Shown one piece after another: positions 1-64,000 of a stretch of 64,000 bases of DNA. The first letter of the stretch is position 1; each line of letters begins with the position of its first letter. This DNA is from Mesorhizobium onobrychidis. Its GTDB lineage: Bacteria > Pseudomonadota > Alphaproteobacteria > Rhizobiales > Rhizobiaceae. A program made the translations under genes and the position numbers. The stretch covers positions 6,739,501 to 6,803,500 of the forward strand of contig NZ_CP062229.1 in assembly GCF_024707545.1 (NCBI RefSeq), in the 5' to 3' direction. Below the pieces are notes generated by a model. That model was not told where the DNA came from and ran no database searches. It saw only the letters and a list, made by a program, of their open reading frames with translations.

Positions 1-3000
1 GGCCGGATGTTTCGTCGTGCGGACCGGGCCGATTTAAGAGCCGCTTGAGCGTCTCGAGCAGATCGTCGACGAAGGTGAAGATCACCGGAATGACGATGAG
101 GCTCAGCAGGGTCGACATCATCACCCCGCCGATCACCACGATGGCCATGGGCTGGCGGAAGCTTGAATCGCCGCCCACGAGGTTGAGCGCGACCGGAAGC
201 ATTCCCGCCGCCATGGCTATGGTGGTCATGACAATCGGCCGCGCCCGCTTGTGGCAGGCATCGATGAGAGCGTCGAACCGGGACATCCCCAGGCGGCGCG
301 ACATGATCGCGTATTCGACGAGAAGGATGGAATTCTTCGTCACCACGCCCATGAGCATCAGCAGTCCGATGACGACCGACATGGAGAAAGCGGTTCCGGT
401 CAGCACCAGCGGCAGCAACGCGCCGCCGAGCGAGAGCGGAAGCGCCATCAGGATAGTGAAGGGCTGCAGGAAGTCGTGGAAGAGCAGCACCAGAACCGCA
501 TAGATGCAGAACACGCCAATCGCCATGGCCAGGCTGAAGCTCTGGAACAGTTCCGAACTGCGCTGAAGCTCGCCTTGGTCGACCAGCGTCACCCCCACCG
601 GCAGGTTCTCGAGAGCCGGCAGCGCCTTTGCCTCGCGGTTCACGTCACCCAGGATGCGGCCGTTGAGTTCGACGGAGACGGTCACGTTGCGCATTCTGTC
701 GATGCGGTCGATCTGGGAGGGACCGCCGCCGATGCGTAGGTCGGCGATCGAACCGAGATCGACACTGCCATTGGCGCCCGCGACCCTGATGTTCCTGATG
801 TCGTCGAGGGTCGTGCGTGTTTTTGGGGCGAACTGGACGACGATTGGAACCTGCCGCTGCGGCAGATTGAGCTTCGGCAGCGCGGAAGAATAGTCTCCGC
901 CTGTCGCCACGCGCACGGCTTCGGCGACAGCGTTGGATGTCACCCCGAGTGCGGCCGCACGCGCGAAATCCGGAATGATCTGGATTTCGGGCGCCCGCCT
1001 CGACGCGCTCGACGTGACCGCTCCGATACCTTTAAGCGTGCGGAGCTGTTCCTCAAGCGGTGTACTGACGCCGTCGAGCGCTGTCGGGTCGTCGCTGGCA
1101 AGGGTGATATCGAGCTTCGTTCCGTTGCCGCCGCCGCCGACTTCGACACGGACGCCGGGGAGAACCGATAGAGCCTGGCGGATGTCGTTTTCGATCTCGG
1201 ACTGCTTGCGGCTCCGCTCTTCGATGGGCGTCAGCGTCACGACCAGCGTGGCACTTCCGACACTGCTTGTGGTGGAGGCATCGGGGCCGCCGCCCACGGC
1301 AGCCGAACCGATCGACGAGAAAACGTCGGTGACGTCGCCCAGCTTGCCGACGATGTCCGCCGCCTTCCGGGTCATTGCCTCCGTCTGCCCGATGGTCACG
1401 CCGGGCTGCAGGGTCAGCGTGATCTGGGTCCGCGCATTGTCGGATGCAGGCAGGAACCCTGTTTTGAGGAAGGGAATTGTCGAAAGCGAAAACGCGACGA
1501 CGACAGCGGTCAAGACGACGGTGGTTTTCCGGTGGCTCAGGGCCGCCTTCACGATCGCCATATAGGCGCGCATGATGCGGCCATCCTTCTCCTCTGCCGG
1601 ATGCGCTTTCATGAAATAGGCGGCCATCATCGGCGTCAGAAGACGCGCGACCACGAGCGAGGCGAGGACGGCAACGGCAGCGGTGATGCCGAACTGACGA
1701 AACAGAAGCCCCGGTATACCGCTCATGAAGGCCGTCGGCAGGAACACCGCCACCAGCGTAAAGGTGGTGGCGATAACCGCCAGGCCGATTTCGTTGGCGG
1801 CTTCGAGCGCGGCTTCGACCGGTTTCTTGCCCATCTTGAGGTGGCGGGCGATGTTCTCGATCTCGACTATGGCGTCATCGACGAGGATGCCGACAACAAG
1901 CGACAGGGCGAGCAGCGTCACGATATTGAGGCTGAAATCGGCCAGGTACATGGCGAGGAAGGTTGGGATGACCGACAACGGCAATGCCACTGCCGACAGA
2001 ATCGTCGCACGCCAGTCCCGAAGGAAGAGCCAGACAACGACGACCGCGAGGATCGCTCCCTCGTACAGCATGTGCATGGAGCCGTTGTAGTTTTCGATGA
2101 TCGGCCCGACCGTGCTGTAGGCTTCATCGATCTGTACATAGGGATGCGCGGCCGCGAATTGCTTCATGGCCTCGTCGACGCCGGCGGCAACGCCCGTGTC
2201 CGAGAAACCGTTGAAACGCTTGACCTCGACCGCGATCACGGGCTGGCCGTCGAAATAGGCCATCGAGGATCGGTCCGCATAGCTGTCCTTGACGGATGCG
2301 ATATCGTCGAGACGAACCTGCTGGCCATTGGCAAGAGGGATTCGAAGCCCTTTCAGATCTTCGACCGAGGCCACGGCGCCGAGCGTGCGCAGCGTCTGGC
2401 GGGTGCTGCCGACTTCGCCGCGACCGCCGGACGTATCCGCCTGGACCGACTTCAACTGCGCCGACACCGTGGCTGCCGTAACCTCAAGCGACGCCATCGT
2501 CGCCGGATCGAGGTCGACATGAACCTCGCGATCTACCCCACCCACACGATTGAGCTGTCCTACGCCGGACACCGAGAGCAACGCCTTGGTCATGTCGTTG
2601 TCGACAAACCAGGAAAGCTCGGTTTCGTTGAGGTTCGCCGAACGGATGGCATAGGTCACCAACGCGGCGCTCTGCACGGTGACCTTGGTGACGCTTGGCG
2701 ATTCCATCTGGGCCGGCAGATCGGCCTTCACACTGTCGAGGGCATTGCGAACCTCGTTCAGCGCCTCCTCGCTGTTTTTTTCCAGCTTGAAGGACACCTT
2801 GATCGATACCGTCCCGTCGGTGACGGCCGTCGTGATGTGGTCGAGATGGCTCAGCGACGCGAGATTGTCCTCGATGACACGGGCAACCTCCGTTTCGAGC
2901 TGCGTCGGCGCCGCGCCGTCGAACGTGGCAACAACGCTGATGGTTGGAAGGTCCATGTCGGGGAAGTTCTGGACCGGCAGATGCTTGAATGCCAGCAGCC

Positions 3001-3073
3001 CGCCGACGGTCAACATCGCAAACAGCAGTATCGCCGGTACGGGATTGTGGATGGACCAGGTGGAGAAGTTCAT
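1..3073 (-). CDS. RND efflux transporter permease (AcrB/HAE1-like), 3' end beyond the window
   Basis: Inner-membrane proton-driven pump of the RND superfamily, expected to expel drugs or other toxic compounds through a tripartite complex with the neighbouring membrane fusion protein. The frame is open from the ATG to the window edge (1024 codons), so only a short C-terminal tail is missing compared with the usual 1030-1050 residues. It starts MNFSTWSIHNPVPAILLF, the usual first helix, followed by the porter-domain motif LPVQNFPDMDLPTISV. The proton-relay residues are visible: paired Asp in LVVGILVDDAIVEIEN and Lys in MGVVTKNSILLVEYA. The start codon overlaps the stop of the upstream fusion-protein gene (TGATG), so the two are translationally coupled. 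No outer-membrane channel gene is visible here. The family is certain; the substrate is unknown. Confidence 0.95.
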   Translation of the reverse strand, partial: MNFSTWSIHNPVPAILLFAMLTVGGLLAFKHLPVQNFPDMDLPTISVVATFDGAAPTQLETEVARVIEDNLASLSHLDHITTAVTDGTVSIKVSFKLEKNSEEALNEVRNALDSVKADLPAQMESPSVTKVTVQSAALVTYAIRSANLNETELSWFVDNDMTKALLSVSGVGQLNRVGGVDREVHVDLDPATMASLEVTAATVSAQLKSVQADTSGGRGEVGSTRQTLRTLGAVASVEDLKGLRIPLANGQQVRLDDIASVKDSYADRSSMAYFDGQPVIAVEVKRFNGFSDTGVAAGVDEAMKQFAAAHPYVQIDEAYSTVGPIIENYNGSMHMLYEGAILAVVVVWLFLRDWRATILSAVALPLSVIPTFLAMYLADFSLNIVTLLALSLVVGILVDDAIVEIENIARHLKMGKKPVEAALEAANEIGLAVIATTFTLVAVFLPTAFMSGIPGLLFRQFGITAAVAVLASLVVARLLTPMMAAYFMKAHPAEEKDGRIMRAYMAIVKAALSHRKTTVVLTAVVVAFSLSTIPFLKTGFLPASDNARTQITLTLQPGVTIGQTEAMTRKAADIVGKLGDVTDVFSSIGSAAVGGGPDASTTSSVGSATLVVTLTPIEERSRKQSEIENDIRQALSVLPGVRVEVGGGGNGTKLDITLASDDPTALDGVSTPLEEQLRTLKGIGAVTSSASRRAPEIQIIPDFARAAALGVTSNAVAEAVRVATGGDYSSALPKLNLPQRQVPIVVQFAPKTRTTLDDIRNIRVAGANGSVDLGSIADLRIGGGPSQIDRIDRMRNVTVSVELNGRILGDVNREAKALPALENLPVGVTLVDQGELQRSSELFQSFSLAMAIGVFCIYAVLVLLFHDFLQPFTILMALPLSLGGALLPLVLTGTAFSMSVVIGLLMLMGVVTKNSILLVEYAIMSRRLGMSRFDALIDACHKRARPIVMTTIAMAAGMLPVALNLVGGDSSFRQPMAIVVIGGVMMSTLLSLIVIPVIFTFVDDLLETLKRLLNRPGPHDETSG

Positions 3074-4158
3074 CAGCCTTCTCCCGCAATTTTCACGAGA
3101 GCGTTGTCTGACAGGAACGCTCCGCCCGAGGTCACGACCTGCGACGACCGGTCTACGCCGGAAAGGATCTCGACTTCGCCGTTACCGCGGCGGCCGGTCT
3201 CCACGCGCACCCTTTGCGCACGCTTGTCCTTGTCGACCACGAAGACGTAGTTGATCCCGTCGCGGAACACGATGGCCGTTTCGGGGACGGTTAGGGCCGC
3301 CGTGATTTCAAGTTCGATTTTGCCGGTCACATACAATCCGACGCGCGGATGAACGTCTATCGGAAGGGCAACGTAGACGATGGCGCGCCCGGTGCCGGTG
3401 CTGACCGAGGGGCCGACCAGCCTTACCCTGCCTTGAATGAGCTGGCAATCCGGCCCGTCGATGTCGACGTTCAATCCTGCCGAGATACGCGGAAGGTAGC
3501 GCGCCGAAACTTCCGCCTGCCACTCGACGCGCTGCTGCCGGACCATACGAAACAATTCGGTGCCGGAGGCGACAACCGTGCCGAGATCGGCGGAGCGCGA
3601 GGTTATGAGCCCATCGTCAACGGCCGTGACGGTCGTCTGTTCGAGCTTGATCTTCTGGCTTTCGAGGGCGGCTTCCTCCGATTCGAGGCTCGCCTTCGCC
3701 GTCTCCTCGGTGGTCAGCCGCTCGACGATATTCTGATCGGAAAGAGCGCCCGACGGGCGCAGTTGCCGCGCCCGGTCGGCATGCGCCGTAGCCTGTGCCA
3801 GATTTGCCTTGGCGGTCCTGACCGCTGCTTCCTGCTTGCGAAGATCGGCCAGCACGCTGTCCTGCGAGAGCCGGACGAGCGTCTGTCCCTTTTTCACGGC
3901 GGAGCCGACATCGGCGAGAACGTCGGTTATGCGAAGGCCGCTCGTTTCGGATGCGATGACCGCTTCCTGCCATGGCTTGAGCCAGCCGCTGGCCGGGGCC
4001 GTTTCCGGCCACTCCCGCTGCGCCGGCGCCGCCAGAGAGACCGTGAGGGCGGGCGCCTCGGGTTGGTCGGCGGCAACGCTGGGAAACGGCAGCAGCATGA
4101 GCGCCACTCCGAAAAGGGCGGCGGCGAGTGAGGTGGCCTGTATTCTCAACGATACCAT
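3073..4158 (-). CDS. RND efflux membrane fusion protein (HlyD/AcrA family)
   Basis: Periplasmic adaptor linking the RND pump to an outer-membrane channel. The 361-residue product begins with a signal peptide (hydrophobic stretch to about residue 29, PSVAA before the cut). A lipoyl/barrel-sandwich half follows (SETSGLRITDVLADVGSAVKKGQTLVRL, given here only as the motif SAVKKGQTLVRL), then a short alpha-hairpin rich in Ala/Glu/Lys (about residues 95-170), the second lipoyl half and a beta-barrel domain. No lipobox Cys is present, so it is probably soluble or anchored by an uncleaved leader. It lies directly upstream of the pump gene with a 1-base overlap. It is divergent from the two-component regulator genes across a 245-bp gap. 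Confidence 0.93.
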   Translation of the reverse strand: MVSLRIQATSLAAALFGVALMLLPFPSVAADQPEAPALTVSLAAPAQREWPETAPASGWLKPWQEAVIASETSGLRITDVLADVGSAVKKGQTLVRLSQDSVLADLRKQEAAVRTAKANLAQATAHADRARQLRPSGALSDQNIVERLTTEETAKASLESEEAALESQKIKLEQTTVTAVDDGLITSRSADLGTVVASGTELFRMVRQQRVEWQAEVSARYLPRISAGLNVDIDGPDCQLIQGRVRLVGPSVSTGTGRAIVYVALPIDVHPRVGLYVTGKIELEITAALTVPETAIVFRDGINYVFVVDKDKRAQRVRVETGRRGNGEVEILSGVDRSSQVVTSGGAFLSDNALVKIAGEG

Positions 4159-4297
4159 CCTAACGGGTCAGGTCATCGGCGCCTTCTCCCCACGCCGCAT
4201 CAGGTCGACAGCGTCCATTCGGCCGGCCGCGCAGACGGCGCTCAGGCCGCTCTGGAACTCAGCCGATGACACCATGCACTGAGATAGCCGGACGAAC

Positions 4298-4333
4298 GTT
4301 AAGTGCGGTCAAGTTAGTGTTAAGCTGGGTAAA
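4298..4333. promoter_or_regulatory. Candidate response-regulator boxes in the divergent efflux/two-component promoter region
   Basis: The 245-bp gap between the pump genes and the regulator genes carries GTTAAG, GTTAG, then GTTAA-N5-GTAAA with a GCTGG spacer. The same GTTAA-N5-GTAAA arrangement, in the opposite orientation, lies just before the downstream lipoprotein gene. CpxR-family regulators bind paired GTAAA repeats (established for Enterobacteria), so this is the likely autoregulatory and pump-regulating site. A second near-repeat, GGGTAAGTATGGTG, follows about 30 bp later. No convincing -35/-10 pair was seen. Confidence 0.5.
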
Positions 4334-4403
4334 ATCCGGTCGCACACCAGCGTTTGTGCTGTATGGGTAAGTATGGTGTAGGAATGAACGGCGGACGAGG
4401 CAG

Positions 4404-5090
4404 ATGAACACGGTTCTCCTCATCGACGACGATGTCGAGCTGACGACACTTCTGCAGGAATACCTGACAGAAGAAGGATACGAGGTGGCTACCGACTCCG
4501 ACGGCCGCGCCGCGATTGCGGCTGCCGCCGGCAACTCCGTCGACATAATCGTGCTCGACATCATGATGCCCCGGATGAACGGGATCGAGGTGCTCCAGAG
4601 GATCAGGAAGCTGAGCCGGGTTCCCGTATTGATGCTGACCGCAAGAGGCGATGAGGTCGACCGCATATCGGGCCTCAATCTGGGTGCCGATGACTATGTG
4701 CCGAAGCCCTGCTCACCGGGAGAGCTTGCAGCCAGATTGCGTGCGATCCTTCGTCGCGCGAGCCAGCCCGCAAGCGGCCCATCCAACGACACGATAAAAG
4801 CAGGACGGCTGGTGATTCATCCAGGCAGCAGAACCGCCGAATGGGACGGGGAGCCTCTGGAGCTTACCGGCACTGAGTTCAGCCTGCTCGAGGTCCTCGC
4901 CCGCAACGCGGGACAACTTGTAGCGAAGCAGGACATTTCGAAGCGTGCCTTCGGAAAGCCGCTGACGCCGTTCGATCGCCGTATCGATGTCCATATCAGC
5001 AGCGTTCGCCAGAAGCTCGGACTGCGGGAAGACGGACAGTCCTGGATTCAGTCCGTCCGCGGCCAAGGCTATCAATTTCTTCTGGGTTGA
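4404..5090 (+). CDS. OmpR/CpxR-family response regulator
   Basis: 228-residue DNA-binding response regulator. The receiver domain (residues 1-115) has the acidic pair in LLIDDDVEL, the phospho-acceptor Asp in IIVLDIMMPRMNG, the conserved Thr in VLMLTARG, and the switch Lys in DDYVPKPCSPGEL. A winged-helix effector domain fills the C-terminal half (LELTGTEFSLLEVLARNAGQ to the RGQGYQFL end). It is probably phosphorylated by the kinase encoded 2 bp downstream and acts on the boxes in front of itself and of the downstream lipoprotein. Its position opposite an RND pump is a common arrangement for envelope-stress-controlled efflux. CpxR-like is my closest match by eye; the true signal is unknown. 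Confidence 0.93.
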   Translation: MNTVLLIDDDVELTTLLQEYLTEEGYEVATDSDGRAAIAAAAGNSVDIIVLDIMMPRMNGIEVLQRIRKLSRVPVLMLTARGDEVDRISGLNLGADDYVPKPCSPGELAARLRAILRRASQPASGPSNDTIKAGRLVIHPGSRTAEWDGEPLELTGTEFSLLEVLARNAGQLVAKQDISKRAFGKPLTPFDRRIDVHISSVRQKLGLREDGQSWIQSVRGQGYQFLLG

Positions 5091-5092
5091 CG

Positions 5093-6391
5093 ATGCCGCG
5101 GCTTTTCTGGAGATTTTTTACGATCATCTGGCTGACGATGGCGGCTACCGTCGCGACCATAATCATCATCGTCAATCTCTTTCAGACCGTTCCCTTCGCG
5201 CGGGAACTGGATGACGAGCGGCGCGCGCTCGTTCTGAACCTGACTGCAAGCGTGCTGGCAAAGGATGGCGAGCAAACTGCCACGCGTCTCGTGCGCACGA
5301 GCGAAGAGACATTGCCGCTTGGCCTGACGATTTCGAAACTCGCGCAAACCGGCGCATGTTCGGATGCCGATACAGCAGACACCAGGTTCGTCGCGAGGGA
5401 CGGGGTTTGCTACGCAATGGCCCTGGCAGTCCAACCGAACTTCGTTTTCGACAGCTTTGCGCCGTTCATGCCATGGATAGCCATACTGATTTCGAGCACG
5501 ATCGCAGCGGCGGCGCTTGCCCGATATCTCATACGCCCCGTCGTCCATCTTCGCGATGGTCTGAGCGCGCTTGCGCATGGTCGCTTCGATATCCGTATCG
5601 GCGATAAGATGGCGGGTCGAAAGGACGAGGTGACAGCGCTTGCGCATGATTTCGATTCGACCGCCGCGCGGCTGCAGGAGCTTCAGGATGCACAGCAGAG
5701 GCTCTTTCATGACGTCTCCCACGAACTGCGCTCGCCTTTGTCGCGTCTTCAGGCCGTCGTCGGAGTTCTGAGGCAAAGCCCGTCGAAACTCAGCTCAATG
5801 CTTGACCGAATCGACCGGGAAGTCGAACGGCTGGATTATCTGGTCGGCGAGGTCCTGACGCTTGCGAGACTGACCGTCACATCCGGCCTTCCCTTGAAGA
5901 CGCAGGCCCTCGATGTGATCGACCTACTTAACGAAATTCTGGGCGATGCCGCCTTCGAAGCACAGGCGAGAGAGGTGTCGATCACGCCGAACGTCGACGG
6001 CGTTTTCCTCGCCGAGGTCGAAGGCGAATTGATCTATAGGGCGCTCGAAAACGTAGTCCGCAACGCCGTCAAATACACCGCCGAGCATTCGCAGATATCC
6101 GTGTTCTGCGAGACGACTTCCGATCTGCTCAAGGTCTCCGTCATGGATCGGGGGCCAGGTGTTAGGCGCGACGAACTCGAACGCATCTTCCAGCCGTTCT
6201 CCCGCGGGGGCCATGCAGTGCCGAGAGGCGGGTACGGTCTGGGGCTCGCGATCACCAGACAGGCGATCGAGCGGCACGGCGGGCGCGTTTATGCGTCGCT
6301 GCCGGAGACGGGCGGCCTGACGATCACTCTGGAAATTCCGCGCAAACCCGAGGCATTTCGCCAGTCGGACGACACCGGCCCTCAGGATTGA
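5093..6391 (+). CDS. Sensor histidine kinase (CpxA/EnvZ-type)
   Basis: Membrane sensor kinase of 432 residues from the ATG; a TTG two codons earlier overlaps the regulator stop and is the alternative start. Order of parts: N-terminal membrane helix (FFTIIWLTMAATVATIIIIV), a short periplasmic sensor with a Cys pair (ACSDADT and DGVCYA), a second helix around FMPWIAILISSTIAAAALA, and a HAMP linker. A HisKA domain follows with the phosphorylated His in LFHDVSHELRSPLSRLQAV. The GHKL ATPase domain has the N box RNAVKYT, G1 DRGPGVRR and G2 GGYGLGLAI. All catalytic boxes are intact. It forms an operon with the response regulator. The ligand is unknown. Confidence 0.93.
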   Translation: MPRLFWRFFTIIWLTMAATVATIIIIVNLFQTVPFARELDDERRALVLNLTASVLAKDGEQTATRLVRTSEETLPLGLTISKLAQTGACSDADTADTRFVARDGVCYAMALAVQPNFVFDSFAPFMPWIAILISSTIAAAALARYLIRPVVHLRDGLSALAHGRFDIRIGDKMAGRKDEVTALAHDFDSTAARLQELQDAQQRLFHDVSHELRSPLSRLQAVVGVLRQSPSKLSSMLDRIDREVERLDYLVGEVLTLARLTVTSGLPLKTQALDVIDLLNEILGDAAFEAQAREVSITPNVDGVFLAEVEGELIYRALENVVRNAVKYTAEHSQISVFCETTSDLLKVSVMDRGPGVRRDELERIFQPFSRGGHAVPRGGYGLGLAITRQAIERHGGRVYASLPETGGLTITLEIPRKPEAFRQSDDTGPQD

Positions 6392-6418
6392 GCGGCCGGC
6401 TGGTCGCCCGTCTCCGGA

Positions 6419-6454
6419 TTTACCCAACTTTACACTCCCTTTACCGCCATTAAC
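6419..6454. promoter_or_regulatory. Triple TTTAC repeat plus TTAAC, candidate regulator-binding array
   Basis: Read directly: TTTAC-N5-TTTAC-N6-TTTAC-N5-TTAAC, about 45-80 bp before the lipoprotein gene. On the other strand this is GTTAA-N5-GTAAA-N6-GTAAA-N5-GTAAA. The first unit matches the site beside the response-regulator gene. The 10-11 bp periodicity places every repeat on one face of the helix, as expected for an OmpR/CpxR-type dimer array. Confidence 0.55.
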
Positions 6455-6497
6455 TCTCGCGTCGCTAGAAGCTGAACTGTGGTCCCGGTTCGGAAGG

Positions 6498-7346
6498 TTG
6501 CAGATGGCCTCCAGGTTTCAGCTACATGACATGCGCCTGCGGGTGCTCTGCGCAATTACATGTTCGTTGATTTCCTCCTGCACGAACGTGCCTCTGCATG
6601 AGGGTCTGTCCCTCAGCTCCTACACGGGAATGACTCCGTCCGGAAGCACCCTGACAAAGGCGAAGCTGCGCGTGGATCCAGCACCGGTTCTTGCCGCGCG
6701 TACCGTGCGCATCGTGCCGACAACGGTACGAACTGGCGGTGACGGCGCATTCGCTCCCAAGGATCTGGCGCTCGTAACCAACGCAATCGATCGGGCGCTA
6801 TGCACCGGCCTGAGCGACCGCTTCAGGATCGCGGCTCCGAATGAACCGGCAGACCTCGTCGTTCACGCGGCAGTCACCGACATAGTGGCAACCAACCGGG
6901 CAGCCGCGGCGACCTCCACCGTCGCATCGCTTGGCGGCTTGGTGGCGCAGATTCCGATGCCGAGGCTTCCGATCGGCCTTGGAGGGCTGGCGGTCGAAGC
7001 CGAGGCCGTCGGCGCCGATGGATCGCAGAAGGCGGCCATGCTCTGGTCGCGCGGCGCCAACATGCTGACGACGAAGGCCAGCGTCTCCACCGTTGGAGAT
7101 GCGTATTCCCTCTCTTCGGCGTTCGGAGCCGATCTCAGCCGCACGCTGATCGGCGGCAAGGACCCGTTCAAGGAAACGATGCTGATGCCATCGATGCAGA
7201 AGATCAAAGCCTCGCTTGGCGGCGCTCCGAAGTATGAGGCCTGCAAGGCATTCGGATCGGCTCCCGGCATTAGGGGAGCGATTGCAGGTCAACTCGGCCT
7301 GCCGCCGGATTGGACCGACAAGGGGGCAGCTGCCTCGCAACAATAG
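6498..7346 (+). CDS. DUF3313-type outer-membrane lipoprotein
   Basis: 282 residues as listed, but the better start is probably the internal ATG at residue 12 (MRLRVLCAITCSLISSC). That start gives a standard lipoprotein signal with lipobox ISSC and acylated Cys. The mature part (VPLHEGLSLSSYTGM, RVDPAPVLAARTVRIVPTT) resembles DUF3313 lipoproteins, a family of unknown function often found with stress or efflux regulators. It follows the sensor kinase by about 105 bp and has its own candidate regulator array. It is therefore probably a member of the same envelope-stress regulon rather than a read-through gene. The family match is by eye. Confidence 0.7.
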   Translation: MQMASRFQLHDMRLRVLCAITCSLISSCTNVPLHEGLSLSSYTGMTPSGSTLTKAKLRVDPAPVLAARTVRIVPTTVRTGGDGAFAPKDLALVTNAIDRALCTGLSDRFRIAAPNEPADLVVHAAVTDIVATNRAAAATSTVASLGGLVAQIPMPRLPIGLGGLAVEAEAVGADGSQKAAMLWSRGANMLTTKASVSTVGDAYSLSSAFGADLSRTLIGGKDPFKETMLMPSMQKIKASLGGAPKYEACKAFGSAPGIRGAIAGQLGLPPDWTDKGAAASQQ

Positions 7347-7440
7347 CTGGGATCGTCAGATTGTCCGGCCGGTCTGCTTTCGGGCAGTCGCTGGCCAGTC
7401 ATTCGCAAGTCGGGAAATCGAGCGGAAATAGGAGATCGAA

Positions 7441-7794
7441 ATGAGAAAGAGATTGCGAGCCCTACTGCTTGCGCTTCTAGTCGCAAGTCCTTCATTTGCT
7501 GCTGAAAGCCAGGCTTTCCTGCCCGCACGGAAGGCTGCGGCCGTACTTGCCGACGGACGCCCCTGGTCGGTCAACACACCGGACGGCAAGACACTCAAAT
7601 TCACTCTTAAGAAAGACGGCACCGGCAGCGTAAGCGGCCCCATGCCGTTCACGTTGACTGTCGATTGGACCGTGATGGGCGAAACCGTGTGCATCACCGG
7701 CAGGATGGGCACCAAATGCCTTCGGTTCAGCGAGATCCCCGGAGGTGTGCAGGGTTGGGACGGGGACAAGCCGGACCTGAAGTTCAGCCGCTGA
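7441..7794 (+). CDS. Small exported protein of unknown function
   Basis: 117 residues with a clear Sec signal peptide (MRKRLRALLLALLVASPSFAAES; cut expected after FAA). The mature part is about 95 residues, with beta-rich stretches (GKTLKFTLKKDGTGSVSG, PFTLTVDWTVMGETVCI) and two Cys (TVCITGRMGTKCLRF) that could form a disulphide. A good ribosome site (AGGAGAT) precedes the ATG. It lies 95 bp after the lipoprotein in the same direction. I do not recognise the family; the fold could be a small periplasmic beta-barrel or lipocalin-like domain. Confidence 0.75.
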   Translation: MRKRLRALLLALLVASPSFAAESQAFLPARKAAAVLADGRPWSVNTPDGKTLKFTLKKDGTGSVSGPMPFTLTVDWTVMGETVCITGRMGTKCLRFSEIPGGVQGWDGDKPDLKFSR

Positions 7795-7873
7795 AGTGAC
7801 TGCGAGCCCCGACCCGAATTCTCAGAACCATTGGCTTGGCCTTGCGCGAGCGAGGAACGCCGAGGTTGCCCCC

Positions 7874-8047
7874 ATGAACAATTTTAGGACAGTCGTTGCC
7901 GTGTCGTTTATGCTGGCGGGCCCGACGATCGCTGCGGCGCAGGTCCCGCCGCTCGTGTTGCCGCCCGGTATCATCCCATTTGCCATAGTATTCCCCTTGC
8001 CGCATTCCCACGCTACCAATTCCCCCTTCATCTCTACGTTGCAATAG
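7874..8047 (+). CDS. Doubtful small exported peptide
   Basis: 57 codons with a credible signal peptide (MNNFRTVVAVSFMLAGPTIAAAQ) followed by a short Pro-rich tail (VPPLVLPPGIIPFAIVFPLP). No strong ribosome site. It may be a real secreted micro-protein or the surviving 5' end of a longer gene cut off at the boundary with the next accessory gene. No family recognised. Confidence 0.35.
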   Translation: MNNFRTVVAVSFMLAGPTIAAAQVPPLVLPPGIIPFAIVFPLPHSHATNSPFISTLQ

Positions 8048-8063
8048 GCTAAACCATTGAAGG

Positions 8064-10022
8064 GTGGTTTTTCGGCATTCGGGGGGCATTTTGGATCAAT
8101 CAAAGTCTGGGCAAAGTGTTCTCTTCGATTCTCGGTTTCTGGATCGGTACGCAGGACCGATTATCTCGGATACGGGCGTGGCGATTGTCGAACTCGTAGC
8201 GAACGCGTGGGACGCATTTGCAACCAAGGTTGAGATCACTTGGCCGGACAGAGCAAATGGTGGCCTGTTCTCTATTCGCGACGACGGAAAGGGAATGACC
8301 GCCGATCAATTCCAACAACGCTGGGGCACGCTAGATTATGACAAGCTCAGCATGGAGGGGAACAGGTCGACCCCGCCGCCTGAACTGAAGCATTTTGGGC
8401 CTCGTGACCCGTACGGAAGAAACGGCAGGGGACGACATGCGGCGTTTAGGTTCTCGGACCCGTACATTATCGCAACGTGGCGTGACGGTATCGAGACCTC
8501 ATTTGAAGTGAAACGCGGTGTCAACCAACCGTTCGAAATGCGGCAACTTGCCTCGCAACAGCGCGATGGTTCTAGTCATGGTACTGAGATAAGGGCTACG
8601 ACCGTTTCCAATCTGGCAATGGCGGCTGATACGGCCCGAGAGGTACTCGGTACACGCTTCCTCGCCGATCCGAACTTTGAAGTGTTCATCGACGGCACAA
8701 GGGTCACCTTCGACGACATTCCAAGACACAGTATGGACCGTGTGAAGGTCGAGGTGCCGGGCCACGGCACGGCTGAAATTGTAGTTATCGACAGCTTGAA
8801 GTCTGACAAGACGACGAAGCAACATGGTATCGCATGGCGCGTGAAGTCTCGGCTGGTTGGTTCGCCGAGTTGGGTGGGTTTCGATCACGAACGGGTCGTT
8901 GACGGGCGCACATCAGAAGCGAAGCGGTTCCTATTTATCATATTTGCGGACTTTTTGGACGATTCCGTTACACCTGACTGGACTGGTTTCAATGCTGATT
9001 CCGTCGCTTGGAAAGAAACCCTACCGAGGGTTCACAACGCCATAAAAGCGACCCTCTCGGAGTTCACTGCCGACAAGCGGCGAGAGGCGAAGGCAACGGT
9101 CAGGGAAACTCACTTCACGAGCATTGCCAAGCTACCGCCTGCTGGCCGTGAAAGGTGGAACCAGTTCGTCGACCAGGTTGTGGACACATGCCCCTCGATC
9201 ACTGTGGATCAGCTTGGGCAAGTCGCAGGGATTTTGGCAACACTTGAAGTCTCGACTTCCAAATACGGGGTTATCAGCAAGCTCCATGACTTTGTCCCCG
9301 ATGACTTCGATGCTCTTGATTCGATTCTACAGGACTGGACCATCCGGTTGGCGAAAGACGCGCTGGACGAGATTCAAAGCCGTCTGAAACTGATTGCAGA
9401 ACTGGATGTGAAGCTCCGTGATCCGAGCATGTCGGAGGTTGGCGATCTTCAGCCCCTGATTGACAAATCGCTGTGGGTGTTCGGTCCCGAATATGAGAGT
9501 ATCGAATTTACGTCCAACAAGGGAATGACCGAGGTCGTTCGGAAATTTTTCGGCGCTACTTCTCCTGTTAGCCGCCTGCGACCCGACTATGTAATAGTTC
9601 CCGATGGGAGCGTCGGTCTTTACAGCAGAGATAGCTATGACCCGTCTGGCGAGGTTATTGGAACTGATCGGCTAGTGATCGCCGAGATAAAAAGGGCAGG
9701 AATTGGCATCGGCTCTGATCAAATTACCCAGCCTTGGAACTACGCAAAAATGCTGAAGACTGGCGGTCACATCTCAGACGCGACGTCGGTGACATGCTTC
9801 GTCCTTGGATCCACGATCGAAGCGGGCGAGAACGAGCCGACAACGCGCGGCAACGTGGTCATTGTTCCGATGACTTATAACGTCTTCATCCGCAGAGCTC
9901 AGGCGCGAATGCTGGGCCTACGGGCTAAGCTTGCTGACGTACCATTCCTCCAAGAATATGTGGAGGAGCTCGCACCCAAACAGAGCAACCTGGAGCTGGC
10001 TGGCATTGCGGCGTCTGCATGA
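8064..10022 (+). CDS. GHKL (Hsp90-like) ATPase with a PD-(D/E)xK-like C-terminus, candidate defence protein
   Basis: 652 residues from a GTG; a TTG nine codons later after a GGGGGG run is an alternative start. The N-terminal Bergerat-fold ATPase has the N box ELVANAWDA (residues 43-51), G1 DDGKGM (73-78) and a glycine-rich lid GRNGRG (118-123). The middle (about 330-480) is mostly helical. The last third carries RLRPDYVIVPDG, then LVIAEIKRAGIGIGSDQITQ. That is an Asp, Glu-x-Lys, Gln pattern typical of PD-(D/E)xK nucleases, at about residues 515-560. GHKL-nuclease pairings occur in anti-phage and DNA-quality-control proteins. The base composition is lower in GC than the flanking efflux genes. 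It stands alone, with IS630 immediately downstream. Substrate unknown. Confidence 0.72.
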   Translation: MVFRHSGGILDQSKSGQSVLFDSRFLDRYAGPIISDTGVAIVELVANAWDAFATKVEITWPDRANGGLFSIRDDGKGMTADQFQQRWGTLDYDKLSMEGNRSTPPPELKHFGPRDPYGRNGRGRHAAFRFSDPYIIATWRDGIETSFEVKRGVNQPFEMRQLASQQRDGSSHGTEIRATTVSNLAMAADTAREVLGTRFLADPNFEVFIDGTRVTFDDIPRHSMDRVKVEVPGHGTAEIVVIDSLKSDKTTKQHGIAWRVKSRLVGSPSWVGFDHERVVDGRTSEAKRFLFIIFADFLDDSVTPDWTGFNADSVAWKETLPRVHNAIKATLSEFTADKRREAKATVRETHFTSIAKLPPAGRERWNQFVDQVVDTCPSITVDQLGQVAGILATLEVSTSKYGVISKLHDFVPDDFDALDSILQDWTIRLAKDALDEIQSRLKLIAELDVKLRDPSMSEVGDLQPLIDKSLWVFGPEYESIEFTSNKGMTEVVRKFFGATSPVSRLRPDYVIVPDGSVGLYSRDSYDPSGEVIGTDRLVIAEIKRAGIGIGSDQITQPWNYAKMLKTGGHISDATSVTCFVLGSTIEAGENEPTTRGNVVIVPMTYNVFIRRAQARMLGLRAKLADVPFLQEYVEELAPKQSNLELAGIAASA

Positions 10023-10045
10023 AACAGGTCAGACCGCATTTTGCG

Positions 10046-11167
10046 CTAGTGGATTGATTCCAACGCTTGGTGCCCGCGTTTGACTGCTGCGATGATCTCT
10101 TCGGGATCTGCTTTCCAGACGAATGGCCGCGGGTCGTTATTGTGCTCAGTCATGAAGCGGTTGATTGCCGCCTGCAGGTCGACGACGGAGTGGAAGACGC
10201 CGTGTTTCAGTCTGCGTCGTGTCAGTTTGGCGAAGAAGCCCTCGACAGCGTTGAGCCATGAACATGATGTTGGAACGAAGTGGAAGGTCCATCGCGGGTG
10301 TCTTGCCAGCCAGGCGCGGACCTTCGGCTGCTTATGGGTCGCGTAGTTGTCAAGAATGACGTGGACTGCCTTATCCTTCGGCAGTTGCGCCTCAATCACG
10401 TTGAGGTAACGGATGAACTCCTGATGCCGGTGTCGCTGCATGTTGCGGCCGATCACCGAGCCGTCGAGAACATTGAGGGCAGCAAACAGGGTGGTGGTCC
10501 CGTGGCGCTTGTAATCATGGGTCATCGTGCCAGCCCGCCCCTTCTTTAAAGGAAGTCCTGGCTGGGTGCGGTCGAGCGCCTGGATCTGGCTTTTTTCATC
10601 GACGGAAAGAACAATGGCATGGGCCGGCGGCGAGACGTAGAGCCCAACGACATCGTGCAGTTTCTCGGCAAAGGCCTTGTCATTCGACAGTTTGAAGCTG
10701 CGCCAGCGGTGCGGTGCAAGACCATGCTCGTGCCATATCTTGACGACCGAAGAGGCCGCGATCCCCACCGCCTTTGCCATCGCGCGAACGGTCCAGTGTG
10801 TGGCCTCGTGCTTGGGCGTTTCCAGCGTCAGCGCGATGACCTGATCGACCAGTTCGGGATCAAGTGGCGCAATGCCTGGCGGGCGGCTCTTGTCGCGCAA
10901 AAGGCCATCCACGCCTTCGGCCATAACACGCTCCTGCCATCGCCACACGCAGGTCTTCGATTTGCCGGTAGCCTCCATAATGGCCACAGTTCCCAACCCG
11001 TCATCGCTCATCAGAATGATCTTCGCCCGCCACGCATGCTTCTGCGGCGAACCGCGCTTTGCCACGATGGCTTCGAGCCGGATCCTGTCGGTGGCAGTGA
11101 CGTCAAATGTAATACCGGTGCGCATGCCCGATCGTTGCACATGCGAAAACCGATGGGAATCCAACAT
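10046..11167 (-). CDS. IS630-family transposase
   Basis: DDE transposase with N-terminal helix-turn-helix (LGTVAIMEATGKSKTCVWRW) and the catalytic signature of IS630/Tc1-mariner: Asp in IVLSVDEKSQIQALDRTQPG, Asp in VHVILDNYATHK, Glu in SWLNAVEGFFAKLTRRRL. The full frame is 373 residues; an internal ATG at residue 15 (MRTGITFDV) may be the true start. The stop codon (TAG) is formed by the target CTAG at the element edge. It appears intact. Confidence 0.93.
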   Translation of the reverse strand: MLDSHRFSHVQRSGMRTGITFDVTATDRIRLEAIVAKRGSPQKHAWRAKIILMSDDGLGTVAIMEATGKSKTCVWRWQERVMAEGVDGLLRDKSRPPGIAPLDPELVDQVIALTLETPKHEATHWTVRAMAKAVGIAASSVVKIWHEHGLAPHRWRSFKLSNDKAFAEKLHDVVGLYVSPPAHAIVLSVDEKSQIQALDRTQPGLPLKKGRAGTMTHDYKRHGTTTLFAALNVLDGSVIGRNMQRHRHQEFIRYLNVIEAQLPKDKAVHVILDNYATHKQPKVRAWLARHPRWTFHFVPTSCSWLNAVEGFFAKLTRRRLKHGVFHSVVDLQAAINRFMTEHNNDPRPFVWKADPEEIIAAVKRGHQALESIH

Positions 11168-11194
11168 CGGACTCTTTTGTCTCGATCAATCCAC
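10049..11194. mobile_element. IS630-family element, complete, inserted in a CTAG target
   Basis: Terminal inverted repeats GTGGATTGAT at both ends, each preceded by a TA duplicate (CTA on the left, TAG on the right), so the original target reads CTAG, the known IS630 preference. About 1.15 kb with a single intact transposase gene. It is the only insertion sequence in the window that looks fully intact. Confidence 0.88.
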
Positions 11195-11273
11195 TAGATT
11201 GGTGCCGATCGTTGGTTTTGGCCGGCCTATTCCTCTGGACCGCCTCATGCCCGCGGCCCCGGGAATATGCAGG

Positions 11274-11920
11274 TCACTTGATGACGCCGAGCCCGAGCAG
11301 CGCGAACATCGTCGCGACGAGCAAGACCATCCAGAGGGCCAGACCGAAAAGCCCGGCGTAGATGGAGGAGAAAAAGCTAACGACGACTCCCGATCCAGCA
11401 TGCCGCTTGACGCGCCATTCGCGAACCGGGAACAAGAAGGGGGCGACAATCATTGTGCCGAGGCCGCGCAGCCCGAGCATCGCGTAGTCCGGCCAGTCGC
11501 GCCAGTTGCCGCGCAGCCAGGCCTTGGCGCGGCCGAGTCCGACGAGCGCGAAGCCTCCAAGCAGCAGGACGGTGACCGCTATCCACGCCTTGCCGATCCA
11601 TGAGTCCATGGCTTCGTTCAAGGCACGCTCGGCCCCGTCCAGCCACAGCCAGCCCGCGTATACGAACATCGGCATGCCGATGAAGCATAGGGCGATAAAG
11701 TAAAGTACTCCGGCGACCTCGTTCCAGTCCTTTGCCTCGCGGAATGCTTTGAGGGTCTCGCGGCCCCCCACCCGGCAAGCGCCAGCAGGCCCCATATGAC
11801 GGCGATGACAACGGCGACAACGAAGAAGCGCTGCAGGCCTCCTAGCATCGCGTCCTTGCCGAACAACCGCACGCCCGCGATGACCGCGAGCAGCAGGTTA
11901 GTGATCCCGCGTCCTTCCAT
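11274..11920 (-). pseudogene. Membrane protein gene with a single-base frameshift in a C6 run
   Basis: Two overlapping frames read as one membrane protein of about 215 residues. The first half starts MEGRGITNLLLAVIAGVRLFG and has a helix FFVVAVVIAVIWGLLALAGW. The second half continues GGRETLKAFREAKDWNEVAG with three more hydrophobic segments. The frames meet at a run of six C (plus strand, 11764-11769); one more base would restore continuity. Either the gene is inactivated, is phase-variable, or the base call is wrong. No family recognised beyond a multi-helix inner-membrane protein. Confidence 0.6.
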
Positions 11921-12058
11921 GGCGCTCTCCCCCAGCCGCGCGCAGCGGACCATAATGCACCGCGTCGCCGGAACCGCAAAGGAGGCGGCGGAGTGGTGAA
12001 AGTTTCCCAATCCGAAGCGGCACGGCTATACAGGACTCGGGATTCAGAGGGGGCAGTG

Positions 12059-12304
12059 ATGAGATTCGGGATTGATTGGGCGGTCGTCATCCCGACGGCC
12101 GTTTTCTTCGTGGCGCTCTGGCTGCTACAGTCGGCCTTGTCTACGCTTTACGAGGCCGTCGAAGTCTCGTGCGGCGACCTCTCCTGCGGCGAGAAAATCG
12201 CAATCGCGTACCAGTTTCTGTCGCTGTCCACGGTCGTGTCAGCGGGCGCGGTCGCGTGGGCATCCTACCGCTTCAACACGGCAATCTATAAGGGCAAGGG
12301 ATAA
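12059..12304 (+). CDS. Small two-helix membrane protein
   Basis: 81 residues from an ATG with an AGAGGGGG ribosome site. Two predicted membrane helices, WAVVIPTAVFFVALWLLQSAL and LSTVVSAGAVAWASYRF, are separated by a loop with two Cys (VSCGDLSCGEK) that probably lies in the periplasm and could form a disulphide. The stop is 4 bp before the next gene's start, so the two are co-translated. Unknown family. Confidence 0.65.
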   Translation: MRFGIDWAVVIPTAVFFVALWLLQSALSTLYEAVEVSCGDLSCGEKIAIAYQFLSLSTVVSAGAVAWASYRFNTAIYKGKG

Positions 12305-12308
12305 CCCG

Positions 12309-12965
12309 ATGCCTGACGTAAGCCTAGAATTCCTGCTGCTCTCGAACGCAATCACCGCGGCGTCGACGCTCGCCGTAACGCTGGCCGTGACGTATTTCAC
12401 CCATCGCCTGGCGGTGCAGAAGGAGGCAGAGATCAAGCAAACCGATCTCGACCGGGACGCTCGGTATCTCGCCACCCGGGTCGTATGCATGCTGGACCCG
12501 TTCGTGCTGCAGTGCGTGGAGGTGGTCAACGACGAGGGCGAATATGTCGAAGACGAACTGACACCGCAGGTGGACACCCCGTCGATCTCGTTCCCAGACG
12601 ACCTCGACTGGAAGACGATCGATGCCGCCCTCATGTATCGCATCCTGACGTTGCCCAACGAGATTGCGGCCGCAGACAGCACCATCTCCGCATACGCCGA
12701 GCACTCGGGCCCGCCAAATTGGGAAGAGGTATGGGAGGAGAGGAAGTTCCAATACGGCCGTGTCGGTCTCTACGCCCTCGACCTCGCCGCCGATCTCCGC
12801 CGCCGCTACGGGCTGGCCCCGAAAGACTACTCGCGCTGGGATCCACGGAAAGTTCTCGACGCTGCGTACACAGTCGAAGACGTGCGGCGGAAGAAGGCCG
12901 ACGCGAGCGTGAAACTCATGATCGCGAAGTCGCTGAAGAAGAAGGCCGCCAAAAAGGAAAGCTGA
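12309..12965 (+). CDS. Membrane-anchored protein of unknown function
   Basis: 218 residues. A single N-terminal helix (LEFLLLSNAITAASTLAVTL) is followed by a charged, mostly helical cytoplasmic part (HRLAVQKEAEIKQTDLDRD and onward) with an acidic middle and a strongly basic Lys-rich tail (SLKKKAAKKES). It pairs with the small membrane protein 4 bp upstream. Such two-gene membrane cassettes occur in accessory islands, but I cannot assign a role. The coding frame is supported by spacing and codon pattern. Confidence 0.65.
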   Translation: MPDVSLEFLLLSNAITAASTLAVTLAVTYFTHRLAVQKEAEIKQTDLDRDARYLATRVVCMLDPFVLQCVEVVNDEGEYVEDELTPQVDTPSISFPDDLDWKTIDAALMYRILTLPNEIAAADSTISAYAEHSGPPNWEEVWEERKFQYGRVGLYALDLAADLRRRYGLAPKDYSRWDPRKVLDAAYTVEDVRRKKADASVKLMIAKSLKKKAAKKES

Positions 12966-13190
12966 CGACGGCCTGCGCTGCGTCGCCAATTCTTCCATGA
13001 TGCCGTCGTCCTTCAGGTACCGTTCGAGCGAATACCGAGGGGTGTGGCGCCCGTTAGGCCGGAACGGAAACCTCGGCCGGATAGCCAGGTCCACTGCGAT
13101 GCCTGCGTCTTCCTGCTGGTCGTAGTATTCCTCAAGACTGCGGTTGTAGCTGTCGACCCATACGCGCTCGGGCGGTACCGTGATCGCGGG
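12966..13190 (-). pseudogene. C-terminal-like fragment of an unknown gene
   Basis: Between two rightward genes, the minus strand reads a protein-like segment (VWVDSYNRSLEEYYDQQEDA, then RPRFPFRPNGRHTPRYSLER, ending DDGIMEELATQ). It then runs into the antisense of the neighbouring gene. The composition looks like real coding sequence cut at both ends. Probably a relic of a gene removed when the adjacent cassettes arrived. Family unknown. Confidence 0.35.
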
Positions 13191-13400
13191 CGAGTGTGGA
13201 CGAGCCGAATCTCCCTGGGCCGATGGCAAGTTTCGTCGCGTGATTGGACCAGGGCCCGAATAACGGTGGGCGCCAAATTGCCGGCCGTTAGTTTCAACCC
13301 TGGGCCAGAAAGAGATGCGCTCTGAGCTCCAAGGCGGGGGATAACCGGCAAGTTCACTCTTTGTTCTTTTCTCATTCTGCGTTGAGCGCTATAGTCTGGA

Positions 13401-15143
13401 ATGGATTTCAACCGGATTTCTAAGCGAGGCGCCGTGGACGGTAAATTGCGTGCTCCCCTACAGCTAAGTCTGGCAGGGCTGTCCCAGCTTGAACCAGCAG
13501 TGCGTGCCCTGGCCAATGCGGAAGCGGAGGACCGTGGCGCAATATTCACGCGGCGGGAGGTTGTCGACTTCATTCTTGACTTAGTCGGCTACACGGTCGA
13601 CCAACCGCTGCACCAGCAGAGCCTGTTAGAACCGTCATTTGGCGAGGGCGATTTTCTGCTTGCGGTCGTCAAGCGCGTTTTTGAGTCCTTGCGGGCCAGC
13701 GGAACCAAAACCAACGCCGTGCTGGCACTTAAGGATGCCGTCCGTGGTGTTGAGCTCAACCCGGCGACGTTCGAGCGGACCTTTTCCCGTGTTGTGGAAG
13801 CCATGGTCGAGGAGGGCCTCAGTGAGCGCGAAGCGCGCGCGCTAGCGGGAGTGTGGCTTCGCTCAGGTGATTTCCTGCTCACTGAATGGGCCGAGCGGTT
13901 CACCTACGTGGTCGGCAATCCGCCATATGTCCGCCAAGAGCTCATTCCGACCATCTTGATTGCCGAATACCGGCGTCGGTTTTCAAGTGTTTTCGATCGC
14001 GCAGACCTTTACGTGCCCTTTCTGGAACATGGGTTGTCCCTGTTGCGCCAAGGCGGCCGGCTAGGATTTATCTGTGCAGATCGGTGGATGAAGAACCGTT
14101 ATGGCGCGCCGTTACGGCGCTTGGTCGCCGACCACTATCAGCTCCTCGCCTACGTCGACATGGTCGACACTCTCGCCTTTCACAGCGATGTGGTGGCCTA
14201 TCCGGCGATATTCGTTCTCGGTAACGAGCGGACGTCCACAACGCGGGTCGCCCATCGGCCGAGTCTTGATCCTAACAGCCTCAGTAGACTTGCAGAGGCA
14301 ATGCGGGATGGTGTGGCCAACAATGCAGTCACGGAGGTGGGTGGCGTTGTTCAGGGCGACGAGCCGTGGATCCTGGACGCGCCGGACCAACTTGCCGTGG
14401 TGCGCCGCCTGGAGGCCGATTTTCCTCCTTTAGAAGAGACCGGATGTCGGGTCGGGATTGGCGTGGCCACAGGCGCGGATAAGGTCTTTATCGGAAAATT
14501 CGACGAACTCGATGTTGAAGCCAGCCGTAAACTGCCTCTGGCCATGAGCCGCGATATTTCAAGCGGCGTGGTCAAATGGCGAGGCTATGGCGTCCTCAAC
14601 CCGTTCGAGGATAACGGCCGCCTTGCCGCATTGAAGGACTATCCCAAGTTTGCCCGCTACCTAGAGGAGCACGGAGCGGCAATCAAACAGCGGCACGTGT
14701 CGAAGAAAAACCCCAGCAGCTGGTATCGCACCATCGACCGGATTTACCGGTCGCTCACCTACAAGCCGAAGCTCCTGTTTCCCGATATCAAGGGTGAGGC
14801 AAATGTCGTCTATGAGGAGGGGCGGCTTTACCCCCACCATAATTTGTATGTGCTGACTTCCGATGAGTGGGAATTGCGGGCACTCCAGGCCGTCATGCTC
14901 TCGAGCATCGCCCGGCTTTTTGTGGCGACCTACACCACGAAGATGCGAGGCGGCTATTTGAGGTTTCAGGCGCAATACGTACGCCGCATCCGGCTACCGC
15001 GTTGGGAAACAGTACCCGAGAGACAGAGACAAGAATTGGCGGCGGCGGCGAGCGCCGGTGACCATGAGCGGTGCAATGCGGCCGTTGCCCGCCTTTACAA
15101 GCTCACGGCTGCCGAACGCGTCGCATTGGGAATGGAAGGGTAG
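13401..15143 (+). CDS. Type II DNA adenine-N6 methyltransferase (Eco57I-like fold), partner of the XhoI-type nuclease
   Basis: 580 residues. The AdoMet motif I region is [16 protein letters not shown] (residues 75-90) and the catalytic motif IV is NPPY in [12 protein letters not shown] (173-176), typical of N6-adenine methylases of the gamma class. The C-terminal half (from about 300) is the target-recognition part. It starts an operon: the restriction endonuclease begins 6 bp later and a DUF2130 gene overlaps that by 4 bp. By its partner's identity the expected target is CTCGAG, with the adenine methylated to protect the host. Intact. Confidence 0.88.
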
Positions 15144-15149
15144 CATTAC

Positions 15150-15890
15150 GTGGGGCTGAATCTTGTTAGTTATGAGGATAAGGCGCGGGAAGCCATCAAG
15201 CTGTTTTGGGGAAATCGGCACGCCGCCGTCGCGAAACAGAAGCTTGCAGGCAAGGTCGATGCCGGGGAGCGGGCCGGCGTTACCGCAGGCAAGAACATGG
15301 ACGGCTTTTTCGCCCTAATCGTTGACCTGGTTGAAAAGAACGGGCTGAAAGACGCCGAGATTCATCTGATGCGCCGCGTCTTGACGTTGCCCGGCTATTT
15401 CCGACCGACCAAGCTTTGGGACATTTTGATCATCAGCAAGGGACATCTGGTCGCGGCCTTAGAGTTCAAGTCCCAGGTGGGTCCAAGCTTCGGCAACAAT
15501 TTCAATAACCGCGCTGAAGAATCGATCGGAACGGCTGTCGACCTCTGGACTGCCTACCGAGAGAGCGCGTTTGGAGAGGATGTTCCGCGTCCGTTTGTGG
15601 GCTGGCTTATGCTTCTTGAAGACTGCGCGGAATCCCGTATCGCCGTCAGGGACAAGTCACCTCACTTCCCAGTGCTGAAAGATCTTCAGTGCGCGTCCTA
15701 TGCCGAGCGATACAACAACCTTTGCCGCAAGCTCATGCTGGAACGTCTGTATTCGGCGGCTACGATTATCGTCTCCCCGCGCGATGCCCATGATACGGGC
15801 GCCTACAGCGAACTTTCGGACACAACAAGCCTGAACAACTTCGTGGCTAGCTTTGCCGGCCATATAGCAGCAGAGGCCGCACGCAAATGA
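15150..15890 (+). CDS. Type II restriction endonuclease of the XhoI/PaeR7I family
   Basis: 246 residues from a GTG start. The diagnostic block is [20 protein letters not shown] (an E-x-K core with the [11 protein letters not shown] signature), followed by [16 protein letters not shown], which matches what is known of XhoI and PaeR7I. An Asp in [11 protein letters not shown] probably completes the PD-(D/E)xK active site. These enzymes cut CTCGAG. It lies between the methylase and the DUF2130 gene. CTCGAG sites exist in the window, for instance near its left edge, consistent with protection by the methylase rather than site loss. Confidence 0.9.
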
Positions 15891-17209
15891 CCGTGCAGCC
15901 GACTGGTACGATGTTGCAAGGGAGTAGAGTATTGAACGAGCCTACGATCAGCTGCCCCAGCTGCAAGACCGAAATCAAGCTCAATGAGTCGCTCGCGGCT
16001 CCACTTATTGCTGCGACGCGGGAGGAGTACGAGCACCGACTGGCGCAGAGCAATGCGTCTATGGTGGCCCGTGAAGAAGAGTTGAAACGGCAGCAGGCCG
16101 ACATTGCCAAGGCTAAAGAGGATGTTGATGCGCAGGTGGCCGAGAAGGTGACGGCGAAGCGCGCCGAGATTGCTGCAGAGGAAGGAAGGAAGGCGAAACT
16201 GCTGCTGTCCGTGGACCTGGAGGACAAAGACAAGAAACTCGCCGAGCTAGAGGCGACGTTAAAGGCTCGTGACGAAAAACTCTCGGCGGCTCAGCAACAG
16301 CAGGCCGAGTTTCTAAAAAAGCAGCGTGAGCTTGAAGATGAGAAGCGAGAGCTTGCGCTCACCGTGGAAAAGAAGGTGCAGGAGGGGCTTGGCGCCGTGC
16401 GCATCCAGGCACGGGCCGAGGCCGAAGACGGATTAAAGCTGAAGGTCGCTGAGAAGGAAGAGCAGATTGCCGGGATGCAGCGCCAGATCGAGGAATTAAG
16501 ACGGCGCGCCGAACAGGGCTCTCAGCAGCTGCAGGGCGAAGTTTTGGAACTTGAACTAGAGTTTCTAATTGCCAGTCGGTTCCCCATGGACGTGATTGAG
16601 CCGGTCGCAAAAGGCGAGTTTGGCGGCGACGCATTGCAGCGGGTGATCGGTCCTGCCGGTCAGCAGTGCGGAGCAATTCTCTGGGAATCGAAGCGCACCA
16701 AGAACTGGAGCCAAGGCTGGTTGGCCAAACTGAGGGGCGACCAGCGGGCCGCTAAGGCCGAAATCGCTCTCATGATATCCGAGGCCCTACCGGGCGGTGT
16801 CGAAACTTTCGACTTGCTGGACGGCGTATATGTCGCCCATCCGAAGTGCGCGATCCCTATCGCAATCATGCTTCGCCAATCGCTGATCGAGCTAGCGAAT
16901 AGCCGCGTGGCACAGGAAGGCCAGGCGACCAAGATGGAGCAGGTCTACGGCTATCTCACGGGCCCGCGGTTCCGTCATCGCATCGAAGCGATCGTAGAAA
17001 AATTCTCGGATATGCAAGATGACCTGAATAAGGAGAAGCGTGCAACAACGCGGCTTTGGGCTAAGCGCGAAGCACAAATCCAAGGGGTTATCGAATCGAC
17101 AGTCGGAATGTATGGCGATCTTCAGGGCATCGCCGGCCGCGCCATGCTTGAAATCGAGGCGTTTGAGGTGCTTTCGATAGCCAGTTCTTCGGCAGACGAC
17201 GCGGCCTAG
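15887..17209 (+). CDS. DUF2130 coiled-coil protein of the restriction operon
   Basis: 440 residues. An N-terminal Cys pair ([10 protein letters not shown]) could bind zinc. A long Glu/Lys/Ala coiled coil follows (about residues 60-220), and then the DUF2130 globular part ([20 protein letters not shown], then [20 protein letters not shown]). The D-x(n)-E-x-K pattern in the latter resembles a PD-(D/E)xK nuclease-like core. The start overlaps the endonuclease stop by 4 bases (ATGA), so it is co-translated with the R-M genes. The family is widespread but uncharacterised. Here it may be an accessory nuclease or an assembly factor of the restriction system. Confidence 0.8.
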
Positions 17210-17220
17210 TAGCACTCACT

Positions 17221-17395
17221 TTAGCGAGAGAAGATCGGCATAGATTTGTCGTAGGTGCTGAGCTGCAGTCGGTAGACTGCGAAGCGGGTGTCGGCAATCA
17301 CTGACTGGTGCAGTTCCTGTTCCTTGCCGGACCAGGCATCGAGAACAGAAATATCGTTCACGCCTTCCGGCGTGGCGAAGCGCAAATGCTACAAT
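17221..17395 (-). pseudogene. C-terminal fragment of an unknown gene
   Basis: The minus strand reads LRFATPEGVNDISVLDAWSG and ends STYDKSMPIFSR followed by a stop. This looks like a genuine protein C-terminus (about 57 codons), but no start exists because the upstream part is missing, just before the IS3 element. Family not recognised. Confidence 0.35.
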
Positions 17396-17562
17396 GTCGA
17401 GCGCGATCGGGTCCGCCTATTCTGCAAGCCAATCGCGTAGTTCGACTACGATGTACGACCAGCTTGCCTCTGCCTTCAACATCTGATCGATCTCATGTGA
17501 CCTGCCACGGGTAATTTCCTCCATCTGAGATTAGAGTCCGGCCTCGATTGAAGGACGGACTG

Positions 17563-17829
17563 ATGAAGAGAAAGCGGTTTACGGAAGAGCAGATCATCGC
17601 GGTTCTGCGTGAGCATGAGGCGGGAGCAAAGGCGGGCGACCTGGCGCGCAAGCATGGGATCTCCGAGGCGACGCTGTATAACTGGAAGGCGAAATATGGC
17701 GGGATGGACGTCTCCGATGCCAAACGGCTGAAAGCCTTGGAAGACGAGAACGCGAAGCTGAAGAAGCTGCTCGCCGACCAGATGCTCGAAGCGTCGGCAC
17801 TGCGCGAGCTTCTTTCAAAAAAATGGTAG
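17563..17829 (+). CDS. IS3-family OrfA
   Basis: 88 residues: helix-turn-helix [20 protein letters not shown] through [16 protein letters not shown], then a leucine zipper ([18 protein letters not shown]). This is the usual DNA-binding half of an IS3 transposase. It overlaps OrfB by 7 bases with a run of A (TCAAAAAAATGG) that would serve -1 frameshifting. Intact by itself, but the partner is not. Confidence 0.85.
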
Positions 17830-18586
17830 GGCCCGCCGCCAAGCGCGAAGCCGTCGCGCATCTGCAGGCCGTCATGGGCGTGTCGGAGCGTCGGGCCTGT
17901 TCCTTCGTCGGTGCCGATCGCAAGATGGTCCGCTATCGGTCCCGGCGTCCGCCGGAGACGGAGCTGCGCACAAGGTTACGCGACCTCGCCAACGAGCGCC
18001 GCCGCTTCGGCTATCGACGCCTGTTCATTCTGCTCCAGCGAGAGGGCGAGCCATCAGGGGTCAATCGCATCTACCGGCTCTACCGCGAGGAGGGCCTGAC
18101 GGTGCGCAAGCGCCGGACACGTCGATCTCCGGTCGGCGCGTTGCTCGGGAACTGACTGACCTGATCGCCTGGCGCGGCAAGCCGGACATGATCGTTTCCG
18201 ACCACGGCACAGAGTTCACCTCGAACGCCATCCTCGCCTGGTCGAAGGATCATCGCGTCGAATGGCACTACATCGCGCCGGGCAAGCCGATGCAAAATGG
18301 CTACGTCGAATCCTTCAACGGCCGAATGCGCGACGAGCTGTTGAACGAGAGCCTGTTCTTCGGCCTCGACCACGCCCGCAGTGCCATTGCCGAATGGAGG
18401 CAGGACTTCAACACCGCGAGGCCCCATTCCTCGCTCGGCTACCAGACCCCGGCGGCCTTCGCCGGAACCCTCGCCGCAACCGGCTCCGACGCTGCGCTCA
18501 ATGAAGGCTTCGCGTCTCCGCCGGTTGCTCAAACCGCGCCATACGGCGTAACAGAAACGGCCGAGGCTCTAATCGCCACTGGATGA
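17823..18586 (+). pseudogene. IS3-family OrfB with deleted catalytic region
   Basis: The N-terminal part ([20 protein letters not shown] to [15 protein letters not shown]) is joined out of frame to the C-terminal part ([46 protein letters not shown]). The first catalytic Asp and the residues around it are gone; the second Asp (SDHGTEF) and the final Glu ([16 protein letters not shown]) remain. Non-functional. Confidence 0.85.
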
Positions 18587-18815
18587 AAGTTCAGTGGCAG
18601 GTCACCCGGTCCACAAAGCCGACATGTCCATGCCGGACGCCATCTCAGTAGACAGTCCGAAACCCATCACAGGTCGAGACTTGAAGCCTCCATGCGAAAC
18701 GTCCGCTATGCCATCCCGAAGTCCCGAAGCTGCTATTCCGCTGTCGGCCCCCAGGCTGCCGAGCAGCGATGAGCCTCAGCGGCGAGACGGACCGCCGACA
18801 AATTCACACCCTATC

Positions 18816-19199
18816 TCAACGCCCGTTGATGACGTCCCGATAGCGCGGCCCTCTGAGCCATTTGTCACCCAAGGCCTTCCGAGCCTTCTTGCGTGCCTCT
18901 TGCCCTTCCGGGGAGAGGAAGTTCAGCCAGCGAACCCGGTCGGCCTTGTTCTCAAAGAGGAACGACGGCGCATGCACCAAATCGATGTAGCGATCATCTG
19001 TTTCGAGTTGAGCCAAACGGAAGGCGCACCAGGCATCCGCCTCGCTGGTGTCCTCTCCAAGCGCCAAATACCAACGCCGCATGTGCAGGGCTGCGGCGAA
19101 TGATTTGCGCGAAGCCTCGTAGACTTCGCCGAGCCAGCCGCACGCCGGCGAGCGCGACAAATGCGTATCCCGATCTCCGGCCCATGGCAAGGCGCCCAC
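18816..19199 (-). CDS. Hypothetical protein
   Basis: 127 codons. The region from about residue 30 onward (FAAALHMRRWYLALGEDTSE, then VRWLNFLSPEGQEARKKARK) has a believable amphipathic, charged composition. The first 25 residues look less convincing, and the true start may be internal or lost. No family recognised. It stands alone between the IS3 element and the next rightward gene. Confidence 0.4.
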   Translation of the reverse strand: MGALPWAGDRDTHLSRSPACGWLGEVYEASRKSFAAALHMRRWYLALGEDTSEADAWCAFRLAQLETDDRYIDLVHAPSFLFENKADRVRWLNFLSPEGQEARKKARKALGDKWLRGPRYRDVINGR

Positions 19200-19419
19200 A
19201 AGCGGTTGTCAAGTAATGCCGCATAAGCGACCGGTTATCAACGTCTCCAAACATCGCCGCGGTCTCTATCGCCGAGCACGCATATAGTCAAAAGCGAACG
19301 TTCGCTAGATGACGGACAGGCGGCTGCGTGCAGCCAGACGAATTGACCTACACCACCTCGGACGGTAGCAAATCCCGATCGGCCAGAGAGCTGATAATCA
19401 GCGGACGACAGACAGGATC

Positions 19420-20022
19420 ATGAAACACGAAGCGACGGCGGAGAGCGCGCTCCGCAAAGAGGATCTGGGGCGAATAGCCTTGCGGGAGGCCGAGCGATTA
19501 GCTTTCCCGCCGACCGAATGGGAGGCTAACACCCTTGCTGAGGTTCTCGCCCTGCCGCGAGTCACTGTCACGCGGCCGCCCGAAAAGCATCTTCTGGCGG
19601 CCGGCATGGTTCCTAAGGACTGCCATGTAAATTGCTCCACACAAGTGGCAAATGACCCGGATCGGCTGAGCCGTCATGTTTGGGGTTGGTGGATCTATGG
19701 TCCGATTGTTGTCTTGCATTCGGTTGTCGAGGTCCGCGGGCAATGGCTTTGTCTAACGCCACAGATGACGCCGTTACCTTCACGGTTCCAGTTCATCCCC
19801 GACGCCTCGATCGAATGGCTAAAAGCCAACGACGGCGTAGCAACTTACGGATTTCGGGGCGGGGTAAAGCTGCCGGATGCACTTCGCAGATATCCCGAGC
19901 ATCATCTTCGGATGCGGGATAAGCTCCGCGCTCATATGGCGTCAGGAATCACGGCATTTGATGCCTGGCAAATCGTCGATGCCAAGCTGGGCGCCGAGCT
20001 AATGAAAAGAGAGCCCATTTAA
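19420..20022 (+). CDS. Conserved-looking hypothetical protein
   Basis: 200 residues, no signal peptide or membrane segment. Notable segments are VPKDCHVNCSTQVANDPDR (two Cys), HVWGWWIYGPIVVLHSVVEV (aromatic and hydrophobic) and QFIPDASIEWLKANDG. The composition suggests a folded cytosolic protein with a beta core. Not recognised. No operon partner; 580 bp of apparently empty sequence follow before a candidate NifA promoter. Confidence 0.6.
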   Translation: MKHEATAESALRKEDLGRIALREAERLAFPPTEWEANTLAEVLALPRVTVTRPPEKHLLAAGMVPKDCHVNCSTQVANDPDRLSRHVWGWWIYGPIVVLHSVVEVRGQWLCLTPQMTPLPSRFQFIPDASIEWLKANDGVATYGFRGGVKLPDALRRYPEHHLRMRDKLRAHMASGITAFDAWQIVDAKLGAELMKREPI

Positions 20023-20602
20023 CTCATGCGTCTCGGTGCCCGAACACTTGTGCAGGATCAAATACGAGGTCTCCTTATAAGAAAATGAGGCTGAAGCCGA
20101 TCGGCTGCTTTCCGCCACCTAGAACTCAGAAGCGGACCGGTAGCTGCCGGTTAAATGTCTGCTATCCGCTAGGGAGATGCCGCAAGCTGTCGGTCCGCCT
20201 TCGGCTCCTAATGCGACACGTTTGCTTCTCGGCTCGGAAGGGTCGCTCTTTGGCACAACTGAGCCCATGACGAATAGCGGATCCCAGCATGTGAGCGAAG
20301 TCGTTCTGACGTGTTCGATGTTTGTTCGCCCAAAGTAGCATAAGATGCAGTGCGGAACGGGAGCTGAGCAGTTCCTGAACCGCCCGGCGCCTCCAGCGGC
20401 TATAATAATTCAGATGTTCGCAGATGGGTCGCTCCACTTCCCGATCGGCGAACACCAGCAAGGAAATGCATAGGATACCGCATGGTCTTCGGCGTATACG
20501 GCTAGGTGAAGAAACGCACTCTCACAATTATGGACAGGCGACGGCCGTTCGGCAGCGGGCTTCGTCGCTGGCGAGGACGAGGGTGTCGGGTCTACGACGA
20601 AA
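20023..20602. other. Stretch without a recognisable gene
   Basis: About 580 bp in which neither strand gives a convincing protein. Short open frames exist on both strands but lack ribosome sites and recognisable motifs. Probably degraded sequence upstream of the peptidase promoter. Confidence 0.5.
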
Positions 20603-20678
20603 TGTCGGAAGTCGGACATGGAAGGCAGCTTACCATTTGGGTCGTTGAAAGCTTTATTCCTTTGGCACGATTAGTGCA
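20603..20678 (+). promoter_or_regulatory. Candidate NifA site plus sigma-54 promoter for the S46 peptidase
   Basis: TGTCGGAAGTCGGACA fits the NifA upstream activator sequence TGT-N10-ACA. After 45 bp comes TTTGGCACGATTAGTGCA, a -24/-12 element with GG and GC separated by exactly 10 bases (consensus TGGCACG-N4-TTGC). Predicted transcription start is about 175 bp before the peptidase ATG. The same spacing recurs at two other loci in the window, which supports function. Confidence 0.72.
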
Positions 20679-20864
20679 ACGGATGATCCGCAACGTTGCA
20701 CAGAACCGATACGATGTGAGGGGAGCGTCATCCAGATGTTTGCGTTGACCGTCCCCTCAGTCTTCACCCAGTGGCAGCCGCGCAGGCGCTGGCGTCGCCG
20801 GCCAGCCCGATAGCTCATCGATCCAGTCGGCGGAGACAGTAGATAGAATGGGAGAGACACCAGT

Positions 20865-23024
20865 ATGAACTGCGAATGTGATATGGTTGCTTGGGTAAGT
20901 GCCATCGCCTTGCTCTGGACGGCCACCGCTGCATCGGCGAACGAAGGCATGTGGATGCCGGCCCAGAGTGCGGAAGTCGGCGCGGCCATGCGCGCGGATG
21001 GGCTCCAGATCGATCCCGCGCAGCTGAGCCGTCTGGGCGCTGCCCCGCTTAACGCGATCGTTTCACTGGGCGGATGCTCCGCCTCATTCGTCAGTCCGCA
21101 AGGGCTGGTCGCCACCAACCATCACTGCGTGCTGGAATCCATCCAGTACAACAGCAAGGAGAGCCAAGACTATCTCACCAACGGGTTTCTGGCGAAGAGC
21201 CTGGGTGAAGAATTGCCTGCGGCGCCCGGCAGCCGCATCTATGTGATCGAGGATATGCGGGATGTGACCGCTGACATGCTCAAGGGCGTCTCGGACAAGC
21301 TGAACGGCTTTGCCCGCTATGAACGGCTCGAAGCGAACCGCAAGGCGCTGATCGCCGCGTGTGAAGAACAGCCCAATCGCCGCTGCGACGTAGGGTCCTA
21401 TTATGGCGGCGCCTCCTACTATCTCCAGCAGAAGCTTGAAATTCAGGACGTGCGCCTCGTCTATGCGCCCGGGCTCGGCATAGGTAACTTCGGCGGCGAA
21501 ACGGACAATTGGATGTGGCCGCGCCACACAGGCGACTTTGGCTTTTATCGCGCCTATGTCGCCCCTGATGGTTCATCCCGGCCTTATGCGCGCGACAACG
21601 TGCCCTACCGGCCGAAGAACTGGCTGCGCATCGCCTCTAAAGGCGTGCAAGAAGGCGATTTCGTGATGGTCGCCGGCTTTCCCGGAGCAACCAATCGATT
21701 CCTCACCGCCGATGAAGTCCGGTTCAACTTCGCGCACTACGAACCACTGTCCCAGCGTTTGCTCTCGGATTATGCGGCCCAGATCAAGCAAGCCACGGAA
21801 GGCAATCGCGAAGCGCAGATCCGCTACGCCTCCATCCTACAAGGCGTGGAAAACTACAAGAAGAAGCTGGCGGGCGATCTAGCCGGCGCCGACGCGATCG
21901 GCCTCGACGCGCGCAAGGCTACCGAGGAGGAAGCTTTTCGCGCCTGGGTCGCTGAGTATCCCGTGCGGCAGACGCGCTTTGACGCAGCAATCCGCGACCT
22001 GGACGCGATGGTGGGCGAGAATAGCCGGGCTTCGCTGGCGAGGCTGCGCCAGGCGTTGCTCAATCGCGCGCAACTACTGTCATCGGCACGCACTCTCTAT
22101 CGCTGGACAAAGGAGCACGAGAAGCCCGATGAAGACCGTGAAAGCGGCTTTCAGGATCGTGACCGTAAAGAAATCTCGGATCAGCTGACGCAGATCGAAC
22201 GCCGCTATTTGCCAGACATCGATCGAAAGCTTTTCGAGGCCGCACTCGACGAATATCGCCGGCTGGATGCAAAGGACCGCGATACTGTTTTCGAAAGCGC
22301 TTTGGGCCAAATTGGCCTTGACCGACTTTATGCAGACACCAAACTCGCAGACACGGCAATGCGGCTCGGCTGGCTTGACAAGCCCGCTGCTGCCTTCGAG
22401 GCGTCGGAGGACCCTTTCATCAAGTTGGCGGTCGCTCTCTATCCCGGCGACATAGCTGCGAAGCACGCTGCGAAGGACCGCGCTGGACGCAGCCAGGCGG
22501 CTCGCGCCATCTATATGCACGGCCAGCGTGCCTACCGCCAGGCAATCGGCCGGCCGATGTATCCCGACGCGAATGGCTCGCTGCGCATCACCTGGGGCAA
22601 GGTGGCGGGGCGAACACGCGACGGGCAGATCTGGATGCCCTTTACCACGGCCGATGGACTTCTGGCCAAAGAAACGGGCAAGGGTGAGTTCGACGCTCCA
22701 GATGCGGCTATCGCAGCGATCCGAGCCAAGGATTATGGCCCCTATGCCGCGCCGGCGCTGGGCACGTTACCGGTCGACTTCCTGTCCACCGCCGACATCA
22801 CCAACGGCAATAGCGGCTCGGCCACGCTGAACGGACGCGGCGAGTTCGTCGGCCTCGCCTTCGATGGCACGCTTGATGGAGTGATCTCCGATTGGGCATA
22901 TGCCGCAGACCGCAATCGCAGCATCCATGTCGACAGTCGCTTCATGCTCTGGACCATGGACAAGATTGACGGCGCTAGCCGGTTGCTCAAGGAGATGGGA
23001 GTGCTGCCGGCGTCGCGCTCCTGA
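20865..23024 (+). CDS. S46-family dipeptidyl peptidase (DPP7/DPP11-like)
   Basis: 719 residues; exported serine peptidase that releases dipeptides from oligopeptides. The signal peptide ends near ASANEGMW, the usual S46 N-terminus of the mature enzyme. The chymotrypsin-type triad is visible: His in LVATNHHCVLES (85-88), Asp in GGETDNWMWPRHTGDF, Ser in ITNGNSGSATLNGRG. The length is normal for the family, which is best known from Bacteroidetes and Xanthomonadales, so horizontal acquisition is likely. A GGAGAG ribosome site supports the ATG used; a second ATG six codons in is possible. The candidate NifA/sigma-54 promoter upstream suggests expression in nitrogen-fixing cells, perhaps to use peptides from the host. 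Confidence 0.93.
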   Translation: MNCECDMVAWVSAIALLWTATAASANEGMWMPAQSAEVGAAMRADGLQIDPAQLSRLGAAPLNAIVSLGGCSASFVSPQGLVATNHHCVLESIQYNSKESQDYLTNGFLAKSLGEELPAAPGSRIYVIEDMRDVTADMLKGVSDKLNGFARYERLEANRKALIAACEEQPNRRCDVGSYYGGASYYLQQKLEIQDVRLVYAPGLGIGNFGGETDNWMWPRHTGDFGFYRAYVAPDGSSRPYARDNVPYRPKNWLRIASKGVQEGDFVMVAGFPGATNRFLTADEVRFNFAHYEPLSQRLLSDYAAQIKQATEGNREAQIRYASILQGVENYKKKLAGDLAGADAIGLDARKATEEEAFRAWVAEYPVRQTRFDAAIRDLDAMVGENSRASLARLRQALLNRAQLLSSARTLYRWTKEHEKPDEDRESGFQDRDRKEISDQLTQIERRYLPDIDRKLFEAALDEYRRLDAKDRDTVFESALGQIGLDRLYADTKLADTAMRLGWLDKPAAAFEASEDPFIKLAVALYPGDIAAKHAAKDRAGRSQAARAIYMHGQRAYRQAIGRPMYPDANGSLRITWGKVAGRTRDGQIWMPFTTADGLLAKETGKGEFDAPDAAIAAIRAKDYGPYAAPALGTLPVDFLSTADITNGNSGSATLNGRGEFVGLAFDGTLDGVISDWAYAADRNRSIHVDSRFMLWTMDKIDGASRLLKEMGVLPASRS

Positions 23025-23159
23025 GCGGGGTAGTCTGGTGGTAGGGAAAGGCAATTCGGGGACATTGACGTGAGCTTGCCACAGCGATCGTTGATCGTGC
23101 CCGAATCGGCCGGCGCTCCAATGCATGCGCAACATTCAAAGGTTCGCCAGCGCCTGAGC

Positions 23160-24450
23160 GAGACTGGTAACTTCTCCGGGGTCAGGCGGCACGTAGAAGA
23201 GGCGGTTTGGGTTTGAATAGCGGTGGCACGTTCGGTTCGGGCTGACGGAACGGTGCCCGCAGTCGATCACGAAGCTCGCCGTTCAGTTCGGCCGTCCGAA
23301 CCTGCATGAGCATGTGAGCACCGTGAAGGGACCAGCGCATCTGCTGTTTCTTCACCATCCGCTTGCCGAAGCGAGTCCCAGGGACCGGCTCGGGAGCGAG
23401 CGATGTGATCGGCAATCTGCTGCATGGGCTGGATTTTCATGGCGATGTGGAACCAGTCGATGATGTGGGCTGTCGGCTTCGGCATGGCCCGTGGCAGACG
23501 CTTCAGGATTTCAGCGCCGTCCGAAATCACGGTGACGTCGCCAAGGCCACGATACCCTTCATGGCGAAGAGCATGAAGGGCGCGAACCCGGATAGCGGTT
23601 TGATCGGTGCTGCTGGTCACGAAATAGCGGCCGCCGCTTTCACCGCGCCCACCACGGCTGCATCTGGCCACCACGAGCTCGAAGTTTCGTGCTGAATTGG
23701 GATCGGCGCTGCGAACGTGCGCCGTATCGATGCTGATGACGAATTCTTTGCGCCGATCGCCGGGAAGCTGCATTTCAAGCTGGCTTCGGTCGTCCGCCCG
23801 CGACCCTGCCCGCCGTTCTTCCTCTGCAATTTGATCGTCGAGCCGCTCGCCGATTCTGATGGTGCGCTTGCGCACGGTCGCATGCGTCTCGGTCGGCTCA
23901 ATGGGCAGGAATTCGGTCAGAACCTTCGCAGCTCGCCGGTAAGGCATCATGCTTCCCATTCGCGCAGTCAGTTCCATCAGCTCGGACGTCGAGCGGTCGG
24001 GACAGATTTCCTTCAGCGGCGCAAAGGCGCTGGCCATGCCAGGGTAACAATCCTGGCACAGCATCCAGCGAGGGTTGCGAACCTCAACGGTGCCGAAAAC
24101 GGTTCGGATCCGGCGCGTCGTGTAATCCTTGACCGAGCGGAACGTGTGGCAGTCAGGGCAGACCCGACGAAAGAGGGAATAGGTTTCCGCCTCGTGGGTC
24201 ACAACCGCTCCCTGCAGCGCCGTCATGATCTTCTTGCCGTCCTCGACCGACAAGCCGATGTCGCCGTCGAACAGATGCTCCCAGCTCTTGTCGATCCGGA
24301 GTTCCTTCCGGCAGGTGTCGCCAAATTCGTTCTTGCCCTCGATCGTAATCGTCCATTCCACCGCCATCGCTTTGCCTCCTAGCAAAGTGACGTTGATGGA
24401 CTACTCGAGCCTAACAGCCCGTATTCGACCCCAGAGAAATTACCGGTCTC
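23160..24450. mobile_element. ISKra4-family element, defective
   Basis: Imperfect inverted repeats at both ends (left GAGACTGGTAACTTCTCC, right copy GAGACCGGTAATTTCTCT on the other strand, then GGGGTC in both; 21 of 24 positions agree) enclose one broken transposase gene. About 1.29 kb. No target duplication seen. The element cuts into a metal-transporter gene fragment on its right. Confidence 0.75.
23182..24385 (-). pseudogene. ISKra4-type transposase, internally deleted and frameshifted
   Basis: The N-terminal part runs from MAVEWTITIEGKNEFGDT (the likely ATG is the second Met) through the zinc-binding Cys pairs (RVCPDCHTF, MLCQDCYPG) and the catalytic region (EFVISIDTAHVR, VISDGAEILKRL, HIIDWFHIAMK). 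Soon after IADHIARS it falls out of frame. The true C-terminus (RFGKRMVKKQQMRWSLHGAH) is found in another frame just downstream. A segment between them is missing. Not active. Confidence 0.8.
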
Positions 24451-24625
24451 ACGAGAACGGCAAGGCCGATAACTGTGTAGAACCCGACCGCCTCGCGCGG
24501 CTTGTGCTCCAGTCCGGTTTTCCACCCGCGGGTCGCATATGGCATAGGCTGCCGATCCTGCCAGCACAGGCACGGCGAGCAGCCCTGTGCCGATGATGCC
24601 CGGGCTGAATAGCGCGAATAATAGT
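24451..24625 (-). pseudogene. Fragment of an Nramp-type Mn/Fe transporter gene
   Basis: The minus strand reads FALFSPGIIGTGLLAVPVLA then GSAAYA, followed after a frameshift by WKTGLEHKPREAVGFYTVIG. This is the block around helix 9 of Nramp divalent-metal transporters (GIIGTGLLAxPVLAGSAAYA is highly conserved in the family). Only about 55 codons survive, bordered by the ISKra4 element on one side and IS6 debris on the other. Confidence 0.6.
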
Positions 24626-24714
24626 GGTGGTGTGGAACGGCCCTCCGAGCCGTCGCGGAACATGACTATGCTGGTGCTCGAAGCGTGGTCGTCAAGAAGG
24701 GGACACACCATGGA

Positions 24715-25072
24715 AGATCACCGACAAGCTTCGATCCTACGGTGCAGCGAAGCGGGAGATCATGCCAGGCGTCGACATCGCTCGCACAAGGGCCTGAACA
24801 ATCGGGCGGAGAACTCTCATCACCCCGTCAGACGGCGGGAGAGGATCATGAAGCGCTTCAAGTCAGCGCGACGTCTTCAGTGTTTCGTTTCCGTACACGA
24901 CCCGATCGCCCAACTTCTTTAACGTTCCCCGCCACGATATTCCATCCACCCACCATCGAGAACTGCGAGCAACTGCCATGCAAGCATGGCGCCAAATCGC
25001 GCGCCCTCACGCCGAATGAACCAAAGCCTCACTCCCAGATCTTGTTTTCACAGCGTTAAGTTTACGGTGCCC
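24715..25072 (+). mobile_element. IS6-family element, 5'-truncated copy 1
   Basis: Contains the transposase C-terminal region (HRSHKGLNNRAENSHHPVRR, with the catalytic Glu) and a complete right end. The terminal 41 bp form an exact inverted repeat of the left end of copy 2, about 1.2 kb away. It begins abruptly in the middle of the transposase gene (at the sequence for the second catalytic Asp). Copies 1 and 2 share the same extra base near the end of the gene, so they derive from one already altered ancestor. Confidence 0.75.
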
Positions 25073-25091
25073 GATTCGATCCTCTTGCCGT

Positions 25092-26156
25092 TCAGTATTC
25101 CGGCGGCTCGACAGGAGGCCGGGGCAGCGAGTCCAGTTGGTTGGCGGCCACTAGAACTGATTCCACTGCGTCTTGGTGCGTGCACGAGGAAGGATCCATT
25201 CCGTAAGCTTCCTGAATCATCCGTGATGCGATTTCCCTTTGTTGGTCTTCAGGAACACGGGACAATGCGTTGCGCACACTATCGGCGAACTCGGGTGAGA
25301 TCACTTGTACTTCTGCATATTTTTCCCACGATACGGGTGCGTTTTGCCTCCGGCGCAAATTGTTGGCAGTGTATTCATTTGTGTCCGGATGCACGAACGG
25401 AATCAACCCCTCAAGACGGCTTTTCAGGAATTCGGCGGTGCTTTTGTCCATCGACCAAGGACCTTGCTCGGCCGGCTCTCCGCTCCATGCGCTGTCTTTC
25501 AACCGAACAGCGGGACCGTTGGCCCAGGCATCCATGACCACGGTCGACCTCGGGTCGCGGCTTCCGCGCCGCAGTTCGTTCCAGGTGTGACCCGTCTTGA
25601 CTGGGATCTCATCACCTTCCTCGGTTATCTCTTTCATTGACACGGAAGCAATAGAGGTCATACTCCGCTCGTCGGCCGCCATGTGTGGGGCGTGGACGAT
25701 AGCGCAAAGGGGAGCGGTCTGATTGCAGCACGCTGCTCCCATGACTACTGCCACTGCAACCTTGTTGTTGCCGTCTGGTGCCATCATTGCAACCGACGAT
25801 CCGATGCCGTTGTGGCCGTGCGAGGGAATGTCGTCCACCTTAACGTTTCCCCGGCCATGCTTGAGCAGCAGGCGGAGGTCGTGAACTGTTTGCCCCGCTG
25901 TCGCGAGTCTTATCGGGCTCGTGACGTCGTCATGGACGAGACACGCTCCCATATGGTAGGCGGCCTGCTGGATCTGATGTTGCTCCAGAGGCGCATCTCC
26001 GCCCCATCGCAACTTGTCGGCAGGCGTGCCCAGGGAGACCCTCAGCGCTGATATGCTGCTCTCAAAGGCCGACGCCGTGGATTCTCGCGGCGACTCTTCC
26101 GTGTCATATGTGGCATGTCGAGTCGATCCGGAGGATTTGGAGAAGCAAATTCCCAT
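25092..26156 (-). CDS. Candidate type III effector of the HopX/AvrPphE/XopE transglutaminase-like family
   Basis: 354 residues starting MGICFSKSS, a eukaryotic N-myristoylation signal with an adjacent Cys for palmitoylation, as in XopE effectors of Xanthomonas; it predicts targeting to the host plasma membrane. The body fits a Cys-His-Asp transglutaminase-like site: Cys in GAACCNQTAPLCAIVHA, His in PVKTGHTWNELRRGS, Asp in TVVMDAWANGPAVRL. No Sec signal peptide is present, and the first 40 residues are Ser/Thr-rich, as in type III secretion signals. A TtsI box lies about 95 bp upstream. IS6 ends lie within about 20 bp of the stop and beside the box. The family is assigned from remembered motifs; the enzymatic activity is inferred. 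Confidence 0.78.
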   Translation of the reverse strand: MGICFSKSSGSTRHATYDTEESPRESTASAFESSISALRVSLGTPADKLRWGGDAPLEQHQIQQAAYHMGACLVHDDVTSPIRLATAGQTVHDLRLLLKHGRGNVKVDDIPSHGHNGIGSSVAMMAPDGNNKVAVAVVMGAACCNQTAPLCAIVHAPHMAADERSMTSIASVSMKEITEEGDEIPVKTGHTWNELRRGSRDPRSTVVMDAWANGPAVRLKDSAWSGEPAEQGPWSMDKSTAEFLKSRLEGLIPFVHPDTNEYTANNLRRRQNAPVSWEKYAEVQVISPEFADSVRNALSRVPEDQQREIASRMIQEAYGMDPSSCTHQDAVESVLVAANQLDSLPRPPVEPPEY

Positions 26157-26248
26157 AGCCGTTCACCTGTAGTGGAGTTTTCTGATCGTCGAGGGACGGG
26201 ATACGCGAGACGGCGCTTAACCGTCAGTGTCATCTGGATGACTCATGC

Positions 26249-26276
26249 TAGGCGGGTTGGCTTTCGACAAGCTGAC
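26249..26276 (-). promoter_or_regulatory. tts box (TtsI-binding site) for the effector gene
   Basis: Minus-strand sequence GTCAGCTTGTCGAAAGCC followed by AACCCGCCTA fits the rhizobial tts box (GTCAG-x-T-xx-TCGAAAGCx, then xCxxCCTA). It faces the effector gene and begins immediately next to the IS6 end. TtsI is itself induced by NodD and flavonoids, so the effector should be expressed early in nodulation. Confidence 0.85.
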
Positions 26277-27110
26277 GGGCACCGTAAACTTAACGCTGTG
26301 AAAACAAGATCTGGGAGGGCACCGTAGCGTTAACCAGCATCGATCAAAATGTGGGATCTGGCGGCATGACCAGATTTTCCCGTGATTATCGTCGCCACCG
26401 ATTTCCGGCGCAGGTGATTGCCCATGCCGTTTGGCTCTATTTCCGGTTTCCGCTCAGCCTGCGGATGGTCGAGGATATGCCGGCAGCGCGTGGCGTCATC
26501 GTCTCTCACCAGACCGTGCGCGACTTTGGGCTGAGAAATTTGGCAGACACTTTGCCAATGATATCCGGAAGCGATCGGCCGGCAAGCTCGGCGACACATG
26601 GCATCTCGATGAAGTTGTCATCACCATCGGTGGAAAGAAACACTGGCTTTGGCGCGCCGTTGATCAGGACGGGTTTGTTCTCGACGCGTCGGTGCAAAGC
26701 CGTCGCAATGTCAAGGCGGCAAAGCGCTTGATGCGAAAGCTTCTGAAAGGCCAAGGCCGTTCGCCGCGTGTGATGATCACCGACAAGCTTCGATCCTACG
26801 GTGCGGCGAAGCGGGAGATCATGCCAGGCGTTGAGCATCGCTCGCACAAGGGCCTGAACAATCGGGCGGAGAACTCTCATCAACCCGTCCGACGGCGGGA
26901 GAGGATCATGAAGCGCTTCAAGTCAGCGCGACATCTTCAGCGTTTCGTTTCCGCACACGTCCCGATCGCCCAACCTCTTTAACGTTCCCCGCCACGATAT
27001 TCCATCCACCCACCATCGAGAACTGCGAGCAACTGCCATGCAAGCATGGCGCCAAATCGCGCGCCCTCACGCCGAATGAACCAAAGCCTCACTCCCAAAT
27101 CTTGTTTTCA
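26277..27110 (+). mobile_element. IS6-family element copy 2, right end missing
   Basis: The left end starts GGGCACCGTAAACTTAACGC, the inverted match of the right end of copy 1. Similarity to copy 1 stops 27 bp after the transposase stop, where copy 1 still has its terminal repeat. The sequence then changes abruptly into a Mu-type transposase fragment. The two IS6 copies bracket the effector gene in direct orientation. Confidence 0.75.
26366..27078 (+). pseudogene. IS6-family transposase, frameshifted
   Basis: Reads MTRFSRDYRRHRFPAQVIAH in one frame, then shifts near the sequence for SHQTVRD and continues AEKFGRHFANDIRKRSAGK in another. All three catalytic residues are present (Asp in WHLDEVVITIGG, Asp in VMITDKLRSYG, Glu in NRAENSHQPVRRRE). 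A further single extra C after PIA moves the last 30 codons (ending ARPHAE) out of frame. The same change is seen in copy 1. Confidence 0.78.
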
Positions 27111-27475
27111 TACGCGCAAAGCGACGCGGCGAACAGAGGATCGCGAAGGCGACAACGGCCGTTCCTGGATCGTTTGAGGTCTCCCGTCCCCTGGAGGTGG
27201 TCAGATCGACCATACCAAGGCCGATATCTTTGTCGACGACGAGGAAACTCGGCAGCCGGTCGGTCGACCGTGGCTGACACTGGCGATGGACGTGTCCAGC
27301 CGGATGGTGACTGGGTTCTACCTTACGATGGAAGCACCGTCCCGGCTTTCGACCAGCGTTTGCTTGCTGCATTCTGTCTTCGAAAAATCGGCATGGCTGA
27401 GAGAACGCGAGATCACAGAACCATGGCCCGTTGCTGGCCTGCCTGATACGCTACATGTCGACAACGTCCTAAGCG
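27111..27475 (+). pseudogene. Mu/TniA-type transposase, N-terminal portion of the catalytic core
   Basis: Reads GEQRIAKATTAVPGSFEVSR, then after a frameshift IDHTKADIFVDDEETRQPVG, RPWLTLAMDVSSRMVTGFYL and GLPDTLHVDN. The first catalytic Asp is in IDHT and the second in HVDN. The gene is interrupted here by an IS110 element and resumes about 1.6 kb further on. The start of the gene is missing, replaced by the IS6 end. Confidence 0.75.
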
Positions 27476-27712
27476 CGGAACGAAATGGAGCCTGCAGTCA
27501 AGGTCTCTCTATCCGCCAGCATGCTTTCGCTGCGTGACGTTGGTCAAGTCGTCGAAACAGGCGGCTTCCACCGGCAAGGGAAAAGGTCTCGTCCATAGCA
27601 AACAAAGGGTACGCACGGAGGCGTCCCTCACCGTCCTCAACACGAGCTTCTGATCCAGGCGGAAGACCCGAACATTATCTACAGGGTCATCGAAGCGATG
27701 CCCTCACGGCCC

Positions 27713-28966
27713 TTAGCTGACAGAGGTTCTTCCACCTGGCACCCGCCCTTCAACGAAGGGCCGGTAGTCGGAACCACCTTTGACGACAGCGTGCACGACG
27801 CGCGCCATCTTGGCGGTAATAGCGGTCATTGCCTTGCGGCGTAGATCGGGCTTGTCGCGATCCCGCGCAATGTAGCGTTCGAACTTATGACGGAAGCCGT
27901 TCTCCCGCTGGCGGATGGCGACTTGTCCAGCGATCCACAGGGTACGGCGTAGCCGGGCATTGCCAATTTGGAAAGGCGGGTCTGGCCGCGATATTGGCCT
28001 GACTGTTGTGTCGAGAGGTCCAGCCCGCAGAACTTCAGAAACTGGCGGTGATGAGCGAAACGGCGAAGATCGCCGGCTTCGGCAATGATCGTCAGCGCAT
28101 TGATCGGCCCGATGCCGGGGATCTGGCGTAGGAGCTGATAGTCCTGGCTGTGCCGCAACAGCTCGTCGGCTTGCGCTTCGATCTCATTGCGCTGCCGGAT
28201 CAGGCCGCGTGCCTCGTCAATGACCATCCGGAACATGCGAATGGCAGGGGCATCGAGCGGCAGTGGCAGTCCGATCGATGAGCGCGCCGTCTCGTAAATA
28301 ACCATCAGAATCTGTGTCTTGCTGACCTTGCGGCCGACGACATCCCAAGCTGCCATCACAAACTCCTCCTTCGTCAGCGCCGTGATGCCTGCTGGCGCCG
28401 GAAAGGCATGGAGGAAGGCGAAGAACCAGTCGCTGCGGCTGTTCCCCCGGAAACGATCGATCTCGGGAAAATACAGCGGCAGGTAGTGCGTCAGGATACG
28501 GTGCTGGATCTCGGTCTTGGCCCTGGCGATCGCTTCATGGGTCTTCGACAGCTCCTGCACGTCGTTGATGCCGGCGCGAATGGTAGACTTGTGTTGCCTG
28601 GATCCTGAGCATGTGCAGCATCACCTGTGCATCCTTTGGATCGTTCTTGTCCCAGCTGTTGTGCAACGCTTCTCGCGTTCGGGCCAGCGCCAGCGACGAC
28701 ACCAGCCGCACCTCAAAACCCGCTTCAGCCAGGCGCCATGCTATCGGCCGGTGATAGTTCCCGGTCGCTTCAAAGGCGCAGACCACAGGGCGGCCATACG
28801 CCTACAGCACCTCTATCAGATGGTCGTGCTCAGCACGGGTGTTGAGGACCAAAAGACGACGCCGGCGCTTGTGGCCTGGTGCTTCGATCAGAACTTCATT
28901 GCGCACCTTGGCAATGTCGATCGCTACCAGCACCGCGGCGGCGGGTGTAGAATCTGAAGTGGTCAT
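27713..28966 (-). pseudogene. IS110-family transposase, three disruptions
   Basis: The DEDD-type transposase starts MTTSDSTPAAAVLVAIDIAK. An in-frame TAG follows LIEVL, the frame continues AYGRPVVCAFEATGNYHRPI and NDPKDAQVMLHMLRI, shifts near GINDVQELSKTHEA, and shifts again after the C-terminal motif QIPGIGPINALTIIAEAGD. The catalytic D, E, D and D residues are still recognisable. The element sits inside a Mu-type transposase gene. The 150-bp stretch before the ATG is where an IS110 guide (bridge) RNA would be encoded. Confidence 0.8.
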
Positions 28967-29117
28967 GGTCGGTCTCTCCGGAATGGGTTGTGAACATTCA
29001 CATTCTAGAGAAACTTTGACTGGCCATGGCCGCCTCGAGAGCGGTGCGCGCCTGCAGCGAAAAGCTGCGCGCACCGCCCTGGCGGTCGTCGCCGCTCCGT
29101 TATTCCGTAGGTGCTAC

Positions 29118-29879
29118 GGTCCTGACTTCCGCAGCCGAGCCTTCAAGAGAGGATGCCAGGATGTCGGAATTGCGATCGAATGGCGACCTCCGGGCGAGCC
29201 GCGCTTCGGCGGTCACATCGAGCGCCTTATCGGTACACAGATGGGGAAACTGCACCTGCTACCCGGCACGACGTTCAGCAACGCGCAGGAGCTTGGCGAG
29301 TACGATTCGAAGCGGCACGCGGTACTAACACTGCGGGAGCTTGAGCGTTATATCGCCCTCGACATCGTGGGGTGCTATCATCAGTCGATCCACAGCAGTC
29401 TGGGCCGGCCGCCGATTGCGGTCTGGCGCGAGCATGAGGGCGAGATTCCACTTCGGCTGCCGCAGGATCGGCTGCGTTTCTGGCTGACGTTCCTGCCCGA
29501 GCAGGAGCGCACCTTGCGGCCAACCGATATTCATCTGTTTGGGCTGCGCTATTAGTCGCCTGCGCTCAGCGCCGACATCGGGCGTTCGGACCGGCGCCTG
29601 CTTGTCAAATACGATCCGCGCGACATGGCGCGCATCTTCGTTCGAAGGCCATCGGGTAACTTCGTGGAAGCCCGCTATGCCGACGTGACGTTGCCTTCGA
29701 TAACCCTCCACGAGGCGCTGACCGCCCGACGCACCCTGCTTGCGAAAGGCCGCCGTGAAGTCGACACCCGCGCCATCGTCCGCACTGCGATCGCCCAGCG
29801 CGAGCTGGTCGGCGGCGACCAGGAAGACGGCGGCTGCGCGACGCCGCGGGACCAGCACTTCGAAATCGAAGGTGGATGA
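29118..29879 (+). pseudogene. Mu/TniA-type transposase, C-terminal portion
   Basis: Continues the fragment upstream of the IS110: GPDFRSRAFKRGCQDVGIAI, then GGHIERLIGTQMGKLHLLPG with the third catalytic Glu, then ERTLRPTDIHLFGLRY. At that point a TAG replaces an expected Trp codon. The frame then goes on (SDRRLLVKYDPRDMARIFVR, ITLHEALTARRTLLAKGRR) with the beta-barrel and tail typical of Mu-type transposases. Inactivated by insertion, nonsense change and frameshift. Confidence 0.78.
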
Positions 29880-30298
29880 TGCCGGATGGGCTCGCTTCGC
29901 GGCGTCGATTCCAGCAAACCCGTACCCTTTGTCGAGGATACGGATTGAGCTGGCATGAACGATGAAATCTCCCACTCATTGTTTAATCGGCGCATAACAC
30001 GTTGAAAACGTTCACTTATTTTCAAAATCTGCGCGACAATCCCGACAGCCATGCCGTCAAAAAGTTACGCTCTTGATTTAAAGGAAAAATCGCCAGAAAA
30101 ATATTTTTGAGGTTTCACGGACTATCGACACCAATCGGGTCACCTTTGCACTGGCCGGCAGTGGCGACTTACCCGACTCCGCATCCGAAAAATACCGTCA
30201 GCAATCTATAGCACGCTCGCACACTTGGCACCATCTGCTCCAGAACAGTGCGGCCCTCGTCGCACCGGTTAGCTCAAACCCATCAGATGTCCCTGATC
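29880..30298. other. AT-richer stretch without a gene
   Basis: About 420 bp with lower GC than the surroundings (runs such as GAAAAATATTTTTGAGG). No protein-like frame, repeat pair or promoter was recognised. It separates the transposon debris from the 3' end of the leftward defence run. Confidence 0.5.
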
Positions 30299-30910
30299 TC
30301 AACGCGGCCGGTTGAGACGGTACTCGTTAGCCGGAACGTCTACACGCCATGCCTCGCAAGGATGGACGATGAAATCATCGTCATAGTGGTCGAGGCGGCA
30401 GTAGATTTCGGCGATGGACACCGTCGAAACATAGACCGCTGGGTTGGGAAGATCGTAGTATTCGACGTGGTGAGCTGCATACCAGATCGCCTTGTCGAGA
30501 GATGGCGTCCACGACATGCCCATGCTGTGCACAGGCCCTGCGCAACCGCGGAACAGCGTGAGCCGCTCACCTCTAACAAAAGTGAAGGTCTCGCCCAAAG
30601 GTTTGAGTGCGCGGAGGCGATCCCGATCACACGCGTCAAACACGTCCTTCAGCACCGAGATACCCTGGTCGCGAAAGTGGGATGCATGCACATAGGCGTC
30701 AAGCCAAGGCGCTTCGAGCACCCCCAAGGCGGCCAGAACCCGATAGTTGCGGATGATAAAACCAAGGCTCTCCGTCGGGATGTAGCCATGAAAGTTTTCC
30801 CCACGGGCGATCGCCTTTCGGACTTCGATAGCGTCCGCTTCCGCGAGCCCAGTAAAGTCCAGGCATTCCGACCCCAGCGGCTCTATTAACGTTGCGGGAG
30901 CAGTTTCCAT
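30299..30910 (-). CDS. Unknown protein at the end of the defence run, possibly ADP-ribosyltransferase-like
   Basis: 203 residues from the ATG that follows GGAGGGG; a GTG further upstream would overlap the PIN gene. The C-terminal part has ERLTLFRGCAGPVHSMGMSW, then TPSLDKAIWYAAHH and VYVSTVSIAEIYCRLD. An Arg-Gly in a short strand, a Ser-x-Thr stretch followed by an A-x-x-Y/W-A helix, and a later Glu are reminiscent of the R-S-E core of ADP-ribosyltransferases, but this is a weak, visual resemblance. It begins 22 bp after the PIN-domain gene, so the two probably act together. Confidence 0.5.
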   Translation of the reverse strand: METAPATLIEPLGSECLDFTGLAEADAIEVRKAIARGENFHGYIPTESLGFIIRNYRVLAALGVLEAPWLDAYVHASHFRDQGISVLKDVFDACDRDRLRALKPLGETFTFVRGERLTLFRGCAGPVHSMGMSWTPSLDKAIWYAAHHVEYYDLPNPAVYVSTVSIAEIYCRLDHYDDDFIVHPCEAWRVDVPANEYRLNRPR

Positions 30911-30932
30911 CGACGCATCCCCTCCGACCATA

Positions 30933-31962
30933 CTAGGTATCAAGAAAATCCCATTCACTGCCCGTCACCCAGCGCAAAGCGCTGAGTTTCCCATTGAGCA
31001 TTCCCCACTCGAAATCGCTCCACGGCCCAAGATTTTCTAGGCCGACCTCATCTTCCGTTCGCTTCGCTGCAGCCAGAGCCCTCTGCCACACGGTGTCGAT
31101 AGTCACTTTCTGATGGCGCTTGGGGACGCTTTTTCCACTCAGCTTCCGTGACAACTTTGTGTTTGCCGCTCTCAATCGCGCGAAGGTTCCAATGTCGGTT
31201 GTACCAAATTTGCCGAAACAGAAGATTTTCAGCCTCCATGATCTCGCTGAGCAATCGCGGCTCCTCCCGGTACTCAAACTCCCATTTCACTTCTTCCATC
31301 AGATCCGGCGCGTAATCGTTCAGGACTTCTCCAATCGCTAGCGAATATGTGGAGTTCTTGGCGGCAAACAGGTCGCCGAGATCGGGGTGCGGCTCCCTCT
31401 CATCGCCTGCCATGTTGGAGAAGTCATGCTTATTGTGCGTTACAAAAGCGTAGTCCGCGCCTTCGTCGGCCACAGATACAATGTCTCTGTAAATTTCTAT
31501 GAGAATTGCGTCGCCAATGCTGTTCTTATCTTTGTGAAACGGAGCGCGCTTATCGACTGCGCGCTGTGCAGCCCGAAGCTTCACCGCATCATCCGTCACA
31601 ACCGGGCTCGCGGCGGCAAACAATTTCTCTATGCGCTGGATGCTCTCATGGACGGCTTCGCCGAGGATCGTGATGCGGTGATCCACGTCATCCAAACTGG
31701 CCAAGGCCTCCTCCCGGCCCTCCGCCTTACCAAACTGCCGTACAGCTTCTTTGACCCGCTTGAAGGTGCTGCTCAGACTCTTGCCGCTGTCCCTTATGAT
31801 GCGGTCCTTGTTGCGAGCGAATTCGTCGACCGACTGCTTTGGCAAAACCAAGATGACTTCACCTGCCTCGATCATCTGCTCAAGAGCGGCAAGTGTGGGT
31901 TGGTGCCGATAATCCTTGACCATATCGAGCCACACACAAGTATCAACAAACAGATGCAGCAC
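30933..31962 (-). pseudogene. PIN-domain (DUF4935-like) ribonuclease gene, frameshifted near the 3' end
   Basis: The N-terminal PIN core starts MLHLFVDTCVWLDMVKD with the first acidic residue. Others lie in LPKQSVDEFARNKDRI, KNSIGDAILIEI and FVTHNKHDFSN, giving the four-acid metal site of PIN nucleases. The first frame ends at residue 304 with an unconvincing tail. The proper tail (VTIDTVWQRALAAAKRTEDE, ending WVTGSEWDFLDT) is in the neighbouring frame, and the switch lies around 31105-31135. The full product would be about 342 residues. The nuclease core precedes the shift, so a shortened enzyme could still be active. It starts 41 bp after qatD, within the same leftward run. Confidence 0.75.
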
Positions 31963-32003
31963 GATTTCGACCTTCTTTGTTTGGTTTGTCTACCATGCAT
32001 AGT

Positions 32004-32771
32004 TCACGCACTCACCAGACGTCTTAGGTTCTGGAGAACCGCGTCTTCCATGGCCTTCGCCGAAACGTTCCGAGCTTCCGCCAGTTCGGCGACCGTGTGG
32101 CCGACATCGCGTGGCCTGAGCGGCTGCCCATCCCTCTCCACAAACGGCCCGTCGGTTTCAGTCAGCAAACGGTCGAGCGGAAGACTCCCAACCAGTTGTC
32201 GGTGCTTGGGTGAGCGCAGCATCTCTCCGTTGATCGAGAAATAGCAGCCGAGCGCGACCGCCCGACGGGCTTCGGCCGACGTGCCGGTGAACCAATGCAT
32301 GACAACGCGTCCCCGGTCCTGCGGCAGGGAGCTTTCAAGATGATTCAGCACTTTGCCAACCGCGCGGACGCTATGGACGGTTAGTATCTTCCCGCCCTGT
32401 TCAGCGCAGGCGCGGAGGATGCGCTCGAACACCCGCTCCTGTGCCGGAAAACTCCGATAGAAGCGGGGGCCGGCGTCCAGGCCAATCTCGCCGACATAGC
32501 GTGCATCTGAGAGGTAGCGCTCGAAGATCGGCAACTCATTCTCGCGTTCGGCGACGAGCTGCGGATGTAGCCCCAAGGCGATCCGGACATGCGCCGACTT
32601 CGCCGCAAGCTCCCGGTTTCGCGGCCAAGCCTTCGGCGTGGTCGTGACCGCAAGCGTCGCCACGCGTTCTCGATCGCATTCGGCAATAAGAGCCGAATGG
32701 TCTTTGTAGAGATCGACGTGGCAGTGGAAATCGACCCAGCGCGCGGCCGATTGGTTGGATGTCTCTATCAT
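32004..32771 (-). CDS. qatD: QatD, TatD-family DNase of the Qat anti-phage system
   Basis: 255 residues with the TatD metal ligands: HCHVD near the N-terminus, Glu in YVGEIGLDAGPRFYRSF, His in KILTVHSVRAV and VVMHWFTG, Asp in LLTETDGPFVERDG. TatD-type proteins are 3'-5' DNases. Its start overlaps the qatC stop by 4 bases. In the Qat system (established from defence-island screening) all four genes are needed for phage resistance, with the nuclease as the likely effector. Intact. Confidence 0.9.
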   Translation of the reverse strand: MIETSNQSAARWVDFHCHVDLYKDHSALIAECDRERVATLAVTTTPKAWPRNRELAAKSAHVRIALGLHPQLVAERENELPIFERYLSDARYVGEIGLDAGPRFYRSFPAQERVFERILRACAEQGGKILTVHSVRAVGKVLNHLESSLPQDRGRVVMHWFTGTSAEARRAVALGCYFSINGEMLRSPKHRQLVGSLPLDRLLTETDGPFVERDGQPLRPRDVGHTVAELAEARNVSAKAMEDAVLQNLRRLVSA

Positions 32772-34141
32772 AGCGGACGGGCCTGGACGCCGTGCAACAG
32801 TCTGCCGACCTCCTGCAGGCCGGCGACGTAGACGGCCTCATAATCGGAGAGCTTGCCAGGATGATCGATCAATGGCCCCGGTCGATGAATATCGAAACGG
32901 GCTCGCCCAGGCTTTCGTGCAAGGCGCGATAGCGCAAGCTGGAAGGAGCGCACATGCTCGCCCTCCGCCTTGTTTGTATCGAGGACCTGCGCTCGAAGAT
33001 CGGGAATGCGGTACGACGTATCGTCGGTGCCCCAGCCTTCGAGGATCGCAGCGCGCCGGATGAGACACGGCACACAACGTCCGCAATGTTTAGGCGTCCT
33101 CTCATTCGGGTCCGGATCGTAGCGGCGACTTCCAGGCGACGAGCACGACATCGTGTGCTTCGCTTCTTTCCGGAGGAACGGGATGTCGGCGCATTCCTTC
33201 GCCATTTGGCCTTTCGTCATGAAGGCGTAGGGATTTTCCAATCGAACGCTCAGGCCGAGGCCTTTGAGTAGATCCTCGAAACGAGCCATGTAGAACGGAT
33301 GTGTCGTGCGAGTGCTAAGTGCTCCGAGGCGGAGCGGATCCAGAGGCACGTTGAGCGAGATCAGGCCATTCTCCGGCACATGCACGACCATGTCGCCGCC
33401 GATCGCGTCGGCCGCCATGACCGCCAGCGAGAAGAACAGAAATGAACGCCCCCTCAGCGTGTCCTCGACCGCAGAATGCTCCACCGTATCGGTCGGGAAT
33501 CCCACTCTTGCCCGAATGTGATGAAGCGTTGTTCCGCCGAAGCGACGCTTCATCACCTCGGCGCAATAGGCTTGGTGCGTGCTGGTGATGCCGTCCCAAT
33601 AGTGGCTCACCAACATCGGCGCCTCACCGCGCGCGAGCAGATCGATCGCACCAATGAAACTGTCCAGCCCGCCCGAAAACAGGCAGACCGTTGTCGGATT
33701 GGCGGTGCGCAGCTTCGTCGGTCTGGCCGCCAGATCGCGAGCGCCGGCAGCGCGAGGACGAAAATAGACGCCCCAGCGGTCGCCGGTCAGGAAGTTCAGC
33801 GTTGTCGAGATCAACGACGCCAGGCCTTGCCAGCGAGCGGCGTCATATACCGGCAAGTGGAGGTCGATCTCGCGGGTCCAGGCGTCCTGTGCGTCAGCGG
33901 CACGCGAGATACGGGTATCGGCGGCAGTGATCGCCGCGGCCAAAAGCGCCAGATCGACCGCTGTTTCGGAGGGGCGAAGGCCGAGCTCACAGAGTTGATC
34001 CAATGGCTGGCCCAGCCCATAGCCCAAACGGAACTCGCCATCGACGAAGTTGATCTCCGTCTCTTGTGTATCCACACGGCTCGGCGAAATGCTTGTGCCG
34101 TCTCCCGGACCAAGCCGGGCAATGATCGTATGATGCCTCAT
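32768..34141 (-). CDS. qatC: QatC, QueC-like PP-loop ATPase of the Qat system
   Basis: 457 residues. The PP-loop SGGLDS (156-161 in TVCLFSGGLDSFIGAI) marks an ATP pyrophosphatase of the QueC type. The C-terminus has the zinc Cys set HTMSCSSPG, HCGRCVPCLIRR. A family-specific N-terminal extension of about 150 residues precedes the catalytic part. QueC homologues make preQ0; in Qat, a modification of a protein or nucleic acid is likely but unproven. It overlaps qatB and qatD by 4 bases on either side. Confidence 0.9.
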   Translation of the reverse strand: MRHHTIIARLGPGDGTSISPSRVDTQETEINFVDGEFRLGYGLGQPLDQLCELGLRPSETAVDLALLAAAITAADTRISRAADAQDAWTREIDLHLPVYDAARWQGLASLISTTLNFLTGDRWGVYFRPRAAGARDLAARPTKLRTANPTTVCLFSGGLDSFIGAIDLLARGEAPMLVSHYWDGITSTHQAYCAEVMKRRFGGTTLHHIRARVGFPTDTVEHSAVEDTLRGRSFLFFSLAVMAADAIGGDMVVHVPENGLISLNVPLDPLRLGALSTRTTHPFYMARFEDLLKGLGLSVRLENPYAFMTKGQMAKECADIPFLRKEAKHTMSCSSPGSRRYDPDPNERTPKHCGRCVPCLIRRAAILEGWGTDDTSYRIPDLRAQVLDTNKAEGEHVRSFQLALSRLARKPGRARFDIHRPGPLIDHPGKLSDYEAVYVAGLQEVGRLLHGVQARPL

Positions 34142-35037
34142 GCTGCGGCCTCCCCGGCGACGGCAACCAGCTCGAAAGCCGTCTCGTAAATCTGGTTGAC
34201 GACATTCTCGATATCGCGGTCAGACAGACGCTCCAGGCTTTCGAGCCTTCCGGCGAGCTGACCGCGCGTTGCGCCCTCGATAAAATCATGAAGCTGCGCC
34301 TGGGCGCTTTCCACGGCAGCGATGTCATCAGGGAAGGTGATGCCCCGCCCGCCGAGGTCTGCCATCACCCGCCCTTCGATCGAACGGGAGATGAAGTCCA
34401 GGAAGACGTCCTGGAGCTGCTCCGGTGTAAGTGTATCGAAGCTGCCCAAGCCCGCTTCAGCAAGATCACCGATCGTCTCCAGCATCGCCTGCCGCGCGAT
34501 CGCGTCGTCGACCGCGCCGCCCGGTGGGCAGATAAATTCCAGGATCGTTACGAAGACATCTGCCGCCGGCTGCGTTGCCAATCCGGCCAGGTTGAGTTGA
34601 CGAAGCGTTTCGGTTGGTCCGAGACGCTGGAAGTCGCGAACGACGCCCAACAATCCGCTGGCTGTGGCGCGGGATGAGCCCATGCGCCGCGCGGCCCGTC
34701 GGGCGCCGCCGGTGCTGCCGCGTACATAGCCCGACAATGCACTTCCGAGCGCACTACGGCTGCCGGTCCTTGCGAAGCGCGTGAAATTGCCCCGCGCGCC
34801 ACCCAGGCTGCCGGTGCCCTTCGTATCCGGACTTGGCGGCGTGCGCGGAACGCCCGGAACAGCAGGCGCTGCCGGCTGCCCCGGTTGCGGCGATGACGGT
34901 CCGCCTGGCGCGCCCGGCGCATTCGGACTCACCGGCGCTGTTGCCGGAGGTCGAGGCTGGGTCGGCGGCGTGGGGTCGTCGACGAAGGATGGGACGAGGC
35001 CGCTTGAGGGTCCGCCGTAGCTTTTTGACGTGCCCAT
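34138..35037 (-). CDS. qatB: QatB, Qat-system protein with a conserved Gly-rich N-terminus
   Basis: 299 residues. It starts MGTSKSYGGPSSGLVPSF, as QatB proteins do, followed by a Pro/Ala/Gly-rich flexible linker (residues 22-75) and a helical C-terminal domain (from about 115; e.g. DNLAGLATQPAADVF region, LEFICPPGGAVDDAIARQAM). The N-terminal tail is a plausible substrate for the QueC-like partner. Function unknown. It sits between qatA (4 bp gap) and qatC (4-base overlap). Confidence 0.88.
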   Translation of the reverse strand: MGTSKSYGGPSSGLVPSFVDDPTPPTQPRPPATAPVSPNAPGAPGGPSSPQPGQPAAPAVPGVPRTPPSPDTKGTGSLGGARGNFTRFARTGSRSALGSALSGYVRGSTGGARRAARRMGSSRATASGLLGVVRDFQRLGPTETLRQLNLAGLATQPAADVFVTILEFICPPGGAVDDAIARQAMLETIGDLAEAGLGSFDTLTPEQLQDVFLDFISRSIEGRVMADLGGRGITFPDDIAAVESAQAQLHDFIEGATRGQLAGRLESLERLSDRDIENVVNQIYETAFELVAVAGEAAA

Positions 35038-35041
35038 CCGA

Positions 35042-36997
35042 TCAACCCCGCTGCAGTTTGCTGATGCCCTGCGCGGCCTTTTGCAAAATCGAGTTTTCCG
35101 TCTGCTCGGCCCATGACCGCAGCGTCGTCTGGTACTCCGCCACGATGCCTGTGTCCGTGAAGCACGCCCCCCAGCTCGACGCCGCCCAGCTCCCGACCTT
35201 GGTCACGGGCAATTCACGGACGAACTCCAAAAGCCGGCGCTGCAGCGTCGGATGCGCCTCGACCAGCCGGACGAGGCCGTCCGCCCCCTTGGGCTTGGCC
35301 GCGAAGTTGTCGTCCTGGAGAATCCGGCCACGGATTGCCTCGAAAACCTCCTCGGGCTCTGGCCCTGTGAGTTTCGCGATCTCGCCGACGGCCCCCCGGA
35401 CCATCATCGTCGGCCCCATCAGCTTCTCGACGAGGCCCTCAAGATGGCTTGCGGCGGCCAGCCCTCCCAACGAGCTACGCTTATCACGCGTGACGAACAC
35501 ATACGGTCGCAGATCTACGCCCGTTAGCGGTGGGTCGATTGCCGCCCAGCCCTTCGCCCACTCGTTCTTTTCCCATTCCATGGCTTCTGCCGGGAGAGGT
35601 GCAGGTGCCGAGCGCGCAGCCTTGCGCCCGCCCTTCGCGGCAGGCTTCTCATCGTCGTCCTCCTCCGGCGCGGGCGCCCGGACGTGCTCCTCAAAACGCC
35701 GCAGCGCCTCGGGTTGGCCATCAGGGTGATTGGCCGCGAGGCGTGCGATCTGTTCGTAGAAATCTGGATAGAACCGCTCGGCGAGCATGATCTTGGCCAA
35801 CACCGGACGCTGAATGTCGGCACCGAAACCGCGTTCCTCGGCAATGGCGTGTCGCAGCATCATGGAATTGAGGAAGCGTTTGATCTGGCGTGGATTGCCG
35901 CGGGTGCCCTCGCTTAGAATCTTCGTCACGTGGGCGCTGATCACGAGCGCCTGGTCGACGTCGGGCGGCATCTTGCCTGCCATGGCTTGCTCAACGGTCC
36001 TGCGATCGAGGCCACGGCTCTTCCACGGCCGTCGCATATCTTCCCGCGCCGATGCTAGCAGACTGAGGAACCGCGGGTCCTTCGGGCCGAGCGCGTTCTC
36101 CGCCAGGAGAAGGGTCACGTACACGCGCGTCTCGGTGACACCTAGCGCGGGAATTCGGAAAGGAACCTGGATCAACTTTTCCAGATAATTGCGCGCATAG
36201 CTCACCGGACCGGAGCTGGGCGGCAAGTCGGGGAAGTGCTCGCGCACTGCATACTCAATCATCAGTTCATCGGCACCGATGACAAAGGCGGTGCGTTCGA
36301 CAAAAAGGAAAAGGCGGATCGCTTCGAGCGTCGCGATCGCGGTCTTCGGTAAGCAACGGTCGAGATCGTCGACGATGACGACGAGCTGGTCGATGTCGGC
36401 GGCGTCGAGAAGCTCCTTGAACTCCTCGCGGAAGGCATGAATGTGCTCCGGAAGATTATCGCTCTCATCCGGCGTTTCCTTGAGGAACTCGCCCGCCTTT
36501 TCGGCGACCCCTTTCAGATCCTCGATCGAGACATGGTCCTGGGGTTTGGCCAGGAACGAGGTAGCAACATCATACAGGCCTTTGACCTGATCGAAGGTTG
36601 GGATGCCGGTTGCCGCCGTAAATGCGAAGCCGCCAGCCTTGCGAGCAAGCTTCAGCCAGTCCACCCGCTTCAGGACCTTCTTCGCGGCGTCGGCCACCTT
36701 CGTCGACGTCGGACGGGCGCGACGAAGCTCGTCGACAATGGTTTCGATGACGACCGTTTTTGCGTCTTCGAAGCCCTCGAACGTCCAACCGTTGAACCAA
36801 AGGCAGAGGACACGATCGTCCTCCGCGAAGGCGCCCTCCAGCATTTTGAGAACGCTTGATTTGCCTGCGCCCCAATCTCCGTGGACGCCGATCGTCACCG
36901 GCGCGTCGGGCGTCTTGCGGATCAGAGTGACAACCGTCTTCGCGATGGCCTCGTAGTAGAGGAGATCGGTCGCCGTCTCCTGATCGTTCAAGAACAT
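35042..36997 (-). CDS. qatA: QatA, KAP-family P-loop ATPase of the Qat system
   Basis: 651 residues. Walker A GDWGAGKS (40-47) and Walker B LVVIVDDLD (205-213) define a KAP NTPase. Motifs typical of the family follow (RNYLEKLIQVPFRIPALG; GNPRQIKRFLNSMMLRHAI). No membrane helices interrupt the ATPase, so it is cytosolic. It is the first gene of the four-gene Qat set and follows the TrlF-like gene by 66 bp. Probably the sensor or motor of the system. Confidence 0.9.
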   Translation of the reverse strand: MFLNDQETATDLLYYEAIAKTVVTLIRKTPDAPVTIGVHGDWGAGKSSVLKMLEGAFAEDDRVLCLWFNGWTFEGFEDAKTVVIETIVDELRRARPTSTKVADAAKKVLKRVDWLKLARKAGGFAFTAATGIPTFDQVKGLYDVATSFLAKPQDHVSIEDLKGVAEKAGEFLKETPDESDNLPEHIHAFREEFKELLDAADIDQLVVIVDDLDRCLPKTAIATLEAIRLFLFVERTAFVIGADELMIEYAVREHFPDLPPSSGPVSYARNYLEKLIQVPFRIPALGVTETRVYVTLLLAENALGPKDPRFLSLLASAREDMRRPWKSRGLDRRTVEQAMAGKMPPDVDQALVISAHVTKILSEGTRGNPRQIKRFLNSMMLRHAIAEERGFGADIQRPVLAKIMLAERFYPDFYEQIARLAANHPDGQPEALRRFEEHVRAPAPEEDDDEKPAAKGGRKAARSAPAPLPAEAMEWEKNEWAKGWAAIDPPLTGVDLRPYVFVTRDKRSSLGGLAAASHLEGLVEKLMGPTMMVRGAVGEIAKLTGPEPEEVFEAIRGRILQDDNFAAKPKGADGLVRLVEAHPTLQRRLLEFVRELPVTKVGSWAASSWGACFTDTGIVAEYQTTLRSWAEQTENSILQKAAQGISKLQRG

Positions 36998-37063
36998 AGT
37001 TCCCCCCTTCGCCTACATTACGCAGGCCATAGCCTCAGCCTATTTGTTCTTCTCATTGACCCA

Positions 37064-40036
37064 TTATCGTTCCAACCGCACGCGCAGTCGGCGCGCACGT
37101 TCCTGGAAGGCACCCTCTCCACCTTCGAGAATATCGCAGACTGCTTTCCTGATCTCTGCGTTCTCCAGACCGCCCGACCGGTACGAGATCGGCGGCAGGG
37201 AGCCGTGCGGGTGCGGTCCCGCCTCGGCAATAATGATCGGATCCGCATCGGTGTTGATCACTAGGTTCGCATTGTGCGTCACCATGATCACCTGACGGTG
37301 GGACTTGGCCTCGACGAAGAGGTGAACGAGCTCATCAAAGACCGATTTTGGATCGAGGTTCTCTTCGGGCTGGTCGATCACCAGCGGCCGGTTGTCGCTG
37401 TCATCCAGTGCCAGATAGAGAAGCAGAAGAACAATGCCGCGGGTGCCTGGCGATAGCTTGCGGATGTCGACGCCGTCGTAGTCGATGCCATAGCGGATCG
37501 TGATATGATCGGTGCTGAAAAGCCATTGGGCGAAGCGCTTCGACCAAGCGCGAAACTCCGCCTGATCCGTGTGCGCGACCGGAGAATGATCCAACAGGTC
37601 CTTCTGGTAGAGCCGCCGGAACTCCGCCATCGCGGTGATGACGGCTTCGGAATCGCCGGTCGCCCACGCGCCCTTGAGCACCTCGTTTACCTTCTGCAGC
37701 AATGTGCCCTTACCCCGGAACGCGCCAGTTTTGCGGAGGTCGATCAGGCCGTCTTCGGCCTCGTTCGCCCATTGCTCTACATCGGCCACGCGCGCGACCG
37801 AGAACGACAGCTTCTTCAACGTACCGGACGAGGCGGCGAGCCGCGCCATAAGCGGTGCGTAGAGATCTTCCAGTACCGATTGTTCCGCGACGAGCGCGTC
37901 GAAGGCCCTGCCATAGGCTTCCTCGCGCTGGGTCTGCAGGTCGCGCGCGCGATCCTTGGCGCCCTTCGCGTCGATCGCCTTCTCGGTCAGCGTTTGCAGC
38001 GTCGCGGTCTCGGTCGCGATGCTGCCCGAAAGCGCGGTGTAGCGCCGCTGGGTTTCCTTGTCCGCGCTGACCAGCTTCTCCAGCCGCGCCATTTCCGCAT
38101 CGAGGACCGCCTGTGACAGCGTGGAGAGATCGGTGTCGTCTGGAAAATACGGCGTGTTCGGATCGCCCAGCGCCGGCGTCGTCCCCTTCAGGGCAGCGAT
38201 TTTGCTGTCCACCCACTTCACATAATCGGCGAGATCGCTGTCGACCGGGCCTTTGTAGTCCAGCAAGAAGGCCGCCCACTGCTCAGCCGACAGGCCACTG
38301 TGCGTATGACGTGTCTGCGCCTGCCGCAATGTCTCGGGAGCCTGGTTGCGACGCAGGTCCTTCACCTCGTCCTGCAGGGCAAGAAAGGTCTGTCGCTGGC
38401 CGGCAAACTGCCGCAGCTTCGACCGGACCTGATTGGCGGCTCCGGCAAGGTCGGTATGGCGCTGGGCTCGCATTTCGCTGCCGGCCGACACGAGCTTCGC
38501 ACGGTCTGCGGTGTAGGCCTCGACCAGCTTCTTCTTCTGCGCGGCCTGCGCCTCATAGGTCGCGGCCAGCTTTTCCTTCTCCAGCTCGGCGCCGATCCGT
38601 TCCGAAATCTGCGAGACGGCCTCGGCTTCACGATCACGAGCGAGACGATGCCGGGACGCGCGGTGCTCCAGCAGCTCTTCAAAGTCCAATGTGCCGTCCC
38701 GTGCGTCATCGGGGTGTGCCTCGAAGATCACCCGCTCGATCTCCCTCAGCAGGCCGTCCGTCAGGCCGCTTGAAGAGCACAGATCCTCGACGAATTGCTG
38801 CGACAGATATCGGACGCGCTCATAGCTGTAGGGTCCGTTCGCATCCGATCCGTCGAGTGCGCGCGTGCTGGGTTCACCGGCCGCCCAATTCACCTTCACC
38901 TTCCCGTCTGCGACCAGCGGTCGAGCGCGCACGAGAAAGGACGGATTGGCCCATTCCTCGGCGTTCCACGACTCGTCGGGGATAGAGTCACAACCTGCAG
39001 CGATCATGTCGGCGAGTGCAGTCTTGCCGGAACCACGCGCGCCGATGATGGCGACCAAGCCCGGATTAAGCGGAATGACGGGCGTCGTCATCCAGGGGGC
39101 GTCGAGCACGCGAACTACTTCCGAGATCACCTGCGACGGCGTGGCCGACCCGGGCGGCTCGGCGCCGACATGCGCGCGGCCGCTGGGGTCGATGCATGCC
39201 TGCCGAACTCCAACCCCCCTTTGATCCACGAGAAGCGGTCCCCGAACGGTGACGCCACATCGTCGAGCTTGTGGGCGTCGCTCCCGTGCAGGCAGGGTTT
39301 CAGCCCGCCATAGCGGGCCCGAATCTCCTCGGGGCCGAGGTCCCGCAGGCCGAGCCAAAACTCCCGCTGCGCAGGGCTGCCGGCGAAAATGACGTCGGCG
39401 GAACCCTTCGATTTCACGCCGGATCGTCTGGTCGGCAGCCTCGCGCACGCCCGACGTACCGTCTGTGGCGCCGCCGGCCACCGCGATCAGGATATTTTTC
39501 TTCGCCCAGCCGTTGCCGGTGAAAAGGTCACGCAGTTGCTGGAAGTTGACCTTGAACTGGTTGGCCCCATAGCTCAGCGCCGCGCGGTCGTCGGTGATAG
39601 CCGGATCGGCCTTCTTGCCAAGCCGGATAAGGTCCGCGCGCGTGCAATCGAAATGATCCTGCATGACGTTGAAACGCAGGCGCGACAGCAGACGCCGTAA
39701 CTCTTCGATATGCTGAGGATCCTCCGGACCGACGAACAGGTGGAGGTTGACGAAGCCGCCTTTGGCGGTCGCGACATCGAGCCTAAGCTCGACATTGGGA
39801 AAGATCAGCTTGGCCGCCGGCAGTCGCCCGGCCGCCTTTTGCCTCAGCACCTCCTCATAGGTGTCGGTCACATAATAGTCGGTGACCGCGATCGCCTCGA
39901 TCACGGGCGTGGCCTGCTCCAACGCGGTGAGATAGTCGTGCCACGCCGTAGGACCGCTGAACTGGTTGTTCATGACGGTGCCCGGTGCGTGAATATGCGG
40001 CTCCCACCGTCGCCATTCCGATCCTCGAGTCAGCAT
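37064..40036 (-). CDS. TrlF-like PHP phosphoesterase fused to an SMC-type ATPase, with a locally shifted frame
   Basis: About 990 residues from ATG MLTRGSEWRRWEPHIHAPGT. An N-terminal PHP domain (HIHAPGT, AVTDYYVTD, IFPNVELRL) is followed by an ABC-type ATPase: Walker A IIGARGSGKTALADMIA, a long coiled coil, signature KLSPGTRG, Walker B LVIDQPEENLD. Between the two domains about 70 codons read as an unnatural Arg/Pro-rich sequence. The correct protein (GSADVIFAGSPAQREFWLGL, CLHGSDAHKLDDVA, DRFSWIKGGLEFG) lies in the neighbouring frame. An extra base near 39405 and a compensating change near 39195-39215 explain this. As read, part of the PHP domain (HGSDAH) is destroyed. It follows the AbiE-like toxin by 8 bp. 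Confidence 0.8.
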   Translation of the reverse strand: MLTRGSEWRRWEPHIHAPGTVMNNQFSGPTAWHDYLTALEQATPVIEAIAVTDYYVTDTYEEVLRQKAAGRLPAAKLIFPNVELRLDVATAKGGFVNLHLFVGPEDPQHIEELRRLLSRLRFNVMQDHFDCTRADLIRLGKKADPAITDDRAALSYGANQFKVNFQQLRDLFTGNGWAKKNILIAVAGGATDGTSGVREAADQTIRREIEGFRRRHFRRQPCAAGVLARPAGPRPRGDSGPLWRAETLPARERRPQARRCGVTVRGPLLVDQRGVGVRQACIDPSGRAHVGAEPPGSATPSQVISEVVRVLDAPWMTTPVIPLNPGLVAIIGARGSGKTALADMIAAGCDSIPDESWNAEEWANPSFLVRARPLVADGKVKVNWAAGEPSTRALDGSDANGPYSYERVRYLSQQFVEDLCSSSGLTDGLLREIERVIFEAHPDDARDGTLDFEELLEHRASRHRLARDREAEAVSQISERIGAELEKEKLAATYEAQAAQKKKLVEAYTADRAKLVSAGSEMRAQRHTDLAGAANQVRSKLRQFAGQRQTFLALQDEVKDLRRNQAPETLRQAQTRHTHSGLSAEQWAAFLLDYKGPVDSDLADYVKWVDSKIAALKGTTPALGDPNTPYFPDDTDLSTLSQAVLDAEMARLEKLVSADKETQRRYTALSGSIATETATLQTLTEKAIDAKGAKDRARDLQTQREEAYGRAFDALVAEQSVLEDLYAPLMARLAASSGTLKKLSFSVARVADVEQWANEAEDGLIDLRKTGAFRGKGTLLQKVNEVLKGAWATGDSEAVITAMAEFRRLYQKDLLDHSPVAHTDQAEFRAWSKRFAQWLFSTDHITIRYGIDYDGVDIRKLSPGTRGIVLLLLYLALDDSDNRPLVIDQPEENLDPKSVFDELVHLFVEAKSHRQVIMVTHNANLVINTDADPIIIAEAGPHPHGSLPPISYRSGGLENAEIRKAVCDILEGGEGAFQERARRLRVRLER

Positions 40037-40044
40037 CTTCCCCC

Positions 40045-41061
40045 CTATGCGCCCACGCGATTGGCCCGCGCGGCTATGTCGGCGCATCGCGCCATAAGCG
40101 CCTCGAAGGGCTCGGCCTCCTCCAGCAGCAGCCCGTCCTCGACCATACGAAGATAGTCGTCCTCCAGCGCCTTCAGCGCATCCCCATCGGGCACAAGGCG
40201 CAGGCCGCCGTTGACCGCGACCGCGTAATCGATGGGTTCGCGGTCGGCCGCCTTCCCGGCGAAAAACATGCCTTTGTGGCGCGCGACCGCCTGGGCGAGC
40301 TCTCTATCCGCAAACGCAGTGGTCGCTAAGCCGGCCTCATCCAGCCTCGCGACATCGTGCCAATGACGCGCGAACCTGTCGCCACGCAGTCGTGCCTGCA
40401 GGCAGAAAACATGGATCGCCGTCGCCTTTTCCCAGAACGTCCGCTCGGCGTGCATGACGCGCGGCCGCGCGGTGGGAAATTCCACTGCGTCCACCAAGCC
40501 CGCCGCGTCGCAGACGACATCGCGCGGACTCGCCGGCTCACCGGTTGAGCGCGCCCCAAACTCGAGCATCACGCTCGGCGCGACATATCCCGAACCGGTC
40601 GCCGTCGCCTCGTAATCGATGAACAGCTTGTCGTCTTCGACGCGGATCGCCGCCGTCAATCCCTCGCTGGCCAGCGCTTTCGCGATGGTCGGCTGCGCCG
40701 TTCCCGCCACCCACTCGGGCAGGCGCTTGCGGACCTCGCTCGACCAGCGCTTTTCCTCGCTCCGGGTCTTCGGCAAGGCCTCGCCGTTGTCGCCCACCAG
40801 GTCAGGGGCAAGCGCGCGGATGTCATAGGTGAGGTCGACGTCCTCGGAAAATCGACGGATAACCCCGTAGGCTTTCGACAGCGACGTGCCGCCCTTGAAG
40901 ACCAGGTTTTCGCCGAGGGGCGAGCCATAGAGGGCGGCAAGCGCCCAGACGACCCAGACATCCTTTTCGAGCAGGTGCGCCGGGCGACCGGACCGGTCCG
41001 CCGCGACGCCCAAAACTTCGCGGCGATCCGTGGCCGTAAGGCCGAGGAATGCGTCAGCCAT
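40045..41061 (-). CDS. AbiEii-type nucleotidyltransferase toxin
   Basis: 338 residues from ATG MADAFLGLTATDRREVLGVA. The nucleotidyltransferase core is FKGGTSLSKAYGVIRRFSED followed by VDLTYD, giving the G-S and D-x-D motifs of AbiEii/AbiGii toxins. Such enzymes nucleotidylate tRNA or other targets and block growth during phage infection (type IV toxin-antitoxin). Its start overlaps the antitoxin stop by 8 bases. The frame looks intact. Confidence 0.85.
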   Translation of the reverse strand: MADAFLGLTATDRREVLGVAADRSGRPAHLLEKDVWVVWALAALYGSPLGENLVFKGGTSLSKAYGVIRRFSEDVDLTYDIRALAPDLVGDNGEALPKTRSEEKRWSSEVRKRLPEWVAGTAQPTIAKALASEGLTAAIRVEDDKLFIDYEATATGSGYVAPSVMLEFGARSTGEPASPRDVVCDAAGLVDAVEFPTARPRVMHAERTFWEKATAIHVFCLQARLRGDRFARHWHDVARLDEAGLATTAFADRELAQAVARHKGMFFAGKAADREPIDYAVAVNGGLRLVPDGDALKALEDDYLRMVEDGLLLEEAEPFEALMARCADIAARANRVGA

Positions 41062-41647
41062 GCGCCGCCTTTCCCACACTGCGCGCGAGCCAGGTCGGAA
41101 GCTGCGGCGCCGCCGCCACCAGCTCGTTGAAGGTGGTCTGCGGAAGTTTGCGCTTCAAAGCCAACAGCGCGGCCTCAGCCTTTTCGGGACCAAGCCAGGC
41201 CAGCGCCCGGACTGCCTCGCCGGCCGGCCGATTGGCCAAAGCGAGCTGCCAGCGCGGTGCGTGCCGCAGCTCGACCACCTGCTTGCCGAGGTTCATTTTC
41301 CGGGTGCGGCCCGAGGTCAAATAGACCGAGCGGACCGGAACCTGCGTCGTGAGGCCAAGGGTGTTGGCGGCCGCTGCACCGCTGGACACGATAACTTCGC
41401 CCCGCTGGCTGGCGAGCGCCTCGACCGCCTGCTCCACCGAAGGCGACCGCGTGCCAAACCGGCTCGTCACGGGACGCAGATAGACGCCGCGACCAGCGCG
41501 GATCAGCTGGCCACGCTCCGCCAGGCGCGACAAAGCTTGGTCCACCGCAGCCCGATTGCCGAGGTGGAGCAAGCTCTTGGCGGACACGGGCCTCCCCTCG
41601 GGCAACCCCTCCGCATGCGCCAAAATCTGTTCGCTCAACCGTTGCAT
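41054..41647 (-). CDS. AbiEi-like antitoxin/repressor (DUF6088-type)
   Basis: 197 residues. An N-terminal winged helix (PVSAKSLLHLGNRAAVDQAL, RLAERGQLIRAGRGVYLRP) is followed by the AbiEi-type C-terminal domain (GEVIVSSGAAAANTLGL, TSGRTRKMNLGKQVVELRHA). Family members repress their own promoter through inverted repeats and neutralise the nucleotidyltransferase toxin. A perfect operator is present over its promoter. AGGAGAT precedes the ATG. Confidence 0.85.
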   Translation of the reverse strand: MQRLSEQILAHAEGLPEGRPVSAKSLLHLGNRAAVDQALSRLAERGQLIRAGRGVYLRPVTSRFGTRSPSVEQAVEALASQRGEVIVSSGAAAANTLGLTTQVPVRSVYLTSGRTRKMNLGKQVVELRHAPRWQLALANRPAGEAVRALAWLGPEKAEAALLALKRKLPQTTFNELVAAAPQLPTWLARSVGKAAHG

Positions 41648-41656
41648 GCTTATCTC

Positions 41657-41693
41657 CTGTCAGAAATATATGCAGTTTTCTGACAGTTTGCAA
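41657..41693 (-). promoter_or_regulatory. Promoter and operator of the AbiE-like operon
   Basis: Perfect 10-bp inverted repeat CTGTCAGAAA / TTTCTGACAG with a 10-bp spacer. Within it, on the minus strand, lie -35 TTGCAA, a 17-bp spacer and -10 TATATT. The repeat covers the spacer, the -10 element and the ribosome site (AGGAGAT), so repressor binding would shut off the promoter directly. The mRNA leader would be only about 10 bases. Confidence 0.8.
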
Positions 41694-41717
41694 TCGGTGG
41701 CTGCCATTCCCATCCGG

Positions 41718-43057
41718 CTAGATCAGCGGAGCCCCCGCATCGAGCAGGCCATCCAGAAAGTCCTCGCGCGACGGAACTGACCCCGCCCGCGTCGCCAAAG
41801 ATCAGCGCCTCGACGACCTGACGGGCCAGCGAACGGGCCATCACTTGCTCCTGCGTCGAGATGTCCGTCATGGCGCGGCCATGCAGGAAGGCGCTCCTGA
41901 TGTCGAAGAGCTGCTCATACTGGTCGGCATGGCTACGGCCACCGAGCAGGCCGGCAACCCGCCCTCGCATCCGGTTCGTGGCGCGCATCTTCCTGTGACG
42001 GTCGGGCGCGATGCGGAAGCTCTTCTGATAATCGGCGCGCAGGCCGAGCGCCGCCTCGATCGTCGTGATATGGGCGAGAAATTCGTCCACGCCCTCGGCT
42101 AGGAATGCGCGGACGAGGAAATGTGCGATCGGAGTCTCGAACAGCACGGATCGCTTTGCCTGCTCGACGATCGCCCAGCGGCTCTGGTCCCAGACGGTCA
42201 GTTCGGTTGGGGCATCGTCCTTCTGACGTAACTCGACCGGGCGTTCTTCCTCATAGGTTCCGCCGTAACCGTCATCATAGATGTGGTCCTCCCAGCTCAG
42301 CGTGTCGGGCGATGGCGGCGAACTCAGCCGCACGAAGAGATCGCTGTCGACGGTATGGACCCATGGCACCCGAAACCCTCGCCAATCCACTTCCGGCATG
42401 GTCGACCAGCTCTCCCAGTCCGCCAACAACAGGAAGAACAGCGCTTCTTCGAACGTGCCCGGAAAACCGTCCCTTGTGCGGTTCGATCCGCCCCAGATCC
42501 TGGCTGAAGTCCATCGAGAACATCGGAACCGCTCGCGCTTCCGGGCCGTGCTTGAACCCCACCGTCTCCTCAACGACCAGCCAGTGAAACTGAGCGAACC
42601 GAGCGGCGTCGAACTGGAACCGCGGATAGAGCCGCTTTAGCCGAGGCTCGTCGACCATGGCGCGCAACTCGTCGGACGTCAGCCGGCAGACCTTCGCCGA
42701 ACCGAATGCAAGCGGCGGAAGGTCTGCCGCCAGATCGAGCGGCGCCATATGCACGCGCGTCGATTGGGTGGCGCGGAGCGCCGCATCGAGACCCGCCGCC
42801 GCTTCCTCCACACGCAGCGCCAGATGCGCCGCTGCGTCCTGCAGATGACACGGCATCCCCAACGCCCTCAACGCCGTCGAGAGCGCGAAGGCCGGTCCGG
42901 TCTTGCCGGCGCCTGGGTAGCCATCCCGGCAGATCTCACGCAGACGAACGAAGGCCGGATGCTTGAGGATATTGTCGGGCCCTGGCGGGCGGAGCCGCCA
43001 CAGGTCGGCCATCGCATCGAGCATTGCGGCGCTCGGGCCGATCACCGCCTCGCTCAT
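41718..43057 (-). pseudogene. HEPN-like (ApeA-type) defence gene with two frameshifts
   Basis: Begins MSEAVIGPSAAMLDAMADLW and reads to FSMDFSQDLGRIEPHK. It then shifts frame (near 42470) to DGFPGTFEEALFFLLLADWE and the C-terminal helical domain, which contains LFDIRSAFLHGRAMTDISTQ. The Arg-x4-His there fits the HEPN ribonuclease motif (Rx4-6H). A second shift near 41780 separates EALIFGDAGG from the natural tail (REDFLDGLLDAGAPLI). The intact product would be about 445 residues. The start overlaps the stop of a TIR-domain gene remnant (TGATG). Confidence 0.6.
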
Positions 43058-43230
43058 CAGGTTATCCGAAGCCGCCGTAACAGCTTGCCCAGGACGGCCT
43101 CATAGTCCTCGGCCTTCGAGAAGTCGGCGTAGAGCTTGCCCTTCAGGAATTCAGGCAGCTCGCACTCCTCGTACAGCAGCGGCAGCACCACGACCTCGCC
43201 GCTGGCGATCTCCCTGTTCATCGCCACGTC
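43057..43230 (-). pseudogene. C-terminal remnant of a TIR-domain gene
   Basis: The last 54 codons (MNREIASGEVVVLPLLYEEC, then ELPEFLKGKLYADFSKAEDY) match the end of TIR domains, where VLPLLYEDCELPxFLxGKxYADF is characteristic. The rest of the gene has been replaced by an ISL3 transposase fragment, so the NAD-binding part is lost. The coupled arrangement suggests that the TIR and HEPN proteins once formed one defence system. Confidence 0.65.
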
Positions 43231-43345
43231 GAGCCTTCACGGACGGCCTGCGCATAGAGACCGCAGCGGCCCGGCTGACGACCTCGACGGAAGGATGGTC
43301 ACGCAGCCACTTGGCCGCACTCACCGTCGCTATCGGCGAATGAAC
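43231..43345 (-). pseudogene. ISL3-type transposase fragment
   Basis: Reads SAAKWLRDHPSVEVVSR, then in a shifted frame GLYAQAVREG. This is the block around the second catalytic region of ISL3 transposases (WLRxHPxVEVVSRDRxGxYAxAVREG). It is joined directly to the TIR remnant and marks the event that truncated it. Confidence 0.5.
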
Positions 43346-43567
43346 CACACAAAGTGAGGAAGAACCCGTTTAACTGCCAAGCGACACCCGTAATGCTCTG
43401 CCGCTGCCGGACGACGCTCAATGCAGGCGCGACGACGGCCGGCCTGTGCCCTCTACCTCAACCTAGGCGCCCTCCCGCACAGCGGGTTCGTTCCACGGCC
43501 CATTTCGGCCGTTTAATGCCACCCGATCCGACAGCCCCTTGTCGTGTCACACGACCGGGCCAAGGCA
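43346..43567. other. Gap without a recognisable gene
   Basis: About 220 bp between the end of the RES toxin gene and the ISL3 fragment. Neither strand gives a protein-like frame, and no repeat or promoter was recognised. Confidence 0.4.
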
Positions 43568-44177
43568 CTACACCAAACCGACTTTGAAATCCTCCAGAAC
43601 CTGGCCCAATCCCGGCGCGCCGAGGAGCGTCACAATACGCTTCGGCTGAAGCTTCAGTGTCGCCCGGTCGTAAATGGCGAGATTGGTCGCGTCGTTGAGG
43701 CGCGAGGGGTAAATGATTCCATCAGGCTGAGACGGGTGCTCGTGAAACGCCACCGACCATCGGCGAGCCAGGTTCTGGCGCTGCGCCCGAACGACATCCG
43801 TCGGCACGCCCATTCTGACGGCATTGTCATCCCTGAGGTCGACAAGGCGAAGGTCCGCTGTGGTCGCGATCTCCGCATAGCGCCGTTGGGTCAGCTCCAC
43901 CTCCTCTATCGGAAGATCGTCGACAAGTCCTTCGCGGCGGTCGCGGAGCACCATTTCGAGGAAGCACATCTTCAGGGAGTCGCCGAGGTAGAGAACGCCA
44001 AAACGGTTGGCAGCAACGCGATGCCGAGGATCGCTGAAGCGGCTCGGCGATTTTCCGCACCGCAGCGGATCGGGATAGGTGCTCCAGTAGATCCGACCGA
44101 ATGTCCGCCCCGGCGGTATGGTCTCGATTTCGAGCTTTGCGCGCCCGAAATCGGGTGGGGGGTGGAACGCCAGGCAT
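43568..44177 (-). pseudogene. RES-domain toxin gene, frame broken in a G6 run at the start
   Basis: The body reads DFGRAKLEIETIPPGRTFGR, IYWSTYPDPLRCGKSPSRF, RFGVLYLGDSLKMCFLEMV and onward to LEDFKVGLV, a complete RES domain (NAD-degrading toxin; Arg, Tyr and Glu of the active site lie in the first half). The only ATG in the right place follows the antitoxin stop directly (TGAATG) but is out of frame. Removing one base from the six-G run at 44157-44162 would join it to the RES frame. Either inactivated or a sequencing miscall. Confidence 0.7.
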
Positions 44178-44864
44178 TCAGTCGAAGTCGCCCCTGGCTA
44201 TGCCTTCCGCCGCGGCCAACACCGAAGCGTCATCGCCTTGCTGAAGCGCACGAAGCCCCGTCCGCCCATCGAGCGCGCCATGAGGTGACACCAAAAACCG
44301 GTAGACAGCCCAGGCATTGTTGCCCAACGTCGCGTGAAGCGCCGGCAATGCACCGAACGGCCGGCCATTCTTGTCGAGTTGCCAGACGGGAAAGCGGAAG
44401 CCGCGCTTGGCACCATCGACCCCGAGCACCTGACCACTCTGCCGCTTGGCGTTGACCGTCACCCGCGACGTGCCGAGCAGCTTGGCAAAGGCTTCCGCAC
44501 TCAGCATGCCCTCGCCGGCGACGATTTCGGCAACACGCTTGCGGCCACGCTCACGCGCCGCGGTAAGAGCCGCCTCAAGCTCGGCGTCAGGCTTGCCCAT
44601 GTCCTCGACGGGAAACGCTTCATCCGAAGCAACAGTCTGTTCCTCGACCGGGGTAATTGTCTGGGCGCCGGCCGCCGGGTCGACTTCCACCCGGAACGAG
44701 ACTCGATGGCCGATCTTGCAGCTGCGTGCTATTGCTTCCTGATAGCGTTCGAGCAGCACCTTCTTGAAGTCCGACTGCGAAAGCAGCTTCGTGGTGAACG
44801 CCATTGTCGTAACTCCCGCTTGGGACGGGGTCATGCTGTGATTACTGCGCTTTGGAGCGGCCAT
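44178..44864 (-). CDS. Antitoxin partner of the RES toxin
   Basis: 228 residues with a helix-turn-helix (MLSAEAFAKLLGTSRVTVNA KR region) and the C-terminal Xre/MbcA-type toxin-binding part (FRFPVWQLDKNGRPFGALPA, LVSPHGALDGRTGLRALQQG, ending AAEGIARGDF). That last block is the signature of antitoxins paired with RES toxins. An AGGAGGT ribosome site precedes the ATG. The stop abuts the toxin start. A direct repeat GAACTTG-AC-GAACTTG about 50 bp upstream could be an operator. Confidence 0.8.
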   Translation of the reverse strand: MAAPKRSNHSMTPSQAGVTTMAFTTKLLSQSDFKKVLLERYQEAIARSCKIGHRVSFRVEVDPAAGAQTITPVEEQTVASDEAFPVEDMGKPDAELEAALTAARERGRKRVAEIVAGEGMLSAEAFAKLLGTSRVTVNAKRQSGQVLGVDGAKRGFRFPVWQLDKNGRPFGALPALHATLGNNAWAVYRFLVSPHGALDGRTGLRALQQGDDASVLAAAEGIARGDFD

Positions 44865-44966
44865 GATGACAACCTCCTGTTTCCATCAATGTGGAGGCAA
44901 AATGCAAGTTCGTCAAGTTCGATAATCTCGTAAAGTCAGCGTATCCTTAGGTCGAACGGCTGCGGA

Positions 44967-46100
44967 TTACACGATGCCCCACGCCCGAAACCTTCCCCTC
45001 CCCGTCATCTCGCGCAGGCCGAGCTCGCCGATAAGATTGAGCGCGCCCTGCTTCGAGACTTTTAGCACCTCTTGAATCATGCCGGTCGAGACGATCGGCC
45101 GCGAGAGGACGAATTCGACCAGGTCGGCCAGTTTCGAGCTGGTGCGCCGTTGTTTGAGCCGCCGTTCCATCTGGCTTTTCGCCATCAGCAGCCGGTCGTG
45201 CTCTTTCAGCCCCACGAGTGCGGCCTCATGGATCGCATCGAGGGAGGCCAGCAACCGGTCACTGCGATTGAGTGCTCGCCGACGCTCTCGTGGAATGTTT
45301 TTTGCGCCAATATGAAGTCCGGCGAGATGGTGGGCAGCAACACCCTCCTGCCGCAGGAGCGCGGCCGCCAGCAGCGGTCCGAGCCAGATGCCATGCTGCA
45401 GCACCTCAATGTCGGACCAGGCTTCGAGCAGGATCGCCGCGCGCAACACCGCCGGCAACTCCCGCGTTTCCGCGAGGACGGCCTGCCATTCGGCCAGCCG
45501 TTCTTCTTCATTCCAGTCGAGATCGTAGATCAGGTCCGGCCGGTCACGTAGTGACGTTTCTTCTTTTCGAGCAGGCACGTTAGCTCCGTTCAGGATCCTT
45601 GATGAGCGTGCCAGGACAGCATCGATCTCGGCAAACTCCTCAGCCAGAAGATCGCCCTCAGCATCGTCCCGAACATCCGCTTCAACGGAGCTGGCTCCAG
45701 CCTCCTCCCCTTCCCGTTTTTTTTGTCCCGCCGCCGGCATGGCGCCACCCCGGCCGGTCAGGGCCAAAAACCCGTCGCGGCCGAGCGCCCAGTCCGGCTT
45801 TTGCGAAAAAATTCGCCGGCGGGCGCGGAGCACGGCGTGGGCGCGGGTGAGCTCGTGGGTCGGGGTGCGGACGTCCATGTGTGCGTCGTGCAGGACGAGG
45901 TCCTCGAGGTGGACGAGTTCGCCTTCGAGCCAGAGCGCGGCGGCGGCATCGGCGAAATGCTGGCGCTCGACAAACCCTTCGCGCACCGGCGAACGGGCCA
46001 GCCGCTCGTCGAGCCGCGCCAAAGCCTCGGTGGAGCGGGCCACCGATCCTATCAGGGTTTCGAGGAACAAAAGACCGATGTCGTAAGCCATTGTTTTCAT
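44967..46100 (-). CDS. RHE_PE00001-family (DUF1612-type) protein
   Basis: 377 residues starting MKTMAYDIGLLFLETLIGSV, with the family's AHAVLRARRRIFSQKPDWAL block and an acidic Glu-rich middle (about 150-200). A C-terminal winged-helix-like part follows (LSRPIVSTGMIQEVLKVSKQ GALNLIGELGL region). The family is named after a gene on a Rhizobium etli plasmid and is typical of rhizobial plasmids and islands, usually next to an scpB-like gene, of which a fragment survives downstream. Probably a DNA-binding regulator; the function is unproven. Confidence 0.8.
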   Translation of the reverse strand: MKTMAYDIGLLFLETLIGSVARSTEALARLDERLARSPVREGFVERQHFADAAAALWLEGELVHLEDLVLHDAHMDVRTPTHELTRAHAVLRARRRIFSQKPDWALGRDGFLALTGRGGAMPAAGQKKREGEEAGASSVEADVRDDAEGDLLAEEFAEIDAVLARSSRILNGANVPARKEETSLRDRPDLIYDLDWNEEERLAEWQAVLAETRELPAVLRAAILLEAWSDIEVLQHGIWLGPLLAAALLRQEGVAAHHLAGLHIGAKNIPRERRRALNRSDRLLASLDAIHEAALVGLKEHDRLLMAKSQMERRLKQRRTSSKLADLVEFVLSRPIVSTGMIQEVLKVSKQGALNLIGELGLREMTGRGRFRAWGIV

Positions 46101-46255
46101 GATGGCTGATTCGCGATAGTCAAGCTATCCGGAATTTAAGTTGACTTTCAGTTGATTTTCTCTGGAGTCTTTTTCACTATCGGTAATGACCTCTTATCGA
46201 TAGCGATCAATAGTTCGCTGATTCGACTCTTAACCGCTCATATCAAGCGATTACT

Positions 46256-46565
46256 TCAATGTATCTGCTGCGCTATTCCAGTCCTGGCGTTGGAGTGTCG
46301 CTCCTCACCTCCTCCACCACTCACCAGCCCGACGGGAATATCGCCCGCCAGCAGCTTCTCCTTGCTGAGCAGCGCGGCAACCTCAAGCGCCTCGAAATCG
46401 GGCAAGTCCCGCTGTGTCGAGGCCAAAGTGCAACAGGAAAGTCTTGGTCGTGACGTAGGTGTAAGGCGTGCCAAATTGCGGGCTGCGCGGCCCGGAGGCG
46501 ATAAAATCCTGCGACCGGAGCGCCCCGATCGGGTCGCGGCTGAACGCCTTCAGTGTCTCCCGACG
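46256..46565 (-). pseudogene. ScpB-like gene, C-terminal fragment
   Basis: Reads RRETLKAFSRDPIGALRSQD, GPRSPQFGTPYTYVTTKTFL, LHFGLD, then after a frameshift DLPDFEALEVAALLSKEKLL. The block PYTYVTTKTFLLHFGLDTLRDLPDFEAL is typical of the end of ScpB segregation and condensation proteins of plasmid type. The N-terminal winged helices are absent. It is joined to a Fic fragment. Confidence 0.65.
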
Positions 46566-46574
46566 CTTCTTGAA

Positions 46575-46647
46575 GTTTGGCCTGATCCCTGATGTTGAAA
46601 TGATTGATGAGGACTGTGGTGCCCGGGTAAATATAGGCGTCACTCAT
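46575..46647 (-). pseudogene. Fic-family gene, N-terminal fragment
   Basis: MSDAYIYPGTTVLINHFNIR DQAKLQE is the usual N-terminus of Fic AMP-transferases. The frame runs directly into the ScpB fragment, so the catalytic HPFxxGNGR loop is missing. The ATG overlaps the stop of the upstream small gene, as in Fic toxin-antitoxin pairs. Confidence 0.65.
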
Positions 46648-46907
46648 CAAGCGGCACGGGCACGCCTTGCTTCGACATAGGCATCGCCCAGCTGATCGCA
46701 GTCCGCTGGCTCAACGGCCCGGCCTCTTCGCACAGGACGAGGAACTCGTTCGAACAGGTTCGGCTCGTCTCGCGACACGGCCATTGCCGAAAGCGCAGCC
46801 TTGTGACCATCCGCCAGCATCGCTGCGACGATCGGCTCAAGCGGTTTCTGGTCGAGGGCTCTGATGACCAGTTTGGCAAGCCGCAACGCGTGCGCTCGAT
46901 CCCCCAT
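46640..46907 (-). pseudogene. Remnant of the small antitoxin gene preceding Fic
   Basis: Two overlapping frames, MGDRAHALRLAKLVIRALDQ / KAALSAMAVSRDEPNLFER and VLCEEAGPLSQRTA, then DQLGDAYVEARRARAA, read together as one helical protein of about 90 residues whose frame changes at least once. The position directly in front of the Fic start suggests its antitoxin. The family is not certain. Confidence 0.4.
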
Positions 46908-46957
46908 AGAGCTCGCCGTTTGCCCTTTTCAAAGGTGCGCACGTACGGAGTTCGCAT

Positions 46958-47226
46958 ACTTCATCAAGGGCTAGGGTGATCGGACGCAACGAACCCAAAG
47001 TGAGCTAGCCGCGGCTGATTTGCCCATCCACCATGTTTTCAACACCTTTCCTTGCTCCAGGCTCGAGACGGAACAAAGTACGAACAAACAAATTGCTAGT
47101 TGTTGACCGACTCGTCGAATCACGTTTTGTTCTAGTCTCAAGGACGCTGGTTAACAGACCGTTTCCACGCAGGGAATTGCCTTCGATGCTCCCAAATGGC
47201 TGAGATAGCGCGTTCACGCTTGAAGA
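46958..47226. other. Gap without a recognisable gene
   Basis: About 270 bp with no protein-like frame, repeat or promoter that I can support. Confidence 0.4.
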
Positions 47227-47701
47227 TCATGCACTCAGGATATGAGACTGCATCCTTCGCATCGCGGGCGAATGAATTGGCAGCGTTTCGATGATGAGGG
47301 CCTCGGCAGGATGGCCAGCCCGCTCACGCCGATCATACTTCGTCGACAAAGAATAACGACACAAGGCTGGCCTCGAGGCTACAGTGGAACAATCCAGGGC
47401 TTCCAGACACTGGTGGTGGCGCATCGCTTTATCCTTGGCTCTCTTCGCCGGCACCACCCACACGCGCGAAGTTTCGCGGTCGAAGTGCGTTTCGACCTTG
47501 CGCCCCTTCGACTCGGCGGCATCTGACCAGCCGTCTTCCGTCTTAATCGAACGGAGGTGCCTTCGCTCCGCTTCAAGCTTGGTCAGTACAGCTTGGCGCG
47601 GTTGCCATTCGGCGATCCCAACGTCGGATTTGGCCGCCGGCCGGTGCAGCGCCGGCGGTGGTCACATTAAGAAAAAGTGGAGAGATCAGGATGACTTTCA
47701 T
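47227..47701 (-). pseudogene. Small exported protein gene, frameshifted
   Basis: The minus strand begins MKVILISPLFLNVTTAGAAP (signal peptide). After a frameshift near 47640 it continues KSDVGIAEWQPRQAVLTKLE, AERRHLRSIKTEDGWSDAAE and ETHFDRETSRVWVVPAKRAK. The joined product looks like a periplasmic protein of 110-150 residues. It is divergent from the next response-regulator gene. Family unknown. Confidence 0.4.
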
Positions 47702-47855
47702 AACTTGCCTCTAATCGTTTATTCCAATGACCGCCTTCTGACGCCCGCAGCTGACACCAGCCTGAAGCCCTCGGATATTTGCGCCACGAGGTTCAGGGTA
47801 GCGTCAGGTTCTGTCAATAAGAATCCTGCGTGCGAATGGGAGCTCGGCACACCTG

Positions 47856-48515
47856 ATGCGAATACTGCTCATTGAAGACGACAAGGACCTTGGCAGTGCG
47901 GTACGCGAACATACGATGGCTGACGGCCACGCGGTCGACTGGGCCAAGGACCTGTCCGAAGCGCGGGGTTACGCAAGTGTGGTCTCCTACGAGCTTGCTC
48001 TGCTCGACATTCACCTGCCAGACGGTAACGGCATCGAGTACGTGCGGGAGATGAGCAACCGGCTTCCTTCGACACCGGTCATCATCGTGTCAGCTCGCGA
48101 TCAGATCTCGGACCGCATCGAGGCGCTCAACGCAGGTGCCTGCGACTATTTGGTCAAGCCGTTCGATCTCGGTGAACTTTCCGCGCGCATTCGTGCCGTG
48201 GCGCGTCGTCATGGGCAGTTCCCGGAGCCGATATTTTCGGTCGGGAAGCTTGTGATACACTCGGCCGAGCGGCGCCTCTACCGCGATGGGCAGGAGGTCC
48301 ACCTGACTGCACGAGAATGGGCGATTCTCAACTGCCTTCTGTGCCGGCCCGGAACGGTAGTTTCGAAGGGCAAGATCGAGGAGACGCTCTATTCCTTCGG
48401 TTCGGAGATTGAGAGCAACACAGTGGAAGTTTATGTCAGCCGGCTCCGCAAGAAGATCGGCGCGCATCTAATAGAGACGGTGCGTGGCATGGGGTACAGG
48501 CTCGTGGTCAGGTGA
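47856..48515 (+). CDS. OmpR-family response regulator (TctD/QseB-like)
   Basis: 219 residues. Receiver domain: acidic pair in RILLIEDDKDLGSAV, phospho-Asp in LALLDIHLPDGNGIEYV, Thr/Ser position in VIIVSARDQISDR, Lys in CDYLVKPFDLGELSAR. Winged-helix output domain from residue 125 (LTAREWAILNCLLCRPGTVV, ETVRGMGYRLVVR). The kinase gene overlaps its stop by 4 bases. Target genes are not evident. Confidence 0.92.
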   Translation: MRILLIEDDKDLGSAVREHTMADGHAVDWAKDLSEARGYASVVSYELALLDIHLPDGNGIEYVREMSNRLPSTPVIIVSARDQISDRIEALNAGACDYLVKPFDLGELSARIRAVARRHGQFPEPIFSVGKLVIHSAERRLYRDGQEVHLTAREWAILNCLLCRPGTVVSKGKIEETLYSFGSEIESNTVEVYVSRLRKKIGAHLIETVRGMGYRLVVR

Positions 48516-49891
48516 CGAACCCGCGCAGCATGACGCGCAGATTGATACTGTTGCTCGGCGCCGCAACGCTCGTGGGCTGGGTTTCCGTCGCCGCCATTGC
48601 TGCGCACAGGCTGCGCACAGTCATCAACCGAGACGCCGACAGATTGATGGAGATAACCGCCTTGTTCTCGGCGCCGGGGTACGCTCTTCTGGCGAAGAGG
48701 AATCCGGAGGCCGATGCCCTTCTTAGAATACCTCATCCGCGCAGTTTCGAAGACTATTGGACTATGCGTATTCAAGTTCTAAAGGCTGACGGGGAGGTGC
48801 TCTTCTATTCCATGGAAGTCCCACCGAAGCCATTCCCTTCTGCTCCACTGGATGAAGGATTTCGGGATACCGCTACTGACCGCATCTATACAACGAAAAT
48901 CCTAGACGACGTGTTCCTTCAGGTCGCCCAACCGTTCTCGTTCCGCGATCAGAAAGTCAAGAGCGCGACAGTTAAGGTCTTCGTTCCAATCCTCATCTTC
49001 CTGCCCATTAATATAGCCCTCTCGTGGATCGTGATCCGGCGGTCGCTGCGGCCCGTAGAAATTCTGCGACGGGAGATCGAACTCCGAGACGGCGGCAATC
49101 TCTCACCCATGGGCTCGAGCGGCCTCCCGGCAGAATTGGCCCCCATCGCAGCCTCCGTCGATCGGCTACTCGAACGTCTGCGGACGGCCCTCAATGCCGA
49201 ACGCGAGTTCGCCGAAAACAGCGCACATGAACTTCGCACACCGATCGCAGCCTCGCTCGCTCAGATGCAGAGGTTATTGGCCGAAATTCCCGAGGGCCAG
49301 GCGAAAACGCGTGCGCGCGGCATCGAGAGATCGCTGTCGAACCTTGGGCACCTTGTCGAAAAACTGCGTCAACTCGCGCAGGCCGAATCGGGGATCGGCA
49401 TCGCAGACCATGCGATCGATCTTGTTCAAATGGTTCGGCTAGTAATTGATGACCTCGGGAAAAAGCCGCAATTTGCCGGACCGATAATCCTTGACGTTGA
49501 TGACTGCCCCACTTTGATGCGCAAAGTAGACGTCGAACTGTTTGCTATCCTCCTTCGTAACCTAATCGAGAATGCGCTCACGCATGGACTGCGCGATGCT
49601 ACGACAACCGTTTCCGTCCGAACTGATGGAACCATTGCCATTGCAAACGCGGGACCGGTGGTGCCCCTCCCAGAACTTAAAGCGATAACAAGACGATTTA
49701 GGCGTGGTGCGACCTCAGCGGTGGGCTCAGGCCTTGGTCTATCCATCGCTAGTACGGTGATCGAACGGATAGGTGGCAGTCTTGAACTTGCGTCGCCTGC
49801 CCGTGGTCGCGAGGATGGTTTTGAGGCGATTATTCGAATCCCTCGAGTTGCAACGACTGAGTTGGGCGTAGGAAGGATTGTACGCTTCTAG
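48512..49891 (+). CDS. Sensor histidine kinase paired with the preceding regulator
   Basis: 459 residues from a GTG overlapping the regulator stop; an ATG six codons in (MTRRLILLLGAATLVGW) is the alternative. Two membrane helices (the second around VKVFVPILIFLPINIALSWI) flank a periplasmic sensor of about 130 residues. A HAMP linker, HisKA with the phospho-His in EFAENSAHELRTPIAASL and a GHKL ATPase follow (N box LRNLIENALTHG, G2 AVGSGLGLSIAS). G1 is reduced (IAIANAGPVV lacks the usual D-x-G-x-G). That is unusual for this family and may lower ATP binding. Confidence 0.9.
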   Translation: MTNPRSMTRRLILLLGAATLVGWVSVAAIAAHRLRTVINRDADRLMEITALFSAPGYALLAKRNPEADALLRIPHPRSFEDYWTMRIQVLKADGEVLFYSMEVPPKPFPSAPLDEGFRDTATDRIYTTKILDDVFLQVAQPFSFRDQKVKSATVKVFVPILIFLPINIALSWIVIRRSLRPVEILRREIELRDGGNLSPMGSSGLPAELAPIAASVDRLLERLRTALNAEREFAENSAHELRTPIAASLAQMQRLLAEIPEGQAKTRARGIERSLSNLGHLVEKLRQLAQAESGIGIADHAIDLVQMVRLVIDDLGKKPQFAGPIILDVDDCPTLMRKVDVELFAILLRNLIENALTHGLRDATTTVSVRTDGTIAIANAGPVVPLPELKAITRRFRRGATSAVGSGLGLSIASTVIERIGGSLELASPARGREDGFEAIIRIPRVATTELGVGRIVRF

Positions 49892-50085
49892 TCTAGTGCG
49901 CATCCATAAACCGCTGTTTTTGCGAGTGTTCTGTGCCAGTTTGGCGGCTCAATCCATGCTGTTCTTGCGGCGCGTTATGGCGCGATGTTGAGATCGCGAC
50001 CGAGGTGTTTGCAACGGTCATGCGGGCATAAGGTATCGGCCGCGGTTGCCGGCATGCCCATTGAGGGGCGACCCGATGAGTGGGG
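49892..50085. other. Gap without a recognisable gene
   Basis: Short stretch between the kinase and the convergent broken transposase; it probably contains the end of that element, but no inverted repeat partner was identified. Confidence 0.35.
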
Positions 50086-51045
50086 TCAGTTGGGTGTGAG
50101 GCGGGCGAAGAGGGCGAGGTTGTAAGCGACCACCGAGGACCAGACGTAAGCCTTGAAGCGGGTGAGCCCACGCCAGGTGCAGCAGGCCAGACCGTAGGCG
50201 CGTTTCAGGCAGGAGATGTCGGCCTCGATGCCGGCGCGGAAGTTCCTCAGCTTGCGGTAGACCCAGCGGCTCTGACCATGTCTTCTATTTTGAGGCCCGC
50301 CTTCTTGTGGAAGGCCATGTCGCGCACGCCCCAGGCCTTGGCCTGGCTCAGATTGGCACGGCTGGCAAAGCCGCCATCGGCGGCCCGCCTGCCGCGGCGC
50401 TTGGCCATAAAAGGCGATGTGGCGCTCCAGCATTGGCAGCAGGCGCTCGCTGTCGGCCGGGTTGCCGGCCTCGATGACGGGAGTCAGGATCAGGCCGCTT
50501 CTGCCGGTGGTCAGATTGATTGGCCGTAATCGACATCGCGACGGCCCTTGACGATGATGTCGGCATGCGGCTCGAAGAGGCTTACCAGCTTCTCGCCGGC
50601 GGGCACCGCCTCGCCGCCCAGGACCCGCCGCTCGGTCTGGGCAATGATCTGCTCGATCAGCGGCCGGTAGTGGCAGACGGTGGCCTGCCAGAGTTCGCCG
50701 GCCGGGCCCGTCGCCAGGGGCAACTGCGCCGCCGCCTGGTCCAGATAGGCCAGGGTTTTGTGGGTGATCCTGAGCAGCTCGCGATAGGACTTGACCCGTT
50801 GGAGACGGCTGCGGGCATACTCGATCGTGCGGGCCCGCTTCTTCGCCGCGCGGCAGTGATCATGCCATGGGGTGGCGCTGCCCAGGGCATCGGCCGCGTA
50901 GAGCAGCCGCACCATCACCCGCACCGCGTCCCATAACAGGCTGTTGTCGCTTGGCGTGTGGATGAATGCTGCGGTGACGGTGCTGTCGACACGTACGACC
51001 TTGCCGTTTTCCAACCTGTCCCGCCGGGCGCTCGTTCGCCGACAC
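50086..51045 (-). pseudogene. ISNCY-like transposase, several frameshifts
   Basis: The first readable part starts near MENGKVVRVDSTVTAAFIHT (Asp of the DDE set) and runs to SLFEPHADIIVKGRRDVDYG. After frame changes it continues MLERHIAFYGQAPRQA and ends WVYRKLRNFRAGIEADISCL, KRAYGLACCTWRGLTRFKAY. The sequence order matches one transposase of about 450 residues; the N-terminus is not clear. Not functional. Confidence 0.7.
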
Positions 51046-51101
51046 GCCGCAGAACCGGCTTCATGAACTGCTTGCGTGGAATTGGCAGTCCCGCCAGATC
51101 C

Positions 51102-51314
51102 TTATGGCCTTGGCCGCGTGAACAGCGCAGGGAACAGTTCCTCCGTCAGGACCAAGGACTTCGCCTTGTCCACATGGTCTGCAATCACCCCCTTCCGATG
51201 CAGACGATCCGTCACATCCCAACCGAAGCGCTTCCAGGCGCATCGTTCTTTGTGCAGCGTCAGTCAATGCAGCGCCAAGACCGCATCGCCGATCTTGTCC
51301 GTGTCGAACTCCAT
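51102..51314 (-). pseudogene. DUF6429-type small gene with an in-frame stop
   Basis: Reads MEFDTDKIGDAVLALH, a TGA, then LTLHKERCAWKRFGWDVTDR, LHRKGVIADHVDKAKSLVLT, EELFPALFTRPRP. This is the complete pattern of the small DUF6429 family, which commonly lies beside transposases in rhizobia. Compared with the expected pattern, about six codons are missing after the LVLTEE motif. Inactivated. Confidence 0.6.
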
Positions 51315-51404
51315 CCGCCCAGTCTGGCACAGATCACGCATCTGCCGCGGCCCAGACTGGATGGTTACACAACAGTCGGCACGAAGGCAGTAGAATATCT
51401 TGCA

Positions 51405-51545
51405 GCACCGAAGCTGACTTTTTGCGTGCTTCGCGGCGCCAGGCGGAGACCTGCCGCGGCCTGAGACCATAACGGCGGGCGACCTCGGAAATGATTGCAT
51501 TCGGCTCCAGCGTATCGGCGATTATCCGTGCTTGTCATCCACGGA
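51405..51545 (-). pseudogene. IS66-type OrfA fragment
   Basis: IADTLEPNAIISEVARRYGL followed by RPRQVSAWRREARK is the helix-turn-helix of the IS66 accessory protein TnpA. Only about 45 codons survive. Confidence 0.55.
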
Positions 51546-51847
51546 CCACCGACGCCGGCTGCTAGCACCGTTGATCACCTCGAAACGTCGAGGCTGCCGC
51601 TCCAGACACAAGCCGATCTCCGATTTCAACGAAGAGGTCGAGCGACAAGATCCTTCCCTCACCGACAGACCCCGGCGCCACGCGGGATCGGGGTCGCAAA
51701 CCGCGGGTAGTTTCAGGCTGCTGTCAGCTTTGTCTGCCAGAAGGTTGTTCTTGGAACAAACATTCAGGAGACCTTCTGAAAACCGTCCGATGTGCCCTAT
51801 CGCGGGCCATCTGCAAACACGTGACCCCAAAAGGAAGACGTACGAAT
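51546..51847. other. Decayed sequence related to the upstream flank of the M16 copies
   Basis: No gene. The part around 51675-51760 (ending in GGTAGTTTCAGGCTGC and similar) resembles the region at about 53526-53600 in front of M16 copy 1, so this is probably the upstream flank of a third, ruined duplicate. Confidence 0.4.
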
Positions 51848-51995
51848 TATTACCTCACCAAAAGATACCGCCCCCGCCGGCCTCCCGAAGCCCTCGACGG
51901 AATTTCGTCTGACTGGCTTCGCACCGTACTTGCTGCGACGGCGCTGGCCCTGGTCACGACCGCTCCAGCGACAGCCGCCACCAACCACGATAACC
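51848..51995 (+). pseudogene. Third, ruined copy of the M16 peptidase 5' end
   Basis: ATTATTACCTCACCAAAAGA parallels the start of the intact M16 gene (ATGATCACCTCACCCAAAAA) with the ATG changed to ATT. Further on, SSDWLRTVLAATALALVTTA then PATAATNHD parallels its signal peptide ([21 protein letters not shown]). The catalytic part is absent. Evidence for repeated duplication of this gene. Confidence 0.55.
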
Positions 51996-52117
51996 CGTGC
52001 GAGAACGACCGCCGCCCTGCGAGTGCTCGGGGGACGCGCAGGCCAAGTGACTCTATGGCAAAGTTGCTGCGCGTCCTGTTAACCCGCAGCCCCCTTCGAG
52101 CCGGAGCAGAACACGCA

Positions 52118-52320
52118 GCGCTGCTCGGGTATCGGTTGACCGGCTGCCGAGCGCGGGCAAACCAGTGGCCGCGGTGCTTGCGCAGCACGCGATCGACACG
52201 TCTGCCGACATGATAGTCATGGGCGCTTATGGCAGCCTTCGGCTGCGTGAGCGGCTGTTTGGCGGCGTCACGAGATGGATTTTCGAGAAGCCGACGTTGC
52301 CGCTGTTTTTGGCGCGCTGA
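52118..52320 (+). pseudogene. Universal stress protein (UspA-type) C-terminal fragment
   Basis: VAAVLAQHAIDTSADMIVMG followed by AYGSLRLRERLFGGVTRWIF and LPLFLAR-stop is the classic UspA ending (DMIVMGAYGHSRLRERLFGGVT). Here Ser-Leu replaces His-Ser. The first half of the gene is missing. Confidence 0.7.
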
Positions 52321-52589
52321 CTGGTTCCGGGAGTTGCACTGATGCTGTTCGAAGCTCCAGTCCGCTGGGTGACCTATTCGGATGCCATCGGGAGAAAGAT
52401 CGCGACGGCGCGAAGCTCTTCGGAGCCAATCTGCACGCGGTGTCACCGGAAATACGCCCCCGAAGCTCGCGTGACGTCCGTGCGGTTCGCTTCGAGACGA
52501 AACTCACCGGGCCGGCACAAACTTAATCGGCGACGCGACCGCCGCCGCCGAAACCATCGGCGTCGCACGAGCGGTAGACGAAGCCGGTT
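52321..52589. other. Gap without a recognisable gene
   Basis: Short open frames only; it lies between the UspA fragment and the point where similarity to the IS110 copies begins. No supported feature. Confidence 0.35.
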
Positions 52590-53403
52590 GTGAAGAAATC
52601 CCTTGCTCCCCTTGATCAGGACAGCACGTTGGTCGCAGTGATTGAGATGAGCCAGACAAAGTGGCTCGTTGCTGCGACGGTCCCTGGCCTTGAACGTCAC
52701 CCTCTCAAGAAGCTCGATGCCGACCCGGATTCGGTGCTCAGGCTGTTGCGCCGCTGGCGCAGCGAAGCCATCCAAGCCGGGCGTGAAGTCCGGCGCATCG
52801 TTGTCGCCTATGAGGCTGGACGCGACGGCTTTTGGTTGGCGCGCTGGCTCCAGGCACGCGCTGTCGAAGCTTATGTCATACATCCATCGAGCGTCGCGGT
52901 TTCCCGCGAACATCGGCGTGCAAGACCGATCGCCTCGATACCGAACTGCTGATGCGCGCCTTTCTTGGCTGGCTGCTGGGCGAGAAGCGCCACTGCAGCA
53001 TGGCAGCCATCCCAACCATCGATGAGGAGGAGGCCCGCCGTCCGAACCGTGAACGAGACAATCTCGTCCGCGAACGTACACGGATCGTCAACCGCATCAA
53101 GGCCGTCCTCGCTCGCTTCGGCATTCGCGCCTTCAAACCTAATCTGCGCAAAGCTGCCGAGAAACTGGAGGCTCTGCATACCGCGGAAGGTATGCCCCTA
53201 CCGGAACGAAGCCGAGCCGAGTTGCGCCGTAATCTCGTGCGTGAACAAATCCACGAGATCGAACAGGAGCGGTTGCGACAGCGCTCGGTGGTTCTGGACA
53301 CGGAGAAGGATCCGCTCGCAATGGTTCGCCTCCTTGCGCAGATCAGCGGTGTCGGTATCGAGACTGCGGACATGCTGGTGAACGAAATTCTCTCACGCGG
53401 CCT
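52590..53403 (+). pseudogene. IS110-family transposase, truncated copy A
   Basis: Reads STLVAVIEMSQTKWLVAATV (first acidic residue), AYEAGRDGFWLARWLQARAV and SVAVSREHRRA. It then loses one base near 52920 and continues TDRLDTELLMRAFLGWLLGE to ISGVGIETADMLVNEILSR. There the similarity to copy B stops. The C-terminal third with the catalytic Ser region is missing. Confidence 0.8.
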
Positions 53404-53670
53404 GCGCGTTAATTCGTCCTCTCCGCCCCAACGCTCTTCGCCAGCTCAACAACGCTTGGCTTTGTTGTTTCATGAGCAGCATTCGCATCTGCCGAGCTTC
53501 CAGGTCCACGCAAAGAACCCGTTGCCATGCAGGATCGCCGTCGCGCAAACCGCCGGTAGCTTTCAGGCTGCCGTCAGCAAAGGCTGCTACAAGGGTTGTT
53601 ATAGGGACAATCAGTTCCCCTTCCGGGGTATTGCCAATCGTTTTAAGCGCCAAGCGGTGCCCTTCGGCGG

Positions 53671-53760
53671 TGTCCGATGTCCGACAATGTCGGATACGCA
53701 ACATAGCAGAGTCCGATAATCACATTGCCAAAACGGTTTTCTCACTTGGCACGTTCGTGC
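53671..53760 (+). promoter_or_regulatory. Two NifA sites and a damaged -24/-12 element before M16 copy 1
   Basis: TGTCCGATGTCCGACA and TGTCGGATACGCAACA both fit TGT-N10-ACA. After 44 bp comes TTGGCACGTTCGTGC, where GG and GC are only 9 bases apart. The same element in copy 2 has the required 10. A one-base loss has probably weakened or killed the promoter. Confidence 0.65.
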
Positions 53761-54017
53761 TGGTCATGGCAACCGTCACGAACCCAGGAGAGTCGTCCCA
53801 TGATCCCCCACCAAAAAATGCCACCTTTCCCGACGTACTCAAAGACAACGCTCGAGTCAGGCTTGGCAGCATGCTGACGGCTCATCTGGCCCGGCGCTGC
53901 CCACCGATCCGCGTTCTCCCACTGAGGGCGACGAGAACGCAGCACCTTCAAAATGAGGGACAACTCACTCCGCCTGGAACCTTGCCCATTGCCCAGTCAC
54001 CACAACCGAAGCCATCG

Positions 54018-55364
54018 ATGAACCTTCGGTCTGGCTGGTTGCGCGGGACACTTTTTGCGACCGCGCTGGCGTTTGTGACCACCGCTCCGGTTCTGGCGGC
54101 CACCGATGACACCAAGGCAACGCATTTCCTGCTCGACAACGGCATGAAGGTGGTCGTCAACCCCGATCACCACGCTCCCATCGTCACCCACATGGTGTTG
54201 TACATGGTCGGCAGCGCCGACGAGCCGCCGGGGAAATCCGGCATCGCGTATTTGATCGAGCATCTGATGTTCAAAGGGACGGCCAATCACGCCGCCGGGG
54301 AGTTGAACCGCATAGTGGCCGAGATCGGCTGCCTCTACCACGCCTTCATCTCTCACGACTACACCGCGCTCTGCGAAAGAGTGGCTCCCTCGGAATTGGG
54401 GCAGATGATGAGCTTCGAGGCTGACCGCATGCGCAATCTCACCCTAACGGACGATGCCATCGACACCGAGCGGGACGTGATCCTGGAGGAGCGCCGCTTG
54501 ACGATCGACAACGATCCGCAAGCGGTGCTCGATGAGGAGGTGGTCACCGCGCTTTGGCAGAGCCAGCCCTACCGAATCCCGGTGATCGGCTGGATGCACG
54601 AGATCGAGAAGCTGAATCGCACCGACGCCGTGGCTTTTTATGATCGTTACTACCGGCCGAACAACGCCGTGCTAGTGGTGGCGGGCGATGTCGAGCCGGA
54701 GACGGTGAAGGCGCTGGCCGAGAAGACCTATGGCAAGGTCCCGCGTGGACCGGAACTGCCTCCACGCGACCGCCCGTCTGAGCCGGTGCAGAACACCAGG
54801 CGCACATTGACGCTGAGCGATGGCCGCGTTTCAGTCCCCTCCTTCACCAGGCATTGGGTGGTGCCGTCCTATCGCACCGCTGAAGCCGGGGAAGCCGAGG
54901 CGCTAGACCTGCTGGCCCAGATTCTCGGCGCGGGCAACCGCAGCCGGCTATACCAGCAGCTTGTCGTCAAGCAAGGCATCGCGGCCGAGGCCCGCGCATT
55001 TTTCCAGGGCGCCATGCGCGATGACAGCCACTTCAGCATCAGCGGCTCGCCGCGCGGCGACGCCAAGCTTGCCGACATCGGGGCCGCGGTCGACGCCGAG
55101 ATCGCCCGCATAGCCAGGAACGGTGTCACCAGCGACGAGTTGGAGAGGACGAAGGAACGCTATGTCCGCTCCGTAATCTTTGCCCAGGACTCCATCGCCA
55201 ACATGTATGGCCTCACGCTTGCCACCGGCGGCAACGTGAAAGACGTCGAGGAATGGCCGGACCGCATTCGCAAGGTCACCGCCGATCAGGTTAAGGCCGT
55301 TGCCGCCCGCTATCTCACGTCCGACCATTCAACCACCGGTTATCTCTTGCCCAAGGAGAATTGA
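54018..55364 (+). CDS. M16 peptidase homologue, copy 1, with lost zinc ligand
   Basis: 448 residues from [20 protein letters not shown] (signal peptide, cut near VLAATDD). It is strongly similar along its whole length to copy 2 in this window. The M16 inverted zinc motif HxxEH is YLIEH here (GIAYLIEHLMFKG), so the first His ligand is Tyr; nearby conserved positions differ too (CLYHAFISHDYTALCERV against [17 protein letters not shown]). It should therefore be inactive as a peptidase unless recruited as a non-catalytic subunit. Compared with copy 2, an extra C after the equivalent upstream ATG forces use of the internal start. It is followed by a 13-codon stub of the second subunit gene. Confidence 0.8.
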   Translation: MNLRSGWLRGTLFATALAFVTTAPVLAATDDTKATHFLLDNGMKVVVNPDHHAPIVTHMVLYMVGSADEPPGKSGIAYLIEHLMFKGTANHAAGELNRIVAEIGCLYHAFISHDYTALCERVAPSELGQMMSFEADRMRNLTLTDDAIDTERDVILEERRLTIDNDPQAVLDEEVVTALWQSQPYRIPVIGWMHEIEKLNRTDAVAFYDRYYRPNNAVLVVAGDVEPETVKALAEKTYGKVPRGPELPPRDRPSEPVQNTRRTLTLSDGRVSVPSFTRHWVVPSYRTAEAGEAEALDLLAQILGAGNRSRLYQQLVVKQGIAAEARAFFQGAMRDDSHFSISGSPRGDAKLADIGAAVDAEIARIARNGVTSDELERTKERYVRSVIFAQDSIANMYGLTLATGGNVKDVEEWPDRIRKVTADQVKAVAARYLTSDHSTTGYLLPKEN

Positions 55365-55368
55365 TTCC

Positions 55369-55407
55369 ATGTCAGACCAACTCCGCAGCGTCATTGCACA
55401 AGCGTAG
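55369..55407 (+). pseudogene. Stub of the second M16 subunit gene
   Basis: Thirteen codons MSDQLRSVIAQA-stop match the start of the intact second-subunit gene (MTNQLRSSIAQA). Similarity ends here, which marks the right edge of the duplicated M16 segment, just before the convergent epimerase gene. Confidence 0.7.
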
Positions 55408-55435
55408 CCCTGACAAGCCAGCGCCCTGCGGCCCG

Positions 55436-56935
55436 TCATACCGTCGCTGTTGTGCCAAGCGAAACGTCGTCGAGGTCCTCTTCGATTACTCCGGCCGCGT
55501 ACAACTGATCGAGCATGTCGGCGACAGCAAGGGCGCTTGCGCCGTCCGTCGTGACCCGCATAATCAGCTCCGAGGCTGTACAATTGCCGCACGCGATTGG
55601 ATCGCCAACGGAAATCGGAACGACATCGTCGAGCACCCGGTGTTCAATGTTGCGTGAGCGGAGATGGAAGTACCGGTACCCAGCCTCGTATTGCAGGCCT
55701 CCGCGGAAGCGGATCGGCAGGTTGGGGGGTGGGCTTTCAAGCATATGCTCGTCGATGATGCTCTGGAGCCCCTCCCGGAACTCGTCGGGCGTCCTGAAGA
55801 AACGTTGACCCACAATTCGGTACCCGAGAGGCCAGCGTTCGCTACCCGGTACCGGCGTTACCAGTTGTAAACGTCCCTGCCGCATATTTACGAGGAAGCC
55901 GGAAACACAAGCGATCGTCGTGGGATAACCCTCCGGCAAGGCGATTGCATCATCTTTACTGGCTGCCTTGAGTTTTTCCTTCCGCGCGCGTGCGCGCCCG
56001 GCGAAAGCCTTAGCGGTCGGCGCCTCCTTGCCCTGCAGGACGAGTTCGACCCCCATCAGGTCCTCGGGCGAAAACGCCGCGTGAATCTGATTGAGATGGT
56101 TCGTGCTTAGCACGGAGAAACGATTCGTCACGCCACCGAAGCGTTTGAACAGTTCGAGCACGCGCCTGGTGAGTGCCTCATCCTTGAGCGGTGCGGCCGT
56201 CGTCGTTTGTGGCAAAGCGCCCGTGATTTGATGGTAATCGAGCAGAAAACGGTCGTAGTCCGGGTTATCGATCGGATCTGTGGCCCAGTAGCAGAAGCCA
56301 GTGCGGGCCGCCGAACCAAACATCTCGCTCGCAACACCGACTACGCCGCGCCAGAGCTCTGCATGCTCCTCGCTATATTCAAAGTAACCCTTGAAGCGGT
56401 CCGCCGAGAGGCCACAGAACCAGCAACCGACGGTGCAGCCTTCGCTCAGCTCGAAAGCGATGATGGGGTGCGTGATCGACGGCGCCAATTCGCCCAATTC
56501 GTCGTTACAGCGCCGGATTTGGCGCTCGCGCCACGCATGAAAGCGATGGTCGATCATCGACATTTCGCCTTGGTCGCGCAGGAGGTCGCGATGGTGCGAT
56601 ATCTCGCGCATATATTCGTCCCACAACATAGCCAGCGGCCACGGAGCAGACTCCGGCTTGAAGCGGTACTTCAGGTAGTCACCGCACCAGAGCGGCAGCA
56701 TCTCCAATGGGTCAACTTCAATGCCGTAGCGCTCTGTTAACGCTCGAGGGGCGTCGAGGTTCTCCGCAAGTGCCGTGCGGAATTTCCCGTCGCCGGCCAG
56801 GCGCTCCATGAAGCGCTTGACGTGGGACAACGTGCGCCGTTCCTCCGGCGTGCGCCGGTTGAGAATTTGTCGCCAGTGTTCGGCCAGAGGGTACAGGTGA
56901 GCCCTTGAAGCTGCCCCTTGTAGGCCTGATAGCAT
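55436..56935 (-). CDS. Radical SAM peptide epimerase (RiPP maturation amino acid epimerase)
   Basis: 499 residues. The radical SAM cluster motif is CTVGCWFC (C167, C171, C174; Cx3Cx2C) in IIAFELSEGCTVGCWFCGLS. The flanking sequence (RYGIEVDPLEMLPLWCGDYL; FCYWATDPIDNPDYDRFLLD) is that of the family annotated as radical SAM RiPP maturation amino acid epimerases, related to PoyD/OspD, which convert L to D residues in precursor peptides. A C-terminal Cys pair (DPIACGNCTASELIMRV) could supply the hydrogen donor. It starts 68 bp after the Nif11-type precursor gene in the same direction, so they form an operon. Intact frame. Confidence 0.88.
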   Translation of the reverse strand: MLSGLQGAASRAHLYPLAEHWRQILNRRTPEERRTLSHVKRFMERLAGDGKFRTALAENLDAPRALTERYGIEVDPLEMLPLWCGDYLKYRFKPESAPWPLAMLWDEYMREISHHRDLLRDQGEMSMIDHRFHAWRERQIRRCNDELGELAPSITHPIIAFELSEGCTVGCWFCGLSADRFKGYFEYSEEHAELWRGVVGVASEMFGSAARTGFCYWATDPIDNPDYDRFLLDYHQITGALPQTTTAAPLKDEALTRRVLELFKRFGGVTNRFSVLSTNHLNQIHAAFSPEDLMGVELVLQGKEAPTAKAFAGRARARKEKLKAASKDDAIALPEGYPTTIACVSGFLVNMRQGRLQLVTPVPGSERWPLGYRIVGQRFFRTPDEFREGLQSIIDEHMLESPPPNLPIRFRGGLQYEAGYRYFHLRSRNIEHRVLDDVVPISVGDPIACGNCTASELIMRVTTDGASALAVADMLDQLYAAGVIEEDLDDVSLGTTATV

Positions 56936-57003
56936 GATCTCATCCTCGGACAGTTTCTTCAGACCGGCTCGTCGGAGCCAATGCGCTCAGAGCTAAAATT
57001 GCA

Positions 57004-57381
57004 CTAGGTAGCGACCACAACAACAATTACAATAACTACAACAATCGCGGCGACTGCAGTCTTTTCCCCGATTTGCACAGCACTCATGGGTACAGCCGTA
57101 GCGGATTTAGCCAACGCAGTGGTGTGCACAAGGTTGGTTAAGCCAGAAACGCTGGAACCACGCCTGCGGCTCGCAATCGCGCTGAGCTTCTTACTACTCG
57201 AATTCTGTCGAATGTTTGATCGAATGTAACGTTTAACCTGGTCAAGCGTGATATTGTAGTCGAGGCTCTTTCCAATCGCTACAATCGATGCAAGGCCTCC
57301 AAAGCGTGGTTTGAGCTTTTCAAGCGGACTGCCTTTTTTCCCTAAATCGTTGACGAATCGCTCTACGTCAGTTCGCGGCAT
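57004..57381 (-). CDS. Nif11-leader RiPP precursor with an Ala/Val/Ile C-terminal core
   Basis: 125 residues. Residues 1-53 are a Nif11-type leader (RTDVERFVNDLGKKGSPLEK, GGLASIVAIGKSLDYNITLD). Residues 54-108 are a Ser/Lys/Arg-rich connector (SSSKKLSAIASRRRGSSVSG). Residues 109-125 contain only A, V, I and T (AVAAIVVVIVIVVVVAT). There is no Gly-Gly before the core, so the cleavage point is unknown. GGAGG lies about 13 bases before the ATG. A stretch of beta-branched residues is what PoyD-type epimerases act on in polytheonamide- and proteusin-like peptides. Alternating D and L residues there would form a membrane-spanning beta-helix. The plainer reading is a hydrophobic membrane anchor. Confidence 0.85.
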   Translation of the reverse strand: MPRTDVERFVNDLGKKGSPLEKLKPRFGGLASIVAIGKSLDYNITLDQVKRYIRSNIRQNSSSKKLSAIASRRRGSSVSGLTNLVHTTALAKSATAVPMSAVQIGEKTAVAAIVVVIVIVVVVAT

Positions 57382-57461
57382 AGCTAGTTCCCGCCCTCCT
57401 CAATGTTTCCAACCTATCCGTCTCGCTCTCACAAGCGATCGGACGATGAGGCTGTTAACAC

Positions 57462-57534
57462 GCAAGCGGCGTACCAACCTCAAATGTCTGACTTTGTGCA
57501 TTGTCTGACCGCACGCATTGTCAAGTTGCCGACA
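57462..57534 (-). promoter_or_regulatory. NifA site and sigma-54 promoter of the RiPP operon
   Basis: On the minus strand TGTCGGCAACTTGACA (TGT-N10-ACA), then 42-43 bp, then TTGGTACGCCGCTTGCG. This fits the -24/-12 consensus very well (TGGTACG-N4-TTGC; GG-N10-GC). The predicted start lies about 70 bases before the precursor ATG. An IS110 element begins just upstream of the activator site without damaging it. Confidence 0.8.
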
Positions 57535-57596
57535 TTTTGGGTTCCGAACTCGACAATTGGCCCGCTGCAGAAGCAGGCAAGGTCGCGTCCCCACAG

Positions 57597-58838
57597 GTGG
57601 ATGCTATGGGGCGAGCGGCGAGGGTGTGGCATCCTTCGGCGCTGTCAAAACCACCATCAGAAGGAGGCGCCCCATGTCGCAATCTTTTGACACGAGCCGG
57701 TCCCTTACCGCTCTCGAACAGGATAACACGATCATCGCCGTCATCGAAATGAGCAAGGCGAAGTGGCTCGTCGCCGCGCTTGTTCCGGGTCTCAAACGCC
57801 AGCCGCTGAAGAAGATCGATGCCGACGCGCCAGCACTGTTGAAGCTGCTGCAGCGCTGGCGCGACGAAGCCGGCCGGGCCGGGCATACGATCAAGCGGAT
57901 CGCCGTCGCCTATGAGGCGGCCGGCGACGGCTTCTGGCTGGCGCGCTGGCTGCGGGCGCACGGCATCGATGCCTATGCCATCCATCCCTCGAGCGTTCCA
58001 GTGTCGCGCGAGCACCGCCGCGCCAAGACCGATCGTCTCGACACCGAGCTTTTGATGCGTGCTTTTCTCGGCTGGCTGCGCGGCGAGAAACGTCATTGCT
58101 CCATGGCTGCGATCCCGACACTCGAAGAGGAGGACGCGCGGCGGCCGAACCGCGAGCGGGGGACTCTGGTCGGCGAGCAGACGCGGCTCATCAACCGCGT
58201 CAAGGCGATCCTCGCCCGCTTCGGGGTCCGCAGCTTCCGGCTGAGCCTGCGCCAGGCGGCGGACAGGCTGGAGAGCATCCGAACGGCGGAGGGAACGCCG
58301 CTGCCGGACAACACCCGCGCCGAGCTCTACCGCTTCCTTGAGCGCCTCAACCTCGTGCGCGCGCAGATCCGCGCCATCGAACAGGAGCGCCTGCGCCGGC
58401 TGGCGGCGGCTCCGGCTGCGGCGAACGGTCACGCGATGGTTCGCCTGCTGGCGCGGATCATCGGCATCGGCGTCGAGACCGCCGACATGCTGGTTCACGA
58501 GATCCTGTCGCGCCCGTTTGCGCGACCGCCGCGCCGTGGCGGGCTATGCCGGGCTTACAGGGTCGCCAGACGAGAGCGGCCAACGCCGCCGCGAGAAAGG
58601 GCTGGCGCGCGCCGGCAATGCCCGCGTGCGGCGCGGCATGATCCAGTTGGCGTGGCGCTTTCTCCTGTTCCAGAAGGACAGCGACCTGGCCCAATGGTTC
58701 CAGGCGCGCACGAGCGACGGCCGCAAAACCACGCGCAAGACGATGATCGTGGCGCTGGCACGCAAGCTGCTGATTGCGCTGTGGCGTTTCGTCACCGCGG
58801 GCGAGGTGCCGCAGGGCGTCATCGTGCGTGCGGCGTGA
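57597..58838 (+). pseudogene. IS110-family element copy B, transposase frameshifted once
   Basis: The transposase starts MSQSFDTSRSLTALEQDNTI and reads through ARIIGIGVETADMLVHEILS. One base is off near 58512, and the natural end (AVAGYAGLTGSPDESGQRRR, REKGLARAGNARVRRGMIQL, ending GVIVRAA) is in another frame. The non-coding left part, from GTGGATGCTATGGG to the ATG, is shared with copy C and would carry any guide RNA. Confidence 0.8.
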
Positions 58839-59405
58839 TGGAGGCACGTGGGAAGAGGGAGAACAAGGCACACCCCAATTGGCGGGCCCGCAGCAGGGTC
58901 TGCCGATGACGATCCGAGGTGGCGGCAACCCGAAGCTACACATGGTCCTTCGGACCGCCGGCGTAGAATAGGCCCCGCCGCCCCGGAGCTTCGCCACCGA
59001 TGCGCATGCTGCATCATGGTCAGATCCCACTGCGATCTACCGCATACAAGTCTGCCGCGCGACCTTCGCGCCTGGCTCGGCGAGCTCGCCTCGGAAATCT
59101 GTCGTCGGCATTTGGCCCCCACTGGAAACGGCTCACCCGACCCGGCAAAGCCTGCCGCCCGTGCTCGTGACCGTCAAGGACAAGTCGCTTCGCGATGGGA
59201 GCCTGCGGCCCACCCTTAACCGTCACTGCGCGCGGCGGCCAGTTCGAAGCCAGGTCGGCACGAGGAGATGGTCGCCAATCGAGATGGTCGCCAATCGGCC
59301 CGAACGAGGAGATGAGGAAACGAACCAGGAGCAAGCTTGACAATCATCGCCCCATACAGGTGTAGCTCGGCGGTAGCGAAGCCGCTCGCGAGCGCGCCCT
59401 CCATA
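58839..59405. other. Transposon debris without a supported gene
   Basis: About 570 bp between two IS110 copies. Some frames look briefly protein-like (SLPRDLRAWLGELASEICRR) but none can be assigned, and a short repeat GAGATGGTCGCCAATCG occurs twice in tandem near 59265-59300. Confidence 0.4.
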
Positions 59406-59980
59406 AGCGCTGTAGATGCTATGGGCGGCGGCGAGCGTGTGGCACCCTCGGCGCTGTTGAGCAGCTACCCAAGGAGCGCCCCCATGTCACCATCCTTTGA
59501 TGCAAGCAAATCCCTTACCACCTTGATCAAGACAGCACGTTGGTCGCAGTGATTGAGATGAGCCAGACAAAGTGGCTCATTGCTGCGACGGTCCCTGGCT
59601 TTGAACGTAACCCTCTCAAGAAGCTCGATGCCGACCCGGATTCGGTGCTCAGGCTGTTGCGCCGCTGGCGCAGCGAAGCCATCCAGGCCGGGCGTGAAGT
59701 CCGGCGCATCGTTGTCGCCTATGAGGCTGGACGCGACGGCTTTTGGTTGGCGCGCTGGCTCCAGGCGCGCGCTGTCGAGGCTTATGTCATACATCCATCG
59801 AGCGTCGCGGTTTCCCGCGAACATCGGCGCGCCAAGACCGATCGCCTCGATACCGAACTGCTGATGCGCGCCTTTCTTGGCTGGCTGCTGGGCGAGACGC
59901 GCCACTGCAGCATGGCAGCCATCCCAACCATCAATGAGGAGGAGGCCCGCCGTCCGAACCGTGAACGAGACAATCTCGTC
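59406..59980 (+). pseudogene. IS110-family element, truncated copy C
   Basis: Shares the left end with copy B, and the transposase start (MSPSFDASKSL). It goes out of frame at once and continues VAVIEMSQTKWLIAATVPGF, nearly identical to copy A, to RRPNRERDNLV. There it is cut off and joined to an unrelated fragment (DETLDPKIFDVPFKRDEAVA) that looks like the end of another gene. Confidence 0.75.
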
Positions 59981-60116
59981 TCGACGCGGCTCAGGCCGAC
60001 GAGACCTTGGATCCCAAGATCTTCGACGTTCCATTCAAGCGCGACGAAGCCGTCGCCCTTCTTCGCTCGCCCTATGGACTGGCCTAGCAGGAGATCGTCT
60101 TAGGGCGACCATTCGG

Positions 60117-60619
60117 ATGGCGCGGAACCCCCAACGAATCGTAGAAGCCGCACTGATTGATTGCATCGGGCCGATCACGGCCCGGAACCTGCTGGCAATG
60201 CCCGAACACCAATGGGGTCTCCTACGGGACCGCATTACAGACCGCCGTCACGGCAAAGTAACTTTCACCGTCTGATGTGTCAGCAGATCGCGGAGCTCGT
60301 CGTTCTTGACGAGCGCCATATCAGGCACGCGATCGCCGAATATCTTCCGCCAACAGAGAATGCGCACGGGCGCTACCCCGATATTTACGTCGAATGGGAA
60401 GGCTACGGCGCCTTCGCAATCGAGTTCCAACTGTCAGGCACCTTCCAAACGGAGATTTCGGCGCGCTGCAAGCACTATGAGTACGAGAGAATTCCGCTGC
60501 TTTGGATCCTGTTCGGAATGAACACCTCTGCCGACCTTCAACAGAGTTTTCGCGACGTGATCCGCAGGCATCGGGGCAATGCCCGCGGTGGCCAAGCTTT
60601 TGTCGCGGCGCGAACGTGA
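60117..60619 (+). pseudogene. Unknown nuclease-like protein, apparently frameshifted
   Basis: Two frames overlap by one base (TGATG). The first is MARNPQRIVEAALIDCIGPI to RRHGKVTFTV. The second is AELVVLDERHIRHAIAEYLP, RYPDIYVEWEGYGAFAIEFQ, LSGTFQTEISARCKHYEYER, LLWILFG. They read naturally as one protein. PDIYVEW...FAIEFQLS resembles the Asp and Glu-x-Gln core of restriction-like (CoiA/DUF6035-type) nucleases. The family call is tentative; the two frames could also be genuinely separate, coupled genes. Confidence 0.4.
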
Positions 60620-60641
60620 AACCTGACAACGTTGTCAGGTT
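60620..60641. promoter_or_regulatory. Perfect 22-bp palindrome, candidate LuxR-type box
   Basis: AACCTGACAAC followed immediately by its exact reverse complement. The size and the ACCTG...CAGGT symmetry resemble lux/tra boxes bound by acyl-homoserine-lactone receptors. There is no loop or T-run, so a terminator is unlikely. No intact gene with a clear promoter follows; the target may have been lost. Confidence 0.45.
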
Positions 60642-61093
60642 CAGTACAAAACAAGCAGCTTTGGCTTGGGGGTTTTCAAGCGTAACCACGCCGAACGCTG
60701 GCACCGCCTTTCCTAATTGAGCTGCGGCCACACTGAGTAAAGGCTGACTCCGTGCAGACGGGCAAGGCGAGCGGATGCTCCCCTTCCGTTGAACCCTCGT
60801 GCCGCGTCGGGAACAAGCTCCCGCATAAAGTCGCGCAATTGGGAATGACTTTGGGGAACAACATGGCACTGCAGATATGGCGAGCCCCTCACGAAACTTA
60901 AGGCCGGCAACCTGTACTTCGTCGAATCTTGGGGCAAGCTGGTGCGGACCGTTTGCGATGCCCCTCTGGTCCAGCCGCAGGAGGAGTACAGGGACAGCGG
61001 ACTCGGAGTCGTCGGAGTCGCGGCTGATGAATAAGCTCCGGCGGCCGTTGAGGCGCGAACCAAGTTGGACGCGTGGTTTGACCGAAAAGACGG
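60642..61093. other. Gap upstream of the M16 regulatory region
   Basis: About 450 bp. A plus-strand segment (LKAGNLYFVESWGKLVRTVC, ending GVVGVAADE) near 60895-61035 looks like part of a protein but has no start and no recognised family. Confidence 0.35.
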
Positions 61094-61185
61094 TGTCCAA
61101 TGTCTGACAATGTCGGATACGCAACATCGCCGAGTTCCAACAATCACATCGCCGAAACGGTTTCTCATTTGGCACGGTTCGTGCG
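61094..61185 (+). promoter_or_regulatory. Two NifA sites and an intact sigma-54 promoter for the M16 peptidase operon
   Basis: TGTCCAATGTCTGACA and TGTCGGATACGCAACA (both TGT-N10-ACA, 1 bp apart), then 44 bp, then TTGGCACGGTTCGTGC with GG and GC exactly 10 bases apart. Predicted transcription start about 28 bases before the ATG. Same geometry as at the S46 and RiPP loci. Confidence 0.78.
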
Positions 61186-61223
61186 CGGTCATCGCAAAAC
61201 ACGTCACGAGCCAAGGAGAAGCC

Positions 61224-62804
61224 ATGATCACCTCACCCAAAAATACTGCCGAACGTTTCCCTAAGGCATCCAAAGATGAGCCTCGTGTGAGGCCTGGCAG
61301 CATGCTGGCGGCACATCTGGCTCGGGGCTGGCCACCTACTCACTCTCTCCCACTAAGTGCGGCGAGCACGCAGCACCTTCAAATTAAGGGACAACTCACT
61401 TCGCCTCGAACTTTGCCCATCGTCCGGTCACCACAACCGAAGCCATCGATGAATCTTTGGTCTGGCTGGGTGCACAGGACACTTTTTGCGACCGCGCTGG
61501 CCTTCGTGACGACCGCTCCGGTTCTGGCGGCCACCGATGACATCAAGGCAACGAATTTCCTGCTCGACAACGGCATGGAGGTCGTTGTCATCCCCGATCG
61601 CCGCGCGCCGATCGTCACTCATATGGTGTGGTACAAGATCGGCAGCGCCGATGAGCCGCCGGGCAAGTCCGGCATCGCCCATTTCTTCGAGCATTTGATG
61701 TTCAAGGCGACGACCAACCATGCGGCCGGCGCGTTCGACCGCGCCGTCTCCGCCATCGGCGGTTCGAACAACGCTTTCACCTCCTATGACTACACCGCCT
61801 TTTACGAGACGGTGGTGCCGCAGGCGCTCGAGCAGATGATGGATTTCGAGGCCGATCGCATGCGCAACCTCATCCTCACCGACGACGTCATCGCCACCGA
61901 GCGCGACGTCATCCTCGAGGAACGCCGCTCGCGCATCGACAGCAATCCGCAGGCAGTGCTCGGCGAGGAGGTTGACGCCACGCTCTGGCAGAACCAGCCC
62001 TATCGCATTCCGGTGATCGGCTGGATGCAGGAGATGGAGAAGCTGAACCGCGCCGACGCCAAGGCTTTCTACGACAAATATTATACGCCCAACAACGCCG
62101 TGCTGGTGGTGGCCGGCGATGTCGAGCCGCAGGTGGTCAAGGCGCTGGCCGAAAAGACCTATGGCAAGGTCGCGCGTGGTCCAGACCTGCCGCCGCGCAT
62201 CCGTCCGGTCGAACCCGAACAGAACACCAGGCGCACGGTGACGCTGGCTGACGCGCGTGTCAGCGTGCCGAACTTTTCGACGCAATGGGTGGTTCCCTCC
62301 TATCACACTGCGAAGCCGGGTGAAGCGGAAGCGCTGGACCTGCTGGCGGAGATCCTCGGCGGCGGCAGCCGCAGCCGGCTGTACCAGCAGCTTGTCGTCA
62401 AGCAAGGCATTGCCGCCGAGGCCGGCGCCTTTTTCCAGGGCACCATGCTCGATGCCACCAACTTCACCGTCTATGGCGCGCCGCGCGGCGACGCCAAGCT
62501 GGCCGATGTCCAGGCGGCGGTCGAAGCCGAGGTCGCCCGCATCGCCAAGGACGGCGTCACATCAGGCGAGTTGGAGAAGGCCAAGGATCGTTTCGTCCGC
62601 TCGATGATCTTCGCCCGCGACAAGCAGGATTCGATGGCCAACATCTACGGCGCGACACTCGCCACCGGCGGCAACGTCAGGGATGTCGAGGAATGGCCGG
62701 GCCGCATCCGCAAGGTCACCGCCGATCAGGTCAAAGCCGTTGCCGCCCGCTATCTCGCGTCCGACCATTCAACCACCGGCTATCTCTTGCCCAAGGAGAA
62801 TTGA
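61224..62804 (+). CDS. M16 zinc peptidase (insulinase family), catalytic subunit
   Basis: 526 residues from the ATG behind AAGGAGAAG. An N-terminal extension of about 75 residues precedes a typical signal peptide ([18 protein letters not shown]). The inverted zinc motif HFFEH is intact (153-157, [20 protein letters not shown]), with the downstream Glu region [19 protein letters not shown]. The length of the mature part (about 425) is that of M16B peptidases, which work as heterodimers with a non-catalytic homologue; that partner starts 4 bp after the stop. Such pairs occur as leader peptidases in some RiPP pathways. M16 enzymes also degrade host peptides in rhizobia (HrrP, a longer M16A type). 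Expected location: periplasm. Confidence 0.92.
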
Positions 62805-62808
62805 TGTG

Positions 62809-64000
62809 ATGACAAACCAACTCCGCAGCAGCATTGCACAAGCGTTGCCCTCTCCTATTGGAGGAGGGAGGACCACGCGCCTCACGACCTGGCTGGCCGT
62901 CCTTCCCCTTGCTATTTTCTTCCTTATCCTGCCCGCTCTCACCGCCCACGCAGCAATGAACATCCAGGAGGTGAAATCTGAAAAGGGGATCACCGCCTGG
63001 CTGGTGGAAGACCACACGCTGCCGATCGTCACACTCGACTTTATCTTCGACGGCGGCACCAGCCAGGACCCCGCCGGTAAGGAGGGGATTGCCAATTTGA
63101 TGACCGGATTGTTCGACGAGGGCGCCGGTAATTACGACAGCGACACCTTTCAGGTACAGCTCGACGATGCCGGCGCCGAAATGAGCTTCAACGCGCGGCG
63201 TGACGGCATCCATGGCTCGATACGCCTGCTTTCCAAGCGCCAGGACGCCGCTTTCGATCTGGTCGGGCTCGCGGTGAACAGGCCTCGCTTCGATCAGGAG
63301 CCAGTCGACCGCATCCGCGCCCAGCTTCTCTCCGGCATCATCGCCAACGAGCAGGAACCTCACGCGATCGCCGAGCTTGCCTGGCGGCGCCGACTCTACG
63401 GCACGCATCCGTATTCGAGACCGCCCGAGGGCACCAAGAAAAGCCTGGCCCGCATAACGCCCTCCGATCTAAGCGCCTTCCACAGAGCCGCTTTCGCCCG
63501 CGAGGGGCTGCATGTGGCGGTCGTAGGCGACATAGATGCCAAAGCCCTGAGTGCAAGGCTCGACCAGCTGTTCGGCGATTTGCCTCAGAAGCAGGCGCTC
63601 GCCCCGGTACCTGATGTCACCCCGAAGCTCGGCGGGTGGACGTTGGTCGCATACGCCCTACCCCAGACTTCGCTCCAGCTGGCTTTTCCTGGCATCGGAC
63701 GCAGCGACCCAGAATTCTATGCCGCGCAGCTGATAAACGACATACTCGGGGGCTCGCCATTTACCTCACGTCTTTTCCAGGAAGTGCGCGAAAAGCGCGG
63801 CCTTGCCTACGGTGTCTCCTCCGGCTTGGAAATCCACCAGCATTCCAACACGCTTGTCGTGGCCACGTCGACGCGCGCCGACAGGGCGGCTGAGACGCTC
63901 GACCTGATAAGAAAAGTAATCAAGGAGCTGGTGGACACAGGGCCAACAGCGGCCGAGCTCGAAGCGAGCAAGAAGTATCTGATCGGCGCCTATGCTATCG
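62809..64000 (+). CDS. M16 peptidase homologue, non-catalytic subunit (3' end beyond window)
   Basis: Open frame to the window edge (397 codons seen). An N-terminal signal sequence (WLAVLPLAIFFLILPALTAH A) follows a 25-residue leader. The position of the zinc motif reads GIANLMTGLFDEGAG, without HxxEH, so this is the substrate-binding partner of the preceding catalytic subunit. The second half shows the conserved Arg-Tyr-type motif region (FTSRLFQEVREKRGLAYGVS). It starts 4 bp after the catalytic subunit gene and is expected to share its NifA-dependent promoter. Confidence 0.9.
   Translation, partial: MTNQLRSSIAQALPSPIGGGRTTRLTTWLAVLPLAIFFLILPALTAHAAMNIQEVKSEKGITAWLVEDHTLPIVTLDFIFDGGTSQDPAGKEGIANLMTGLFDEGAGNYDSDTFQVQLDDAGAEMSFNARRDGIHGSIRLLSKRQDAAFDLVGLAVNRPRFDQEPVDRIRAQLLSGIIANEQEPHAIAELAWRRRLYGTHPYSRPPEGTKKSLARITPSDLSAFHRAAFAREGLHVAVVGDIDAKALSARLDQLFGDLPQKQALAPVPDVTPKLGGWTLVAYALPQTSLQLAFPGIGRSDPEFYAAQLINDILGGSPFTSRLFQEVREKRGLAYGVSSGLEIHQHSNTLVVATSTRADRAAETLDLIRKVIKELVDTGPTAAELEASKKYLIGAYAI

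Follow-up and report, generated by a model that had tools for sequence, protein, structure and literature searches.

The window, which is the whole 64,000-nucleotide stretch of Mesorhizobium onobrychidis DNA that was analysed, contains a precursor gene and an epimerase gene on the minus strand, with 68 bp between the precursor stop and the epimerase ORF. Together with their upstream region, they comprise the following features:

57519..57534, minus strand: TGT-N10-ACA, a candidate NifA-type upstream activating sequence, TGTCGGCAACTTGACA, beginning 153 bp ahead of the precursor start codon
57461..57476, minus strand: sigma-54 -24/-12 promoter, TGGTACGCCGCTTGCG, beginning 95 bp ahead of the start codon
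57394..57399, minus strand: GGAGGG, resembling a ribosome-binding site, ahead of the precursor ATG (read from the sequence)
57004..57381, minus strand: precursor gene, 125 aa, with a Nif11-like leader and a core that ends in a hydrophobic stretch
57160..57171, minus strand: codons 71-74, Ser-Arg-Arg-Arg; residues 71-72 align with the Gly-Gly leader-cleavage motif of relatives (putative function)
57007..57165, minus strand: predicted core, residues 73-125; putative boundary from alignment to the VGG-bearing relatives L105 and L054
57007..57057, minus strand: last 17 residues, A/V/I/T only; proposed target of alternating epimerisation
55436..56935, minus strand: radical SAM peptide epimerase of the PoyD family (499 aa; TIGR04517, 563.3 bits)
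56414..56437, minus strand: radical SAM cluster motif C167-x3-C171-x2-C174; the three Cys occur in 50/50 intact distinct epimerases
55907..55909, minus strand: C343, also invariant though not part of the cluster motif; possible hydrogen donor by analogy with PoyD Cys372

The initial annotation had described a 125-aa precursor with a 17-residue A/V/I/T end and, 68 bp 3' of it, a Cx3Cx2C peptide epimerase. The precursor ORF (57381..57004, minus strand; C-terminus AVAAIVVVIVIVVVVAT), the epimerase ORF, their spacing and the TIGR04517 match all confirm this observation, while the interpretation attached to it is partly supported. The leader had been called Nif11. The window precursor lies below the cut-off for that family in the Pfam scan (PF07862, 13.1 bits against 23.8) and has no TIGR03798 match in the NCBIfam scan. 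Its leader nevertheless aligns to Nif11 relatives. TIGR03798 was matched at E 0.01 by 7 of 22 aligned relatives, and the precursor of an Aminobacter locus (L054), which is 49% identical to that of the window over 94 aa, passes the model (35.5 against a cut-off of 32.3). Judged by homology, and not by passing a Nif11 model, the window precursor is Nif11-like. Neither the Pfam nor the NCBIfam scan of it returned a model for a nitrile-hydratase-like leader. Fragments P0020, P0023 and P0024 were left out before the first precursor model was built, and later precursor alignments also excluded P0008, P0017 and P0019.

The extent of the core had to be revised. A Gly-Gly-type cleavage motif is missing from the window, where Ser71-Arg72 takes its place, whereas VGG is retained in L105, L054 and L045. 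The same alignment columns read LDAIVGGKQDLS in minimal Bradyrhizobium (loci of reduced gene content, see below), LDAIVGGKHHSS in Aminobacter and LSAIASRRRGSS in the window. Because the VGG-keeping relatives align there, the ancestral cut would fall after residue 72 and the core would span residues 73-125. The A/V/I/T stretch that had been proposed as a 17-residue core is real, but by this alignment it only forms the C-terminal part of a longer core, which has about 53 residues, 36 of them ahead of the stretch. The strict A/V/I/T composition belongs to the window copy and is not a family rule, as the NGR234 tail AVAAVVQLVVIVVHVSS contains Gln and His. When 20 distinct minimal-type precursors are pooled, their final 17 positions consist of 51% V, 22% A, 10% I and 7% L, which adds up to 90% for V/A/I/L. 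Three M. loti-type tails (L064, L062 and L060) vary by AV steps, which would preserve an alternating register but may be mere repeat slippage. The precursor pN/pS is moderate (leader 0.43, middle 0.68, tail 0.58; six genes).

The tail could also be read as a simple anchor, that is, as an ordinary transmembrane segment of L residues in a Nif11-like protein, with the epimerase acting on something else. A mean hydropathy of 2.8 over the last 19 residues and a net charge of +6 over residues 59-105 would suit this, as would the low-confidence helix that AlphaFold places at 109-124, by a method that cannot model D residues. Against it, Val makes up half of the tail and Leu is scarce there, relatives carry Gly-Gly motifs and exporters, and the epimerase comes after such a precursor in 57 of the 58 rhizobial loci. 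We consider an anchor very improbable. The AlphaFold model (mean pLDDT 61.5) has helices in the leader and values below 50 for residues 74-106; a PDB sequence search with the precursor gave nothing convincing.

The downstream enzyme exceeds the curated cut-off of TIGR04517 (rSAM_PoyD) by a wide margin (563.3 against 325 bits). It stays below that of the Pfam Radical_SAM model (16.7 against 29.5) and had no match at E 1 in a PDB sequence search. Besides C167, C171 and C174, residues C215 and C343 are invariant in all 50 intact distinct epimerases. In the sections of PMC8326336 dealing with PoyD, this enzyme epimerises every second residue in the C- to N-terminal direction, and a conserved Cys372 is the likely hydrogen donor. 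By analogy, C343 may be the equivalent of Cys372, and either C343 or C215 is a candidate donor in the window epimerase, which would convert tail residues from L to D. Values of pN/pS between 0.15 and 0.38 in nine pairs, seven of them including the window, indicate purifying selection on the epimerase.

We examined 59 loci, 58 rhizobial and one from Nostoc. A family precursor lies within 3.5 kb upstream of the epimerase in 57 of the 58 rhizobial loci, with L067 as the sole exception; the count takes in loci that are redundant or have broken genes, such as the split precursor of L005 and the disturbed one of L066. In the Nostoc locus, the precursor is of another kind, matches only distantly and lies at a distance of 1.5 kb. 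Together with the TIGR04517 match, this co-occurrence upholds the earlier view of a RiPP precursor and a PoyD-type epimerase as one unit, and it answers the concern that the epimerase homologues might never accompany Nif11 precursors.

The loci can be graded by gene content. Full clusters (L006, L054 and L069) combine the precursor and epimerase with a GNAT, a C-methyltransferase, a HlyD-like protein, a C39-ABC exporter and a second ABC protein, and have an S46 peptidase 6-8 kb upstream. L054 and L069 carry an identical epimerase. The methyltransferase, exporter and HlyD of L054 pass TIGR03975, TIGR03796 and TIGR03794, respectively, and its GNAT passes Pfam PF00583, while its second ABC protein scores 697.1 against a cut-off of 709.4 for TIGR03797. 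Loci of the middle grade have the methyltransferase, with the GNAT present or absent. They comprise eight Rhizobium loci including R. johnstonii 3841, two S. meliloti loci including pHRB800, where four annotated Nif11 precursors stand in tandem and one is split, three Mesorhizobium loci including M. huakuii L045, and 12 of 20 Bradyrhizobium loci. The minimal grade contains the window, NGR234, L052, S. americanum, the remaining Mesorhizobium loci and 8 of the 20 Bradyrhizobium loci. In L044 and L055, too, the surrounding 10 kb hold no methyltransferase; fragments of an exporter and a GNAT are present in L007 and L039. As L004 is a 4.2-kb contig, the absence of neighbours there shows little.

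Alongside the window pair there is no C-methyltransferase, GNAT or NHLP exporter, and Ser-Arg stands in place of Gly-Gly. A search of the window's genome found no C-methyltransferase; although a positive control genome was lacking for this search, its query picks up numerous loci in tblastn. The best candidate for a dedicated exporter in that genome, a C39-ABC protein at 7.10 Mb, has only 28% identity and was rejected. M16 peptidases were not supported as a dedicated leader protease: only 14 of the 50 plasmid records with a match (E 1e-60 or better) are among the 60 records with an epimerase, so M16 looks like a general symbiosis gene. An S46 peptidase occurs in seven rhizobial plasmid records, four of which have the epimerase, and was kept as a lead only.

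For a phylogenetic analysis of the epimerases, four broken or short sequences (L065-L068) and five duplicates were removed from the 59 loci, leaving 50. The tree was rooted at its midpoint, and the Nostoc branch is very long. The window epimerase groups with 13 others in a clade with support of 98/98; all 14 belong to minimal loci from Mesorhizobium and Sinorhizobium. The eight minimal Bradyrhizobium epimerases form another clade. From this tree and the fragments in L007 and L039, we infer that genes were lost rather than gained. Such loss might have gone as far as a fading remnant, in which the minimal locus, with exporter and methyltransferase gone, is decaying and makes no finished product. 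The L007 and L039 fragments would agree with this, as would the split precursor in L005, the disturbed one in L066, and broken or partial epimerases in the window's genus (G401, G404, G432, G497, G413, G424, G464 and one G478 copy) and in several genomes of the genus of G035. Yet both window genes are open, the epimerase is under the selection described above (pN/pS 0.15-0.38 in nine pairs), its clade holds 14 intact sequences, and the promoter is retained in 11 of 13 distinct upstream regions of the window's group. Decay is the least probable of the readings that we considered.

The initial annotation had placed a TGT-N10-ACA site and a near-consensus -24/-12 promoter in front of the precursor, and both are present there. 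On its own, we rejected TGT-N10-ACA as evidence, since the window contains 11 exact copies against 6.2 expected and 7 of 100 shuffles reach 11, which is not beyond chance. The promoter TGGTACGCCGCTTGCG has one mismatch to TGGYACR-N4-TTGCW. Four -24/-12 boxes occur in the window (at most one mismatch, GG and GC intact), and two of them, those of this precursor and of the S46 peptidase, have TGT-N10-ACA within 160 bp upstream. Comparison between genomes, in which the precursor promoter proves to be conserved, is what sets it apart from chance: of 50 distinct upstream regions of 260 bp, 33 hold a box with at most one mismatch and 11 an exact TGT-N10-ACA, whereas among 20,000 random draws the frequencies are 0.62% and 3.3%, respectively.

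These counts differ between groups. In group A, to which the window belongs, the box (at most one mismatch) is found in 11/13 distinct upstream regions, the other two being one common to L061 and L068 and that of L066, and an exact TGT-N10-ACA in 4/13. The box is present at the same stringency in 6/6 Mesorhizobium/Aminobacter group B regions, 2/2 from S. meliloti, 2/10 from Rhizobium group B and 12/19 from Bradyrhizobium, the last rising to 19/19 at two mismatches. Seven of the ten Rhizobium group B regions have no sigma-54 box within 260 bp, and four of these have none within at least 1.5 kb; L049-L051 have one about 1.5 kb upstream. For L040, L047, L048 and L053, the 260-bp regions were taken before the first open piece and not the annotated start. 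Scanning up to 3 kb in these four gave no box with two or fewer mismatches, except at 7899 in L047, and the Rhizobium loci L040, L047 and L048 instead have FNR/FixK-like boxes farther upstream. Exact TGT-N10-ACA sites also occur in L004, L005 and L043, and GGT-N10-ACA is found in a comparable position in NGR234 (L002), L008 and L052.

Next to genomic conservation, published data bear on expression. The nif11 gene of Bradyrhizobium DOA9 is listed with the box TGGCACGCTCCTTGC at -76, and its expression is lowered in rpoN mutants in free-living microaerobic cells, according to the relevant entries of PMC13207237; L117, also Bradyrhizobium, has the same box, with its last base 76 bp ahead of the ATG. 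With the conserved promoter and this reported RpoN dependence, sigma-54 control of the locus is well supported. That the activator is NifA, as the annotation had it, is likely from indirect evidence: an exact TGT-N10-ACA is found in 11/50 regions. Against it, the published NifA-RpoN promoter list of M. loti R7A has no such locus, the bearing of which depends on R7A carrying it.

Expression at the nodule stage, which had also been predicted, is borne out for relatives by nodule RNA and bacteroid protein of M. huakuii. In nodules of an abiEi mutant of M. huakuii 7653R, Table 4 of PMC8436566 gives log2 values of -4.35 for MCHK_RS31560 (Nif11) and -4.46 for RS31565 (epimerase), with -6.00 for a second Nif11 gene, -3.22 for an N-acetyltransferase and -3.03 for a 'maturation protein 1'; nif genes, fix genes and two sigma-54 factors are down as well. 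The gene order there (tyrosinase, oxidase, Nif11, epimerase) agrees with L039, although PMC8436566 assigns these genes to pMHa and the sequence record bears the name pMHb. The entry for MCHK_12735, the L045 precursor, in PMC10454058 reports detection in bacteroids and a ratio of 0.50 in a hypE mutant; as the L039 and L045 precursors are identical in sequence, the bacteroid protein could be either. A Nif11 protein of 14.45 kDa, pRL100099, is an entry in a nodule proteome comparison of R. leguminosarum (PMC7105596) and is probably the product of the L040 gene. In the sources cited here, family genes appear as table entries or as a gene name in a list, and we found no paper devoted to the family in the open-licence literature, a scope outside which most subscription journals lie.

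We also determined how widespread the genes are and how often nifH accompanies them. A precursor search returned 24 proteins with E values no higher than 1, the named sources being Mesorhizobium, Sinorhizobium/Ensifer, Rhizobium and Bradyrhizobium, and a search for related loci gave five loci. All 46 plasmid records with a precursor match are from Rhizobium, Sinorhizobium, Mesorhizobium or Aminobacter, as are 58 of the 60 with an epimerase match, the two exceptions being single records from Nostoc and Kovacikia. Outside rhizobia, the epimerase belongs to a large family, with 1129 of the 7,999 candidates scored matching at E 1e-30 or better. Among 146 genomes of the window's genus, the epimerase is matched in 22, of which 18 exceed the cut-off; nifH passes its own cut-off in every one of these 22, compared with 97 of all 146. 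For the genus of G035, which we take to be Bradyrhizobium, there is an epimerase match in 27 of 242 genomes, 24 of them above the cut-off, with nifH in 26 of the 27 against 146 of 242 overall; among the rows listed, 24 of these 26 have nifH over the cut-off, G602 and G737 were judged by best E-value, and the remaining genome, G757, has nifH pieces only. Hypergeometric tails of 5e-5 (window's genus) and 9e-6 (genus of G035) ignore kinship and, because the genomes are related, are taken as indications. The locus is within 10 kb of nifH in NGR234 and NXC14 and near fixABCX-nifA-nifB in R. leguminosarum A1, and about 212 kb from nifH in the window genome. An order-wide sample (epimerase in 4 of 397 genomes, one over the cut-off) was too thin for use.

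The whole is best explained by a reduced, two-gene RiPP operon of a symbiosis region whose epimerised tail acts near the bacteroid envelope, a reading to which we give a probability of roughly 60%. Sigma-54 RNA polymerase and an activator, most likely NifA, would transcribe both genes in the nodule, and the helical Nif11-like leader would deliver the precursor to the PoyD-type enzyme. There, the C-alpha hydrogen of alternate V/I/A residues in the tail would be removed and another returned from the opposite face, probably via a conserved Cys, giving a protease-resistant, beta-helical stretch of alternating L/D residues of about gramicidin length. In relatives with full clusters, the peptide would also be C-methylated, perhaps acylated by the GNAT, cut after Gly-Gly and exported. 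The window's branch would have lost methylation, Gly-Gly cutting and the dedicated exporter, so that its peptide, probably cleaved at a basic site by a different peptidase or else left intact, would act in or near the bacteroid's own envelope.

With its hydrophobic tail, epimerase and nitrogen-fixation control, the product is predicted to be a membrane-active symbiosis peptide, the epimerised tail possibly forming a beta-helix by analogy with known peptides. The D residues could instead make a protease-proof signal or inhibitor that binds a bacterial or plant protein, the tail serving for enzyme recognition or self-association. This accommodates the 36 core residues ahead of the tail and the Gln and His in the NGR234 tail, and proteusin activities are said to be largely unknown, with polytheonamide an exception, in the passage of PMC8326336 on this subject. 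A tail of which the last 17 residues are 90% V/A/I/L fits a membrane better than a binding face, and we regard this alternative as unlikely, if the least improbable of those weighed here. Within the preferred reading of an epimerised tail near the envelope, a more specific version is doubtful, and slightly more so: the 17-residue beta-helices would pair across the bacteroid or symbiosome membrane as a ribosomal, gramicidin-like ion channel serving nodule physiology and not as a secreted toxin, related rhizobia exporting long, C-methylated versions.

The loci represent a real, conserved, nif-linked family of likely epimerised RiPPs of which the window copy is a reduced member. This kind of RiPP is itself known; an epimerised Nif11-type family tied to symbiotic nitrogen fixation is likely new here. 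If true, RiPP chemistry based on D-amino acids would be connected with the stage of a plant symbiosis at which nitrogen is fixed. Strains amenable to mutation (NGR234, R. johnstonii 3841, S. meliloti USDA1963 and Bradyrhizobium DOA9) carry the locus. Comparing loci along the gradient, from those with an exporter cluster down to those with precursor and epimerase alone, allows one to ask which purpose each polytheonamide-like step serves.

Compared with polytheonamide-type proteusins (PoyA/PoyD with PoyB/PoyC), whose channel activity is described in the portions of PMC8326336 and PMC9505594 on that compound, the window shares a PoyD-family epimerase and a V/A-rich core, and its relatives add a radical SAM C-methyltransferase (TIGR03975). 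It differs in its Nif11-like rather than nitrile-hydratase-like leader, in having no C-methyltransferase alongside, in the C-terminal position of its hydrophobic stretch and in its sigma-54/nif control. Epipeptides (EpeE/YydG products) also undergo radical SAM epimerisation, of Val and Ile, and affect membranes, as outlined in part of PMC8326336; they have two epimerisations only, and are likened by description and not by sequence. With Nif11-leader RiPPs (TIGR03798) and NHLP export, the window shares a homologous leader, and L006, L054 and L069 contain NHLP exporter genes. Unlike them, the window precursor is below the cut-offs, has lost Gly-Gly, adjoins no exporter and, judged by its enzyme, would be modified by epimerisation. 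Gramicidin A is a non-ribosomal, Trp-rich peptide of about 15-17 hydrophobic, V/A/L-rich residues that alternate between L and D. The window tail is similar in length and hydrophobicity, whereas it is ribosomal and its alternation is proposed.

At two of the epimerase loci compared, L007 and L039 (the latter from M. huakuii), the epimerase is intact and the exporter and GNAT genes beside it occur as fragments. The genome carrying the window also encodes a C39-ABC exporter, which lies approximately 93 kb from nifH and shares 28% identity with the NHLP exporter. This gene and two others discussed below are as follows:

G000:C1:7102705-7104795, in the window's genome: C39-ABC exporter gene
20865-23021, plus strand, in the window: S46 peptidase gene
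25092-26156, minus strand, in the window: 354-aa ORF with the N-terminus MGICFS

The S46 peptidase gene is preceded by a TGT-N10-ACA site at 20603 and a -24/-12 box at 20663, and its product is 85.5% identical to those of S46 genes on the plasmids bearing the full clusters L054 and L069. A Pfam search with the 354-aa ORF at an E-value of 0.001 returned no match.

Two copies of an M16 peptidase gene also occur in the window on the plus strand (54018-55361 and 61449-62801), each preceded by a tandem TGT-N10-ACA pair (53671/53688 and 61094/61111, respectively) and followed by an ORF that appears truncated. The HxxEH motif is absent from the 61449-62801 copy. Mutually related transposase-like ORFs, some of them broken, flank the precursor-epimerase locus (52590-53719, 57518-58909 and 59540-60103).

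Upstream of the Rhizobium loci L040, L047 and L048 we found FNR/FixK-like TTGA-N6-TCAA boxes, with no sigma-54 box nearby. The tail lengths at loci L064, L062 and L060 are separated by AV dipeptide steps. Tandem Nif11 precursors precede an epimerase and a C-methyltransferase at L042 (7658-9936) on Sinorhizobium meliloti pHRB800, which is the hrrP plasmid according to PMC7230169.
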